From NCBI GenBank assembly GCA_029959195.1, contig CP114127.1, positions 1,550,001-1,614,000 on the forward strand: 64,000 nucleotides of DNA, written 5' to 3'. The DNA is from Dictyophora rubrovolvata (taxonomy: Eukaryota > Basidiomycota > Agaricomycetes > Phallales > Phallaceae). The notes below the pieces were generated by a model that worked only from the letters and a program-made list of their open reading frames with translations, was not told where the DNA came from and made no database searches. Position 1 is the first letter of the stretch. The number at the start of each line of letters is the position of its first letter. Below, in pieces: positions 1 to 64,000 of the stretch. Made by a program: the position numbers and the translations under genes.

Positions 1-55
1 GCGGTCGCGCTTTTTCGCGCTTGGCCGAAATCTTTGACTTTTGACCGCCACCGAC

Positions 56-3000
56 ATGTCGCGCAACAAAGTGAACAATGTCTTATCGGCCTTTGATGAC
101 GCTATCGCCGACATTATCGATGAACCCACCGATGATAATGATGATGACGACGAAGATATTGAGGAATTGACGTCGTTACGTGGGAAAAGACCTCTACAGT
201 CGATAATAGACAATGTGTCCCATTCTGGAAACCCGGCAAAACGACGAATTATAAATAGTAATAAATCTCTACTTTTGACCATTATCTATTTGATAGTTTT
301 TTTTCCCAGACCAGTTCTCACCTTCTACGCGACCTGGCCAGCTTCCGGAACCGACCTTTGATATGGCCAGGTTTGGTGGTTATTTCATAGAATTCAGCCG
401 TATACTGAACATTTATCTTAGGCTATTTCCGAATTCTTTCCAGGAACAACCTCTATCGGTATCCGTCAATAACGTGCAGGTGCTGACAGAAAATCAGAAA
501 ATAGGCCCGCCTCTACCCGACGCGCTTGAGCATCTTGGGTTATCAAAGTGAGTTATTAAAGGATCCCGGGTCTATTACTGCAATAATAAATTACTTTTAG
601 CCCCTTTGATTTGATTCAAGGTTTGGAGATTAAATTGATGAAACACCAACTTATTGGTGTCTCTTGGTACTTTCCAATATGTTAGGGTGCTGCTCAGACC
701 AACTTATTTATTGCGTTGCAGGATGCTGAAACAGGAATTGGATAATCAGAAAAAGGGTGGGATATTAGCGTGTGTTGTTTGCTTTAACTGCTCCGAATCG
801 AAGCCATACTTCTTAACACCTGTTTTTAGAGACGAGATGGGTCTAGGCAAAACTATACAAATTCTCGCATTGATGGTACTAAATCCGCGTGGATCATCGT
901 ATGAAAAAGAACCGATCGGTGATGAGACTGACAAACCTAACAAAAAAACGCAAAAGTCCGGGTTTTCCAAAACTACACTGGTGGTTGCACCAGCCTCTCT
1001 ACTCCGTCAGTGGAAGGATGAGATTGAAACAAAATGTCAAGAAGGACTATTCCGAGTTCATATTCATCATGGGAAGGAAAAGTTGAAGTCTGTCAAGGAA
1101 ATTAGGGCCTTCGATGTGAGGTTATACCATATGTCAATACATTACCTTTATAACACCCGACAGGTCGTCATTGTATCCTACCAAACACTCATGGCTGATT
1201 TTCCGAACCATCTTGAGAAGTTAGATCAATCTGGATGGTTGCCTGAACATGGGTAAACGCATATGACCTTCAATAAGATTTTGAACCTCCTTACTCAATA
1301 CTATTATAGAGGTCCTCTTGCCCGTATGAAGTGGCATCGCATCGTCTTAGACGAGGCTCAGGTTATACGAAACCGGCTCACTCAATCTGCTCAATGTATC
1401 TTCCGTTTACAAACCAATTATCGATGGTGTCTTTCCGGCACACCGATATTCAATGGCGTGTCTGATGTATTCTCATATTTAAAGATTTGCAGGCCTGCAA
1501 CATATAGTTGGGATATTTTCAACCGGAGAATTGTAAGTCTCATTTTGCACCTATTGGCTACAAAGTATTTATATTCCCGTTAGTGTCAAGTCGAAAAGAG
1601 GGATCCTGCTAGAGCTAGTAAGAGAAATCTTCGTATCTTTCCCTCTATTTTTAATTTGTTTCAGCTTCTGTTGCCAATGAATGGCTGGAACCATTGATAC
1701 TTAGAAGGACTAAATCAAGCCGACTTGTGCGTCTCTTATACCTTTCATGACAGTTATTTAATTCTCGTAATAGGATGGTCGCCTTATATTAGAGGAACTT
1801 CCGCCCAAAAACATAGAAATTGTTGAACTTGAGTTCAGTGAAGGTGAAAGAAAGGCAAGTAGTCTGTATATCATTAGTTTCGTCTTGCCAACGAATTGCA
1901 TTTCAGATTTACGATGAACAGGCTGCCAGAACTGAAAGAACCATTGGTGAGCTCGTATCGAAAGGTTTAGAAGAGCAATAGTAAGCTCTACGTTTCTGAT
2001 GCTGAATGGTTGTTGAATATTCCCGTTAGCCATATGTTCATACTTGTAAGTTACTAATCTCACCCACCAAAAGTTTTCTTGTTCATCAGCGGTTAGGTTC
2101 TCATTCTTCGTCTTCGGCAATTGTGTGGACATCCCAGTCTCATGCTGGTATGTCGATTTGATAATGGTTAAAACAAAGGTCTTAAATGTAATCTTCAGGC
2201 TTCGAAAGATCCTACGCAAGATCCCAATCATATGTCCAAAGTAGAGAAGGAAAAGATACTCAACAAGGCCCGAAGGGAGTTAGGAAGGCCATGGGTCGAT
2301 AAAGTACGTGGTAGTCCTCTGTCTTCAAGTTCTTTGATTTTTTGATCAGTTTTGACACGGTTTCATAGATGAAAGCTGCCTTTAAAGAACGAGCAATGAA
2401 GCGAGACTCGATGGTAAAAGAGGACACTCTTGAGTCTTGTATCAGATGTCGCGAAGGTATGATGTCTGTGCAAAGGACTCCTGGGTTATTTTTCTTAATA
2501 GCAGAACGCCAGTAATGGAAGGAACCGCTATGCTTGTTGCCTGCGGTGATATGGTTTGTGCAGGTATATTCTTTGGTTATTTATTTCCCGTATCAGCCGT
2601 CTAACCTTATTTTTGAAGACTGTTTGAATGATTTAATCAAATCAGGATTGCGTCCGATTGAAGATATGTGAGTTCATGAAGTTGGCAACTTCCAGCGCAG
2701 CAGGATAAACTAGCGCTTAGGAAAGAATTAGAAGCGGACGAAAGTTCTGTTTTACGACCATGTCTATATATTTTATTATGCCTTGCGTTCAAGTGAAGAA
2801 AGCTGATGGCATATTTGTTTAGGCCCGACATGCAAAATGTTTATAGATCCATCCAAGGCTTACAAAGCAGCAGCCTTTCAAGTTTCCGAAGAGGAATTAG
2901 TATTCGGTGGGGCAGGGTACCGTGAAAATCTGGCTGCAGCTACGAAAAAGAAAAAGAAAAAAGAAGCGATTATGGATATGGACTCCGATGATGAGTTACC

Positions 3001-4316
3001 AAGCGCTGACGCTCTTATGGCCGACTTCAGAGATGCATCAGAAGAACCCAAAAACGTATGTATTCTTTAATTTTTGCTCGTTGCCTAGTCGTTAGTAAGG
3101 CACGTCAAGGACGAGTCTGAGCCGACCACTTCATCCAATGCAAATCCGAATGCTGTATTGTTTTCACAAGCTCCGGTTATGGTGCCAACCGAACCAGAGG
3201 GCTTATCTGCGATGGCCAACTTGGAACGCTGGAAAAATCCAAAGACACCGAGCACAAAATTGGTGGCTATGATTAATATGCTCAAGGAGTGGGAAGCCGA
3301 TCCTGCTACTTCGATGGACAAAGTTATCATTTATTCGCAATGTAAGCTCATAGGCGTTTAGTTTTACTGTTTTCTTCCGGTTTACTTATATTTACAATAC
3401 AAGGGACTACGATGTTGGATAGTGAGTGTCTTGCTCTGTAGTTTTGTCCATGTGCTTAATCTCGGTTCAGTTGTAGAGGAAATGTTTGAGCAGCATAATA
3501 TTGTTTCGTTACGTTATGACGGCCAGTGCGCGTTTTTCTTCTTGAGTTACAACAGATTATTCGAATTATCATTAAGGATGTCTCGTGATGAACGTGACGA
3601 GTAAGTGTCTCTCGTTCTCTTTAACTTGAATGGGTCTGAATGTGTCGTTAGGGCTATTGCTAGATTTAAGCGAACTGGCGGACCCAAAATAATCTTGATA
3701 TCGTTTGTTTATTCGCTGCTGTTCCTCGTTTGGATAATGACTTCTGTGATTAGAATCAAAAGTGGTAGCGTCGGTTTGAACTTGACTTGTGCTAACCGGG
3801 TACGTCCGACTACCATGACTGACGACGGATCATCTGACTCGACTCGATTTTTAGATTATAAAGTAGGTTTATAACAAGCCTTCAAAAGTCCAAAATAAAT
3901 TGCCCCTAAATGTATTTTTTAGCTTGGACCTCTCTTGGAGTCTTCAAGCCGAACAACAAGCCTATGACCGTGCGCATCGGATAGGCCAAACCAAGCCCAC
4001 ATACGTCAAACGCTACATTGTAAAGAACACCATCGAAGAAAAGCAAGTCAATCCATACGCATGTCATGATCTATTATTTTCTAAATATCTCTCTTCCAGA
4101 TTGCTCCAGTTACAGAAGGACAAGCAACAGATGGCAGATGCCACTCTGGGCGAAGGAGACGCGCCTGTACAGCGCATGAATATCTCACTGACAGCCCGCG
4201 ATTTAACTGATGTATGTAACCTTTCCTTCGTCTTATATCTTGCTGTGATGTCTGAACTCGCCATGTAGCTTGTTATGAAGAATAATGATGATGATGAACG
4301 ACGAACAAGGCGTTGA
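56..4316 (+). CDS. SNF2-family DNA translocase with embedded RING finger (Uls1/Rad5 type)
   Basis: This is a multi-exon gene. The SNF2 core is visible in order: Walker A DEMGLGKTIQ (about 835-860), VVAPASLLRQW, a DEAQ box in VLDEAQVIRNR (about 1350), LSGTPIFN, then the second lobe with SGSVGLNLTCANR and YDRAHRIGQ (about 3760-3990). Between the lobes lies a RING-like cysteine set: CIRC near 2440, CGDMVCADC near 2560-2630 and CPTCK near 2830; Asp stands where many RINGs have His. The N-terminus is acidic. DEAQ plus an inserted RING is typical of the Uls1/Rad5/Rad16 group, which remodels DNA-bound or sumoylated proteins. The start is the first in-frame ATG; its promoter lies outside the window. 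The last intron is 4212-4268 and the stop follows a basic tail at 4316. Assignment to Uls1 rather than Rad5 is inferred from DEAQ. Confidence 0.9.
3855..3862 (+). other. Predicted 8-nt microexon in the SNF2 gene
   Basis: Eight bases (ATTATAAA) lie between a 55-nt intron (3800-3854, GTACGT...TTAG) and a 60-nt intron (3863-3922, GTAGGT...TTAG). Including them restores the expected motif V region, reading CANR-I-I-N-LDLSW-SLQAEQQAYDRAHRIGQ in one frame. Skipping them breaks the reading frame. Confidence 0.65.
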
Positions 4317-5077
4317 TAATCTGGGTCGTACCAGTTTCTACCCGTTTCGGGCTTAGAATATAGGAAGGATGTGTTGATTACATGCAAATTATCTTTAATT
4401 TACTATATAATTTTTTTCCCCAAGAACAATAGCTTAAATTCTCCACTAGAGAATACGCTGCAGATGGCGGATCGACGAACACGAATCTCATCCGGACAAA
4501 ATTTTCCCTAACAAACCTATTGATCGACCTCCTGAGTCCGAGCAAAGCGTTTTCGACATCTGAGCGACAAACCCAAAATACGGGAAAATATCCAAAACAC
4601 ATCAAAAAATGGCAAAACATCTGGGGACTCGTGCTCAAAGCGGATAAGATAATAAGATAACGAACATTGACAATAGACGGACCCCACATTCCCTCACATT
4701 CCCTCATCTAAGAAACGTGGGTAAAAGCACTTATTCCGACTGCCAACCGTTATACTTATGATCTATGACACAACAAGATAGTTTACACATATGCAACTTC
4801 ACCCTCAGGCTGCGTGAATCAAAGCTGTCTATTAAATTGCTGGACTTTGTCCAAAAACATTACTGACCGCAGCTGCCTTTCTTTTAAGAAAAAAAGAATA
4901 GCTTAAATAGCAGCAGGTCCAGACTGGTTGAATGAACAATCCGCAATCGCTGTGCCGGATATTCTGAGGATTCACAATGGTCATACATAGTTACAATAGG
5001 CTGAGACTCTTATAACTTGCAAGGTTACAGTTATTTCATCGTTCAGATATTTAAATTCGGCTAATTGCATTGGATAT
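4317..5077. other. Intergenic, convergent 3' ends
   Basis: This stretch holds the 3' flanks of the helicase gene (plus strand) and of the small secreted protein gene (minus strand). Only short ORFs without gene-like features are seen on either strand. Confidence 0.6.
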
Positions 5078-5430
5078 TCAGAAAAAGTCAATGCATTGCT
5101 GCAAACCATTTAGACGCTGTAAGGGAAGAGGGTTTGGTCCATAACCATAACTTACGTTGTCCGAGCAGAAACACTCGGAATTACCCGGGAGGGTACCACA
5201 GTCCGTATTGCTCTTGCATGGTTGAGCGGTGGGGCAGCGCAACTGTCTTCTATCGTGATTCTTGATTGCCTTAAGAGCATTATTTTCTGACTGTGTTGTT
5301 CAATTAGCGTCTTAGTTTATGGATGAAGTCGCAAATTACATACAACGTCGCGAGGGAGACTGGCTGCGTTAACAAGGACGACCATAGCAAGCGTCGTGAG
5401 TGAAAAAACGGAAGATGTGGAGAATTTCAT
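5078..5430 (-). CDS. Small cysteine-rich secreted protein
   Basis: The first exon is too short to stand out. The ATG at 5430 begins MKFSTSSVFSLTTLAMVVLV followed by NAASLP, a clear signal peptide with cleavage expected after NAA. A 53-nt intron (5343-5291, GTATGT...CACAG, with a CTAAT branch site) joins to an exon that reads to the stop at 5078. The mature part is about 75 residues with six cysteines: LRC, QPC, TDC, SEC, FC and QQC. A second possible intron of 39 nt (5155-5117) is also in frame, so the protein is either about 99 aa (retained) or 86 aa (spliced). TATTTAAAAG lies about 80 bases upstream of the ATG. No family is recognised; it looks like the short Cys-rich secreted proteins common in basidiomycetes. 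Confidence 0.72.
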
Positions 5431-6541
5431 GTTTAGGTGCTCTTTTGCTTTAGGTTCAGGTTTCGAGCTGAGCGGACTGTACAGGGGAAAAATGTCTTGC
5501 TTTTAAATACTCTCAGATTCCACTGATTCATAAATAACAAGCCTTGGTCAATTGTATTATTATAAGGTCATACCGATGCACGTGCATCTGGTCATCTGTC
5601 AGGAACTTTGAACAATTTCTGACAATAAAGTTGATTCAGGGTGCAGGGACGTAAGATCCCCCCATCTTCTGCGCTTGTCAATGAACTGGACACGCGAATA
5701 CAGGGCGATTGAATACAGCCAGGAAGCTTCGACTTCAAAAGGAGTTACGGGTGGCTAATAGATCTGCAGTGGGCTCACAGGCCCGTTGACTATGCGTTGA
5801 GGGTGTCAAAAAGTCTCGGATGCAACTCGGATGGACGGACATTCAGCCACATTAATTCTAAACTTAGCTATTTCGACTCGTGAGCAATGTTTTCTCACAG
5901 CTGCCAGAACCTCGAACTCTATCAAAATTTTCATGGTTTTTTTGGGCTTGGCGGGAATGCTTTGTATAAAAGACGTCTTCTTCAAGTCATGCCAGCGTGC
6001 CGATTGTCGAAATTGACTCAGAAGTGTTGATCCTGCAAGCTGTAATGTTAATGGGCATCCTCGGATGCTACGCGATCTGTCAAAAAGGATGCGTCTCGAA
6101 CCCTGCAGAAGAAGAAGAAAAATGTCCCAAGTATGTATGTACAATCGATTGATGGAAGTATAATGAAGGATCTCTCCGGGACCTGAGTGGACTTGAAAAA
6201 AAAAACAATGAGAACCTATATATGTACATGATTAATGAAACGAGACTGAGTAATCATCTGACCAGTGGATTAGTACTACATAAAACATCCATAGGCTTCA
6301 CAGGCCCGTGACATCTTACACGACGTCGGTAATACAGTTCAATGTCCTAGTGAGTCTAAGATGATGCGTGTAGATGATCACGCGTATTGTTGTGGACGCT
6401 CGAGATGAAACTAACCCTGGTAGCGTACTATTACTTCGGGTTGGATGCTTCAATGGAAAACAAGGAGAAGTTTCGGAGCGCCCAAGGAGTTGACGTAATT
6501 TTCCCAGCTTACCTAATGCCTCTTTTCTAACCGCCGTCTTA
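5431..6541. other. Intergenic region with one doubtful micro-ORF
   Basis: This holds the divergent promoters of the secreted protein and SKI2. A TATA-like TATAAAAG lies near 5965. About 80 bases downstream, 6045-6152 (+) encodes a 35-residue peptide with five cysteines starting MLMGILGCYAICQKGC. Its ending is uncertain and it may be chance. Nothing else is gene-like. Confidence 0.4.
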
Positions 6542-9500
6542 ATGGGCTCCGAAGTTAACCTCGAAGATGACGATCTTAATCTGCAAGAGCTCGTCCATTC
6601 TCCTTCTGACGAAAATACCAGTTATCTTCTGGACTCAATTGGGCTTCTGGATTTGCCCACCAAAGACAAAATACATAAAAGACTTCAAGAGGAGTTTTTA
6701 ACACCGTCAGATAGAATTCCTGCACATTGGCTAGGCACTTATCAAATGTAAGCTGTGAGCTGAGATATATCTGTTTTGCATAGTCATCATGGTCATGACA
6801 GTCAGTGGGAAAGCAAACTTTTCGTGCCGTCTTTGCTACCACTTGCTCCCGCTCCTTCGCCTACCAAATTAGAGCTTATTCGAACTGGGTTAGATGGAAA
6901 GGTAACAGGATATGTCGAAGTGCGTCGGTTTTTGTATTTATTTTCTTCAGACACTAACCTGTATATATAGGTCATTAACCCTGCACCAACGTCTAGCATC
7001 ACCTCAACATCTCTTGACCGTCCTTCAGGTCCCGCACGAACGTTCGTACGTGGTAAAACGGGTAATTCACCCTTCTTGCCTGGTGGATTAAAAGATGTCG
7101 TGAAAGCAGTTGAGCGCGATCGCACTCAACCAGATGCCCAACTCTTGAGTGTGCCTCCTGGCTTCTCGCGCGGATTGAATTTGCCTGGCGAAGAGAGCGA
7201 ACGCGTCGCCCCTGACGGTGGTTTGGAACCACCTGTCTTCAAAGTAGATGTCGATACCAAGGTATTCATACGTTTTCAAAAAGGGGTGAGCATGCTGACT
7301 TGCAACCTCCCAGGTGTCAGATTCCTTCCACGCCTTTCCTTCAGCCACCTATAAGTCGCATGGTATTCCCCAAACATCAAACGAAATCGATGATCTACTA
7401 CCTTTAGATGTTCGTTAAACATCCGATTAAATTTCCAGTGCTGATGTCTTTTTTCCCTACAGAGAAGTTACCTTCTCCCGGAGTCTTCTTCAACATCTCA
7501 AATGAAAACCCAGCTACAGGTCCCAAAAAGAGATTGGGCCCATGTAGAATCAATCACAAAACCTAATCCAGAATATGAGCTTTTAAAAAGAAGCGGAGGG
7601 TTAGCTAAAGAGGTTCGTCTCCCCCCATAAAAACATGTTCCAGTCACAAGCTTACATTGTATGAAAGTATCCTTTTGAGCTGGATATTTTTCAAAAAGCG
7701 GCTGCTGTCCATCTCGAACGGAACGAGTCGGTATTTGTGGCTGCTCATACGTCTGCTGGAAAGACGGTTGTAGCAGAATATGCAATTGCCTTGGCTATGA
7801 GACATGTTACCAGGTGAGCTCCACATATCCCCAGTCTTATGTAACGATCATTTATCCTGGGGTGCAGAACGATTTATACTTCTCCTATCAAAGCCCTTTC
7901 TAATCAAAAGTTCCGCGACTTCAAAATTACGTTCGGATCAAATAACGTTGGCATCTTAACTGGTGATGTCCAGGTTGGTTTCTTCCGCTGGCGTAGTCAC
8001 TAGTGGTTGTTATTTATCCTTTCCTCTTTAGATAAACCCCGAAGCACCCTGTCTTATTATGACCACTGAAATTCTACGAAGTATGCTTTACAAAGGTGCT
8101 GATTTGATACGCGATGTCGAGTGGGTTGTCTTTGATGAAGTGCACTATGTTAGCGATGCTGAGGTACGTTTGTTTCATTGAGTCAAGGGAGTCTCTCAAT
8201 GACTTCTCGGGACAGCGCGGGGTGGTATGGGAAGAAGTCATTATCATGCTTCCAGAGCACGTGAATATCATCCTTTTATCAGCGACTATACCTAATGCGA
8301 AGGAGTTCGCTGATTGGGTTGGGTGAGGACTCTACTGAATTTTAACTTTCTAAATATTTATTTCTCAAAAGTCGCACGAAGCAAAAAGACATCTACGTTA
8401 TCTCAACACCCAAACGACCCGTCCCTCTCGAACATTACTTGTATGCAGGGAGAGATATATTCAAAATTGTCGATTCCAAAAGAGAGTTCTTGAACTCAGG
8501 GTATGTAATATCTACGCTGGACCGGGTGGTATGAGTTTATTGCATTCTTCAGGTATAAAGACGCGAGTGAGGCTCTTCGACGGAAGCAGGACAAAGAACG
8601 CGAAGCAGACGGACTCCCTCCGGCTGTGCGTGTAGGCGCGAGAGGTGCACGCGGGGCCATTGCTCAGCGAGGCCAACGAGGTCGAGGTGGTCCTCTAACC
8701 AGAGGTGGTGGTGGTGGTGGTGGTGGAACAACGCGCACCACGCATTACCAGTTAGATAGAAGTCTCTTCGTGCATCTTGTGGGTTTTCTTAGGAAGAAAG
8801 ATCTTCTGCCGACCGTTGTATTCACGTTTTCGAAAAAACGGTGTGAAGAACAGGCGTCGACGCTCAATAACGTTGATCTTTGTTCAGCGGTCGAGAAGAG
8901 CGAAATTCATGTTGCCCTAGAGAGAGCCCTGTTGAGGTTGTCTGGTACGTTGTTTGTTTCTAATATCCCATGGAAGAGAGCGTGACCGTTTTCTACAGCG
9001 TCAGATAAGAAACTGCCGCAGATTTCGAGAATGAAAGAGTTATTATCCCGGGGAATTGGAGTACATCATGGAGGGTTGTTACCTATCATCAAAGAAGTAG
9101 GGAACATATTGTATTTGGGTAATCTTGGCACTTATCATCTATATAACCAGGTCGTTGAGATCCTCTTTTCACGAGGCCTTGTAAGAATTCTCTTTGCCAC
9201 CGAAACTTTTGCTATGGTTCGTCTTTGGTCATTTGTTTCGCTGCAGATTCATTAAATCGTTTTTAGGGTGTAAACATGCCCGCAAGATGCGTCGTTTTCT
9301 CTGGTATTCGGAAACACGATGGTAAAAGCTTTAGGGATATTTTGCCTGGCGAATACACACAAATGTCTGGGCGTGCCGGACGACGTGGGTTGGATTCTAT
9401 CGGTGTTGTTATCGTTCTCGCCGGTGATGAACTGCCTGACGTACGATTATAACGTCTTTTCTCCCAGATTATCAATTTATCCTCTGACTTTACACTTCTA

Positions 9501-11485
9501 TGAAGGTTGCTACGCTTCATAAAATGATGCTTGGTACACCAGCGCGGCTGCAATCCCAATTCAGGTTAACGTACAATATGATACTAAACTTACTCCGTGT
9601 CGAAGCCCTTCGAGTTGAAGAGATGATCAAACGTAGTTTCTCAGAGAACGCATCTCAAAGATTACTGCCTGATCAACAAAGAAAGGTCACCGAGGTAAGG
9701 AGTGAAATGTATTTTAATTACCATGTGCAGTTCAGTTATCATTAATTTTTAGAGCGAAAAAGTTCTAGGATCATTACCTAAACTCGCCTGCACCATCTGC
9801 CAGTCTTCTATCGAAGAGTACTATGATAAGTGTGCAGAAATTATCCGGCTGAATCGACGTATCATGGAACTCGCCTCAAATCATCCTCAAGGAACTCGTC
9901 TGTTGGAGGCGGGAAGAGTCGTTATCTTAAAAGATGGTGTATGTTTTTTTTTCAACAACATGTCTTCAAAGAACTAATGTTCATGGTGGTAATATATAGC
10001 ATTTTCCATCCAACATCGGCGTCCTATTGAAAGTCGCCCCCTTTCAGACTACTGCGACAGGCGTCGTGGATCATACTAAAGTCTATTTTATACTAGCCCT
10101 TGTCAGCCCAGAGACAAAGGCCCGCCAAAAAGGTTTTATTATAAACATTCCCTTATTCGCTCACTAATATTCACACGGGTAGAAAAAGACCTGAACGTTG
10201 TTCCACCTCAGTGGCCGCCAACATCAGCTTCCTTACTTGTCGATAATGGAGTTTACGAAGTTCTAAAAGTATCTTTTGCGAGTATTGCAATGGTAACTAA
10301 TCGGAGCATTAAGGTTATTGGTTTATATTTTACTACTTTTCATTTGGAGTTTACATTTACATAATATCCAGGTTGATGTTAAGAGCATTCTCGAACGACG
10401 TAAAATATCCTCGATGGTTGATGTAATTGCGCGACTGAACGAAATAGTTCACGAATGGGTAGCTGAAGAATCAAATTGCGTACCGGAAGTAGACTGGAAT
10501 CGAATACGACAACTTGACTTTCAGGACACAATAAGAAAACGTGACGCCCTTGCGAGCGGACTACCCAGTATGGCTTGCTTGACATGTCCTAATTTCGATG
10601 AGGATGTAAAGTACAGCTTGTTATGTGAAAGTGTGTCCACACTGACTTTACGGATAGTATCAAATTTTACATGGAGAGAAAGTATTGCGGGCGAATATTG
10701 CAATGCTGAGGCTTGCGATCTCAGATCAAAATCTAGAATTGCTTCCCGACTACGAGCAACGTGTTCAGGTACTGAAGGAGCTGAAATTTATTGATGATAA
10801 TTCTACCGTTCTGTTGAAAGGACGGGTGGCTTGTGAGGTGCGTTATAACATGCAGTATTCTTCCAATCTAAATAAAGTAACAACGCGTGTATACTAGATC
10901 AATTCTGCACATGAGCTAGTCTTGACGGAACTTATTCTTGAGAATACACTGGCCGCGTACGAACCAGAAGAAGCTGTCGCCCTTCTTTCTTGTTTCGTAT
11001 TTCAAGAAAAGACAGAGGTGGAGCCTGTCATTCCACCGAAAATACAAGCCGGTCAAGAAGTTATAATGAAAATTGTTCAGCGGATCGACACTGTTCAATT
11101 GAGAAATAATGTCGGAGAGGATCTTAACGCTCGGATTAAGTTCGGTTTAGTCGAGGTGGTGTATGAATGGGCTAAAGGGATGGTGGGTGTTTTCACTGGT
11201 TTATGAGAGAATGATTATTCCTATTGTTATAGCCTTTTGAGCAAATCACGGCTTTAACGGATGTAGCAGAGGGTACAATCGTCCGTGTCATCACTCGGTT
11301 AGATGAGACATGTCGCGAAATTCGGGATGCTGCACGAGTAATTGGTGATACGGACTTATTCAAAAAGATGGAAGAGGCACAAATCAAGATCAAAAGAGAC
11401 AGTAAGCGCGTTTACGTCCTATCTTATCGTGTGTTGCTTAACTTTTTACCTTGTAGTTGTATTTGCCGCGAGTTTGTATTTTTAA
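6542..11485 (+). CDS. SKI2: Ski2-like RNA helicase of the exosome-assisting Ski complex
   Basis: The ordered Ski2 hallmarks are present: an N-terminal region with PAHWLGTYQ, the Q-motif region [12 protein letters not shown], Walker [10 protein letters not shown] (about 7745), [15 protein letters not shown], the DExH box VVFDEVHYV (about 8125), [43 protein letters not shown] (across an intron), and [17 protein letters not shown] (about 9360). The long C-terminal arch and DSHCT region ends in the conserved [13 protein letters not shown] at 11485, after an intron that splits the Ile codon. The enzyme unwinds mRNA for 3'-5' decay by the cytoplasmic exosome, in complex with Ski3 and Ski8. The linker between the RecA domains is rich in Arg and Gly, with a GGT triplet run near 8705-8725. 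Many short introns were followed. It converges on the next gene with 108 bases between stops. Confidence 0.93.
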
Positions 11486-11593
11486 GCCGTAATAAGCTAT
11501 GAAATAGAATATGGGCATTATGGATTGAACGCCTTGCTACCGCCAAGAGTTAATTAGGAACAAAGTGCACTCATATTGGCATAATTATGTATT

Positions 11594-13654
11594 CTAATAC
11601 AGTCCTGGACCGTTGATCCGGTGATCAAGCCATTTCGTCACTCCGCTCACTAAAACAGATCCAATAAACGCACTATCGAACAAAGGTCCGAATACGTGAA
11701 ATTCAGGAAGTGTTGAAAAGAGGTTTTGATTTTCGTCCGAATCTGGGGGAGATGTGGGCGATGGGAATGAAGTACGTAGTTGGATCAGAGTGGAGAGGAG
11801 GTATACGCCCTGAAACGAGAACGTCAACGAAAGAATTTGAAAGAGTGAACGCGAGAGGAAGGTTAAAATACCAATAGTTGAGCGAGAATAAGCAAAAGAA
11901 ACGACGCGGCAAGATTTTTACTCGCTACTTTGAGGGCCTGATAATCAAATCGTAACTTAATTTACCCCCCCAAAAAAAAGATGCGAAGGCTCCTACTTAC
12001 CCTGGAAACTCCACGTAATGCTCGTCGAACGCTACTCATAATTATGGCACCGACCAATAGAAGACTGAGCTGCCTGCTGAATGCTGCGACATCGCTCTGA
12101 GAAATCGATAAAAAGGGAGATAGTATACGGGTGATGAGGCTGGCGAGAAGGTCGGGGGTTGATACTGGTCGAGAGGACGACAGAGGGTAAAGGAGGTTAA
12201 TAATAGACTAGTCATACAAGCATGCGTCAGTACGTTGGCTAGGGTGGATGAGAAGATAGTGCCAGTAACATTAATAACACGAAATCCGCAATAAAGAGCA
12301 AAAGCCCCTCCTATCCATATCCATACCCGTCCACGTATAGTGGACGCGTATAAATGAGTTGTTCGACGTTGTTGCAGGTGTTCAACGTTGCGGCTCATTT
12401 GGTACACTAGAGCTTCGAGCCCTTGAATTTCTTTTCGGATGCCGGATTGTTCTGGGAAAAAGGCTTGGTATGAGCGCTTTGGATTGGCGTGGTTTGTTTA
12501 AATCAACTAACCGGTATCTCCGCCAAAGGGATTCATTCGTGAGAGTAGAGAGCTTTGGTCTGGGGCCTAGGTGTATTAAATTATTTCAACAAGATATATC
12601 GGAGGATGGGCATACCTCTGAGGTTTGAGTCTGAAGTATGTTTTGTCGTTCAGTCAGGTCGTTCCGAACCCGTGCTAGAGCTTGTTCAGCCGCTTGAACC
12701 TCATTTTCCGAAACGCTCTCTCTGTCAAACAAATTAAGTAATCAAATTATCTCGATTATGAAGATTTTTACTCACCGAGTAGCCTTTGAAAGCTGAATGT
12801 AGGTATATATCGCACTGATAGCGCCGAATCCGGCAAAAACGCCGAGAATCAAGGTGCCTAAAACGACTAACCGGGCTAGTATGGATGTAAGAGGTTCTAA
12901 TTCTGAAAAGAGAGTTTTCAATAAAATAGAGAACGCAATGTCCCACAATAGACAAATATGAGTACCTGAAAGTCTTAACCCTGTTGGAAGTGGAACATGT
13001 GACAAGATGAACAGATAGACGATGTAAGGGACAAATGTAAAGGTGAGTTTCCACAAAAGCGGGCGCTGTTTGGCTGTCAAGGTTATGGCTATGTTAGCGT
13101 TGTCAGAGAGTTGTTCAGAAACGAACGAACACTTTGAAGTTAACAGGAAGCATTGCTGCAAGGGCGCGACAAGCAAGATGGCGGAAAGCAATAAGCCGAG
13201 GGATATTTTCCAATTAAGAAGCCTGGAACTAATACAAGGATGAGCTTAGCTGTCAATAATGTGCTTTATCCGCGAACCTTGGGGCAAACACGTTGAGCGA
13301 TTGAGCCAAAATCAAGAGAAACAGCATGCATCCTTCCGAGAAGCAGAGAGAAAACGTTCCTCGGGATAAACTTGAATGCCAGGTACGTTCAGCTGAAGGG
13401 ACGCTACTAGGCGTTACAGCTACAGGTGAAGGCAATTGCAAATCATGTAGTTCCACTGTGCCAGATAGAGTGACGGTGTCTTCCTCCGAAAGATGACGTA
13501 AATCCGAGTAAAGGGACCGCAGCAGGAAATGTCGACATGCAAAGAACAGACACAGTCTAAAACCAGAATTATTTTAGAATCACGCCATAATAATAATAAT
13601 GTGAGTATAAAAAGACCTTGCAAGGAATAGTGTGCTCGTGTCCACTACTAACAT
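11594..13654 (-). CDS. Golgi pH regulator homologue (GPHR/GPR89, ABA_GPCR family), multi-pass membrane protein
   Basis: The conserved GPHR patterns are: exon 1 MLVVDTSTLFLAR joined across 13616 to LCLFFACRHFLLRSLYSDLR (compare human LFFGFGWLFFMRQLFKDYE), a first helix CMLFLLILAQSLNVFAPR, then LNWKISLGLLLSAILLVAP, a helix pair around 13050-12950, and the signature LARLVVLGTLILGVFAGFG AISAIYTYIQ at about 12880-12800. A coiled-coil-like region and the ABA_GPCR C-terminal half follow (12400-11594), ending in SGVTKWLDHRINGPGLY. Family members are anion channels of the Golgi/ER needed for acidification. The first intron's donor (GTCTTT) is atypical. An upstream ATG at 13659 opens a three-codon uORF that overlaps the main start. 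Confidence 0.85.
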
Positions 13655-13659
13655 AGCAT
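13648..13659 (-). promoter_or_regulatory. Minimal uORF overlapping the GPHR start
   Basis: ATG CTA TGT TAG begins 5 bases before the main ATG (13654) in another frame and stops just inside the coding region. Such an arrangement would reduce or gate initiation if the transcript begins upstream of it. This depends on the GPHR start being correct. Confidence 0.4.
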
Positions 13660-13840
13660 AGTCTGCCGAGAATTCAAATTCAGACTCCGCTGGCACCGGG
13701 ACTAGTCTTGTCCAGTGCGCAGCCCGTAAGTTCGACAGAACAGCGCTTTTTAGACAGTAGTCAAGATCGCAAAAGTCATTTTTATAAAAACTACTGCGAG
13801 GTTAGTTTCAAATTTCTTTACTTCCTTATCAGTCACCCCA

Positions 13841-14855
13841 ATGCATGCTGACAGTTCGTCGAGGACAGATCCTGCCATGATCATTCTCAACGAAAAACAG
13901 CCCCCACCGCCGCCATACCAGTACTCTTCACCTCCACAAGCCTTAGTGCCAAATGTCATCAGCTTAGCCCCTCCCCCGTTCATTATTCGACGTCAAGCAC
14001 CAAAACTCGGCACTATGCCACCGCATATTTTGCTCAGGATCGTCAATTCTCTCTTTCCCAGTCCATCTGTCGATGCGACAGTGCACAGGAAGATTCTCTA
14101 TTGGCTCGCTATGAGTCTTCGGCTAGTCTCGCGAGGGATGTATGTTGGTAAGGATACAGTCGTCGTCAAATTCCCCTTGAACGGAACTCTTGACAAAGAC
14201 ACTTCTTTTGATTTAGCGTGCATGCACACTCTACGATCGGCCTATCTGAACTCATACTCTGAACAAGTCAAACCGCCGTACACAACAAATCCATTTCCAC
14301 CCTTTCCTGCATCTCCTGATTCATCGCCAGTCCTATGCTCAGGCAATCGAGAAACTCGAGTGTTGGATCTATATATCGCTCTCAAAGTTCGAGAGGATGT
14401 TTGGGCGGATGAGACAGAGTTACATCTCGAAAGGGACGAGTCGTTTAAAGATTTGTTCGATCTAATGCAGGTACTACACCTAACATCCTGTTCTTCATAA
14501 AGCCCTTGACCGTATTTTGTTATCATAGCCCAAAAGTCGTACTGAAGACTTGCTTTTGCAATATTCCCCAGACCTGATTACCACTTCCGCCCTGACACGT
14601 CGGTCAAAAGTGCCGATCCCCTTCTCCAGCCTATCAATCAGCTTCTCTCCCCGATCAGTGAGCAAACGAGTTATATTACTCAATATTAATCTAATCTAAT
14701 ACATTTTTTTTCATTAGTTAGGTTTAATTCTTTCTTCCAACGGCCAAAAACGAACGATCGTCCAATGCTATAGAGAAAGGGGTGAGAAGCTAGAAGCCGG
14801 TGCCAAGCGGCTGGCCAAGGAACTCGAAAGATGGACAGCCCAACAAACAGCATAG
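13841..14855 (+). CDS. Conserved hypothetical protein, proline-rich N-terminus
   Basis: There are three exons: 13841-14469, about 14530-14659, and 14717-14855. The introns are GTACTA...TCATAG and GTGAGC...CATTAG. The N-terminus carries PPPPPYQYSSPPQ. A hydrophobic stretch with F-box-like spacing, MPPHILLRIVNSLFPSPS ... LAMSLRLVSRGMYVG, follows at about residues 60-105. The C-terminus is charged and helical, ending KRLAKELERWTAQQTA. The MPPHILLRIV/LRLVSRGMY pair suggests a divergent F-box fold, but the function is unknown. It is divergent from GPHR with 186 bases between start codons. Confidence 0.7.
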
Positions 14856-15106
14856 TATTCATTGGACACTTATTCATGCAACCTATCCATCTCACCACCA
14901 TCCTTTCTTTTTATGACTAGCTTTACACTATTATCCCTGTATCAGTACCATATCGTTTTTTAAATTCACGACAAACTGCTGTATGATAATATATTGTATC
15001 GGAAGAACTTTTATCTTTATTATAATAATAATTCAAATCACGCCACCCAAAATACATGACGTGCGTGTATTCCATATTTGTGTTGAAGGGTAGGGCTATG
15101 TAGGGG

Positions 15107-16205
15107 TCACGGGGGCAATTCTACATCTTCGGGGCTATTCAATAATCTTCCTTCCATCCCACCTTCTACCATGAGAGTTTGTCCAGTGACATGCCCTGAC
15201 AACGTAGGTGACGCAAGAACCACGACCTGAGTGGCGACGTCCCGAGCATCGGCGATCTTCTTAAGGGGTGTGCTATGTGGGAAGGGAAATATCAGATACC
15301 ATGCTATGTACATAGGCATAGGCATATTGCATCGCAAATATGAAACTTACGTGGCTAAAGAACGATACATGACTTTACGATCTTTCATCGCCTCTTCAGC
15401 CATCGGTGTCTTTACCCAGCCGGGAGCGACACAATTAACACGACCCCTCGGTGCGATTTTCACGATCTCGTTCTTAAGAGATAGAGTGAATCCGTACATC
15501 ATCGCTTTTTTTGAAGAGAGTAAATATGTCAACCGGTCAGTATATCATCATAACCATTGAAAGTTTCGTTCTCACCGCTTTTCGCAGAAGCATAATCTGC
15601 ATGATTAGCCTCTCCATATTTTCCAGCAGTACTCCCAATAGACACAATAGCAGCTATACTCTTCTGACTTTCTGATGCCCCTCTTAAGATCTTCAAAAAT
15701 TCTCTCGCTAACAAGAAATGAGACGTAAGATTAGCGTTTAACGTGCGGGTCCAATGTTCAAGGGTCATATCCGCCATTGAAATATCAGCGACAGGCCACA
15801 GCCCATGACCTAGAACGAGTATCTGAATCGGAGAATAATCACTCGGGGCAGTGTCGTAAATCCTTTTGACATCGTCTTCCGATGTGACATCCGCTTGAAC
15901 TAGCGAAAGCGTGTTTGGGTACTTTACGATAAGCGGGTCGAATGCTGCTTTGTTAGTTTTGTATTGACCGAGAACTTTAGCACCCTGTTCTTGGTTGATG
16001 GGTATGGTGGATATCATTAGTGTGTGCAGTTTATATGGTTTTGATAGGGGATTACCTAGGAAAAGTTCGATAATAGCGAGTCCTATGCCTCCGCTACCGC
16101 CTAGTCATTGGATGTAGTACTAGTATGAATAATTGGACCGTATGAATGACATTATCTTGACTTACCAGTTACAAGAACATGCGCATTCTCCAATCCTAAA
16201 TCCAT
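15107..16205 (-). CDS. Short-chain dehydrogenase/reductase (classical SDR)
   Basis: The start MDLGLENAHVLVTG is spliced at about 16166 to GGSGGIGLAIIELFL, giving the TGxxxGIG cofactor motif. Next come PINQEQGAKVLGQY, QADVTSEDDV (the D that follows strand 3), LVLGHGLWPVADIS in the NAG position, the catalytic Ser in IVSIGSTAGKYG, and the Y-x3-K motif in DYASAKS. PGWVKTPMAEEAM follows, then TLSGHVTGQTLMVEGGM near the C-terminus. All active-site residues are present. The substrate cannot be told from sequence. It is divergent from catalase across about 600 bases. Confidence 0.9.
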
Positions 16206-16803
16206 TGAATTGGGTGAATGTATTTGTGAGAAGTATGAAAGTGCAGTCTTGCACCAACGACGGTGTTTTCCCAGCGTCCAATCGAAACTCTCGCTTGGTT
16301 GGGCTTTTGTGTACGTAAACCGAATTACGTATTGTGGGCCTGCGACCTTCGTCATCATGATCCAGTAAAAAAAAGGAGTCTGGTGCCGGCGGTTTGACGT
16401 CAAGAAAAGAGAAACGAAATAGTATGTCCGGATTCCCAGTTCCAGAACAGACTGTCTGACAATGGAAAGTGTCATGAAATTAGCCGACGACAAAGACTAG
16501 CAGAGGGGCCCGTGGGTTGTACATACATCCTGCTTCAAATTTCCAACTCTAATTAAAGTTCATTTTTTTTGTATTTTATAGGAACTCAACGTCTTACCCA
16601 TGGGGTGCCTGGATGAGGAAACGAATGTGGAACTAAATAGTATCCGCGTCATCCGTAAACCCAAGTGCCCCGTCGGCTGGCTCCCAAAAGTCTTAAACGT
16701 TCATCAGCCTCTACATCACTGACAAAATCTGTTATACCGCGCCTGTAGTTAGCGGTAAATAGCGGCATATTATTAAAAAGAAAAACTCCCTCGCCTTTTG
16801 AAC
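16206..16803. other. Divergent promoter region between SDR and catalase
   Basis: No ORF looks real here. A T-rich block and TTTTATAGG near 16575 lie about 225 bases from the catalase start. The two oxidative-metabolism genes may share control elements. Confidence 0.4.
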
Positions 16804-19636
16804 AATGTCCACCACCTTTAACGCCCTTAAAGTTGCTGCCATGAACATTACAGAGACTAAAAAGATTAAAGACCTTACTCAGGAAATCACTGTTCCTCCT
16901 AAAGGAGAGAAAATGACAACGGATTATGGTGTCAAGATTCATGATCCGGACAACTGGTAAGTAGTTCTTTTTGCCTTTTGTTTGATGATAAAGGACTCAT
17001 CTCCTCTATTATTCACATCAAAGGTTGCATGTAATTAACGACAAAACCTACGGACCTGCCTTGCTCGAAGATTCCATCGGAAGAGAAAAAATCCACCGCT
17101 TCGATCACGAGCGTATTCCGGAGCGTGTTGTCCATGCTAGAGGAACCGGTGCTCATGGCTATTTTGAAGTTTTCGATAATAGCATGGAAAAATATACGCT
17201 GGCTAAGGTTCTTACTGATCCGAGTAGGAAAACACCTACTTTTGTGCGGTTCTCTACTGTACAGGGAAGTCGTGGTAGTGCGGATACTGGTGCGCATTTT
17301 TTAAAAGAAGTTTGGCATTCTTTAATATTGTGGATCTAGTTCGTGACGTTAGAGGATTTGCTACCAAATTTTATACTGAAGAAGGAAATTGGGATCTTGT
17401 TGGGTGTGTATGATTAAGCATATCTCAATTCGAACTTTGTTTTACATAGCTCATCTCCCGTCAGGAACAATATCCCTGTCTTTTTCATCCAAGATGGAAT
17501 AAAATTTCCCGATATTATTCACGCAGTAAAACCTGAACCGAAAAACGAGGTATAAATTATTCTAACTTGACACTTAACACTCTATCAACTCAAACCGTAA
17601 AATCGATAGGTCCCGCAAGGTCAAACTGCCGTATGTATACATCTCCGAACGAAGAAAATTGCGAACAAAGCTGACAGTCAAAACGATGGTAGCACAATAA
17701 CTTTTGGGATTTTGCTCACTTGCAACCGGAGACGACGCACATGCTCTGCTGGATCATGTCCGACCGCGCCATTCCCAGGAGCTATAGAACTATGCAAGGT
17801 TTCGGCGTTAACACTTATACGCTAATGAATGCCAATTCGAAACGCGTTTTCGTGAAATTTCATTGGTTGCCTGAACTCGGTGTTCATAGTCTGGTGTGGG
17901 ATGAGGCCTTGAAGATTGCCGGTCAAGATCCAGGTTAGTTAAGAAAACGCGATACAACTATGATATTTATTTTCGCAAAATTTGCTTAATACCCTCTTCT
18001 CGCAGATTTTCACAGAAAAGATCTCGAAGAGGCTATTAATAACGGTGCATTCCCTGAATACACTTTCGCAGTTCAAATTATCGAAGAGGCTGATCAACAC
18101 AAGTTTGATTTCGAGTACGTACATTCCGAGTATTATGCCGCGTTTTGAGCAAAATTCTAATTGTCGGTGGAACATTAGTATCCTCGATGCTACAAAGATA
18201 TGGCCCGAAGATCTCGTTCCTCTCAAGAAAATCGGCAGAATGGTTCTGAACCGAACTGTAGACGAGTTTTTCACGGCAACGGAACAGGAACGTATAAGTT
18301 TTTCGCTTTCTCCAAAAGTGCCAGCCCGAACTGAACTGAGAGGAAAACATCTTTAGATAGCATTTTGTACAAGCCACGTTGTCCCAGGCATCGGCTTCTC
18401 CGACGACCCTCTTCTTCAAAGCAGAAATTTCTCATACTTTGATACGCAAATTTCGCGTCTCGGTATTAATTGGGAAGAGTTGCCTATCAACAGACCTATC
18501 TGTCCCGTATTCAACTTTAACAGAGACGGAAAAATGAGACATAGAATCACGAATTCTAAAGTCAATTATTATCCAAACAGATTCGCAGAGATCAGTCCTG
18601 TACCTAAAGAGATGGGTGGTTATGCATTGTATGTGATGCCTTGCGTTATGGTGTTTTTTGGTTCATAACGTGTTCTTAGCCACCGTGACAACATAAATGG
18701 GATCAAAGAACGAATTCGTGGACCCAAGTTCCAAGAACATTTCAACCAGGCCCAATTGTTCTACAACTCTATGAGCGCACACGAGAAATCCCATATGATT
18801 AAGGCATTCACTTTTGAGCTGTCTCACTGCGACGATCCAGTAGTTTACAAAGGAATGTGCGAACGTCTTCAAGATATCGACTTTGAATTAGCTCGCCAAG
18901 TCGCTCTCAATGTCGACGGTCCAGAACCAAACAAGAACGTCAGACCGAACCATGGCAAAATCGCGAAGGGACTTTCTCAGATGGAGTATATCCCCGAAAC
19001 GCCAACTATCAAAGGACGCAGAATCGCAATCCTTGTTGCGGATGGATTCAATTCCACCGAAGTCACTCAGATTCGTGGTGCACTTAAAGTTGGGATGGCT
19101 ACTACCTGGATAATTGGTCCGCGTCGAGGGGCTGTGTACGGTGCCGGTGAAACTGCTGGATCTAGCTCCGGAACGTCCGCCGACCATTCGTTTGACTCCA
19201 TGCGGTCTACTATGTTTGATGCTATTATCATTCCTTCTGGACAGGCTCATATCGCAACCTTGGCCAAAACGGCAAGGGCTATTCATTGGATTAGGGAAGC
19301 CTTTGGACATTTAAAGCCTATCGGGGCTGTGGGCGGTGAAGGTGATTTTAGCTTCCAATCGTATCTTTGAACAAACGTTGAAATCCTTTTATAGCTATAA
19401 CTCTTTTGAGGGACGTTGTGCAATTGCCGGGTATTCAGTATCCCATCGAGGGGTCCGGAGAAGAAGTTATTGACAGCTATGGAGTAATTACTACTAAAAA
19501 GCTGTCTTTGACCAAAGAAGCGTTTAGGTTGGTGAAAGGAGATGCAACTTTTGTAGGTAAATTTGGTTTAGCTGTTGCCATGCATCGCAACTTCCAGAGA
19601 GAAACGGATGGATTGGCTGGACGAGTGTCTTATTAA
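16804..19636 (+). CDS. Large-subunit catalase with C-terminal DJ-1/PfpI-like domain
   Basis: This is a clade 2 (HPII-like) haem catalase breaking down hydrogen peroxide. It starts [17 protein letters not shown]. The catalytic His lies in [16 protein letters not shown] and the Asn in [11 protein letters not shown]. Other conserved parts are [31 protein letters not shown]-like [16 protein letters not shown], and [14 protein letters not shown]. The haem-proximal Tyr lies in [14 protein letters not shown] (about 18420-18465), followed by [15 protein letters not shown]. From about 19010 the tail [14 protein letters not shown] ... [12 protein letters not shown] is the flavodoxin-like domain typical of large catalases. 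It ends [15 protein letters not shown] at 19636. At 18290 a GTATAAG donor gives [17 protein letters not shown] across the junction. No signal peptide is seen, suggesting an intracellular enzyme. Confidence 0.93.
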
Positions 19637-19848
19637 GGCTCAGAGACTTTGTTTTCTTTCTCTCAAAAATGCAATGTAAAAAATGTGATTTGTACTCTAG
19701 CCATACGTAAATGCGTGTATTATAGATTGATCATAGAACAGATTGAGTTTTGTTAAGGGCCGTCCGTTGATTAGCGCACACGTCTTTCCCACCCCTCGTC
19801 ATGATCGCGTAAAATCTCTTGGTGTGCAAACCTTTCGACGTCGGACTC

Positions 19849-20386
19849 ATGTCTACGACAGATTCGCAACATCATGCGTATAGTGCGGCAGACAAACTTC
19901 GGCCAGATCACAAGAAGATCTCAGAGGCGTTTGCTGTTTTGTCCGAAGAACTACCTCGTCTCTCGAACTTGGATACTAACGGGGTTATCCAGGTTTTGGA
20001 GAACTTGCGAACAGAAGTGAAGAACAGTATACAAATCCAAAGGAATTTTACGGATATTTTGGATGCCCGGTTGACTAAAGTACAAGAAAGCGTGGATTCT
20101 CTGAATAAGAGGCTGGACAGCTTTGAATCGCTGCCAGTGCCTCGTCTCAACTCGAGAAACGACATAGACTCTAGGACTCATTCCGTTCACGACAGCCCTA
20201 TTTCAACAGAAAAAGAAGAACAGTGGGTTGCATTCTTTTTTACTATGGTTCTGCTTTAACAGTTGTGCTAGTTACACACATCAAGCTCCTCCACGCCACC
20301 ACCCACCGAGCAACCGGTCATTAGAAAGTACAATCAATATCTTGTCAACGTGTGGGATTGACTTCGCTGACCCAAACAAATTATAG
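19849..20386 (+). CDS. Small coiled-coil hypothetical protein
   Basis: The ATG at 19849 gives MSTTDSQHHAYSAADKLRPD, then about 80 helical residues with heptad-like spacing (LSEELPRLSNL ... ILDARLTKVQESVDSLNKRL). A short intron (GTGGGT...TAACAG, about 20224-20263) joins to a His/Pro-rich segment and STCGIDFADPNKL, stopping at 20386. Coiled coil is the only structural call. No family is recognised. Confidence 0.6.
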
Positions 20387-21132
20387 AAAAGACTAGAATA
20401 TTTCAAGGGCCAAGTGGTGCTCTTATTGTCATAATTGGCTCAATGATACCAATACTGATAGCGCTGTATTGGCCTAATGTATTTGAATAATGTAAGATTA
20501 CGTTGATTTCTTTATGGTGTATATATTATACTGAAGGGCAGAATCAGGGATAAAAATGACATATCACTTCTGGATCAGGACTGAATTTTGCTGTTTTTTT
20601 TTGGTATGCGACGTCGAATCGGGGGAATGGGATATATATACGGATTGCCCACACAATGGACGTACTGCGTTATCTCTCGTATGACAACGACCATGTACGT
20701 GTCGGATGCTTTCAAACACTTACATAACGCCTTCAAATAACTCAAGTGGACATTCAGCTTATCTCACACCTGACAACGAGTAATACCAAGAATTGCGACG
20801 CTTTTCTTCACCCTGAGAAAATAAACAATTTACAGCCCGATGTTATTATGTCCAGCCGTCCTCCATTCCGTGAATATGTCCACTGGGCAGTGCAACACCA
20901 CAGCAAAGGACCGGTCCGTTCAACAAAACATGGGCACACAGCTCCTTCCCTATATAAAAGGTGCCAGGCTTCGCGTTTTAAACCCACACAACTGCTTCAG
21001 TCACTCTTTGACACATTTCTTCTTCTCACATAACATCGCGTGCCACATTATCAAGTTTCAAACTATCAAATATTTCTCATCATGGTAATGTGATCTCACA
21101 CTTTGCTCCCAAACAGTGCATCTTTAATGATT
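20387..21132. other. Intergenic with strong TATA box for the following ORF
   Basis: TATATAAAAG lies at 20951-20960, about 180 bases before the zinc-finger ORF. An ATG at 21080 followed by GTAATG could start a leader exon, but it does not join in frame to the ORF. No other gene is seen. Confidence 0.45.
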
Positions 21133-21657
21133 ATGTCTTTTAATAAGGCTCAAGGACGCATTGCGCAGTTCAGAATTTATACCGACGAGGAGCGAGCAGC
21201 CATTTATGAATCAATGGTCAAGGAACATCCCCGTAAAGAGAGGGAGAAAAAATACAATCAGATTTGCTCCCAAAACGGGGGAAATTTAATTGACCTTCTC
21301 TTTGAGAAGGAAATTCACGAGGAGAAGGAGGCATGTCGTTGTCTATACATGTTTCCTCTCACGGGAGAAGCCTGTGACAGGCTTCTGAGGGATACAAGCA
21401 GGCGTAATCGGCATAGACACCTAGCTATTCATGCCGAATCTGAGGAGGGGATGCTCACCTCTGGACAGATCGGCATGGAAAGTGCGGTGATGATGAGACG
21501 ATTGCCCAAGTTAAAAATGGCTTGTAGGATAGACGGGTGCGATTTTCGGGAAGAGGTTTGGAATATATTCAAGGCGCAAAACAAGCATGAGAAGGAAAAG
21601 CATGGAAAGAAAGGGAGGAATAAAGCTCAAAAGGCTGGGCAGAGGAGCAGGAAGTGA
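21133..21657 (+). CDS. Repeat-family ORF with C2H2-like zinc finger (intact copy A)
   Basis: The 174-residue reading frame MSFNKAQGRIAQFRIYTDEE... is highly charged. Near the C-terminus CRIDGCDF ... QNKHEKEKH has C-x4-C-x15-H-x4-H spacing, close to a classical C2H2 finger. An earlier part has EACRCLYMF ... RHRHLAIH, another possible metal site. The tail is Lys/Arg-rich (GKKGRNKAQKAGQRSRK). Two degraded relatives lie at about 24.4-25.2 kb, so this belongs to a dispersed family, perhaps part of a mobile element. An upstream ATG at 21127 (MIMSFN) is an alternative start. A TATA box at 20951 suggests the copy can be transcribed. Confidence 0.55.
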   Translation: MSFNKAQGRIAQFRIYTDEERAAIYESMVKEHPRKEREKKYNQICSQNGGNLIDLLFEKEIHEEKEACRCLYMFPLTGEACDRLLRDTSRRNRHRHLAIHAESEEGMLTSGQIGMESAVMMRRLPKLKMACRIDGCDFREEVWNIFKAQNKHEKEKHGKKGRNKAQKAGQRSRK

Positions 21658-22168
21658 GGCTTTTCAGGAGCTGAAGGGCAGGATGGAGACGGATCATGGA
21701 TGGAATGTGATCTGAAAGGGAAAAACTGAAAGAGGTTATGAAACTCTTTATTGATCCTTTGTTCTAACAAAGGAAAAACGTTACATGTATTTAAATCCGT
21801 TGGAGTGCAGTGGGAGCAACAACGAGATGTCAATCGATATATGCCAGTGATTCAATAATCTAGAGGGATAGAGTCTCTTCGTGATTCCACTAGTATGCCA
21901 TTGACACCATCTCATCGTGAAAGTCAACGTATGCATGAAATAATTTAGGAATAGTGTTGAAATGTGAATTTCCGGTTACGATGTTTACTTGAATCAAACT
22001 TGAAAGTCTCCTGAACAAAGCCAGTCTGGACTCTGAGTCGACGACTGTCGGATGACATCAATGTTAGAAAAGCACGTGTTTTCGGATGGGCCACGGCAAC
22101 CGGATACTGCCGAATCCAAGACGCTTAACGCAAGCTTTACGTCCTCCCTTCACTAGCTGCCGGTTCCA
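21658..22168. other. Intergenic
   Basis: This is the 3' flank of the repeat-family ORF (similarity to copy C continues to about 21700) and the promoter of the hydratase gene. No gene is seen. Confidence 0.4.
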
Positions 22169-23428
22169 ATGTCTAATAATCAGACGCAACCAAACTTGGT
22201 TTCAGTAACATATCCTAGAGAAAATGTAGCGTTAGTGGCCCTTAATCGGTGAGTCTTTTTCAAGTTTCATATTTTGCTTTTATGATTATGATTGCAGTCC
22301 GCCAGTCAACGCATTTCATCAGCCGTAAGCTAATCTAACACATTCTCGTGTTAGATCACCCAGATTTATTCTTTAACAAAATTACAGTTTTTGGGAAGAA
22401 CTAGGTTTAAAGTTCAACGAGTTGGGAAAAGATGGTAGTGTTAGGGCTATTGTTCTGGCTTCAGCACTGTCCAAGTATTTTACCGCCGGCTTGGACCGTA
22501 TGTTTTCGGTCATACTCGATTTTATAATCGTATGGCGCTCATAGCTATGTCACTTGTTAAGTGCTGTCGGCAGCGTCATCTCTAAAAATGTCCATCGATT
22601 CCGATCCAGCACGCAAAGCGAGAGAACATAGGGAGTCAATTTTGGTATGTACATATAAGGTTCACCTCTGAGTTTACATGTACTCAATTGATTATTTTGT
22701 TTATCATCTAGCGCTTTCAATCTTGCATCTCTCAAATTGAGCATGTTCCGCAACCTGTTATCGCAGCTGTGAACGGTTACGCTTTAGGCTTGGCGATTGA
22801 CATTTTATCCGCGTGCGATATCCGGTATGCTACACCTTCTACTATCTTTGCGGTCAAGGTAGGAAAGTTCCTGTGTTTGTATCACAGACGTGGATTGCCC
22901 AACATGTTTGCATTTTCTAGGAAGTAGATGCAGGACTGGCCTCTGACATTGGAACACTGGCGCGTCTTCCAAAAATTACAGGTAATGAAAGCACACTCCG
23001 AGAATTAGCTTATACAGCACGGAATTTCAGTGCGGAAGAAGCTTTACAATTCGGTTTTGTTGGGAAGATTGTCCAAGGTGGAAAGGAGGAAGTTGTAAAT
23101 GCTGCTATTGAGACCGCGAGTATTATTGCTTCCAAGTCGCCTGTTGCAGTAGTTGGTACGAAGCATCTGTTAATTCACTCAAGGGATCATAGGTATGCGC
23201 GCGCTCGGGCTCACCTTTTTCTTTATTTTATTTAAAATTCGAAAGCGTCCCGGAGAATTTGGATTATACCGCCACTTGGAATTCCGCTCATTTGCAGACA
23301 AAGGTTCGCACGTCTGCTACATAAGTTATATAACCTCAATAAATCCTATTATACAGGACATTGAGGACTCAATCAAGGGTTTTACGCAAAACAAACCTCC
23401 GAAATTCCGTGATCTTCCCAAACTCTGA
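22169..23428 (+). CDS. Enoyl-CoA hydratase/isomerase family protein (ECH1/dienoyl-CoA isomerase-like)
   Basis: The start is MSNNQTQPNLVSVTYPREN. The crotonase fold is clear: VALVALNRPPVNAFHQPFW, IVLASALSKYFTAGLD (oxyanion-hole strand), HVPQPVIAAVNGYALGLAID, LSACDIRYATPSTIFAVKEV, DAGLASDIGTLARLPK, ARNFSAEEALQFGFVGKIV, ASKSPVAVVGTKHLLIHSRD. The acidic residues in VDAGLASDIG match the Glu/Asp of Δ3,5-Δ2,4-dienoyl-CoA isomerases in fatty-acid β-oxidation. The C-terminus KPPKFRDLPKL has no clear peroxisomal SKL. About six short introns were followed. Confidence 0.9.
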
Positions 23429-24369
23429 AACTCCGACTCGGATACTGAAGGAAAGGGGTCGAGATTATGCGGTCGCGACCTAATGCTCGTCTTCCCTCAG
23501 AGTTTATTTTATTCTAATTTTATGTTGTTTTGCACATGTGTCCTTGAAGTTCCGGTGTGGGATTCCAGACAACCTTTTCAACCTGGTTCAGTCAAACAAA
23601 TGCACGCAAATATTCTCCGAGGACATTGCTCCTTAGCGGATCTTTCTGTCATTATTGGTGATCTAGGGAGACGCATGTACATATACATACTGTGTCAGTA
23701 AATAAATATCCGGGCCAGACACCCAGATACTCAGACTGCAGAGGTTCAACGCTCCATCTCGACGGTAGACATCTGTTGTGTTCATTTTGACAAGTACTAG
23801 AAAATATGTCTTTCAGCCCTACTGTGTTCAGCGGAGCACGTAACTGGAAATCTTAAAAGAGTCAGTAGAACCGGTTCCTTTGACTTTATTGGTCTCTAAA
23901 CTTCGTAATGGATTTTCGGTGCTCAATGCTTCTCCGCGGATGGAGCACAGTTCCACTCTGGAGTAGTGGCCACATGGGCAGATGTGTGTGCTATTCTCAC
24001 CCTTATCGTTGAGGAGCTTACGAAGTGGTCTGACGACGGTCACTCTTCGTATCAATTTTATTTGCATCTGTACGAGAATTCAAATAGTACACAACCGTTC
24101 GTGGCTATGTTCAATAACCACTTGAATAAACTGCGTCCCATCCCATCTTGCAAGCTCCTGTTGATTAATTATTACAAGGGTCAATAGAAGATGTCTAATC
24201 CAAAGGATACAATTCATATTAACAATTTGTCAAAAACACTTTCCCTCGATGGGGAGGGGACGCATGAACTATTTTATAATAAAAAACACCTCATAACTTT
24301 TGACTCCATATTCCCTCATTCAAAAATGCGTCACAGACTTTTCCCGCGAGAGGGGAAGTGTATTACCGT
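23429..24369. other. Gene-poor stretch
   Basis: An ORF at 23966-24187 (+) lacks supporting features. Nothing is confidently coding. Confidence 0.4.
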
Positions 24370-24680
24370 CAGGAAATTTATCGTGCCGATCTGTCCAGAA
24401 GTGAGCATCCCCTCCTCAGACTCGGCATGAATGGCTAGATGTCTATGCCGATTACGCCTGCTTATGTCGCTCAGAAACCTGTCAGAGACTTTTCCCGTCA
24501 GAGGGGGCATGTATAGACAACGACACGCCTCCTTCTCCTCGTGAATCTCCTTCTCAAAGAGAAGGTCAATTAAATTTCCCCCGTTTTGGGAGCAAATCTG
24601 ATTGTACTTTTTCTCCCTCTCTTTACGGGGATGTTCCTTGACCATAGATTCATAAACGGCATATCGCTCAAGGACTCATT
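24331..24680 (-). pseudogene. Degraded copy B of the repeat-family zinc-finger ORF
   Basis: It matches copy A from the EERAAIYES region through SEEGMLTSGQIG. Similarity begins around 24660 and fades near 24390. It lacks the C-terminal zinc-finger segment and the N-terminal start. It faces away from copy C, forming a large inverted repeat with about 70 bases between. Confidence 0.7.
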
Positions 24681-25230
24681 GCGCAGTGCATAACTTATAC
24701 CGACGAAGGAGTGAGAGGCCATTTATGAATCAATGGTCAAGGAATATCCCCGTAAAGAGAGGGAGAAAAAGTACAACCAGATTTGCTCCCAAAACGGGGG
24801 AAATTTAATTGACCTTCTCTTTGAGAAGGAGATTCACGAGGGGAAAGAGGCATGTCGTTGTCTATACATGTTTCCTCTCACGGGAGAAGCCTATGACAGA
24901 CTTCTGAAGGACACAAGCAGACGTAATCGGCATAGACATCTAGCTATTCATGCCGAATCTGAGGAGGGGATGCTCACCTCTGGACAGATCGGCATGGTGA
25001 ATGCGCTGACGATAATTGCCTGAAATTCGTTAAGTGGTGTGATATCGACAGGTGCGATTTTCAAGAGCGGGGTCGGGGGAAGAATAAGGTGAAGGAAAAT
25101 CATGAGAGAAAGTTGGTCGTTGCAAAGATGTGTGCAGGAGAGAGATGGGAGAAGAAACTTCAAAAGGCTGGGTCGGGGGACATAGGTAGGGATGGAGGGA
25201 ATGAAGACGAATTGATTGTGGGGAATGAGG
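24681..25230 (+). pseudogene. Degraded copy C of the repeat-family zinc-finger ORF
   Basis: It matches copy A from CAAGGACTCATTGCGCAGT (24668) onward. The frame reads MVKEYPRKEREKKYNQ ... GQIGMVNALTIIA and then stops at 25023. Similarity at DNA level continues past the stop, through CTTCAAAAGGCTGGG near 25157, so the C-terminal finger is lost by frame changes and stops. Confidence 0.7.
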
Positions 25231-25943
25231 GTATCATGCTCTGTGTATATATACGTCTCTGATTATGGACATATGCCGTTCATACCCCTTGGTCCAGATG
25301 GCGTGAAGTCCGTTGGAGCTGTGGACAACTCCATATCAGCCTTGATGTGTCCCAAAAAATCATATGAAACGGGAACTCAAGATGATGTACACGGACAATA
25401 TGATAATGAGTCATTATCGAAATGTCCAAGACTTACTTCCTGTCCCATGATCATTGTGCCGCATCGGACTGCTTTGCTCCTGTCTCTCCAGATCCAGGAG
25501 TTTACCAACACTAAGATCAACCGGATTTCATGTTTAAATATTTTTGTTATCTTAGAAGCAGAGGTCGCCATCGAAGGACTCCGTTCCTTTTTCGCAAACC
25601 TAAATATGACTATTACATTACTAGCTTCCGCAGTTCGACGCTGGAACCTCTGTATACCACCAACTGGCAGCTTATCTGTCGCCTTTCTATTGTTGGATTC
25701 ACATCTAGCGCAGCAATGCAGACGTTTAGAGAGACTTGAAAGTCTTCTTGACGAGCGCTGCCTTGCCTTACGATAACGAGGCCAACAATTCCTTTTGATA
25801 TACTTCATATAATTCTCTTTTAGTCATTGACGCGTATTTGCTTTATTATACATACTTGACAATTATCTTATTTTATACGTTGAAACTACAAGAGAAAGCG
25901 GAATTTTTAGGATTTAGAGATACACAGAAAATAAAGTGTTTTA
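25231..25943. other. Region of overlapping open frames, no supported gene
   Basis: A 186-codon plus-strand frame (25216-25776) and a 143-codon minus-strand frame overlap. Neither shows a recognisable domain. See rejected items. Confidence 0.35.
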
Positions 25944-26898
25944 TTATTTCCCGCTATCTTCCGTTCTCTTTAGAATAATATCCTGCTTGTGCTCGATTCG
26001 GCTCAACTGAGCCTCCAGTTTCGCGAAACGGTCCTCGTGCGCTTTTGTCAAATATGACACCTTACCGAACACACGCTGCAAAGTGACTCGATATGAGTCC
26101 AGCTCAAAGCTCTCATCATTTGAGTCCGTAAACGCATATAGCTCACTCCTGAACGAATCGAAAGACCCGTCGGGTGGTGTGCTGATACCTGCCGCTCCAG
26201 GTTTTGATTTTGGACCGGGAACGAAGGTGCACTTTCTCCTTTTTGACCTGCAATTAAGACAGGCGATTCCTCGAGTGCCGGGATTAGGTTTACATTCGAT
26301 ATTATTCTTGAGACAACGTTCACAGGCCGTCGTCGCCTCCATGTCGCCGTCAGAATCAGAGTCGATGTTGACAATGGATTGTGACGGGCTGAAGATGTCG
26401 TTGCTGGACGATGGTGAATTAGCTTCAGCCTAGAGGGTATTTATGGAAGTGAAAACAAAGAGAAAAGAAGGGGAAAATCATACCATCGTTTCCCATAACG
26501 TTTGTGGTATTGTTTTTCGAGCGTACGCTCCCGTGTCCGCCGAACTTGAAGGTAGTTGGATTTCGCGCGGGTCAACTGTCCTGCCCACTGAAGGAGTCGA
26601 GTTTCGATTGTTAGAATGTTTATCCTTCCCGACACCGTCTTGTCGGCTTTCCGCATCACTGGGATGGTTATCGTGTTCCGGGTGAACTTCGGATGATCCT
26701 CTGTCAGCACATGAAGGTCAGCGGGGGGGCAGAGACAATTGAAATAAATATTTCTTACAAGTTTTCGAAGGACACGCGCAGCTCGTCGATTTCCTCTTCG
26801 TCTGTTACGCTGGACGGGACCACAGTATAGCGGTCGAATATGTTGTCGACCAACTTCGACAACGACTCATGCCTGCTGTTGGCGCTGCTGGCGGACAT
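25944..26898 (-). CDS. Zinc-cluster-like (Zn2Cys6-type) protein with C-terminal coiled coil
   Basis: Exon 1 begins at 26898 with MSASSANSRHESLSKLVDNIF. Exon 2 (about 26707-26485) is basic and helical, with TRAKSNYLQVRRTRERTLEK. Exon 3 carries SPSQSIVNIDSDSDGDMEA, then the cysteine array CERCLKNNIEC ... GIACLNCRSKRRKC. That spacing (C-x2-C-x6-C, then C-x2-C-x6-C) resembles a fungal zinc cluster with an extended loop. The end is a coiled coil LEAQLSRIEHKQDIILKR. Likely nuclear DNA-binding, but the long loop makes it atypical. Agaricomycetes carry many such proteins. Confidence 0.75.
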
Positions 26899-27160
26899 GT
26901 CGATAATAAGGCCTCACGGGGGAGAAGAATTAAATGGTTAGGAGGGCGTGAACGCCACTCATTGGTTATTATAGATTTTACAGGGAATAAAAAAAACCTT
27001 TCATAAACATTACCATCAAACATTTCAGTTTTTTTACAAGATTAATCAATTTGAAAGTCACATTTAAGACATAGAATTAGAAGAATTTTAATTAATTAAG
27101 AAACGGGGAGAACAGAAGCATTAAAACTACAGAAAAAAAAAAATCCCAGCGTTTCAAAGA

Positions 27161-27736
27161 TCAAAGATCTAAGATCAAGACAAATAACGCTACTTCAACG
27201 GCAAATACCACTGATGAAACGGCGATGACGCTCCAACCAGCCGTTTTGAAAGCGCGACCAAAAATCTTCTTCGAGCCTGACCGCTGCGTTAGAGGTCTTC
27301 GTTTGTCTTGATCAACGTTTGCGTCGACAGCGGTAACAGGGACGGGTTGATGGATGTCGGCGAAGTCGTGTTTGGAGCGTTGGCTCCGAGAATACGCCAG
27401 GATAAAAAGAACGATGCTTAATACGGTATACAAAATACCGACTGTATAATTATGCAGTACCAAAAAAAGATGAAGATGGATTGACAGACAATTAAAAAGC
27501 TGAAACTTACTTCGATAAAATCTGGTATCAAACAACTTCAAAATTACAATTGCATATGACAAATTTCCCATTGCGGTGCGATATGCCGCACCGTCAAATG
27601 TCCGTTGACGTGCTCGTATCTCAACTAGCTCTGCATCATTGTCACGGGAGATATAAAAAGATTGCGCTCGATGGCCGTGATAAAAATGTTCTCGAGTCTC
27701 AATTGATTCCTGTTGAGGAGATATCTTATCTGTCAT
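27161..27736 (-). CDS. DUF202 family membrane protein
   Basis: The start is MTDKISPQQESIETREHF. The DUF202 signature RARQRTFDGAAYRTAMGNLSYAIVILKLF is followed by an intron at about 27511-27440 (GTAAGT...TACAG) that restores FYRIGILYTVLSIVLFILAYSRSQ. A third hydrophobic helix, AGWSVIAVSSVVFAVEVALF, lies at the C-terminus. Three transmembrane helices are expected. Fungal relatives are small vacuolar or other organellar membrane proteins of poorly known function. Confidence 0.82.
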   Translation of the reverse strand: MTDKISPQQESIETREHFYHGHRAQSFYISRDNDAELVEIRARQRTFDGAAYRTAMGNLSYAIVILKLFDTRFYRSKFQLFNCLSIHLHLFLVLHNYTVGILYTVLSIVLFILAYSRSQRSKHDFADIHQPVPVTAVDANVDQDKRRPLTQRSGSKKIFGRAFKTAGWSVIAVSSVVFAVEVALFVLILDL

Positions 27737-27887
27737 TATTGGTAACTAAACGAGGAGTGATGACAGAGAAAAGAAACTATGAAATTGGAAACACGTGCAG
27801 TTTTCACGAACGGTATCGGAGAACTGGAGGAATGATTACGTAAACACGAGCATACGTAATCTAGCTTACACTTAATCGATCACCACC

Positions 27888-29871
27888 ATGCGCGGTCATC
27901 CACGTCGTCCTCCGCCACCGTATTCTCAGTCACCACTCGAGAACAACGTTCCTAACGACGACTATGGATCTATTCAGACTGATATTTCCAATGAGCGCTC
28001 GCCGCTTCTCGCTTCGCCACCCACCATTGTTCATCACATCATGACCATTGTCGTACCACCGGGCCTGAAATCAATTTTACCCATACTTCCTCTCATTTTG
28101 ATTCCTGGCATGACTTTTATTATGATCTTCATTTACTCTCAAATCGGTGTATACCGTGAGTTTTACGAGGTTGTGCGAGAGAGCTTTCCCCGATTTATTT
28201 TAGCGATTAAAGAGCGAGATTCTCGACGTCATGAAGCAGGGGTGGCGTGGAGCTCACCAGTAAAGGGATCTTGTGTGCGATATGCTTTGCGTAAATACAG
28301 TTCATTCCTCTGCTTTCAACTGTAATGTTTTGGTTCGTAGGTTCTCATTCGGCTACACTACTTAATTATGTGACGGATAATTACTGGGTCGAAGCTTGCG
28401 AAAGGACGCAGATGATTATACATGACAGGAAAATGAAATCTCCATTCAAATGTGAACTTGTCGTAAGCCTGTCTACGTATCCAGAAAAAGCTCTTGAAAT
28501 TGATTAGCTTTCTTTTTCCCTAGGACAACGAAGTCATTGGCCACTGGCATGTAGACGATGGCGGATGTAGACCATATTTTTTGGTTGAAAACGAAGTTCG
28601 TCTTTTTATCATTATCATCGACGACAATTCTAACTTGTAAATCATGTAGCAATGCACTGGTTAGTCTTGAGCTCATACCATCCTTCCTGGACTTGTAATT
28701 CACGATCACTTGTTAGGATCCGATAAGGTAACGATTACTACTCCTGAAAAAACTCACATTTATCAATCGCGAGATTTAGATTGTCTCCGCGCGTCTCATG
28801 TACATTCAAAATGATACACAGTGGGAAGACGTGTGCATGACGACCCCGTTTCATTCCGGTGAAAAGACATATTTGCCTATTTCCTGCCAGAACAAAGTAT
28901 CCACATATTTATATAGCTTTTTAATTCTGTTAGTCGCTGACTTTGCCTAGGGCGTAGATGGTATTTGGGGATATGTACAGATGGTCAAAGATAAGGAATG
29001 CATGAAAGAAGAAAGGGTTCGGTATCGTCATGAAGCTGGGGTATCTTGGAACACACCTCAACCCAAGTCATGTTTGCGATCTGGCGTCGGTGAGTTTTAC
29101 CCCCATCAATCAAAATCTTCCTTTCACGTTTGACTTTACTTTCCTCATTATTCAGGCGAATACACCACCGTCTTGCTCAATTATCTTCCGGATGGATATT
29201 GGAAGGAAGCTTGCGAAACAACGGAGCTCATGTTCAATGGACAAAAGCTAATACCTCCAGATAGATGTGAAATATTTGTGATTGATATAACTCGCTCTTA
29301 CATCGATGTGACTCAAAAGTGCTCATGACTGATGTTTATTGGCAGGAAGAAAACAGACGTCGAGTTGTAGTCGCATATTGGTCGATAAGTAATGTCAATG
29401 AATGCACGCCTTTTTGGGGCTCTATTTCCAGAGATGTACGTATATTTTATGCACTTAGAGTTACGCATGAGTTACTTATCATCATTGCAGCATTGTGTTG
29501 GTTAGTACATTTTCCTTTACTACCAAGGTACATAGCTCTTATTCACGTCCTGCAGGTACTAATAAAAGGGTAAGCCAACATCGTGACTATTACCTCCGAA
29601 AACGTAGAGGTTGAAGATCACATCCGTATTAGATGGTGTCAGCTCGTCTTTGGAGCATTCGAGATCCCCATTTGTGGGATATAATGTGTAAGACCACACC
29701 TCTCACATTGCAGAATACGGCCCAAGTCCCATTGTCCTGTGAAAATAAGGTACGTGTATAGATGTTATTTTCCTCTTCTCTGACTTTTGCTATCGTACAT
29801 AGGGGCTATTTGGAGGAATATGGGGCCATTGGGAGATATACGATGATTCTTGTAACATGCTTCATGAATAA
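27888..29871 (+). CDS. Receptor-like membrane protein with four tandem cysteine modules
   Basis: The start MRGHPRRPPPPYSQSP is proline-rich and cytosolic-looking. One helix, LPILPLILIPGMTFIMIFIY, follows at about residues 65-85. Then come four modules of about 80-90 residues, each split by introns. Modules 1 and 3 share LLNY..D.YW.EAC..T ... P..CE (28345 on, and 29165 on). Modules 2 and 4 share VSARL ... W...C.TTP ... P.SC.NKG..GIWG...D..C (28782-29090, and 29633-29871). The last exon reads GLFGGIWGHWEIYDDSCNML then HE, stop at 29871. The pattern is 1-2/1-2, so an internal duplication built it. This is a type II or single-pass surface protein of a lineage-expanded agaricomycete family; ligand unknown. 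Exons around 28560-28650 and 29400-29560 are uncertain. Confidence 0.65.
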
Positions 29872-29886
29872 GGACAACACTTTTTG

Positions 29887-29932
29887 TGGTTTCACAATGA
29901 TGTTTGCAATCTCGAATATCATTGTGAAACCA
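29887..29932 (+). terminator. Perfect 15-bp hairpin just after the stop of the module gene
   Basis: Left arm 29887-29901 (TGGTTTCACAATGAT) is exactly complementary to 29918-29932, with a 16-nt loop. It begins 15 bases after the stop codon, so it falls in the 3' UTR. It could act in 3'-end formation or mRNA stability, but that role is inferred. Confidence 0.5.
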
Positions 29933-30356
29933 TGTTCTCATCCGATTATGTCTTGTGTTCGTAAATGTCCAATGCCCACTAAATGTACAGTTACCATGAC
30001 TTTTGAAATAAACTTGAATTTATATCCAAGAAGTTCTGACACTGTTTTAAAGGCGGATTCAAAGTCGATGTTTTCTTAGGTTGTGTTATGTTGCACTGTC
30101 TGTGCGCGCGTCACGCCAAAAGCCATTCTCATGGGAACGTCGACTTACGGTTATTTTTGATTTCGTTAAATCGGGGCTATTAGTACTTCCTAAGAAAGCC
30201 GAGAAAAAACTCAAAAGAGCGGTCTAGTTCTACGGTAATGGTTATTAATTTCCAGAATGTTTCCATTCTAGATCTTTATGAACACGGAAACAGGTAATTG
30301 CTTGAATAAAAGGTAATTGATGAACATCGACAGACTGAATCGTGATAGATTCTTCT
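29933..30356. other. Intergenic
   Basis: No gene-like ORF or repeat is seen in this stretch. Confidence 0.4.
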
Positions 30357-30545
30357 TCAAGGGACTTCTTCAAATAGAGTTTATCCCCGAAACACTAACT
30401 AGGTTCCACACAAATCGCGCGTGTGCTTGGAGTTGGGATGGTTGGTATTTGGATGATCCTTGTTTCACCTTCGTCGACCATTCATTCGAACCCATGCGGT
30501 CTACTTCAATTACTTTCATATTCCTTCTGAGTGGCGGCGTCCGGT
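30357..30545 (+). pseudogene. Relic of a catalase gene (DJ-1-domain junction)
   Basis: The DNA matches three separated parts of the catalase gene at 18969-19240. They are GAGTTTATCCCCGAAAC.CTAACTA, then GTTGGGATGG near a Trp-rich bit, then GACCATTC..T..A.CCCATGCGGTCTACT. The order is kept and the intervening pieces are deleted. The frame encodes FIPETLTRF ... DHSFEPMRSTS, against EYIPETPTI ... [11 protein letters not shown] in the intact gene. It overlaps the 3' end of RNase H1 on the other strand. Confidence 0.75.
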
Positions 30546-31597
30546 GTATTAAATTCTCTGTCAAAATGGGGCAATGAACACCCCCGTACAGCGAGTTTGT
30601 CGGCACCTTCATTCCCAAGTATTCCTTGATGTCCGCGGACGTGTTGAAACTTGACAGGTTGTCCCTTTAAAGCTCGTTCGTCTAGAAGATCCGAAAGGTG
30701 GGTAATAAGCTCCTTGTTTTTGACGTCTGTACCCGTGCCCGTTTTCCAATTTTGTTTTCTCCATTTGGATAACCAGTCGCGAATACCTAGAAAAGAATGA
30801 CGTGGCTCTCAGAATGGTGCATTATAAGAGAAAAATCGAAATGAACTACTTACAGGATATCGAGTAGGAGGAGTCCGTCTTGATTAAAAGGGGTTTGGGG
30901 GTAATCAAATGTGTCTCTAGTAATCTGATGATAGCCTAGATATGCTAATGAGTCTTCTTTCGTTTTCGTATGATTAATCAATGATGAATTTACTATCAGC
31001 TCTGCGCGATTATTTGTCTGAGCACCCGGACAACGTTCTGATATGTTCCTTGAAAAACGTTTACTATGATATCCATGCAGACAAGAATAAGGCTTACCTG
31101 GGATCATTCTCTCCCCACCACACGCCTATTCCAGCAATAGCCCCGTCTTTACCATTATTCGAGCAAGCTCCGTCAGTAAAGACAACGTCCCAATCCTTTT
31201 CGTTCGTGGCATCATTGACATTGTCTGTCGTTCGTTTCTCGTGTTTTCTCTCAAGATATGTTTTCTTTGTGCTTGACGAGGAAGACGGAGGAATTGATGA
31301 AGATACTGTTGTGGTTACGACTTCAGGTGCAGATGCAGATGTCGATCCTCCTGTATTCAACGATCGTGGCCCTTGTTTAACAAACGCATCGGCTTCTAAA
31401 GCGCTACGGAATTTCTTGTACGAAGCCTTTGGAAATCCTTTAACTTGGTCTTCACACTCTTTCCTTTCAGATAGCTTGAGTTTTCATGATCTTTTTGAAG
31501 TGAGAGGAAACGGGAAGATTGATCACCAAGAGTGGTAAACACCTGGCTGCTTTCCAATGTGAACAGCGTAAAAATCGGTCTTGGAAACTTTGGGCAT
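30506..31597 (-). CDS. Ribonuclease H1
   Basis: The start at 31597, MPKVSKTDFYAVHIGKQPGV, joins across an intron (31525-31467) to W-KECEDQVKGFPKASYKKF, the hybrid-binding (viroplasmin-like) domain. A Ser/Thr-rich linker follows, then the catalytic domain. It shows DVVFTDGACSNNGKDGAIAG (Asp), AQTNNRAELI (Glu), LLIKTDSSYSISC (Asp), IRDWLSKWRKQNW, VRGHQGILGNEGADKLAV (Asp). All four carboxylates are present. It removes RNA from RNA-DNA hybrids. The last residues TPDAATQKEYESN run into the antisense of the catalase relic, so the original C-terminus may have been replaced. Confidence 0.92.
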
Positions 31598-31816
31598 CGA
31601 TTTAGTTCGTTTTAAGGTAGAAATCGATAAACGCAGACGCGTGAAGGTGCTTGTATTGGGTGCCAGCCTTGTGGTGTCCAAATGAGTTGGATGTCACGCG
31701 TGTCACATTCATCAGCCAATGAACTAGTCACGTGAATGAATGTTTTCTAACTGGTCAACCTGACTCAATCATTGATTCAATTTCCTTCGTGCTACAATTC
31801 CAGTCTTTTACCCAAA

Positions 31817-32583
31817 TCAATTCGTAACGATTACTTTGAGAGTATTGAATCGAATTGAATCTGCACGTTCGGCTTTCAAATTGTGTACTCCATCCGTGCC
31901 AAACGTCAAAGTAGCGTGTCCGTCGGCGTTCGTCAGTTGCCCACCAATACTTGCTCCTTCTATAGGGTCGTTCGTCGATCCGTCTATAACCGTTACTGTA
32001 ATAGGCTGCTTCACTCGGGCTGCTCTAGGACCGAAGAGAGACAGGAAATGCTGCTTATTGAAGGCATTGAAGGCCCACAGAATTTTGTCCGTCGGCTTGA
32101 CTTCTTGTTGACACCCTCCCACGGCCGTGAACTGGAAGTTGAGCAACAAGCCCCAGAACTCCGTAGACGTTTGTGTCGAAGTTGCGATGCTCGTGATGAG
32201 GAAATCGTCGAATTCGGGATCGAAAGTTCTGTAACCATTAACATCCCATGAATCGGAGCCTGGGACATACACATGGAATATGGATGGACCTACCCATCGA
32301 AAGGAAAGTGATGCTTTTCTGCTGCATCTGCGAGAGCGGTCGTACAAGTCGCTCCAGGAAGGGGATTGGCGTCATTGTTTGTGCCATCGCATGGATGGGT
32401 ACCGCCACTGGGCGTGGTTACATTATGACCCCGAGTGAAAACGTGCCCCTCGAAAATCGTCGAGTTTGCTCCCTCAATGCGTATATTGGCGAGGATAAGA
32501 GGATTAACCACCGTTGCCCCGGCGCAAAATCCAGAAGATATGAAAACGCAAAGCAAGGTCGCCAAAAGAAGTCCGAAGGGCAT
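31817..32583 (-). CDS. Secreted DUF4430-like protein with Ig-like tail (copy 1)
   Basis: A signal peptide MPFGLLLATLLCVFISSGFC precedes AGATVVNPLILANIRIEG. The DUF4430 (transcobalamin-like C) pattern includes NSTIFEGHVFTRG, CDGTNN, CTTALADAA, FDDFLITSI, EFWGLLLNFQF and CQQEV...ILWAFNAFNK. A β-sandwich-like region ends it: QPITVTVIDGSTNDPIEGAS ... DGHATLTFGTDGVHNLKAER. One or two introns lie around 32230-32290. It is divergent from peroxygenase copy 1, and the same pair recurs at 36-40 kb. It is secreted and its binding partner is unknown. Confidence 0.82.
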
Positions 32584-33701
32584 AGTTTTTTGAGAGACAA
32601 AACCTGACGAAAGGTTGTATTGAAATGGCCACAGCGGTGCCATTGACGTGGGACACGCCCCGGTTGTCCCTTGACAGTTTGTTCCTGTGCGTTTTTCTCA
32701 TGAGAGCTTTCAACAAACGATACTGCTGAGCTCCTCTCAATGGACGACTATCGCTCTCACGCGTTCGCATGCAGCACTAAGGTTCTCAAGCAATAATGTA
32801 ACTGAATGTCCTTCATGGAAATTATTGCAAAATGATCACTCTTTTCCTTGACAAGCGCTCACGGGCAGCCAGCCCTGTCGAGCTCGCGGACGCTCAGGCG
32901 CTCACCATGTAACCATCCTCATCATCATCGGTCCCTGTCCGTCGTCCAAAATTTCGTTCCCACCACCTCACCCTGGGCATCAAATCTTGCATTCTCATGC
33001 CGTAGTCGTATACATAGATGTGGAAATAGAGTCTCGTGTCATTTCAAGGGATGGCGTCCGAATCCGCCGAGCAAGGAGCGCGCCCATCTGAGCACAGCTC
33101 GCCACCCAACCTACCACCGACACCGCGACGAGACAGGAACTCCTTTCCTTTCAAGCCCAAATTGGCTAAACCAGAATTGCCCGTTATCCTATTCGTCGGG
33201 CTATTCGGCTTGTTGAACAATCATTGGAGCAATTGCAAACCATACGTACAGCCCTTATAAATTATGGCAGGGAAGGACCGGCGGTATTTATCACCCTCAG
33301 TTTCCACCCCCATCCCTAAGCCAAATCACTGATGACCGTATTATGCAGATGCAGCGTGGAGCTCATGCGCCAAATGTGTTTGATTGATAGCAATTCAAAG
33401 CAAATATAAATGACAGTCACCACCTGTTGAATTTGCTGGTTCATGCAGGAATTTCACATTCAAATACAACTCAGATGACTCATTTCAATACACTCGGCGC
33501 TGTAGGGTGGATCTCTTGCCAGATGATACCGTGTTCCTGAAACAGGCTATTCAAGATTTAACCGGAGGGGGGACCGCGAAACCCCGACTCTGTTCCAAAT
33601 TATTTAAAGATAATGAATATATAAGTCTAACGCGTGGCCTCAATCCGGTTAGAAACTCGCCCATACTCACCCCGCTTGACATTGACGCAGAATAAAAGAG
33701 G
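32584..33701. other. Divergent promoter region with a coding-like remnant
   Basis: Near 33040-33310 the plus strand is richer in GC than its surroundings and has coding-like composition (MASESAEQGARPSEHSSPPN). It has no intact gene and may be a fossil of a mobile element. TATATAAG near 33618 is a likely TATA box for the peroxygenase, about 80 bases from its start. Confidence 0.4.
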
Positions 33702-35048
33702 ATGACCAGAAAATCTGCACTCTTGTCTCTTTTCATCTCTTCTGCGTTTGCATTCTCACATTATGAATCTCTTGCTGGGCTTAGCCAAAGAGATATTGAC
33801 CAATTTATACTCAGTTATCCGGACGTAGTTATCCCCAATCCCCCGGGTCCTTTGGAAAATGACTCCATCAAGCTTGTCAACGATCCGGCACATCCCTTCA
33901 TCCCCCCTACACACGATGATATTCGTGGACCGTGTCCTGGGTTGAATACCCTTGCTAATCATGGTGTACGTAACTTTGAAATTATTTTCCACCGTTCGTC
34001 CCCGTTGACTTGCTTCTGTCAGTACCTCCCCAGGTCAGGTGTTGCGAGACCAGATCAGATCGTATCCGCCGTCATGGAAGGTATAGAGTAATGTTCTAGC
34101 TTTTTAGCCCGCTTTTCTAAAATATATCGTTAGGATTCAACCTGGGAAACGATTTTGCGAAATTTTTAACTTACCAAGCCCACGTATTGAACGGAAATCC
34201 TGTGACGAACCTTTTGAGTATCGGAATGAAAACACCCGAAACTGGTCCTGATCCTCCAAAACCAGCCGCTGTAGGAGGCTTGACTTTTCATGGGACCTTC
34301 GAAGGTACTGTTTGTCGTTATACTTTTCAATATCTTTGACCTAAAAGTTGTGTTTATGTTCAGGCGATACGAGCATGACACGTGTTGACGCTTTCTTTGG
34401 CAATCAAGCGGTTTTCAATGAACGACGTTTCGACGAGGTATGATACACTGTCCCAAAATAATTTATCTAGCTAACCGCAACAACAAGTTTGAAGCCTTCG
34501 CTATAGTGTTCGGTGTCAACCATACGTATGATATAAACGCCGCAGCTGAACTCCGTCACCGACGTCTTCAAGACTCGATTCACACAAACCCTGAACTCGT
34601 CTTCACTTCTCCACGGATATTGTCTGCTTTCTCAGAAGCTATCTTCCCCTTGACCTTTTTCGTAGACGGCCGCCTGAATAACAAACAGCTCAATCTCAAA
34701 GCCGCCCGAGATTTCTTTGGTCCGAACATAATGCCAGAAGGATTCCACCGTCAGCCAGCAGCAGTCAGTTTCCCGGTCATAATGCCCCTCGTTCAACAAA
34801 TCTTTGACAAGCATCCCTTCGTTCCGGGGGTCAATCATGGTGTTAACAATTTCATGTTGATGCCTGAAACTCCTGCTCTGTCCGACTTTTGTGGAATTTA
34901 CGAAGATATTGTTCTTCGTGTTTTGAAAATTCAGTATCCTAATCCTACTGGTCAGCTCAGAGAGGCTCTTAATACCAATTTGGACTTTTTCTTCTCTTCG
35001 GTAGAAGGTCATAATTGCACGCAAGTCTTTCCTTTCGGAAAAGACTGA
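33702..35048 (+). CDS. Unspecific peroxygenase (UPO), haem-thiolate, copy 1
   Basis: The start MTRKSALLSLFISSAFAFSH is a signal peptide. The key motifs of the long UPO family are in order: PCPGLNTLANH with the haem-ligand Cys, YLPRSGVARPDQI, LLSIGMKTPETGPDPPKP, FEGDTSMTRVDAFFGN (the EGD metal site), and RILSAFSEAIFPLTFFVDGR (the Arg/Glu acid-base pair). The end YPNPTGQLREALNTNLDFFF ... CTQVFPFGKD matches the AaeUPO C-terminus. Introns sit after NHG (33967), after the MEG Glu, after FEG, and at 34438-34487. UPOs use hydrogen peroxide to insert oxygen into aromatic and aliphatic substrates outside the cell. Confidence 0.93.
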
Positions 35049-35091
35049 GATCGTTGGAGACGGCCGGGATTGAACGCGTTTAGCAGACAAT

Positions 35092-35116
35092 TATATATAT
35101 ATATATATATATATAT
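35092..35116. repeat. (TA)n microsatellite
   Basis: An uninterrupted TA run of 12 units lies 43 bases after the peroxygenase stop, in the probable 3' UTR. Confidence 0.95.
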
Positions 35117-35499
35117 CAGATATTTGATTCTCACTGGGGAGTTCTTGATATAATTTATTTAGCAGGCGTGTAACGTTTGTCTTGTGTGTTAATACTAAAA
35201 CGAAATGTCAAAAGGTCCGGGGTTTAACAGTTAAACGTTCAACATGCGGCGATATTGTGTGCTTTTTTCAGCTGAGCGGAAAACTCTTGTGCATGCAGTC
35301 CAAGGTAAGCGTTTTGAATGTGACTCAAAGAAATTTGTAGCCTTGATTAGAATGCTTCTCCCTAAAAAGAAAAGTACCAATGACAAAAGCGGCATTGAGG
35401 TATCATATATCATATATTACAACTACTTCGTTTTCCTCTCTGGCACTAATTAATTTGACAATCAGACTAGTTAACTGAAGCTTCTGTGATTTGTCCAGT

Positions 35500-36385
35500 G
35501 CGAAAGTGTGTGTGAATCTATTAAATCCCTGGGGGCTGAGCCCTATGTGCCGGGACTTTAACTCGTTGAGATGGCCGTATCGCGTCATTAGGGGATGTCA
35601 GAGTAGGTCGTTTCAAGGCCGTTTCGCCGTCCGTTTCGATTTCAGTGAAACGGCTGGTGAAACGGCGAAACGAGTGAAACGCCTCTCACTGAACTGAGCG
35701 AAACGGCAGCCGTTTTGCTGTCCGTTTCACCCATCGGTCGTTCTCGGTCAGGGATGAATTTTTAAGGAGAATTTCTAGAAATATTTCTTCAATAAATCAT
35801 ATAAAATTTTTTTGAGCAACTGTACAATGCATAGGTGAAACGGCGCACGAAACGGTCATCGAAACGGACGGGCAGCGGGGGTGTTCAGAGTTGAACCGGG
35901 ATAAGTGGTATTCCCGAGGTATTCCCGACATCTCGAAACGGACAGCGAAACGGCCTTGAAACGACCTACTCTGACATCCCCTATTTCTCCGCTCGTCAGG
36001 CGCGTAATGAGGTGTCGTGGGGATCGATGTTCCCACCGTACTGCTTCATCCTCTTCTTCTCTGTCTCCCTTTTGGTTCGTCTAGTTTTCCGTGTGTTTGC
36101 ATGAAGCGACATGTTTTGTTGATGTATTCAAAAAGGACTTTCGTCGCTTTTCGATCTTTCAGCAATTGGATCTTTGGGACGGTGTGTTGTCTGAAGTGTC
36201 GCTGTATCTTCAAGCGGTGCGTGTCGTATCGAGGGCATATGGAGAGAAAGTGCGTTACGGTTTCTGTCTCCATTTCGCAGGCCGGACATATTGGGGTCGC
36301 TGATTTGCCTATCTTATACAGGTAGCCGGCGAAAGTGTAAAGTGGCTTACATGCGTTCGTATTACCAAACAAATTTCTCATTCGA
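35500..36385 (-). mobile_element. Truncated LINE 3' fragment, interrupted by a MITE
   Basis: Positions 36381-36046 encode the C-terminus of a non-LTR retrotransposon ORF2. It shows LYKIGKSATPICPACEMETE with a C-x2-C-x7-H-x4-C knuckle through THFLSICPRYDTHR, then ATKVLFEYINKTCRF. The 3' flank continues to 35500 (GGGGGCTGAGCCCTATGT) on the other side of the MITE. The 5' end is missing, as in most LINE insertions. A related fragment lies at 37870-38270. The clade (perhaps Tad1-like) is not settled. Confidence 0.78.
35591..35981. mobile_element. 391-bp MITE with about 49-bp terminal inverted repeats and TA target duplication
   Basis: The left end GGGGATGTCAGAGTAGGTCG is repeated inverted at the right end. 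The two ends match over about 49 bases, with a single difference seen. TA flanks both sides (35589-35590 and 35982-35983), as in Tc1/mariner-type insertions. GAAACGG and its complement recur many times inside both ends. No transposase is present. It lies inside LINE sequence. Confidence 0.88.
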
Positions 36386-36426
36386 AGTTCAATTTCTCAT
36401 ATTATACAATTTCAGTCTCTACCTAA

Positions 36427-37099
36427 CTAGTTTGTGACTGTTACTTTGAGAGCATTCGACCGAATCGAATCCTCACGTTCGGCCTTCAAAACATGTACTC
36501 CAACCGTGTTAAACGTCAAAGTAGCATGTCCGTCAGCATCCGTCAGCCGCCCACCAACGCTTGCTCCTTGTATAGGGACATTGCTTACTCCATCAATAAC
36601 TGTTACGGTAATGGGCTGGTTTACTTGAGCCGTTTCTGGCCCGGAGAGGGACAAGAAATACTTCTTGTTGAATCCATTGAAAGCCCACAAGATCTTGTCC
36701 GTGGACTTGACTTCCTGTTGACAACCCCCCTTGGTGTCTTTGAAATTAAGGAATAAACGCCAAAATTCTTTATCTGTTTGGGTTGTATCCCCGATCCTCG
36801 TGATGAAGAAATCGTCGTATTTGGGATCAAAGGTTCTGTATAAGAGTCAAGGTCTGGGGCATACACTTACTATTATGGACTTACGCATCGAATGTGAAAC
36901 CATTCTTTTCCGCCGCATCCGCCAGAGCAGTAGTACAAGTCGCTCCAGGACAGCAATTGGCGCCATTGTTTGTGCCATCACAGCAATGGGTCCCACCGCT
37001 GGTGGTCGTTACAGGACGACCGCGAGTCCAAACTTCTCCCTCGAAAATCGTCGACTTCCCTTCAATGCGTATATTAGCAAGGATAAGGGGATTGGTCAT
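36427..37099 (-). CDS. DUF4430-like protein (copy 2), signal peptide apparently lost
   Basis: The body matches copy 1: MTNPLILANIRIEGKSTIFE, CDGTNN, CTTALADAA, DDFFITRI, EFWRLFLNF, CQQEV...ILWAFNGFNK, QPITVTVIDG ... RSNALKVTVTN. The ATG homologous to copy 1's start (about 37172) is followed by an early stop and is out of frame with the body (4 bases length difference). The usable starts are ATG at 37099, without a signal peptide, or ATG at 37225 with a poor one (MARGKLQRVPLPSISCQCLF). It is either a decaying paralogue or has a new N-terminus. Confidence 0.7.
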
Positions 37100-37225
37100 C
37101 ACTACAGCGGCGCAAAAATGCAAGATAGAACTCCTTGGGTGAAGGGATATGGAGAGTAATGTTTTAAATAGGCATTGACAGGATATCGACGGCAGTGGGA
37201 CTCGCTGCAGTTTTCCTCTTGCCAT

Positions 37226-37869
37226 CCTTACGGAAGCTCTTCATCAACTCAATACGCCAAACTCAATAGACGATTGTTGCTCTGGCACGTTCGCACGTCG
37301 TATACGCCCAACTGAAGTGCAGGTTATTTTTCATTTAACCTGTAATTACCCAATCACAACATTCCACTCCACATCGCTTAAGATTAAATGCCAATAACTG
37401 AATGGGAAACTGAATTAGGGTCACCCTCCTCAGTTAAGCGTGTATTTAGGTTTAACTTCTCAAACCTTTACCATGTGGATGTCCTTCCAGAAAACTGCTC
37501 CATAAGCGGCTTCCAAACAAACCTTGAGCTTAGTTTTGAACGAGGCCTCGAGAAACGCTTGTACCCGCGCACACTGAATAGCTTTGAATCTTTGATTGTT
37601 TCGAATTTCCGGCTATTTCCTGTTGGTGATCCTAACGCGCACGCACTCTCACGCTACAGTTCCTATCTCTCCAATTTGTTGAATAGTTCGACTTGCTTCA
37701 TATCAAATTGAAGGAATTCCGATTCTATCAAGATACGACCATTTAAATATGGCCTCAAAGTGGTAGGAGTTAGGAACCGCGCTACGGAATATTGTTACAT
37801 GGCTGTGCCTAGCTTTATATTGAACTTTCCCGTGCAGATTGCTGACAATAATACCGACAGAAATTTCTG
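37226..37869. other. Intergenic
   Basis: Upstream sequence near 37260-37310 resembles that of DUF4430 copy 1 (near 32745), showing the duplication includes promoter DNA. A 107-codon ORF at 37388 has no supporting features. Confidence 0.4.
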
Positions 37870-38270
37870 GTCACAGTTGACACCCTCGTGTGTGTAGTGT
37901 GATTCCAAGTAGTCTCTGAGGGCTGGGCCCTATGTTTTGAGACTTTTACTTTCGGTGTTTGCATGTTAGCGCGCTCGATCTGTATTTATATCCTTTCCTT
38001 CCCCTAATAAGATGTTACATTTCCTTGCTCTCGCGCTCATCCGTTTGCACTTGTGCTTGTGCTGTTTTGTTGAAAATGGGTTTATGCATTGTTCCCCGGT
38101 TTCTCTCGGGCTGCGCCTGTCCTTCTTGCTTGCTTTCTCTCTCTTGGTTTTGGCTCTTCGAACGTTCCGTAAGGTTTTTCGAAGCGTTTTGTTTTGTTCA
38201 CGTATTTAAAAAGCAGCTTCATTGCATCCGGTCATGCCGGAAGTGTCTTCTTCGGTATGATATAATGCCG
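37870..38270 (-). mobile_element. Second LINE 3' fragment
   Basis: On the minus strand it encodes AMKLLFKYVNKTKRFEKPYG, matching ATKVLFEYINKTCRF of the fragment at 36.1 kb. Its 3' flank carries GAGGGCTGGGCCCTATGT, close to GGGGGCTGAGCCCTATGT in the other copy. Same orientation, 5'-truncated, more diverged. Confidence 0.68.
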
Positions 38271-39120
38271 GTAGTGCTGCTGGATTTTGAGGCGATACTA
38301 GTCGTACCTCGGACAAGGCGGCACCCTTAACAGTCGTTATAAATGATGTGCCAATGAATAAATTTGATCGGTGACACGGCAAAAGTATCCCTGGTGGCAC
38401 TGCGTAGATATTTCGGGGAGCCCCGCAGTCTTTTATGATACCAGCGTTCAAACTCAGGCCTTTCTTCTCCAATTTGAATATATATGCCATCTGAAGTACA
38501 AATCATAAGCCTCCCTCAATGTTTAAAACGTAGATGCACATATTCATATACAGGAAAATTTCCTCAGTTAAGGGGTAGGAGGGCCGAAATACTAGGGAAA
38601 AAAGTTACCGGAGCCCCTTGGCCATCAGCAGCCTCGGCCTCAATCCCGATCCAAATATGTCCCTCATTCTTATTTGCCCAACGAATTCGAAATATAATGT
38701 ATTTCTTTCTTTAAAAGCGCTGACAGAGCAATAAGTACATAGCCTGAAGTATTGAGTGTAAGTTAATTAGTCTACAGGTGTGTAAGTACGTTATGTTATT
38801 GTATCGATATGGTTTTCTCACCTCTTCCCTAGTGGTCGGTAACGACGACTAGGGGAGAGGTGACGCGCTTGTACTACGCGTATAGGGCGTGATACTGGCG
38901 CTTAGTACGCCGGATTCTAACATTGAGCGGTCCGCAGTTATGTGATTTGCTGGATAAATTAGGATTATGTATCTCCGATCGCTAGGGCAAGGCTGAACGT
39001 GAAGGGGCATGAGTCTAACCCTTCGTCCATATAAAAGCGGGTCTACCGGTCTGGAAAATTTACCTCACATTCCTCACTACTTAGTCTCACATCATTTGAC
39101 ACCTATACGGGTTAAAGAGA
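38271..39120. other. Intergenic upstream of peroxygenase copy 2
   Basis: It holds the hairpin at 38818 and a TATA box TATAAAAG at 39030-39037, about 85 bases from the peroxygenase start. No gene is seen. Confidence 0.5.
38818..38863. repeat. Near-perfect 46-nt hairpin with GTAA tetraloop
   Basis: TCACCTCTTCCCTAGT pairs with ACTAGGGGAGAGGTGA (one G-T wobble). Inside, GTCG pairs with CGAC around a central GTAA, a GNRA-type loop in RNA. Just downstream, 38864-38921 has repeated GCGCTT and GTACTA/AGTACG words. Function unknown. Confidence 0.8.
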
Positions 39121-40475
39121 ATGATAATCATAAAATCTGCACTAGTATTATCTCTTGTCATTCCTTTCACACTTGCCCACCCGGGGCACTACAAGTCTCT
39201 TTTTAGACTCGGAAAAAACATCGTCGACGATTTTATGGTCAGAAAACATATCGCAAATATCCCTAATCCTCCCGGTCCTTTAAAGGATGACTCTATGAAG
39301 ATGGTCAATGACCCTATACACCCCTACATCCCTCCTGGACCCACTGATGTTCGTGGACCATGTCCCGGATTAAACACCCTTGCTAACCATAATGTACGTA
39401 CCTTTATGCGTTCCTCTTACGGCCCGTTTGAATCGCATTTGGTAGTACCTTCCTAGGTCCGGCGTTGCCAGACCAGACCAGCTTATAACGGCCGTCATGG
39501 AAGGTTTGGCGATCTTTGACGTTCTCTCACACATTAACTGAGAGTAGTGAACTAGGGTACAACTTGGGAAATGATTTTGCAAAATTTTTGGTCTACCAAG
39601 CACACTTGTTGAACGGGAATCCTTTGACGAATCTCATGAGTATCGGAGGAAAAACTTCGCAAACCGGCCCCGATCCTCCGAAACCTGCTTCGGTAGGAGG
39701 TCTGTCCCACCATGGAACTTTCGAAGGTGTTTGATACCATTATATTATTGGCATTGTGCGTTATGACTCATATTATAAAAAGGCGACACGAGCATGACTC
39801 GTGTTGACGCTTTCTTTGGGAACCAAGTAAAGTTCAACGAAGACCTTTTCGACAAAGTATGACATATTCACCTGATAAAGAATTATTCAAGGTTAATCAC
39901 TCATCCGCCAGTTTACTTCATTTTCTCAAAAATATGGAGTTAACGGTACATACGACATGAACGTAGCTGCCGAGCTTCGCCACCAGCGTCTTCAAGATTC
40001 CATTCAAACCAACCCCCAACTCACCTTTGTCGCTCCACGTATATTATCCGCCTATTCAGAAGCTGTTTTCCCCACAATATTTTTCGTGGACGGCCGTCTT
40101 AACAATGGACAACTCAAACTCGAGGTGGCTCGATCTTTCTTTGACAAAAATATGATGCCAGCAGGATTCCATCGTCAACCAGCCCCGGTCAGCTTTCCAA
40201 CCGTAACGCCCCTTATTCAACAGGTCTTTGACAGGCATCCTTTCACTCCGGGTGTCAATGATGGCGCTAACAATTTCACCTCAAAGCCCGACACTCCCGA
40301 TTTGTTTGACTTTTGTGGAATTTATGAAGATATCGTCTCCCGCGTTTTGAAAATACAGTATCCTAACCCTACTGGTCAGCTCAGAGCTAGTCTCAATACT
40401 AATTTGGACTTTTTCTACTCTGCGGTGAAAGGGCACAATTGCACTCAAGTCTTTCCCTTTGGAACTAGTAAATAA
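39121..40475 (+). CDS. Unspecific peroxygenase (UPO), haem-thiolate, copy 2
   Basis: Signal peptide MIIIKSALVLSLVIPFTLAH. Motifs: PCPGLNTLANHN with the haem Cys, RSGVARPDQLITAVMEG, LMSIGGKTSQTGPDPPKP, FEGDTSMTRVDAFFGNQ (EGD), RILSAYSEAVFPTIFFVDGR (Arg and Glu), and the end LRASLNTNLDFFYSAVKG ... CTQVFPFGTSK. Exon structure matches copy 1, including an intron before FTSFSQKYGVNGTYD (39858-39911). It is complete and likely functional. The DUF4430 copy 2 lies upstream on the other strand. Confidence 0.93.
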
Positions 40476-41857
40476 AGTCCCGGCCACAGAACCCGGAGTT
40501 ATCTACCATTCGTTTCTGGTCACAATCTCGAGTTTTGATATTTTGTTAGCGTATATTATTTGTCGTGTCTGATATTGAATTACGCCTTGAAATTACGCTT
40601 ATGGCCTGCCTCTTAGTGTTCTACTTAGGTATCCTCGGGGACTTTCTAGAACACACGCACGGTGCGACTTACGTTTACACTAAGGCATCTGAAGGTCTGC
40701 GTATCTAACGCGTACAACCAAAATTTTGACGCTGTAACGCACTGGGAAAATGATCACACTCAAGGTTGATTAATCACCCCTTCTGTTACGAGCAAGCACA
40801 AATCGTTCGAGCATGCCTTAAAAATCATGCTTGTCAATGGGCGGGATATGCATTGGCAACAAACGAAAACGTAAAAGAGACATTTTAATGACTTGATTGG
40901 TTTACCAGTTTTTTGTTGGCCAAGTTGTAGTCGTAATATTGCAGAGTAAGGAATATGTCGACTAACTCGACACTTCCGCCGACCGCCACAATGTTGAGCA
41001 GTTGAATTCCTTTATTTTTTTGGTGACTGCATGTTCGGTTATAAGCCTGAGCTCTAAGATAGAATTCTCTCTCTCAATTCGATTAAAAGCCCCAAGGTAT
41101 TAGCAGATCGAAAGTGGAAGGGAAAAGAATATGTAATAACTATTTTGACGTCTTCTTACATATCTTGTATACCTTGACTGCTGACTCAGAACCCAAATCA
41201 GTTGGACTCAAGTGTAGTTACGTACATGTGAATGTTCAAGAAGCTTGGAGGTGTATTTTTTTTACCCGAGATATGTAGGTAATGGTATTGAACTAAACGA
41301 CGCGTCCCACGCTGCCCAAGTTTGGCGTGTGTAAATGCTTCTTCTCCTGGAGCTTTTTTAGCGGTCCGGGTATCTGGACTGAGTATCATTCAAGAACTTC
41401 ACTATCTTCATAGCTTGGCGGCTAACAGTTTTTTGCGTCACTAGACCGTGTTTGTGTGACAACATGTCATGTCATGTCAGGCTTGTACTTAATGCCGCTG
41501 ACGCAACATGAATAGGCCAAGCCACATCAACATGGCTTTTGTCCAGCCCTGCCCGAGTTTGTTTAGTTCGAAATATAATCCGAAGAATGGCGAAACGAAA
41601 ATAATTTCGCTTCACCCTCAGCCGTGGCATACCTGGAGATACACGGTCGGACTTGCCCTTAATAGGAGTTGAAGAAAAAAATTGCTCCACGCGCTGTCGT
41701 AAATGTGTTTGGAGTCTTACTCATGTTTGAAAACTCATGTTTCTTGCGCCCCTTGATTGTTGAATTCAGCGAGTGCCCGTAGTATAAAACGTTAGATTGG
41801 TTATATTGATCGCTCGTGGGCTCTTTACAGAGTGACAACAGGTAACAACCAGCCATC
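40476..41857. other. Intergenic, 1.4 kb
   Basis: Only short unsupported ORFs are seen, such as 41198-41389 (-). AGTATAAAACG near 41780 may be a TATA box for the P450, about 80 bases from its start. Confidence 0.45.
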
Positions 41858-44350
41858 ATGAGTTCAATCTCCATCTTGGTATCTGGTGTTCTCGTCCTTT
41901 CAATTGTTCGTATTCTCTATGGGCTTTTCCGGCGGCGTGTTATTGATAAACTTCCTGGACCCCCACCAACATCATGGTTAACCGGTTCGTTGATTGTTTT
42001 CAGTTTCATCATGATGTTGTACTAACAAAGACAAAAAAAGGCAACTTACCCGCTATGTACCGTGCAGACGAAATGACCGAACCGCATTTCGAATGGACGG
42101 AAAAGTATGGATCTGTACTTAGGTTACATGAAGAATTCAATGTAAGTCGACAGCTGTCCTCCTGATTAGCGTAGTTCACCCACATATATTTGGCAGAGAA
42201 AAACTCTATTCTTATCTGACCCTAAGGTTTTGGACTATTTGGCACTTTTTAGGTCATCGTCCCGTAAAGTTGACGCGTAACCTTGCAGGCTTTGCAGTAC
42301 ATCTTGAACACTTCGGGATACAATTTCCACAAAACCGGTGCAAGACGATCACACTTGATGATGCTTCTCGGTAAAGGGCTCGTTTGGGCTGATGGTATCA
42401 ATTAATTTTAATGGGACTTCGACCGCGCTCTCATCATATTCATATTCAATATAGGAGCTCAACACACCCGACAGAGGAGAATTATGACCCCTGCCTTCTC
42501 ATTCAATACGCTTAGACATTTCATCCCGATGTTCACTTATAAAGCACAGCTGGTATATCATTGCTAATCGTAGTTTATTTTCGCGTGTGTTAACAAGCAG
42601 AATAGACAGTGAACAAAATCAAGCAGCAAATCGAGTCGACGAAAGAAACTAATCCTAACGTCGTAAATATCGTACCATGGCTCTCCCGTCTCGCTCTTGA
42701 CGTCATTGGGACCGGTTTGTTTTATCCTTTCATTTCGTTCATATATAATTTATATCACTTATTCACAGCTGCTGCTGCGTACGAGTTTGAGGCAATAGAA
42801 GGTGGACAAAGCAACAGGCTAGCCAAAATTTATGGTGACTTATCGTACTTTGCATTTCTTTTTTTTCTCATCGCGACAGCTACAATTGAACAACTCAATA
42901 TTTTTGGTGACACAGGGTTTCCGCGTTCTTTAAACGTCCCGATATCGATTTAGTCATTAGCTACGTCATGGGCAACGTTCCAGGATTTTTGCAAAAGCTC
43001 TTGAGGCGCTTACCAACCAAAAGCTCGAAGAGGCTTAGACCCTACTTATCAGCTGTCACCGCGGTTGCTCAAGAGGTCGTCGATCAACAGACAGCTCTAT
43101 ACGTTGATGGTAAAGAAGGCTCGAAAGATCTTATGAGCGTGCTGGGTAATGTTGTTGTTCTTGTAATTTGATCGTGCAGGACTTACCTTTTATTAGTTAA
43201 GGCCAATCTGTCTGAAGATCCCAAAACGAAGATAACGAATGAGGAAGTCCTTTCACAGTTGACGTGAGCCTCTTGAACGTAATTCTCAACATTTTGATTT
43301 AATTGATTTAGAACATTTTTCTTCGCGGGACATGAAACCACCGCTTTCACCATATCCTGGGCCCTGTACGAACTCGCGCGACACCCCGAATACCAAAACA
43401 AAGTTAGAGAAGAAATCAAGGCAACCCGAATACGTCTTGCGGAAAGAGCTGATAGGGAATTGACTATCTCAGATTTGGATTCAATGCGGTATCTTCCCGC
43501 TCTGATGAAGGTATTTAGTCCACAAAAAACTACCAAGCCGAAGTGTTAATTCTGACAATAAATTTGAAAGGAAACTTTACGATTATATCCCATAGTGTCC
43601 GGTATTTTTCGAGAAGCTTCCCGAGATGATATTGTTCCCTTGTCACATCCCGTAACACTCAGTACCGGAGAGACTATTACCAGTCTCCCGGTTGAACGTG
43701 GACGACAGGTCTTTATGTCATTTATTGCATACAACAGGTGCGGCTCTAACGAGTGACTGAACCCCCGGCTACAAGACTGATAAAGACCTTATTCATCAGA
43801 CATAAATCCGTGTGGGGTGAGGACGCCGACGTATGGCGACCCGAAAGGTTCTTGGAAGACGGTCAAAAAAAGCAACAAATCAGTCTTGGTGTCATGAACA
43901 ATTTGTAAGCCACTACTTACGACATAAAAAGAACGTAAGTGAGACCAATTTGCTGCAGGCTCACATTCGGTAGCGGGGTTAGAAACTGTATTGGGTATGT
44001 TCATTGTGGAAGCTTTTTGATATCCTTGCTTGAACTTTTACAGATGGCGCTTCGCGTGAGATGAAAAATTTCCTTCCCCAATCTCGAGACGCTTTGGTAT
44101 GCTGACAGTTTTATACAGGGTATTGGAAATGCAAACTGTCTTGTTCGAACTGTTGGAGAACTTTGAGTTCTCGCCTCCACCTGGCAACGTCGAAATCCTT
44201 AGAGTCAACGTTGGTGTTATGGAGCCTATGTAAAGTTTTCTTTTATTCTCAATCGTTGATAGTTGCATCTGACGATACTTGGATAGGGTGAAAGGGTCAA
44301 AGACTGGACAAATCGAACTTCCGTTAACTGTTACTCCCTCGCAAGCCTGA
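41858..44350 (+). CDS. Cytochrome P450 monooxygenase
   Basis: An N-terminal membrane anchor MSSISILVSGVLVLSIVRIL is followed by the proline hinge LPGPPPTSWLTG. Next are SDPKALQYILNTSGYNFHK (across an intron with donor GTTTTG at about 42227), and the I-helix FFAGHETTAFTISW. The ExxR is in KETLRLYP, then WRPERFLED, and the haem-binding loop FGSGVRNCIGWRFA, with the Cys ligand split from the Trp by a GTATGT intron. It ends SKTGQIELPLTVTPSQA at 44350. All signature residues are present. It has many short introns and is probably ER-bound. The substrate cannot be read from sequence. Confidence 0.92.
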
Positions 44351-45633
44351 TTACAACCCGAATCCTGCTACTACCTGGTATTTTTTCAGAGTCTTTCTAT
44401 TATGTGACATGCCGTCTTTATCATTCCAGTTGAATTTACGAATAAAAGTTGTTTTCCTTCTCAGCACACCTTTGCCTTTCCTTATCTAATCGTTCCGGAA
44501 ACTAGCCTGACCATTTCCAAAAGAGTGCCTTGTTGTGCCAGAGATCATCAAAACACCTGCTGGCACCATAAGGATGTCTTTGATCTGAACGCCCCATTTT
44601 TGTCTTTTGATCTCACGGTGACACCCATATCTCCTGCGTTTCTATCTAGAATTGCAACATTGGCTTTCCGTTTGTATTGTTCCTTGCTTTAATTTTCGCT
44701 ATGCAACGACTTCTCCTACCGACATCAAGCGTTTCTCTTATGTTCTTTACCCTTTACGGTCCGGATACGGACTTAGTAAAGTCAGAATTTAAAGTCGCTT
44801 TGAACTTCTTGAGACTTTAGGCTTTATTGAAGGCATATATAATCATCTTACTCGCCCTGGCCCCTTACGGCCGTTTGACAAACAAAAGCTATTTTATTTC
44901 ACTTTCAGGCTACTTATACACATCATATTATCTCACATGATTTCCCTTCTGCCCGAAGATAAGCTGGTTCGAAACTACTAAACGAAAATTTTAAATCTCA
45001 TGCCAAAAGGATAAAACAGTATTCCTGCAAGACAATTTAAACCTGGTGTGACATGTGACAGAACTCATGTATATCTCCAATTAAAAATTCCGTACAGCCT
45101 TGATACGGAAACGTGCGGTATCGTAGAGGAGTTTGGATTCTGAACAAAATAAGGTACGGATACACTATTGAGGACTACTGTAAAAACCCGTATTGTATTC
45201 CCACCGGTACGGTGCTGACACTTAATACTGTCGAACAATACCACTTTGAACTTAAATAATTGTGAAAGGGAAGACAGATCAATAGCCAATTCAATCTTAG
45301 GGGGGTAGCTATGTATCACGTCGGCTCGTGTAAAAGAATTCCACTTTTATTTATGTATGTAATAAATTGGGGGCGAATTTACCTTATCAGATTATACGTA
45401 AATCAGGACGGGAAACAAATCGAAGCCGAAAAGTGTCTTAGAGATTATATGATAGCCATAACAGACTTTTTTTTTTCGATATCGGCCATCTCTACCAAAT
45501 AGCGGTCAGAACCTCCGGCACATTTGGCAAGATCCTTGAAACCATGGTCAGGCTCTTGAAATTGTACTTTGGAACCCGCCAGTGCGCCATCTCGAACTGA
45601 CAGGGTTACCTTTGTAAAATCGGCTACGCATAC
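44351..45633. other. Intergenic, 1.3 kb
   Basis: No supported gene. TACGG/CCGTA words recur between 45090 and 45215 (CCGTAC, GATACGGA, GGTACGGATAC, CGGTACGGTG), perhaps the remains of a small repeat element. Confidence 0.4.
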
Positions 45634-47445
45634 CTATCGCATCCACAAAGACACCCCCCTCTCTCTCGCCACTTTATTAGCCTCCTTGGCCAGCTCCGAA
45701 TTTTTCTCCAACATCCTCAAACCCACAATGTCTACATTTTTCCATTTAGTAGTGCGCAGCGCTATCACAAAAGCATGCGGATCAATCAACATAGGGTCAC
45801 TAATTTTTATACGCCGCCGTCCAAAGTTATGGTCATGTGTGTCGGGCTCGAATCGCAAGAGAGTAAGCACCGTTGCTATCGGCCCGTCGATTTCGAGGAT
45901 ATATAGTTTGGGCATCTGGTGAATTGTTTCGTCAATAGCGAGTTCTTCTTCTCCGGAACGGGTAAAGACGTTGGATTGAAGCGTGAGACTTGTTAGGTTT
46001 GGTCCGAAATCAAGAAGCCAGGAGGTGAGTTCCTTGTTGCTAATTCCTCTGATGGACTTGAGCGCGACCGTATGTAAAGTGTCTTGAGAGGACGCAGTCA
46101 TGGCGCGCAGCTGAGCCATGGAAATAAATCCACTTTCAAATGCGATCCGATCTAGTGCACATTGTGCAGGTGCGAATTCATATCCATCTTCAGCAAAGGG
46201 TTGTCCAATTTTATACACCGTAACCTGCCGAAGTTTCGGCCAATGCGCAAAACATTTCGTCAATTGCGCCGCATTGAGGTATGTTTGTTTTTCAGAATCA
46301 TCATTATCGACCCCTGAAGTGTTCATTGACAGCTGGGTGAAATTTCGAAGTTCGGTCATCTTGCAAAATGATTCAACAAACTCCCCGACTAATGCAGCGC
46401 TGACGTCTCCCACCGACAATGTCCTCATATTCAGCGCAGTTTTCAATATTGTCAGTGCATTGTCACGAAGCTGGGCATCGGGTCTTCCATTTGTAAAGCA
46501 GAAAGGTGAAAATCGTTTGATATAGCTTCCCCACATGGGACTACCCTCCAATGCCGCTGCAAGTCGTCCAATATCCGGCTTCTTTTGCGCGTAACTGTCG
46601 AAATCTTTATAAACGATACACAACGCAGTTTTCCACCACGAGCGGCAAACCAGACTCATAGAGACCAGCCCTTTTCGCCAGTTCTCATGGTAGCCGCCAT
46701 CGCGTGCTAGAATGGAGAAGATTTTATACAGAATTTCCAGGGGAGGTTGAGTGAAGAGGGGACGCTTTTCAGATGGTGGTAAGATTCGAAATCCGTGTGT
46801 CGGCGGGCCCATTCGCGGAAAATCGGCACATGCAATTCCGGAGGGGTTGTTTGGCTTTAGATCGCGCCGCAGTCCGACAGGTTGCGTGGCCAGGAGAAGA
46901 AAGCAAGATGGTGAATGCACCGTTGCATGTTTCGCATATTCGTATAACACCCTGTGAGTTTCTGGGATCTGTACATGCCCAGTCGTTGCTGTTTCTGCAG
47001 CCGCTTGATATCTAATCTCTGCGCTAGACCATGTTGCATTACTCAGGTCGACGAGCTCGAGAATGAGGGTATAGAGGGGTAAACCATCTTTAGACAGAGC
47101 ATGATCATCAATGACCCCCTCTTTGTCTTCCTGAGGTTCTATCTCAGCAAGCCTTCCTGCGACTAACGTGAGCTTGCCAGCCGGGCGACGTGCTTGGATC
47201 TCCTGCTAAAGTAATCAAGAGATGCATCCTAAATATTCCAAAGATATAATTACCGCTTTCGCAAACTCATCATCGTATCCAGTCTTCTTAGCAATCACAA
47301 CAACACGAACTCCAGAATAGTATACTTCTGCGCCCTTCTCGAGCGTGCAGTGGATGGTAAAGAGATAGGTGTTGTGGCTCGGCTTAGGACCATCATAATG
47401 GTAGTGAAAAGCAAAACATGATGAGATCCCTGAGCGGTCTGTCAT
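45634..47445 (-). CDS. F-box protein with novel N-terminal domain and LRR-like region
   Basis: Exon 1 (47445-about 47254) starts MTDRSGISSCFAFHYHYDGP. An intron (GTAATT...AGCAG) leads to one long open exon to 45634. The N-terminal ~175 residues (GKLTLVAGRLAEIEP ... LYTLILELVDLS ... VLYEYAKHATVHSPSCFLLL) resemble no family I know. From about 46775 an F-box reads PPLEILYKIFSILARDGGYH ... LVSMSLVCRSW, then repeats with leucine spacing such as LTSLTLQSNVF and LYILEIDGPIATVLTLL. F-box proteins pick targets for SCF ubiquitin ligases. The reading frame is continuous from the N-terminal part into the F-box, so the fusion is real unless the assembly is wrong. Confidence 0.8.
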
Positions 47446-48804
47446 TCTACGGATTCCAGGCAGAAGTGTACAGTGGGAAACAGATAGATGAGTAGCCGCT
47501 CAGCTCTGCGAGGTGATCTCCCTTATGTAGGAGCGCGCGTTTGATCAGTGCCTTCCGCGATACAAGTCAGCGCGGCAGCAGCCGTGGCAATTGCAGTATC
47601 CAATCTGGCCCGGGGGTTATCGCATCCTCAAGCATCGCTATTAGTTTTCTGAACCATCATGCATTCACTGGAAACAACATCACATCATGTTGTTCCTCTT
47701 CAAGGTTACGGCCATTCTTCGAGCGTATGGCTTTTCGTTGCTCAAAAAAATGACATTTCATCTGCGCATTTGCATGAACGTTCTTTTTGGAGAGGTATGC
47801 AGTACAAAGTAGCCCCGCTGTAATGTTTGTCAGTGTCATAATAGGTTTTGCAGATTGACTTGTTTTCACTTACGGAGCTTTGAGATTGATATCTGTTTTG
47901 TTTTGTTACAGTTACGTGTATAACATCACAAAAAATAAAACTTGGACGCTTGCAGCAGACGCCCAGATGTCACATCATCTCACACGTGATCTTTAGGACT
48001 TTCATGTTTTTGGTTTGAAATCTCAAAGTCATTGTAGCACGCTGCATGCTGGAAGCAGGTTCTGGAGATTGGACTTAAAACACAAGATTATACATATGGA
48101 CATAAACTAGTGCTGAATGCGGACGCCCTCGTAGGCCGCGTATACTCAACTCACTTAGACTCCCATAGAATTCGATCATGTCATTGCCACAAGTTTAAGT
48201 CTCGCGAAGTTCAAAGATCGGGATGAGGGGGGCTGTAAGGTATCTCTTAGTTCGATGGATTGAGGACGATGTCCAAAATGGGATGGCTTCAAGGATTATT
48301 AGGAAATTATGGCGACCTCGGTATTATTATATGGGGGCTATTACAGGATATAAGATAGACGATACAAAGAAATGCCAATGAGGATGATTTTGCAGAATGC
48401 TTTTTAACAATACAAATTGAGAAAAATGACGACCGCGAGGCTCCGGGCCTAAGCAGCAGCTTGGAAGAAGCGCAATTACAAGTGATTTAAGTGAGGAAGC
48501 TCAGGGTAAAAAAAAAAAAAGTGGGAATAGATGGTGATGTCTAATTTTGAATTAGTTTTGAGGCATGCAGTTGAATGAATGAATGAAGGAGAAAGAACAG
48601 AAAAGACGGCATCAGCGTGAACGATTAAGGGGAATGGTAGGATGAACGAGCGGAAATTAAGAATGGAAAAAAGAATGGAAAGGATAAAAAGGAGAGAAAG
48701 ATATGCATAGGATTAAACAATAGGTACAAGATACTCTCTTTATTGAGAAATTTTTGTTATTGGACCGTTAGTCCGCTTAACCCAATTCCAACCCATTACC
48801 TACT
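47446..48804. other. Intergenic, 1.36 kb
   Basis: No supported gene. A purine-rich stretch (48480-48700) has an A run near 48510 and GAATGAATGAATG near 48575, and precedes the stop of the next gene's 3' flank. Confidence 0.45.
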
Positions 48805-49754
48805 TCATCTAGCACGAGTGACAGCATTGTTGGGAGCACCGCGTGTTTCACCCCAAGAAAGGGATGACGGCCTTCGAGGTGCCGGAGTAAACTCCCTTTC
48901 GGTGGACCGAAAAGCTTGCACGACAGTGGGAGCGCGGGGTTTAACAGGTTCAAAGTCTTGAATATCGAACCTGTCACCCTTTGTGCAGCCAAGTGTATCG
49001 AGAACCTTGCGAATTAACGTACGCCGTCCCTCAATAATTTCTGTGGTGACTGAAAACCACGATCTTCGGCGGGAAGTCCCAGATTCGGACTGTCTGGAGA
49101 GAACGGGACGAAGCCGGGCAATATTTTGAGGTATGTCCGAGTCCCTAAGCTCGGGAGTAGAAAAGACAGATCTCAAATTCTTTGGAGCAGGACCGGTCAT
49201 GATTGGGGTCAGGCCCATGCCATGTATATGCGTTTTTCTATGGATGAACTTAGTCATGGTGTTATCGGACTGAATGGGAGCCCTCGGGACGGGCGGTGCC
49301 TTCATCGCAGGACTGGGGACGGAGCGATTTAGGTCCCGTCCAGAGGGGGACATTGCTGCAGCCCGCGTGTTTATCTATAGGGATTGGTCAGTCAATGGGG
49401 CGTAAAAGGCTATAAAACGTAAAGTCTCAGACGTACCACCTGTGAAATAGACTGCATCTCCCCGCCGAGGTTTCCATGCTGTACATGCTGCAAACCAATT
49501 GGTGCCGAAATTGGTATCGTCGTTGCACCGACGCTTGCATGTACGCGCTGGGAACCAATTGGGGCCGAAATTGGTTGATTCGTCGTTGCGCCGACGCTTG
49601 CATGTTGTACATGCTGGAAACCAATTGAAGCCGAAATCATCTCTGCGTCGGGACTGCTATGGTTTTCATGTTGGAAACCAAATGGTGCAGAAATTACTGG
49701 AACGCGACGTTCCGGGGATTCTGATGAGTTGCGAGAACACGTGAAGATACGCAT
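48805..49754 (-). CDS. Hypothetical protein with 20-residue tandem repeat
   Basis: The start MRIFTCSRNSSESPERRVPV is followed by about four copies of a repeat close to PISAPIGFQHVQHASVGATT. An intron (about 49436-49376, GTGGTA...TATAG) joins to INTRAAAMSPSGRDLNRSVP and a basic, proline-rich tail with RRRSWFSVTTEIIEGRRTLI and LDTLGCTKGDRFDIQDFEPV, ending APNNAVTRAR. It looks largely disordered. No family is recognised. Confidence 0.6.
49440..49660. repeat. Coding minisatellite, ~60-bp units
   Basis: Imperfect units centred on CCAATTGGTGCCGAAATTGGT and TCGTTGC.CCGACGCTTGCAT repeat about four times. They encode the PISAPIG...ASVGATT repeats of the gene above. Unit number is likely to vary between strains. 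Confidence 0.8.
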
Positions 49755-50605
49755 TGAGGAATGAAACGATGGTAATATTTGAAGTAAGTTGGTGGTGTTT
49801 TAAGAGCAACTCGACTATTGCCAAGGCACTGGAAAGACGGGAGAGATGGTGTGTATGGAGAATAAACCGTGGCAGCGATCCGTCATTTATAACTCTTTCT
49901 AGACCGTCCCTGTGGACGCGATTGTTCGATGGCATCTTCGTCCCAAGACATTCAAATGTGGACCAGCTATGCATGGACTCTGGACAGGTGGATGCAGCCA
50001 TGATTATGTCATGGCTCAAGTCGGAGTTGTAAACCAAGAGTCCTCCGTGCATTACGTGAGTTCGTTAGTCACCCGACCTGCTCACCGATTATACTATTCT
50101 CACTTTTTCTGACTTAAAACAGAGACATACCATGCTTACTCCACCTTGCTGTTTTACATAACTTCCGTATTACCTTTATGAGCTCTCTTTTTCTGTGCTC
50201 GCACTTTATCCTGATGGCTTTCCGTCATCCTGTCTCTTTTGTTTTACTCAAATCTCAACGTTCTTTAAAAGATTAATAATACTACATTCCTTATCAACGA
50301 CAATGCTCGGAGTACACGAAATCAACATTTCATCACATATACACATGGTGTTTTGATATAATAACGGTGGTAGTGCTAATCCCTTCACAATAATGAGGGT
50401 GAGGTCCGTCCTACCGGTCGGGTTTGACCCTAAGCTGAGGAATATCTAGACCTTTTTCTTGGTCCATCGACTGAAAACTACCCGTCTAAAAGGATCGACA
50501 AAGCTTCTAGAAAAGACAGGAGCAAGGTATAATGACAGTCCGATACGGGCAGGAAGTAAAGCCTTGAATGATAGATAGATACTCAAAAAAAGCAAATTTC
50601 ACCAA
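49755..50605. other. Intergenic
   Basis: Several ORFs overlap here (for example 49666-50052 minus, 49754-50032 plus), but none shows a domain or splice support. Confidence 0.35.
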
Positions 50606-51052
50606 CTAATTTCTAACTTTCCATACCTTCGTTACCCCATACGCAAATACTGCATTAGCAACATCCCCGACCAGACTGTTCGAAGTCCGCTCGGTGATAA
50701 TCATCTCGCTTTCTGATCCCTTGACCGTCTTGGGAAAACCCAAAATCCCATAGCGGCGGCCAACTCTACCGGCCCACTGCTCGCCTTCATCTATCCATTT
50801 CCTACCCTTTTCTCTGAGCCAAGCATCGTTATCCCGCTCGCCGTCTGGTATCTCTTTTCGAACGAAATTGACAGTATGCTCCCCAACACCGAAGGAGCGA
50901 GCCAGAAAAAATACAGATACAAGGGGCGCGATTGCTGTCAATTCGTGAAGAATGGCGAAAGAGACGATTAATGACGATAATGGGGTTCGAGTCCGAGATG
51001 AAATCGCCTCCAGCGCCGCTTTGTATGGCGCAAGTCGACCACGTTGCGACAT
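50606..51052 (-). CDS. Small membrane protein, probably mitochondrial
   Basis: The ATG at 51052 gives MSQRGRLAPYKAALEAISSR, a basic amphipathic N-terminus that could act as a mitochondrial presequence. One helix follows, TPLSSLIVSFAILHELTAIAP LVSVFFLARSFGVG, then a charged segment with LREKGRKWIDEGEQWAGRVG and an end NAVFAYGVTKVWKVRN. It is 148 aa with no intron. The pattern PLSSLIVSFAILHELTAIAP is shared by conserved fungal mitochondrial proteins of unknown role. It is divergent from the OPI3-like gene with 112 bases between. Confidence 0.72.
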   Translation of the reverse strand: MSQRGRLAPYKAALEAISSRTRTPLSSLIVSFAILHELTAIAPLVSVFFLARSFGVGEHTVNFVRKEIPDGERDNDAWLREKGRKWIDEGEQWAGRVGRRYGILGFPKTVKGSESEMIITERTSNSLVGDVANAVFAYGVTKVWKVRN

Positions 51053-51164
51053 TGACTTAGTGCACAACTGGCGTCCACATCTAGGTTAGTCAGCGCCGCT
51101 AAGCTCTCTACGTTTTTTTTTTTGCCTGATCGTTAGACGATAGCCCCCTCCCGGTTCAAAAACA

Positions 51165-51914
51165 ATGGATCATCTGAAGATCTCTGATTTAGTCGATTTA
51201 AATCAGAATTCTTTCTACATTTCGTTGGCAGCAATTGCGTTTAATCCCACCTGGTGGAACATTGTGGCTCGTAATGGTGACGTACCGCTCATTATCTTTT
51301 TTTTTCCTGCCAAACCACAGTCTTAAACCATAACAATAGAATACAGGAACAAAACTATCACACGTATATTAGGAGGAAACGCACGGCTAGGTTGTTATTT
51401 TTTGGCTGTGGCAATTTTTACACTGGGAATTGTGCGGGACACACTGTATGTCTTCGTCCTCTTAGTCTTTGATCAGAACTAGAACTCAGCCATGTCGCAC
51501 AGCTTCGAAAGAGCCTTACGAGACCAACCTACTTTGCCTATTCTTCCACCGCCACTGAACACTTATGTTCCCGCGGCTCTCCTCATCACCGGACAAGTGC
51601 TGGTATTATCCTCCACGTGGGCTCTTGGCATCACGGGAACCTTCTTGGGTGATTACTTTGGGATTCTGATGGACAAAAGAGTGGAAGGATTCCCTTTCAA
51701 TGTTGTTGACAACCCAATGTACATCGGTTCAACACTATGCTTCATTGCTGGCTCCCTATGGTACGACCACCACCTTGTATTCTTGCTTGCTTTCAGAAAA
51801 AACATCCTAACTCCTACTACTATGTATAGGGTTGAAAAACCTGCAGGACTACTAGTGTCGCTGTTTGTCTATCTTGTCTACTCCATTGCATTACGATTTG
51901 AAGGGTTAGACTGA
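51165..51914 (+). CDS. OPI3: Phospholipid N-methyltransferase (OPI3/PEMT-like)
   Basis: The start MDHLKISDLVDLNQNSFYIS is followed by FNPTWWNIVARNEYRNKTIT (across intron 1, donor GTGACG, acceptor AATAG), RILGGNARLGCYFLAVAIF, and RDTL-FERALRDQP (across intron 2, donor GTATGT). Then come the methyltransferase core GITGTFLGDYFGILMDKRVE, FPFNVVDNPMYIGSTLCF, and an end VYLVYSIALRFEG. The last two steps of phosphatidylethanolamine to phosphatidylcholine methylation in the ER are expected. Four helices fit the family. Confidence 0.9.
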
Positions 51915-52578
51915 CATTATTCACATTCCTTGCGTTTGCTCATGCATCTCAAAATAGACCTTTTACGACCATGATATACTCAGAAGATGCAAAATCTTCA
52001 GCAAAATCCAAAAAGGAGTTATGAACATCACGGACGCTTAACGGTACAAGCTCTTCTACGAGTCCCTTCCGCGGGTTCTGTTATAATGCGGGTCTCTCAT
52101 GTTCCACGAATAGATATAAACTAACGTTGGAATTACAGTTTAATAGACTTTTTCTTCATTTGACGTGCCTTTCATGTGAATCATTCCGACAGTTCTTTTC
52201 AGTTTTATCTGTTTCACTATCCCCTCCAGTGCCAAGTAGCTTCACATTGTGGATAGTGGATATGATGGATACTGAAGTCGTAACATTGACAATAGAGAGA
52301 AAACGACACCGGAACTTACCCCACTAGGATTCCCTCTTTCAATGACATAATATGGTAAAGACGCCTACAGCGATCGATGGAGGTACCACAGTACATAAAT
52401 ACGTGAGACGACCCGGAATTGAACTTAAGCTCTGTGATATACCGACACTGACCGCCAATTACTCAAAACAAAATATGGGGTTCTAATAACCAAAAATACG
52501 CTTCCAATGTGCTTCTAGTAGAAACAATACTCGGAGTGTGACACCGCGCGATGTCACACGCCCTCACTTCTACTCCTG
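51915..52578. other. Intergenic with a weak tRNA-like piece
   Basis: On the minus strand near 52480-52410 a TTCAATTCC T-loop-like word occurs, but its arms do not pair. Nothing else is supported. Confidence 0.35.
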
Positions 52579-53325
52579 CCGGGAGATTAGTGCCTTGTGC
52601 ACACTCGGTAAAAAGACTGATGGGACCGGCGCAGGGGCGTCCCAAATAAGAAGGAGAGTCTGTCACGCAAAAACAAAGAATAAATACAGAGTAGTGATAA
52701 TTATGATGTAGCGATTATTACGTACTTAGGGAATAAATTCGAGGCTGGACGAAAGCTGGATGAAAGTGTCATTGACTGACATTAGTGTTGCCCACGATTG
52801 GCTGGTTAACCATCCAGCCATTCGGCCGGCAGCCAATAAAACACGGCTCCACTCGGCCTACCGCCGAACTCCGAGCCAGGCAACGGAATGTTTATTGTAG
52901 AATTTTATAAGTGAGCTCCAATGAAATTTCAAGTAAAGAAATTGCACAATATATTTAGGTATGTTCTAATTTTCTGTTTCTATGCCTAGGACTTGTTCTG
53001 CGTTCTTTATTGGGTGTCGCTTGCATCATATTGAGCGCTTGTGGGACGGCGGCTCTACTCCCTTCACACTCCGACTCGAGCTCCCCCTTTGTAGAATAAA
53101 GCGGAGCTTTCCGGGGCTTGTGCCAAACCAGGCTCTCAGAATTCATCATAAGCTTCTTAAACTATTTATGTACAGGAATCCAACACGAAAACCTTTCAAG
53201 ACACATACAGCCTCCAGCTTTGCGTGACAGACTCTCCTTCTTATTTGGGATAACCCTGCACCGGTCCCATCAAATCTTACACACCCGATTGTCGAGTGTG
53301 CACAAGGCACTGTGAACCCACTCCT
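52579..53325. repeat. Inverted repeat pair, arms ~100 bp, ~550-bp spacer
   Basis: The arm at 52579-52668 is repeated in inverted orientation at 53222-53325. The longest matches are TGACAGACTCTCCTTCTTAT followed by TTGGGA, CCGGTCCCATCA, and AGTGTGCACAAGGCACT. The spacer has no transposase. It may be a non-autonomous DNA element or two opposed copies of a short repeat. Confidence 0.75.
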
Positions 53326-54357
53326 GCCCCTGTCTAACCCTCGTCCCTTTATCGGAAGGGGATCAATGTTTCTGAGATTGACCTGCATAACTCATAGGAG
53401 ACCCCAAATACCGGATGACAGCTGACGAAAGTAACACCGGGCTCGTAGAAAATGATAGCTAGGTAATTGGGCAGAACAGGAAGAAGGGACTGTATGAATT
53501 GAAAAGAACCGCCTCGGAAAACAGTAAGATATTGCATATTACACTTTTGCCATTTTTTTACGAAAAATGCAGCAGAAAACAGAGAAAAGGGGACATGATA
53601 CATGAACCAGTCGGTCTCATTTTGCCGGGATTACCTGATGGCGCCACTTACATCCGGGCGACTGGTCAACCGGTCAACCACAAGAAGTTTGATATTGAAT
53701 TCAGAACCAATCAAAGAATTTGAGTTGAACGGCCATTTACCAAGCGCTCTGGTACTCGAGTCACAATTTGGTCCCTGTCTACCGAAACCTATGAAATCAA
53801 GTGGAATGGTGCTTTTACCGATTGCTATTCAAACTCTTTGCGATGACATCCTAGAGCATACACAGCAAACTTGCGATTTCCGCTCAGAAAATTTCCTTCG
53901 ATTCAACTTCAAAAATGTAGGCACATGGCGAAGAATCCCCTCATAATTTGACAGTCTTCTCATCAGAACTTGATATCCGATATTCATTTACCACTTCCGT
54001 GATACAACTCCGCGCTTCCCGAGGATGTCAATGTTATTCGGAATTTGACAAGGAAATGTTATTATTCGCCCTCAGTTTTTCGAAATCCTTGTCTTTTCAT
54101 TTGATAGGGGTTGGCTATACATACATACATACATACAGTCTGTCGCCGGATCCGATCTCTGCTTTATGCTTTCGTTCCCATCTCATTGGACTGCCTAGAA
54201 TACCCTGTCGTTTCACTAAATTTGCTTAGGCAAACGTTGTAAGGAGAAGAAGTGTCAGAGAAATGGATATATAAACTGACATTCACGGAGGTCAGTCATT
54301 CTTCAGCACTCAATTTGAGTTGTATACGTTCCTAACTCCACTCTGAAGCATATTCCA
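53326..54357. other. Intergenic and peroxidase promoter
   Basis: A (CATA)n microsatellite lies at 54117-54137. TATATAAA at 54268-54275 is a likely TATA box, about 85 bases before the peroxidase start. An ORF at 53602-53946 has no domain support. Confidence 0.5.
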
Positions 54358-55818
54358 ATGGCTTTCAAATTGTTTCTTGCCCTCATTTCGCTACTGGCAG
54401 TCGTCAATGCGGTTCCCTCAAGCTCACGCCTTGTCACTTGCCCCGACGGTAATAAGGCGAGCAACGAAGCTTGCTGCCCATTTTTTGCTCTCCGTGACGA
54501 TCTTCAAGCTAATTTGTACGTCAAACCTGTCTTCGTGTTTTACTTCCTTTTCTCAAAAAATACTTTTTTTTTACCTGCCTAGATTCTCAAACGAGTGTGG
54601 TGAGGACACCCATGAGGTCCTGCGTCTCGTCTTCCGTAAGAAATTACACCATATAATCATTAAAGCACTCCTCTCAGATCCGTAACAGACGACTCCATCT
54701 CTTATTCTAAGGAATTGACTCGTAAGGGCCAATGGGGAGGCGGTGGTGCCGATGGTTCCGTCCTCGTCTTCCCAGACGTTGAACCAAACTTCCCAGCCAA
54801 CCTCGGCATCTCCGACAGTGTTAACGCTCTTCTTCCCTTCCTAAGGAACTACACAGTCTCTGCTGCAGACCTGGTTCAGCTGGCCGGCAGTGTCGGTCTC
54901 ACGAACTGTCCCGGAGCTCCCCAACTGAATTTCCTAGCCGGTCGTAAAAACGCGACCGCACCCGCTCCAATCGGTCTCATCCCTGAACCTCAAGACAATG
55001 TCACTTCCATTTTGGCACGGTTTGCGGATAGTGGGGGTTTTACGTCTGATGAAGTCGTTGCGTTGCTTGCATCTCATAGTATCGCTCGTGCCGACCATGT
55101 TGATCCGACATTGGATGCTGCTCCCTTCGATTCTACCCCGTTCACCTTCGATACTCAGATTTATGTCGAGGTCTTGCTTAAAGGTGTCGGTGTCCCTGGT
55201 ACTACTGGAAACGCAGGCGAAGTAGACTCCCCCTTGCCCATCAGCGACGAGAAAAATGTTGGTGAGCTTCGTCTTCAATCCGATTTCGCCCTCGCTCGTG
55301 ACCCCCGAACGTAAGTCCAACGCACGTGCCCATCATAAATTCTCTTCACCAACTAAAAAAAAAAATCATGTTTTAAGTGCATGCAAATGGCAAGGATTCG
55401 TCAATGAACAAGAAAAGATGATGTCTGAATTCAAAAATGCTATGCTCAAACTTTCTCTCGTCGGTCAAGACAAAAGCAAGTTGGTCGACTGTTCTGAAGT
55501 TATCCCCAGTCCTCGCCCACCGGCCAGTGCTCAGGCATTGTAAGCACCCAATTAAACTTAACCTGAATGCACAAAAAGCTAAACTTCCACACTTTAGCTT
55601 CCCAGCCACCAAGACTCGCGCCGACATTGAACAGGCATGCAATGCTTCTCCGTTCCCCAAGCTCAAGACTCTCCCCGGCGCATCTCAGACGATCATACCG
55701 TATGTATCTATCATTCATATTGACTAAGAAGCCTTATTCATAAAATCATTATAGACACTGCATTGCAACCGACGCCGCTTGCTTGGCCGCCGAATCTGAT
55801 GGTGACGATGACTCTTAG
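54358..55818 (+). CDS. Class II secretory peroxidase, manganese-peroxidase type
   Basis: A signal peptide [20 protein letters not shown] precedes [32 protein letters not shown] is joined by an intron to HDSISYS, giving the distal Arg and His; the His codon is split. Both Glu of the Mn site are in CGEDTHE. The proximal His and third Mn ligand Asp lie in [22 protein letters not shown] has Ala where lignin/versatile peroxidases carry the surface Trp, so direct high-potential oxidation is unlikely. [30 protein letters not shown] and [17 protein letters not shown] are family blocks. The short tail fits short MnPs. It ends SDGDDDS at 55818. Confidence 0.93.
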
Positions 55819-57054
55819 AGAATTCAACTTGGATTAATGGTTATTTATACTTAAAGTATCTCTTGCGGTGTATATGTGTGTATAGAAGCTGAAGCTAACG
55901 TGAATATATGTGTATATTCTTTGTTTCAACATGAGGATCGCTGTTCAGGAAACGATACAGCTGCCAGTTTAGTATCTCCTATCTTATCTCACCTGTACCA
56001 TGAGTTCTCCCTCGGTTTATTCAGCCAGCGAAACGTGACCATCTCCACAATTTGAACATGGGGTCGAAAAGTATGTGTGGCGAGTGAGTGGCATGCGGCG
56101 GCCGACGGATCTATCGATGATGTTTTTCTCCGAGCTCTGATTGACTAATCACATCCCAATTTGACTATTGCTACGACCATTGAAAAAAAATCAAAGATTG
56201 CAAGATAGGATTGTTCCCAAACTCGTCCAATGTATTAAATGACGAATTAGGTAAAGTCCGGCGGTGTCCCCGGCCCTTCTGAATTGACGGTCACCCTTCT
56301 TGTACAGATCGGATTCAATTGTCTTCCAAAAGCAGAATGCTATGTCAAATGGGGAGTCAATATCCAAATAGGCATAGAAAGTCGCGATGCGGATCCGACC
56401 TCCTTGTTTTTCACAGCTTGTTACATAACATGGCTACTGGTTAAAAAATAATAACGTTGACATAAAAAAATAATGTACAGACCGAGTTTCCTTCGTGGTA
56501 TTTTTTTTCGATAGTAAGGCAGGGAAGAGAATGAACCTAGATGGAGCAGAATCCATTTTTTATCGTGCTGTTGTAACTTGTGCCATATGCGTGGAAACAA
56601 TAAGCTGGGAAATCAACGTAACGCAGATTGTCACACGCAGTGCCCTTCGGGCCTTCGGCGTTCGCTGATGCTGGCTATAAAAACACGTCGCACTTCACTA
56701 CCACTTTGGTCAACACAATAAGTCTCATGCGCTCCGGTCAATTTCAATCTCGGAAATTCCTAACGTGGAGAATGATCGAGGGTGAGGGTTGGCCTGGTAA
56801 GGCAAACTTCTGTTGGTAGCCTTTGGGCCGACTCCAATGTCGCTGAACACAACGAACAGTCCACATGTCAAACCGAATCAAAGTAAATTATTGGGATACG
56901 TGATTTCGAAGTTAACCGAGATGATACAATGCTATTAAGTATACAAAGGAACATAATTGAACGAATATTATGTATGTCGTTGACTAAACAAATAGGATGG
57001 GACAGGTAACCATCAAGTAGAATTCGAAAAGGATTATGGGTGAGTTGTGTTTAT
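55819..57054. other. Intergenic, 1.2 kb
   Basis: A short ORF at 56628-56819 (+) ends FCW and has a TATA-like CTATAAAAAC just inside it, but nothing supports it as a gene. Confidence 0.4.
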
Positions 57055-57240
57055 TCTGAAACGCTGATTCAGAAACTAATTTTCAATGTCCATAGCATTC
57101 AAAACTTACCAAGCGACAACACAGAAACTTCCATTTCCTGTGGTGGATGGGTCATCCTCGTTCACAACAAGATCTTCGTCGGGCTTATCTTGCTTGCCTT
57201 TGGAGATGAGAGCGAGCAAGAGTTCCAAGTATGAGTCCAT
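57055..57240 (-). CDS. Putative farnesylated mating-pheromone-like precursor (CVVA CaaX)
   Basis: A 43-residue product MDSYLELLLALISKGKQDKP ... DLVVNEDDPSTTGNGSFC-VVA. The MDS start, a helical propeptide, a charged VNED processing-like site, a Gly/Ser-rich mature segment and a terminal CVVA box all fit basidiomycete mating pheromone precursors. The stop codon is made by splicing: exon 1 ends GCT TG at 57110, a 54-nt intron follows (57109-57056, GTAAGT...TTTCAG), and the next base A completes TGA. Unspliced, the frame reads one extra Trp (CVVAW, stop), which spoils the CaaX box. TATAAAAG at 57331-57338 is about 95 bases upstream of this ATG. The longer start at 57327 lies only 4 bases from the TATA box, so it is unlikely. 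No receptor gene (STE3-type) is seen in the window. Confidence 0.68.
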
Positions 57241-57330
57241 GAGGATATGAGTAAGTGGGTGTGATTTAAGAAAGGCTTCGAGGCAAAGTTCGAAAGTTGG
57301 TTGGGATTCTGTCAACTGATTTTTCATGGT

Positions 57331-57338
57331 CTTTTATA
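57331..57338 (-). promoter_or_regulatory. TATA box of the pheromone-like gene
   Basis: TATAAAAG on the minus strand predicts transcription from about 57300, leaving a 5' UTR of roughly 60 bases before the ATG at 57240. Confidence 0.6.
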
Positions 57339-60300
57339 TTCTGCATAGCACCCTGACTAGAATGAGTTTCAAAACATTTTTCTTTTGTAGTTTCTCGGAA
57401 TGGAAAGGACTGGATAAAGTGAGACTTATATTGTTTTGTGGGATAGGCTGATCGAGAGCTTCAGGGATGTCCAACAAGTATGAATGAATGTACAGACGAG
57501 ACGGACTAATTACAAGCTCCGTTCGTTACGAGTTATCGGCTGGTCGGATGCCAATTCCGTATATGTTGCATGCGGCATACCATTCAGTCGTGTGTATGAT
57601 TTTGTGGAGTGTCTCAAAGTTATAGCTTTCTGCCAATTTCGCCCATACGGCCACCACTTTAAGAACACAAAAAGAAACTGGTATCCAAAAATGGATATTC
57701 CGTGTCCTATCCAATCGCTTAGGACTGACAGGTCCGGGATTGCTATATGGAGTATAGTTCGTGAGCGGATGCTCCATCTTGCGAAAGTGACAGTTATTAT
57801 TTAATAACAAGTACACGAGCATAACAAATTTTAAAAACTTGCGATAGGCCCATAATTTTCATACGGAGAGTTACCATCTTCCTTAAGCATTTCATACTAC
57901 TGAGGTGGGTCAAGTCAATGGGTGCGCTTTTGATAGTAAATTTTTTACTTGCCCAATGACCCGCCATTTCCGTCGATGATCCGTCATCCCCGCTATCAAA
58001 ATTTCCTATTTTTGCCCGAAACGGGGCTATGTAATAATACCTTGTCATACGTCCCGCGTTTCGATTGAACTCTGAATGTCGCGCTTTTGTTCGATGCTAT
58101 AGTGATAATGATCGGTGCGGCGGAATCCGCTCTTTGTATACAGTTTCAATATGAAGCACGGTCCGACGTCAAGGCGATTCAGGATCTACCATAATGAAGA
58201 GAATTTCTATATTAAACATGAAATTATTCGAACTCCTGATTACTACTGGAGACAAACAAGGAGAAGAATAGGGGGTTTCACGTTGGTAAATTTCAACTTG
58301 GTTCTGAATTCGTCCTCGGAATTCCACCAGAAATCAGTTTTGGAGTTCAGGCTAGAGTTCAGTGAAAGCAGCTCAGAGCCTTTCGCACTTTGATCAGAAA
58401 TTCCGCTCGCTAGTTCTGAGTTCTGGTTTTTTCTCTGATTGAATTTATGTATGTTTGTATAAGGCATGAACTAACTAATAATTATGTATTATATTATCTA
58501 TCAGTCTATATAGAATGTAAGCGGAAATACGAACAGGAATTCAAGTGGAATTAGACAAAATCCATCTGAAATCCTGTGTTAACTTTATGATGTTAAGAAT
58601 TCAAATTCACAAAGGGTTCGGGAAGGAGTTATCCGCCGAATTCAGAGGGAATTCACTTATATTCGAGACGTAATTTTAAACCTTCCGAGCACGGTTCTAC
58701 TTGGAAGGTCGGTTGAATATGTATCAATGTTATATGAATCCAGCCTCGTCAGAGGCACTGTCGCTGGAGGGACACAGGAGCGACCTTGTGAGAGGGGCCA
58801 GAACCCGAGGGCGAATCGGTGCGTGGAGGGGAGGTGAGTCAGGTGAACCATGAATGCATGACCGCCCGGGTGCGCTTCCATCGACCTGAGAGTATGCATC
58901 GACCTGAGAGTATGCATCAATCTCTTTCGCAACTGTGTATATACATGAATCGATACAAGAGTTCATTATCACTGGGAAACGACCATGTACGGAGTGTGTA
59001 AGAGTCGGATAAAGTCCGAGTCATCCGCGGAATCGGAACTTCGTATTGTCTTATTCTAGAGAAACTTTAATTCTTCTTCTTCCTATCTTAATAATACTTA
59101 TTAATAATCTTTCTTTTATTGCTTACTTATAATACTTTCATAATTATTACTTAATCTTTTATTTTAGTATAAATACTTGAGATGTATCTAAAGTGCTCCT
59201 TAGCTTTTAACTACGAGGATTTACTACACTCAACTGCGTGTTTATCTAAGTGACTTAAAGCTACTTGTAAAATAGTCTTCGACTTTTTACAGAGTGGGAT
59301 GGGCGGGAAAGAAGGGAAGTAACAGCGCTTCCCGTTCTGCTGAACACCAGTGAGCTAGTGCCGCGTGGCACTCTAATAAAAATTTGTCCCACTCGTTTAC
59401 AGCTGAACATGAAGTTCTAAGTAGGGGACCATCGCCAGAGGGGAATCTCTTCAACTTTCATTCGGCCGTCAGTCTTGCTTTATCAGTCGAGTTCTGTTTT
59501 TTGCTCCGCCTAGAATTTGCTAGAAACCCACAAATACGTTCCTATCGCTTTAAACATTAATTGATCTTCGTTCAATCCGTTTTGAATCTTTTCCTGAAGA
59601 TTCATTGTTCGTCAGGCTACCTTATAACGATTCAATACTCCGCTCGGTTCTGGATGTCGCCGTTATTTCATCTGGTTCTACAATTTTGTGAGGCGTTTAG
59701 AGGAAGTATCCAAGACGATTCTAAGGTAGGTGGGAATTCCGGGAATAGTTGATTGTAAATACTCGCTTATCCCTCCTCTTGCACGTGTGGCGCGAGCGGC
59801 CATTTTGTCTGAAATAGACCTAGTCAGCGGATTCTATTGGCAGATTTTCATTTAATTGTTCTTCTTGAAATGATTTACGACTATCAAACATAATTTATTG
59901 GTGGTCTATTCACAAGACACGAAAGAACATCCAAGCCCACTTGTGACTTGTCCATGAGGAACCTTGGGAAAACACCATATTTCTCCAAATTGACCCTAGT
60001 AAAAATATATATCCAGGGGCCTTTCTGGGTCATCTTTCACGAAGAGAAATTTGGAAGCTAAAAATCACCTTCGAAGTCGCATTACCGCAACTGTGATCTA
60101 ATCCAGGTCAAATCTGATAAACGTTTCCTATCTGATAAGCATCTGATTACGCAACCGCAGTCAGCTGGGTGGGAAATCCGCTTCCAAATTTAGAGATACT
60201 TATTAGCGCTCGGCGGCCGGTTCCTTCGGCAACCGCTTCTCGCGCCCCGAAAAAAAATCTGATAAGATGTGCGTGCCTAGGAGAGAGTAGAAAAATTACG

Positions 60301-60414
60301 AGCTCTTTCTCCCCTCGCCCTTTGCCCGTCTCGAGCACCCTTTTCAGCTCGATTTCTTGCATAAAAACAGGGCATTTGTCAAGCTCGTATCTTCTCGTCA
60401 GCCCGACATCAACC
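57339..60414. other. Gene-poor region, 3 kb
   Basis: No supported gene. A two-copy 18-bp tandem repeat (TCGACCTGAGAGTATGCA) lies at 58880-58916. GAATTC-rich sequence runs from 58300 to 58660, and an AT-rich block from 59050 to 59180. GCATAAAAACAGG near 60359 may be the TATA box of the transporter. Confidence 0.45.
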
Positions 60415-62641
60415 ATGTCGAACACCTTTCATGACAAACGACCCAGAAGCCCCTCTTCTACTGACGAAAAAACTCCCAACTCACCGTCTAAAAGTGATGA
60501 AGGAGGTTCATCAGTTCTTGTCATCGAAGGAGGGAGGGAACACAATCTACCTATTCTATGGAGGTTGGGAGTGATCATATTGACGTGTCTATGTAGTTGT
60601 ACGTATAGATAGATACGTTTAGGCTAGTTTTTTCTTCATTAATTTTTTTTCTTTCAATGAAGTCGGTAATCACTGGTCTAACGTACGTATTATCGATCTC
60701 CCTCCAACTTTATTATTCATAATTTTTCCAGGCGTTAATTGTCGCTCTGAAAACTACTATCATCTCCCATACCCACATCAACAACTCCAAGTTTGCAACT
60801 CTTGTCGCCGTAACCAATCTAGTGAACACATTTCTGTGCATCTTACTCGGATTCGCTATTGACAAATGGGGTGGTGCAAGACTTTCTGTCGTCCTCGCCT
60901 TTTTCCATCTAGCGGGTGCGATGGTCATGGCAGGCGCTGCGACGAACAACTTAAACAGTTTTGTGGTTCTCATTGTCGGAAAGGTCATTGCAGCGGTTGG
61001 AGATAGTAGTCTTGATAACGCTCAGCACCGAATATTTTCAACGTACTTTGCCCCAGGAAAAGGATTTGCATTTTCTATCGGGGTGTGTTTTCCTAAAGTC
61101 ATTGCCAGCTCTCTTTTTTCCTTACGAACTCTGTGATAGATGATTTGGTCCATCGCTAACCTTGGTCAATTTGTGGGACAGTCGACCGCTAACGTTATCA
61201 CAAGAAACTTAGGCTCGTATGCATGGTCTCTGTGGATCAGCGCAATCATCGCCCTCTTTTCCTTCCTTTGCGCAATTGGGCTGGTGATACTCGACAAATA
61301 CCTCGCTCATCGTTATCACGTCACAGACCACACGGACGGAACACAACATGTCGGGAAGACGCAGCAGAATATATTTAACTTGGCAGCTTTACAAAGACTG
61401 AGTACCACGTTTTGGATCATTGTTGGGTTCGCAGTCTTCGAGAACGCGGGAGTTCAAAGTTTTATTTCTATTTCCACGTGGGTTCTTGAAACGATTTTAA
61501 TCTAATATTCATCACACTCAGCTAACCTGGCTGTCGATTCCAGTCAATTTGCACAACAGCGTCTCAAGAAAGGAGCAGTCATCGGAGGTTGGGTATCGAG
61601 CTTCTACCTGCTTCTTCCCGTAGGCCTTACCCCCTTCTTGGGCGTCTGGATCGATGTATACGGAAACCGTGTAACATTGTGTATGTGATCCTATGACTGA
61701 TAATTGATAATCATTGATTGACGCGTGTTCAAATTTTGTAGTGTTCATGTCAGGGCTCACCTTCCTCATTTCAATGCTTCTTCTACGATTTAGTCATTCA
61801 GTCCCGACCTTCGTAGCTGCATATGTATTTTACGCGCTGTCACAGGTAAGATATCTTGGAAGAGTTTTGTATTGAAATTCCTCTGACATACTTTTTCACG
61901 TGTATATCCGCTTAGTGTGTAACACCGGCTCCCCAAGTAGAGATCGTTCGGAACGTTATCCCGGACCCTCGCTATTTCGCAACAGCCTTCGCTATAAAAA
62001 GTGCGTATCTTAATTATAACCCGTTTCGTCTTTATTTCGATTCAACTGATCATGTGCATTAGAATCTGTCGTACAAGCTTCTATCGTCATTATAACGACA
62101 GCTGCGGGAAAGATCCAGGACAATTCAAAAGGTTCACTTGACAGTAAGCTTTGCCAACACATCACAATCAGATACAAGATCTAAACACAGAGCGAAATAG
62201 ACGCCATATCGCTTTGGTTAGCATACGCCTTCGTCAGCGTTGCAATATCTGGTTCTCTACTTCTCCTCGGTTCATCATGGTGGCCCGTTCTTCCGGCCGC
62301 ACGTCTCGCGCAAGTCCCCGCCCGACGAACAATGGCTGAAGTCGAACGGCTAGATAAGCTCGGACCGATTGCATCCGAAGACGAAGATGAACGATTCAAG
62401 CAGCTTCAGGCGAGAGAGTATAATCTCAAAGTTCTTGGCCGGAATCGGGGATGGCTGAGCTGGACTATGTTGGGCTTGTCGATTGGAATAGTTGCTATTG
62501 GATGGATAATGTTTGGACTTGGTGTGTTTTGGGGAGTTCATGGTAGTGTTGTAAGTTTTCGTTTTCTGCCTTTTCTTTGATCAGGAGTTGGGTATTGATC
62601 TTTTCTTTTCTCGAAAGGTTGCTGGCACTACTGGTGAATAA
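60415..62641 (+). CDS. Major facilitator superfamily transporter (MFSD1-like)
   Basis: The start MSNTFHDKRPRSPSSTDEKT is a hydrophilic, Ser/Pro-rich tail. Twelve helices follow, with ILWRLGVIILTCLCSC, KFATLVAVTNLVNTFLCILL, DKWGGARLSVVLAF (the A-motif-like loop), MVMAGAATNNLNSF, VITRNLGSYAWSLWISAIIA and later FVAAYVFYALSQCVTPAPQV. A long cytosolic stretch LDKLGPIASEDEDERFKQLQ lies before the last helix. A final small exon VAGTTGE ends at 62641. The D-x-x-G-x-R signature between helices 2 and 3 supports MFS. The substrate is unknown. Confidence 0.85.
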
Positions 62642-62893
62642 AGCGGTGAATTTTATAGCATCATCTTTAGAAACTCTTTTCCCATGTACTCAAAGATATC
62701 CTTCATTTGAAATTTACGATTCCCTTTCAGTGAACGGGGTGACGCGGTTCAATAAGTCCGAGGGACTGCGCGAGTCGACTTGGTCGTGTGACATAATTTG
62801 TTACCACGGCGTTGGATGCTGATTACGTGATCCGTCCAACAAAGTCCGATCGCTCCTCTCGACGCGACGTGCCCTACACAGCGACCGGTGACC

Positions 62894-64000
62894 ATGCTGC
62901 CACTGAAACCGCTTTTAGCATTTGCTTCCTTATCTTTCTTTTCTAATGTTCATTCTTTTCAAATACCCTTTCAACTTCCGTTCTTCAACAGAGACGACTC
63001 GCCGCTCAATATCAATAACGACACTCCGCATCGAATAGCCATCATTGGTGCCGGCGCCGGTGGCTCTAGTGCTGCGTACTGGCTTTCTCAGGCAGCCAAT
63101 AGATATCCTGAACTTGTCAAGGTGCAAGTCGATCTTTATGATAAAGAGTCGTACATCGGTGGTCGTACGTCAGCCCAAGTTGGATTCTCGCACTTTCAGC
63201 GTGGAACTGATGTAATCTTCTCTTCTTTTTTATTTTTCTTTTGCCCTCCTCAAGGCAGTACGGTGGTTCGGCCACACGATTCCGAGTTTTATGATTTTGT
63301 TGAATTAGGCGCTTCGATATTCGTCGATGCGAACAAAAATCTCTTTCGAGCTGTTGAAGAATTCAATCTCTCGCTGTCAAATTTTGGCGAAGAGGATGAA
63401 GAGTTGGGTATTTGGGATGGAACGTCGTTTAGGTTTCGTGTGAGTTTTGCAATATATCATTGTGTCCAACGCTTGAAGTCTTTCTTATGAAATTTAATTC
63501 GAGTAGGTTACTCAAAAGAACGGGTCGTTCAGTTGGTGGGATATGATCAGGATCCTGTTTCGTTATGGTCTTACCACACCACAAAAGGCCCAATCTCTGT
63601 CAGGTTTCCCGTTTAAATGACTTCTAGTCTATTGCTGACGTCTTGTTCTTCTTATAATAGTGTTGACCAAGCGGTCAGCTCATACGTCAATATATACAAT
63701 ACGTCATTCAAGGAGTGGTCAACCATACCAGACGTAGCGTCGAATCTCGGGTTTTCCGACCTTCTCCCGCAGACCATAGAAACGTACATGCTTGAGAATG
63801 GCGTCAGTCAGTTATATATCGATGAATTCACTGAAGGTACTTATTACGTCACAAAAAAGAGGGCTGTTTCTGATAAATTTTTTTTTCTTCCTCTGATAGC
63901 GTTCACCCGAGTCAATTATGCCCATGTGCGTTGTATAATTCAATACCTACTAAAACTCCTTTTCTCATGGTATTATTTCATCCGCGTAGGACGTCACCAA
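62894..64000 (+). CDS. Prenylcysteine oxidase (partial, runs off the window)
   Basis: The start MLPLKPLLAFASLSFFSNVH is a signal peptide. The FAD-binding fold is HRIAIIGAGAGGSSAAYWLS, then VDLYDKESYIGGRTS (the second-strand acidic residue), EFYDFVELGASIFVDANKNL and later WWDMIRILFRYG and LPQTIETYMLENGVSQLYID. Family enzymes release the prenyl aldehyde and cysteine from degraded prenylated proteins, in lysosome or vacuole. Introns near 63205-63255, 63440-63510 and 63606-63660 were followed. The C-terminal part lies beyond 64000. Confidence 0.9.

What the first reader, a model, noticed from the sequence alone, without database searches (positions are those of the whole stretch)
57055..57240. 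Hidden mating-pheromone-like gene whose stop codon is made by splicing
A 43-residue product with an MDS start, a VNED processing-like site and a terminal CVVA box sits in a gene-poor gap. The CaaX box only becomes terminal if a 54-nt intron is removed, because TG|A forms the stop after splicing. Without splicing a Trp follows and prenylation would fail. Splicing could thus act as a switch for an active pheromone, although that is inference. A TATA box is placed correctly for the MDS start.
Basis: partly seen in the sequence, partly recalled or inferred. Interest (0 to 1): 0.9.

Follow-up and report, generated by a model that had tools for sequence, protein, structure and literature searches.

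The report
Fungal pheromone gene, stop by splicing
A short fungal pheromone-like gene carries a predicted intron in the middle of its stop codon, so the lipid-attachment tail of the peptide is probably correct only after splicing; the gene type is known, the placement of the intron is an unusual twist, and nothing yet shows that it works as a switch.

Summary
On the - strand from 57240 lies a 43-codon frame, MDS...NEDD...GNGSFCVVA, followed by TG|GTAAGT...TTTCAG|A. Removing 54 nt (57109-57056) makes TGA directly after CVVA; left in, the frame reads CVVAW, stop. The arrangement occurs once in the window and in 0 of 1500 dinucleotide shuffles. Pfam's pheromone family is the only match, 16.3 bits, below its cut-off of 22 but within the range (13.8-28.6) of four published Rhizopogon precursors. 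It is most likely a real basidiomycete pheromone-like precursor. No STE3 receptor was found in the window by the scans made, and the mature end resembles 'non-mating-type' peptides, so a mating-type role is not shown. The switch is pure inference. A wider point: a TG|GTRAGT stop read unspliced gives exactly CaaX-W-stop, the puzzling ending published for Flammulina FvPp1; that may be the same arrangement, though its authors report transcript support for the Trp. Three Agaricus pheromone-like genes have 3'UTR introns, so an intron near the end is not new for such genes; its place inside the stop may be.

The parts
57110..57240 (-). exon 1: coding sequence of the 43-aa pheromone-like precursor plus TG of the stop codon
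   Evidence: Pfam PF08015 residues 17-42, 16.3 bits, E 0.021, below cut-off 22
57056..57109 (-). predicted 54-nt intron GTAAGT...TTTCAG that splits the stop codon TG|A (phase 2)
   Evidence: sequence and acceptor test, shuffle test; no RNA evidence
57020..57055 (-). start of exon 2: first base A completes TGA, the rest would be 3'UTR (far end not determined; 57020 is arbitrary)
   Evidence: sequence; inference
57112..57123 (-). CaaX box CVVA (codons 40-43)
   Evidence: sequence
57151..57162 (-). NEDD acidic site (codons 27-30), candidate N-terminal processing site; E28 is 12 residues before the Cys
   Evidence: sequence; ED is one of the charged pairs named in PMC5100862 (passage)
57332..57338 (-). 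TATAAAA, candidate TATA box 98 nt upstream of the MDS ATG
   Evidence: function inferred
57325..57327 (-). upstream in-frame ATG (73 aa unspliced, 72 aa spliced), judged to lie upstream of the mRNA start
   Evidence: inference

Best explanation
The feature is a real basidiomycete pheromone-like precursor gene of a kind that automatic annotation easily misses. Transcription from the TATA at 57338 gives an mRNA whose first ATG is that of MDS. A constitutive 54-nt intron inside the stop codon is removed, making TGA directly after CVVA. The Cys of CVVA is then farnesylated, VVA removed and the Cys methylated, and cleavage near NEDD releases a peptide of about 11-13 residues ending ...GNGSFC. It most likely acts as a secreted lipopeptide of the non-mating-type pheromone-like group. 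Shown here: reading frame, splice signals, rarity, family match below cut-off. Inferred: expression, splicing, processing, receptor.
For: Arrangement found once, 0 of 1500 shuffles. Only the acceptor that makes a stop there gives a terminal CaaX. PF08015 is the sole Pfam match at E up to 10; four published Rhizopogon precursors score 13.8-28.6 bits in the same run, two negative controls give nothing. Length, MDS start, acidic site and CVVA fit the descriptions in PMC8305134 (section 15), PMC5100862 and PMC4136793 (passages). Three of four A. bisporus pheromone-like genes are expressed by EST data, all three with an intron in the 3'UTR. Mature end PSTTGNGSFC against the C. cinerea consensus GGGSGNGAYC: 4 of 10 identical (G, N, G, C), with S/T, A/S and Y/F alike (compared by eye). 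Pheromone genes away from receptors are known: Amanita phalloides has its two pheromone homologues elsewhere than its receptor genes (PMC10598064, passage), and four of seven Pycnoporus precursors resemble the non-mating-type group (PMC4101180, passage). Context is a lignin-degrading fungus: Mn peroxidase, peroxygenases.
Against: Pfam score below the curated cut-off and covering only residues 17-42; not listed in blind six-frame scans at E up to 0.05. No canonical branch site in the intron. No RNA data. No homologue found, but the one collection searched, genome contigs, holds bacteria and archaea only. A 54-aa ORF (57086-57250) lies antisense.
Confidence: 0.8

Rival explanations
1. The gene is real but the intron is not used: the product ends CVVAW, as claimed for Flammulina FvPp1 (CAAXW), either still processed or inactive.
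For: FvPp1 ends CAAXW in strains KACC42780 and L11, confirmed by resequencing and, by the authors' account, supported by transcriptomics (passage); the first paper notes that deviant farnesylation signals can work (passage). Weak branch site here.
Against: Consensus donor GTAAGT and acceptor TTTCAG 54 nt apart place a stop exactly after the CaaX box; 0 of 1500 shuffles do so. With CVVAW the last four residues are VVAW, so the Cys is no longer fourth from the end (general knowledge of farnesyltransferase).
Confidence: 0.1
2. Splicing of the stop codon is a regulated switch between an active, prenylated and an inactive, CVVAW peptide.
For: The two forms differ only in the residue that decides whether the CaaX box is terminal.
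Against: No evidence of regulation; any gene with this intron would have this property; constitutive splicing is the default.
Confidence: 0.05
3. A mating-type-determining pheromone of a B (P/R) locus whose receptor lies just outside the window.
For: The window ends 6.8 kb to the right of the gene; CVVA is among the tails named for Schizophyllum pheromones (PMC4136793, passage).
Against: No STE3 listed in six-frame Pfam scans of 19-64 kb nor found by tblastn over the whole window with a recalled STE3 (best E 0.47) that itself scores 352.7 bits to PF02076. In the passages seen, Flammulina precursors lie 320, 427 and 2102 bp from a receptor and the Volvariella one 719 bp. Mature end resembles the non-mating-type group.
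Confidence: 0.15
4. Chance ORF in intergenic DNA.
For: Plain CaaX ORFs arise by chance (1.17 per shuffle); weak Pfam score, missed by blind scans.
Against: MD start plus length plus CaaX plus stop-making intron: 0 of 1500 shuffles; controls.
Confidence: 0.07

Closest known systems
Agaricomycete pheromone-like precursors outside the mating-type function (Agaricus bisporus; consensus of Coprinopsis and Laccaria; PMC8305134, section 15 read, other passages seen)
   Same: 44-54 aa there, 43 aa here; MDS-type start, charged site, CaaX, G-containing end with GN(G/N)(A/S)(Y/F)C; intron near the 3' end
   Different: Their introns are reported in the 3'UTR; here the intron sits inside the stop codon
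Flammulina velutipes FvPp1, CAAXW (PMC3140503, PMC5100862; passages seen)
   Same: Genomic reading frame runs CaaX-Trp-stop in both
   Different: There the Trp was explained by a stop-codon substitution and reported as transcript-supported; whether its DNA reads TG|GTRAGT could not be tested here. FvPp1 lies 2102 bp from a receptor gene; this gene has none found in the window
Mating-type B pheromone precursors (Pfam PF08015)
   Same: Family profile is the only Pfam match
   Different: Below cut-off; no receptor found in the window

Membership tests
Basidiomycete lipopeptide pheromone precursor (PF08015-like) | C-terminal CaaX box | tested here: met
   CVVA terminal if the 54-nt intron is removed; removal itself untested
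Basidiomycete lipopeptide pheromone precursor (PF08015-like) | Short precursor (40-100 aa) with MD start | tested here: met
   43 aa, MDS; range from PMC5100862 (passage)
Basidiomycete lipopeptide pheromone precursor (PF08015-like) | Charged processing site 10-15 residues before the C-terminus | tested here: met
   ED of NEDD; E28 is 15 residues before the last residue and 12 before the Cys, at the edge of the stated range (passage)
Basidiomycete lipopeptide pheromone precursor (PF08015-like) | Score above the PF08015 cut-off | tested here: not met
   16.3 against 22 bits; 2 of 4 published Rhizopogon precursors (21.7 and 13.8 bits) also miss it, so this cut-off is not treated as defining
Basidiomycete lipopeptide pheromone precursor (PF08015-like) | Farnesylated secreted peptide | not testable with these tools
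   needs mass spectrometry
Mating-type (B locus) pheromone | Close linkage to an STE3 receptor gene | tested here: not met
   none listed in 19-64 kb by Pfam, none in 1-64 kb by tblastn with one query; beyond 64 kb not testable
Mating-type (B locus) pheromone | Allelic variation between mating types and activity in crosses | not testable with these tools
   single sequence, no strains

The most novel reading that the evidence does not exclude
Basidiomycete pheromone genes include a class with an intron inside the stop codon, so that a functional CaaX tail exists only in spliced mRNA; ORF-based pheromone finders miss or mis-end them (CaaX-W), and the published Flammulina CAAXW pheromone is one of them. 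In some of these genes splicing may control pheromone activity.
Probability: 0.3. Interest if true: 0.6.

Novelty: new variant of a known kind. Interest (0 to 1): 0.45.

Why it matters
Short pheromone genes are hunted by looking for open frames that end in CaaX (described in passages of PMC5473757, PMC8970355 and PMC8686365). A gene whose stop exists only after splicing can escape that search or be recorded with a false Trp. If the arrangement recurs, counts of pheromone genes in mushrooms are too low, reports of 'missing' or tail-less pheromones need rechecking, and the Flammulina puzzle has a simple test. It also ties an essential lipid modification to a splicing event.

Tried and rejected
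Own-genome search for STE3: no genome held. Strings of the peptide's end in papers: 6 papers, only PMC8305134 relevant. Stop codons interrupted by introns in pheromone papers: searches; no passage seen here states it for a fungal pheromone. Papers opened, 15: passages of PMC3140503, PMC8305134 (also section 15), PMC10607315, PMC5100862, PMC8686365, PMC8970355, PMC5473757, PMC4101180, PMC10598064, PMC11433599, PMC12387193, PMC4136793, PMC4938666, PMC3248468, PMC8161036; no whole text read. Pheromone response element (motif from PMC3248468): exact ACAAAGGGA not found in the window; one single-mismatch copy at 58609 among 20 in the window, taken as chance. Simple gene model for the peroxidase (one intron, 53 nt) was only partly sensible and was not used. 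Repeats, Rfam and tRNA scans gave nothing of use.

Full report
What is there. On the - strand an ATG at 57240 opens MDSYLELLLALISKGKQDKPDEDLVVNEDDPSTTGNGSFCVVA. The DNA continues TG|GTAAGT, and the 54-nt stretch ends TTTCAG|A. Removing 57109-57056 gives TGA after CVVA; without removal the frame reads TGG TAA, that is CVVAW and stop. Of four AG ends in the stretch only this one leaves CVVA at the end.

Chance. In 1500 dinucleotide shuffles of the whole window, both strands, the pattern 'MD, 30-75 residues, C-[AILVM]-[AILVM]-X, stop made by removing a GTRNGT...YAG intron of 42-76 nt' never arose; in the window it occurs once. Dropping the MD requirement gives 7 of 1500 shuffles with a case. A plain CaaX-stop frame is common by chance: 1.17 per shuffle with any ATG and 0.04 with MD, against 1 and 0 in the window; a laxer box finds 5 in the window. 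The pattern was set after seeing the finding, so the figure is a guide, not a formal probability.

Family. Pfam's only match at E up to 10 is PF08015, fungal mating-type pheromone, 16.3 bits, residues 17-42, cut-off 22. In one run with controls, four published Rhizopogon precursors score 25.7, 28.6, 21.7 and 13.8 bits, so 2 of 4 also miss the cut-off; a hand-made scramble of the window peptide and the chance CaaX ORF at 6912 give no match. The 73-aa reading from the upstream ATG scores lower, 14.8 bits. Against this, six-frame scans of 49-64 kb at E up to 0.05 did not list the family, since the score is too weak once the product is part of a long frame. Van Peer et al. accepted FvPp1-3 at Pfam E-values 0.0013, 0.45 and 0.035 (PMC3140503, passage).

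Which kind of pheromone. The A. bisporus paper describes precursors of 44-54 aa, three of whose mature peptides resemble non-mating-type peptides with consensus GGGSGNGAYC (C. cinerea) and GGGSGNNAYC (L. [quoted passage not shown] The window peptide ends PSTTGNGSFC. No STE3 gene was found: six-frame Pfam scans of 19.0-64.0 kb, which left gaps of a few bases between blocks and used E cut-offs of 0.05 (49-64 kb) and 0.01 (19-49 kb), list none, while listing exons of intron-bearing peroxidases; tblastn over the whole window with one recalled STE3 sequence, itself 352.7 bits to PF02076, gave a best E of 0.47. Region 1-19 kb was covered by that tblastn and by four long ORFs lying there (the fourth ends at 19367) only. 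The window stops 6.8 kb to the right of the gene, so a receptor further on cannot be excluded.

The Trp. For any stop codon TG|A with donor GTRAGT the unspliced frame reads TGG TRA, one Trp and a stop (follows from the genetic code). Flammulina FvPp1 is published as ending CAAXW; the first paper proposed a stop-codon substitution, the second confirmed the Trp by resequencing and says that transcriptomics supports it, while FvPP4 has the same predicted mature peptide without the Trp (PMC5100862, passage). The splice-made stop is an untested alternative for FvPp1; the reported transcript support speaks against it unless those reads stop short of, or retain, the intron.

Mechanism. Most likely: constitutive splicing, farnesylation at Cys of CVVA, cleavage near NEDD, secretion of an 11-13-residue lipopeptide. 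Frame and signals are shown; the rest follows from what is known of the family. A regulated switch is possible in principle and unsupported.

Limits. No transcript data; no fungal genome collection, so no test of conservation; organism not identified beyond a lignin-degrading basidiomycete, inferred from a Mn peroxidase at about 54.7-55.7 kb (best match 1mnp) and a peroxygenase (best match 2yor). The branch site is weak. Prior description in ascomycete a-factor genes could not be checked.

Noticed in passing
62831-63838 (+): FAD oxidase frame: NAD_binding_8 above cut-off (25 bits; 33.2), and Prenylcys_lyase at 16.1 bits, below its cut-off of 27. A prenylcysteine-oxidase-like gene about 6 kb from a prenylated-pheromone gene may be coincidence or a functional link.
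   Followed up: partly
54742-55703 (+): Class II peroxidase with extension domain, closest solved structure Mn peroxidase 1mnp.
   Followed up: partly
33891-35045 and 39319-40472 (+): Two peroxygenase-like genes (PF01328); the second matches aromatic peroxygenases (2yor best); the first was not compared with solved structures.
   Followed up: partly
51492-51914 (+): Phospholipid methyltransferase (PF04191, 83.6 bits); looks like OPI3 (name recalled) rather than the pheromone methyltransferase ICMT.
   Followed up: no
56434-56556 (-): A 40-aa ORF that also begins MDS but has no CaaX end, about 0.5 kb from the pheromone-like gene.
   Followed up: no
43313-43510 (+), 30578-31462 (-), 22715-23196 (+), 18669-19367 (+): Other Pfam matches: cytochrome P450, RNase H with Cauli_VI domain, enoyl-CoA hydratase, C-terminal part of a long catalase.
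   Followed up: no
published: Pleurotus ostreatus php-s1 (PMC12387193, passage): A 74-aa pheromone-like ORF reported to lack its CaaX tail although it is 89.66% identical to a P. eryngii pheromone; worth rechecking for a missed terminal intron.
   Followed up: no
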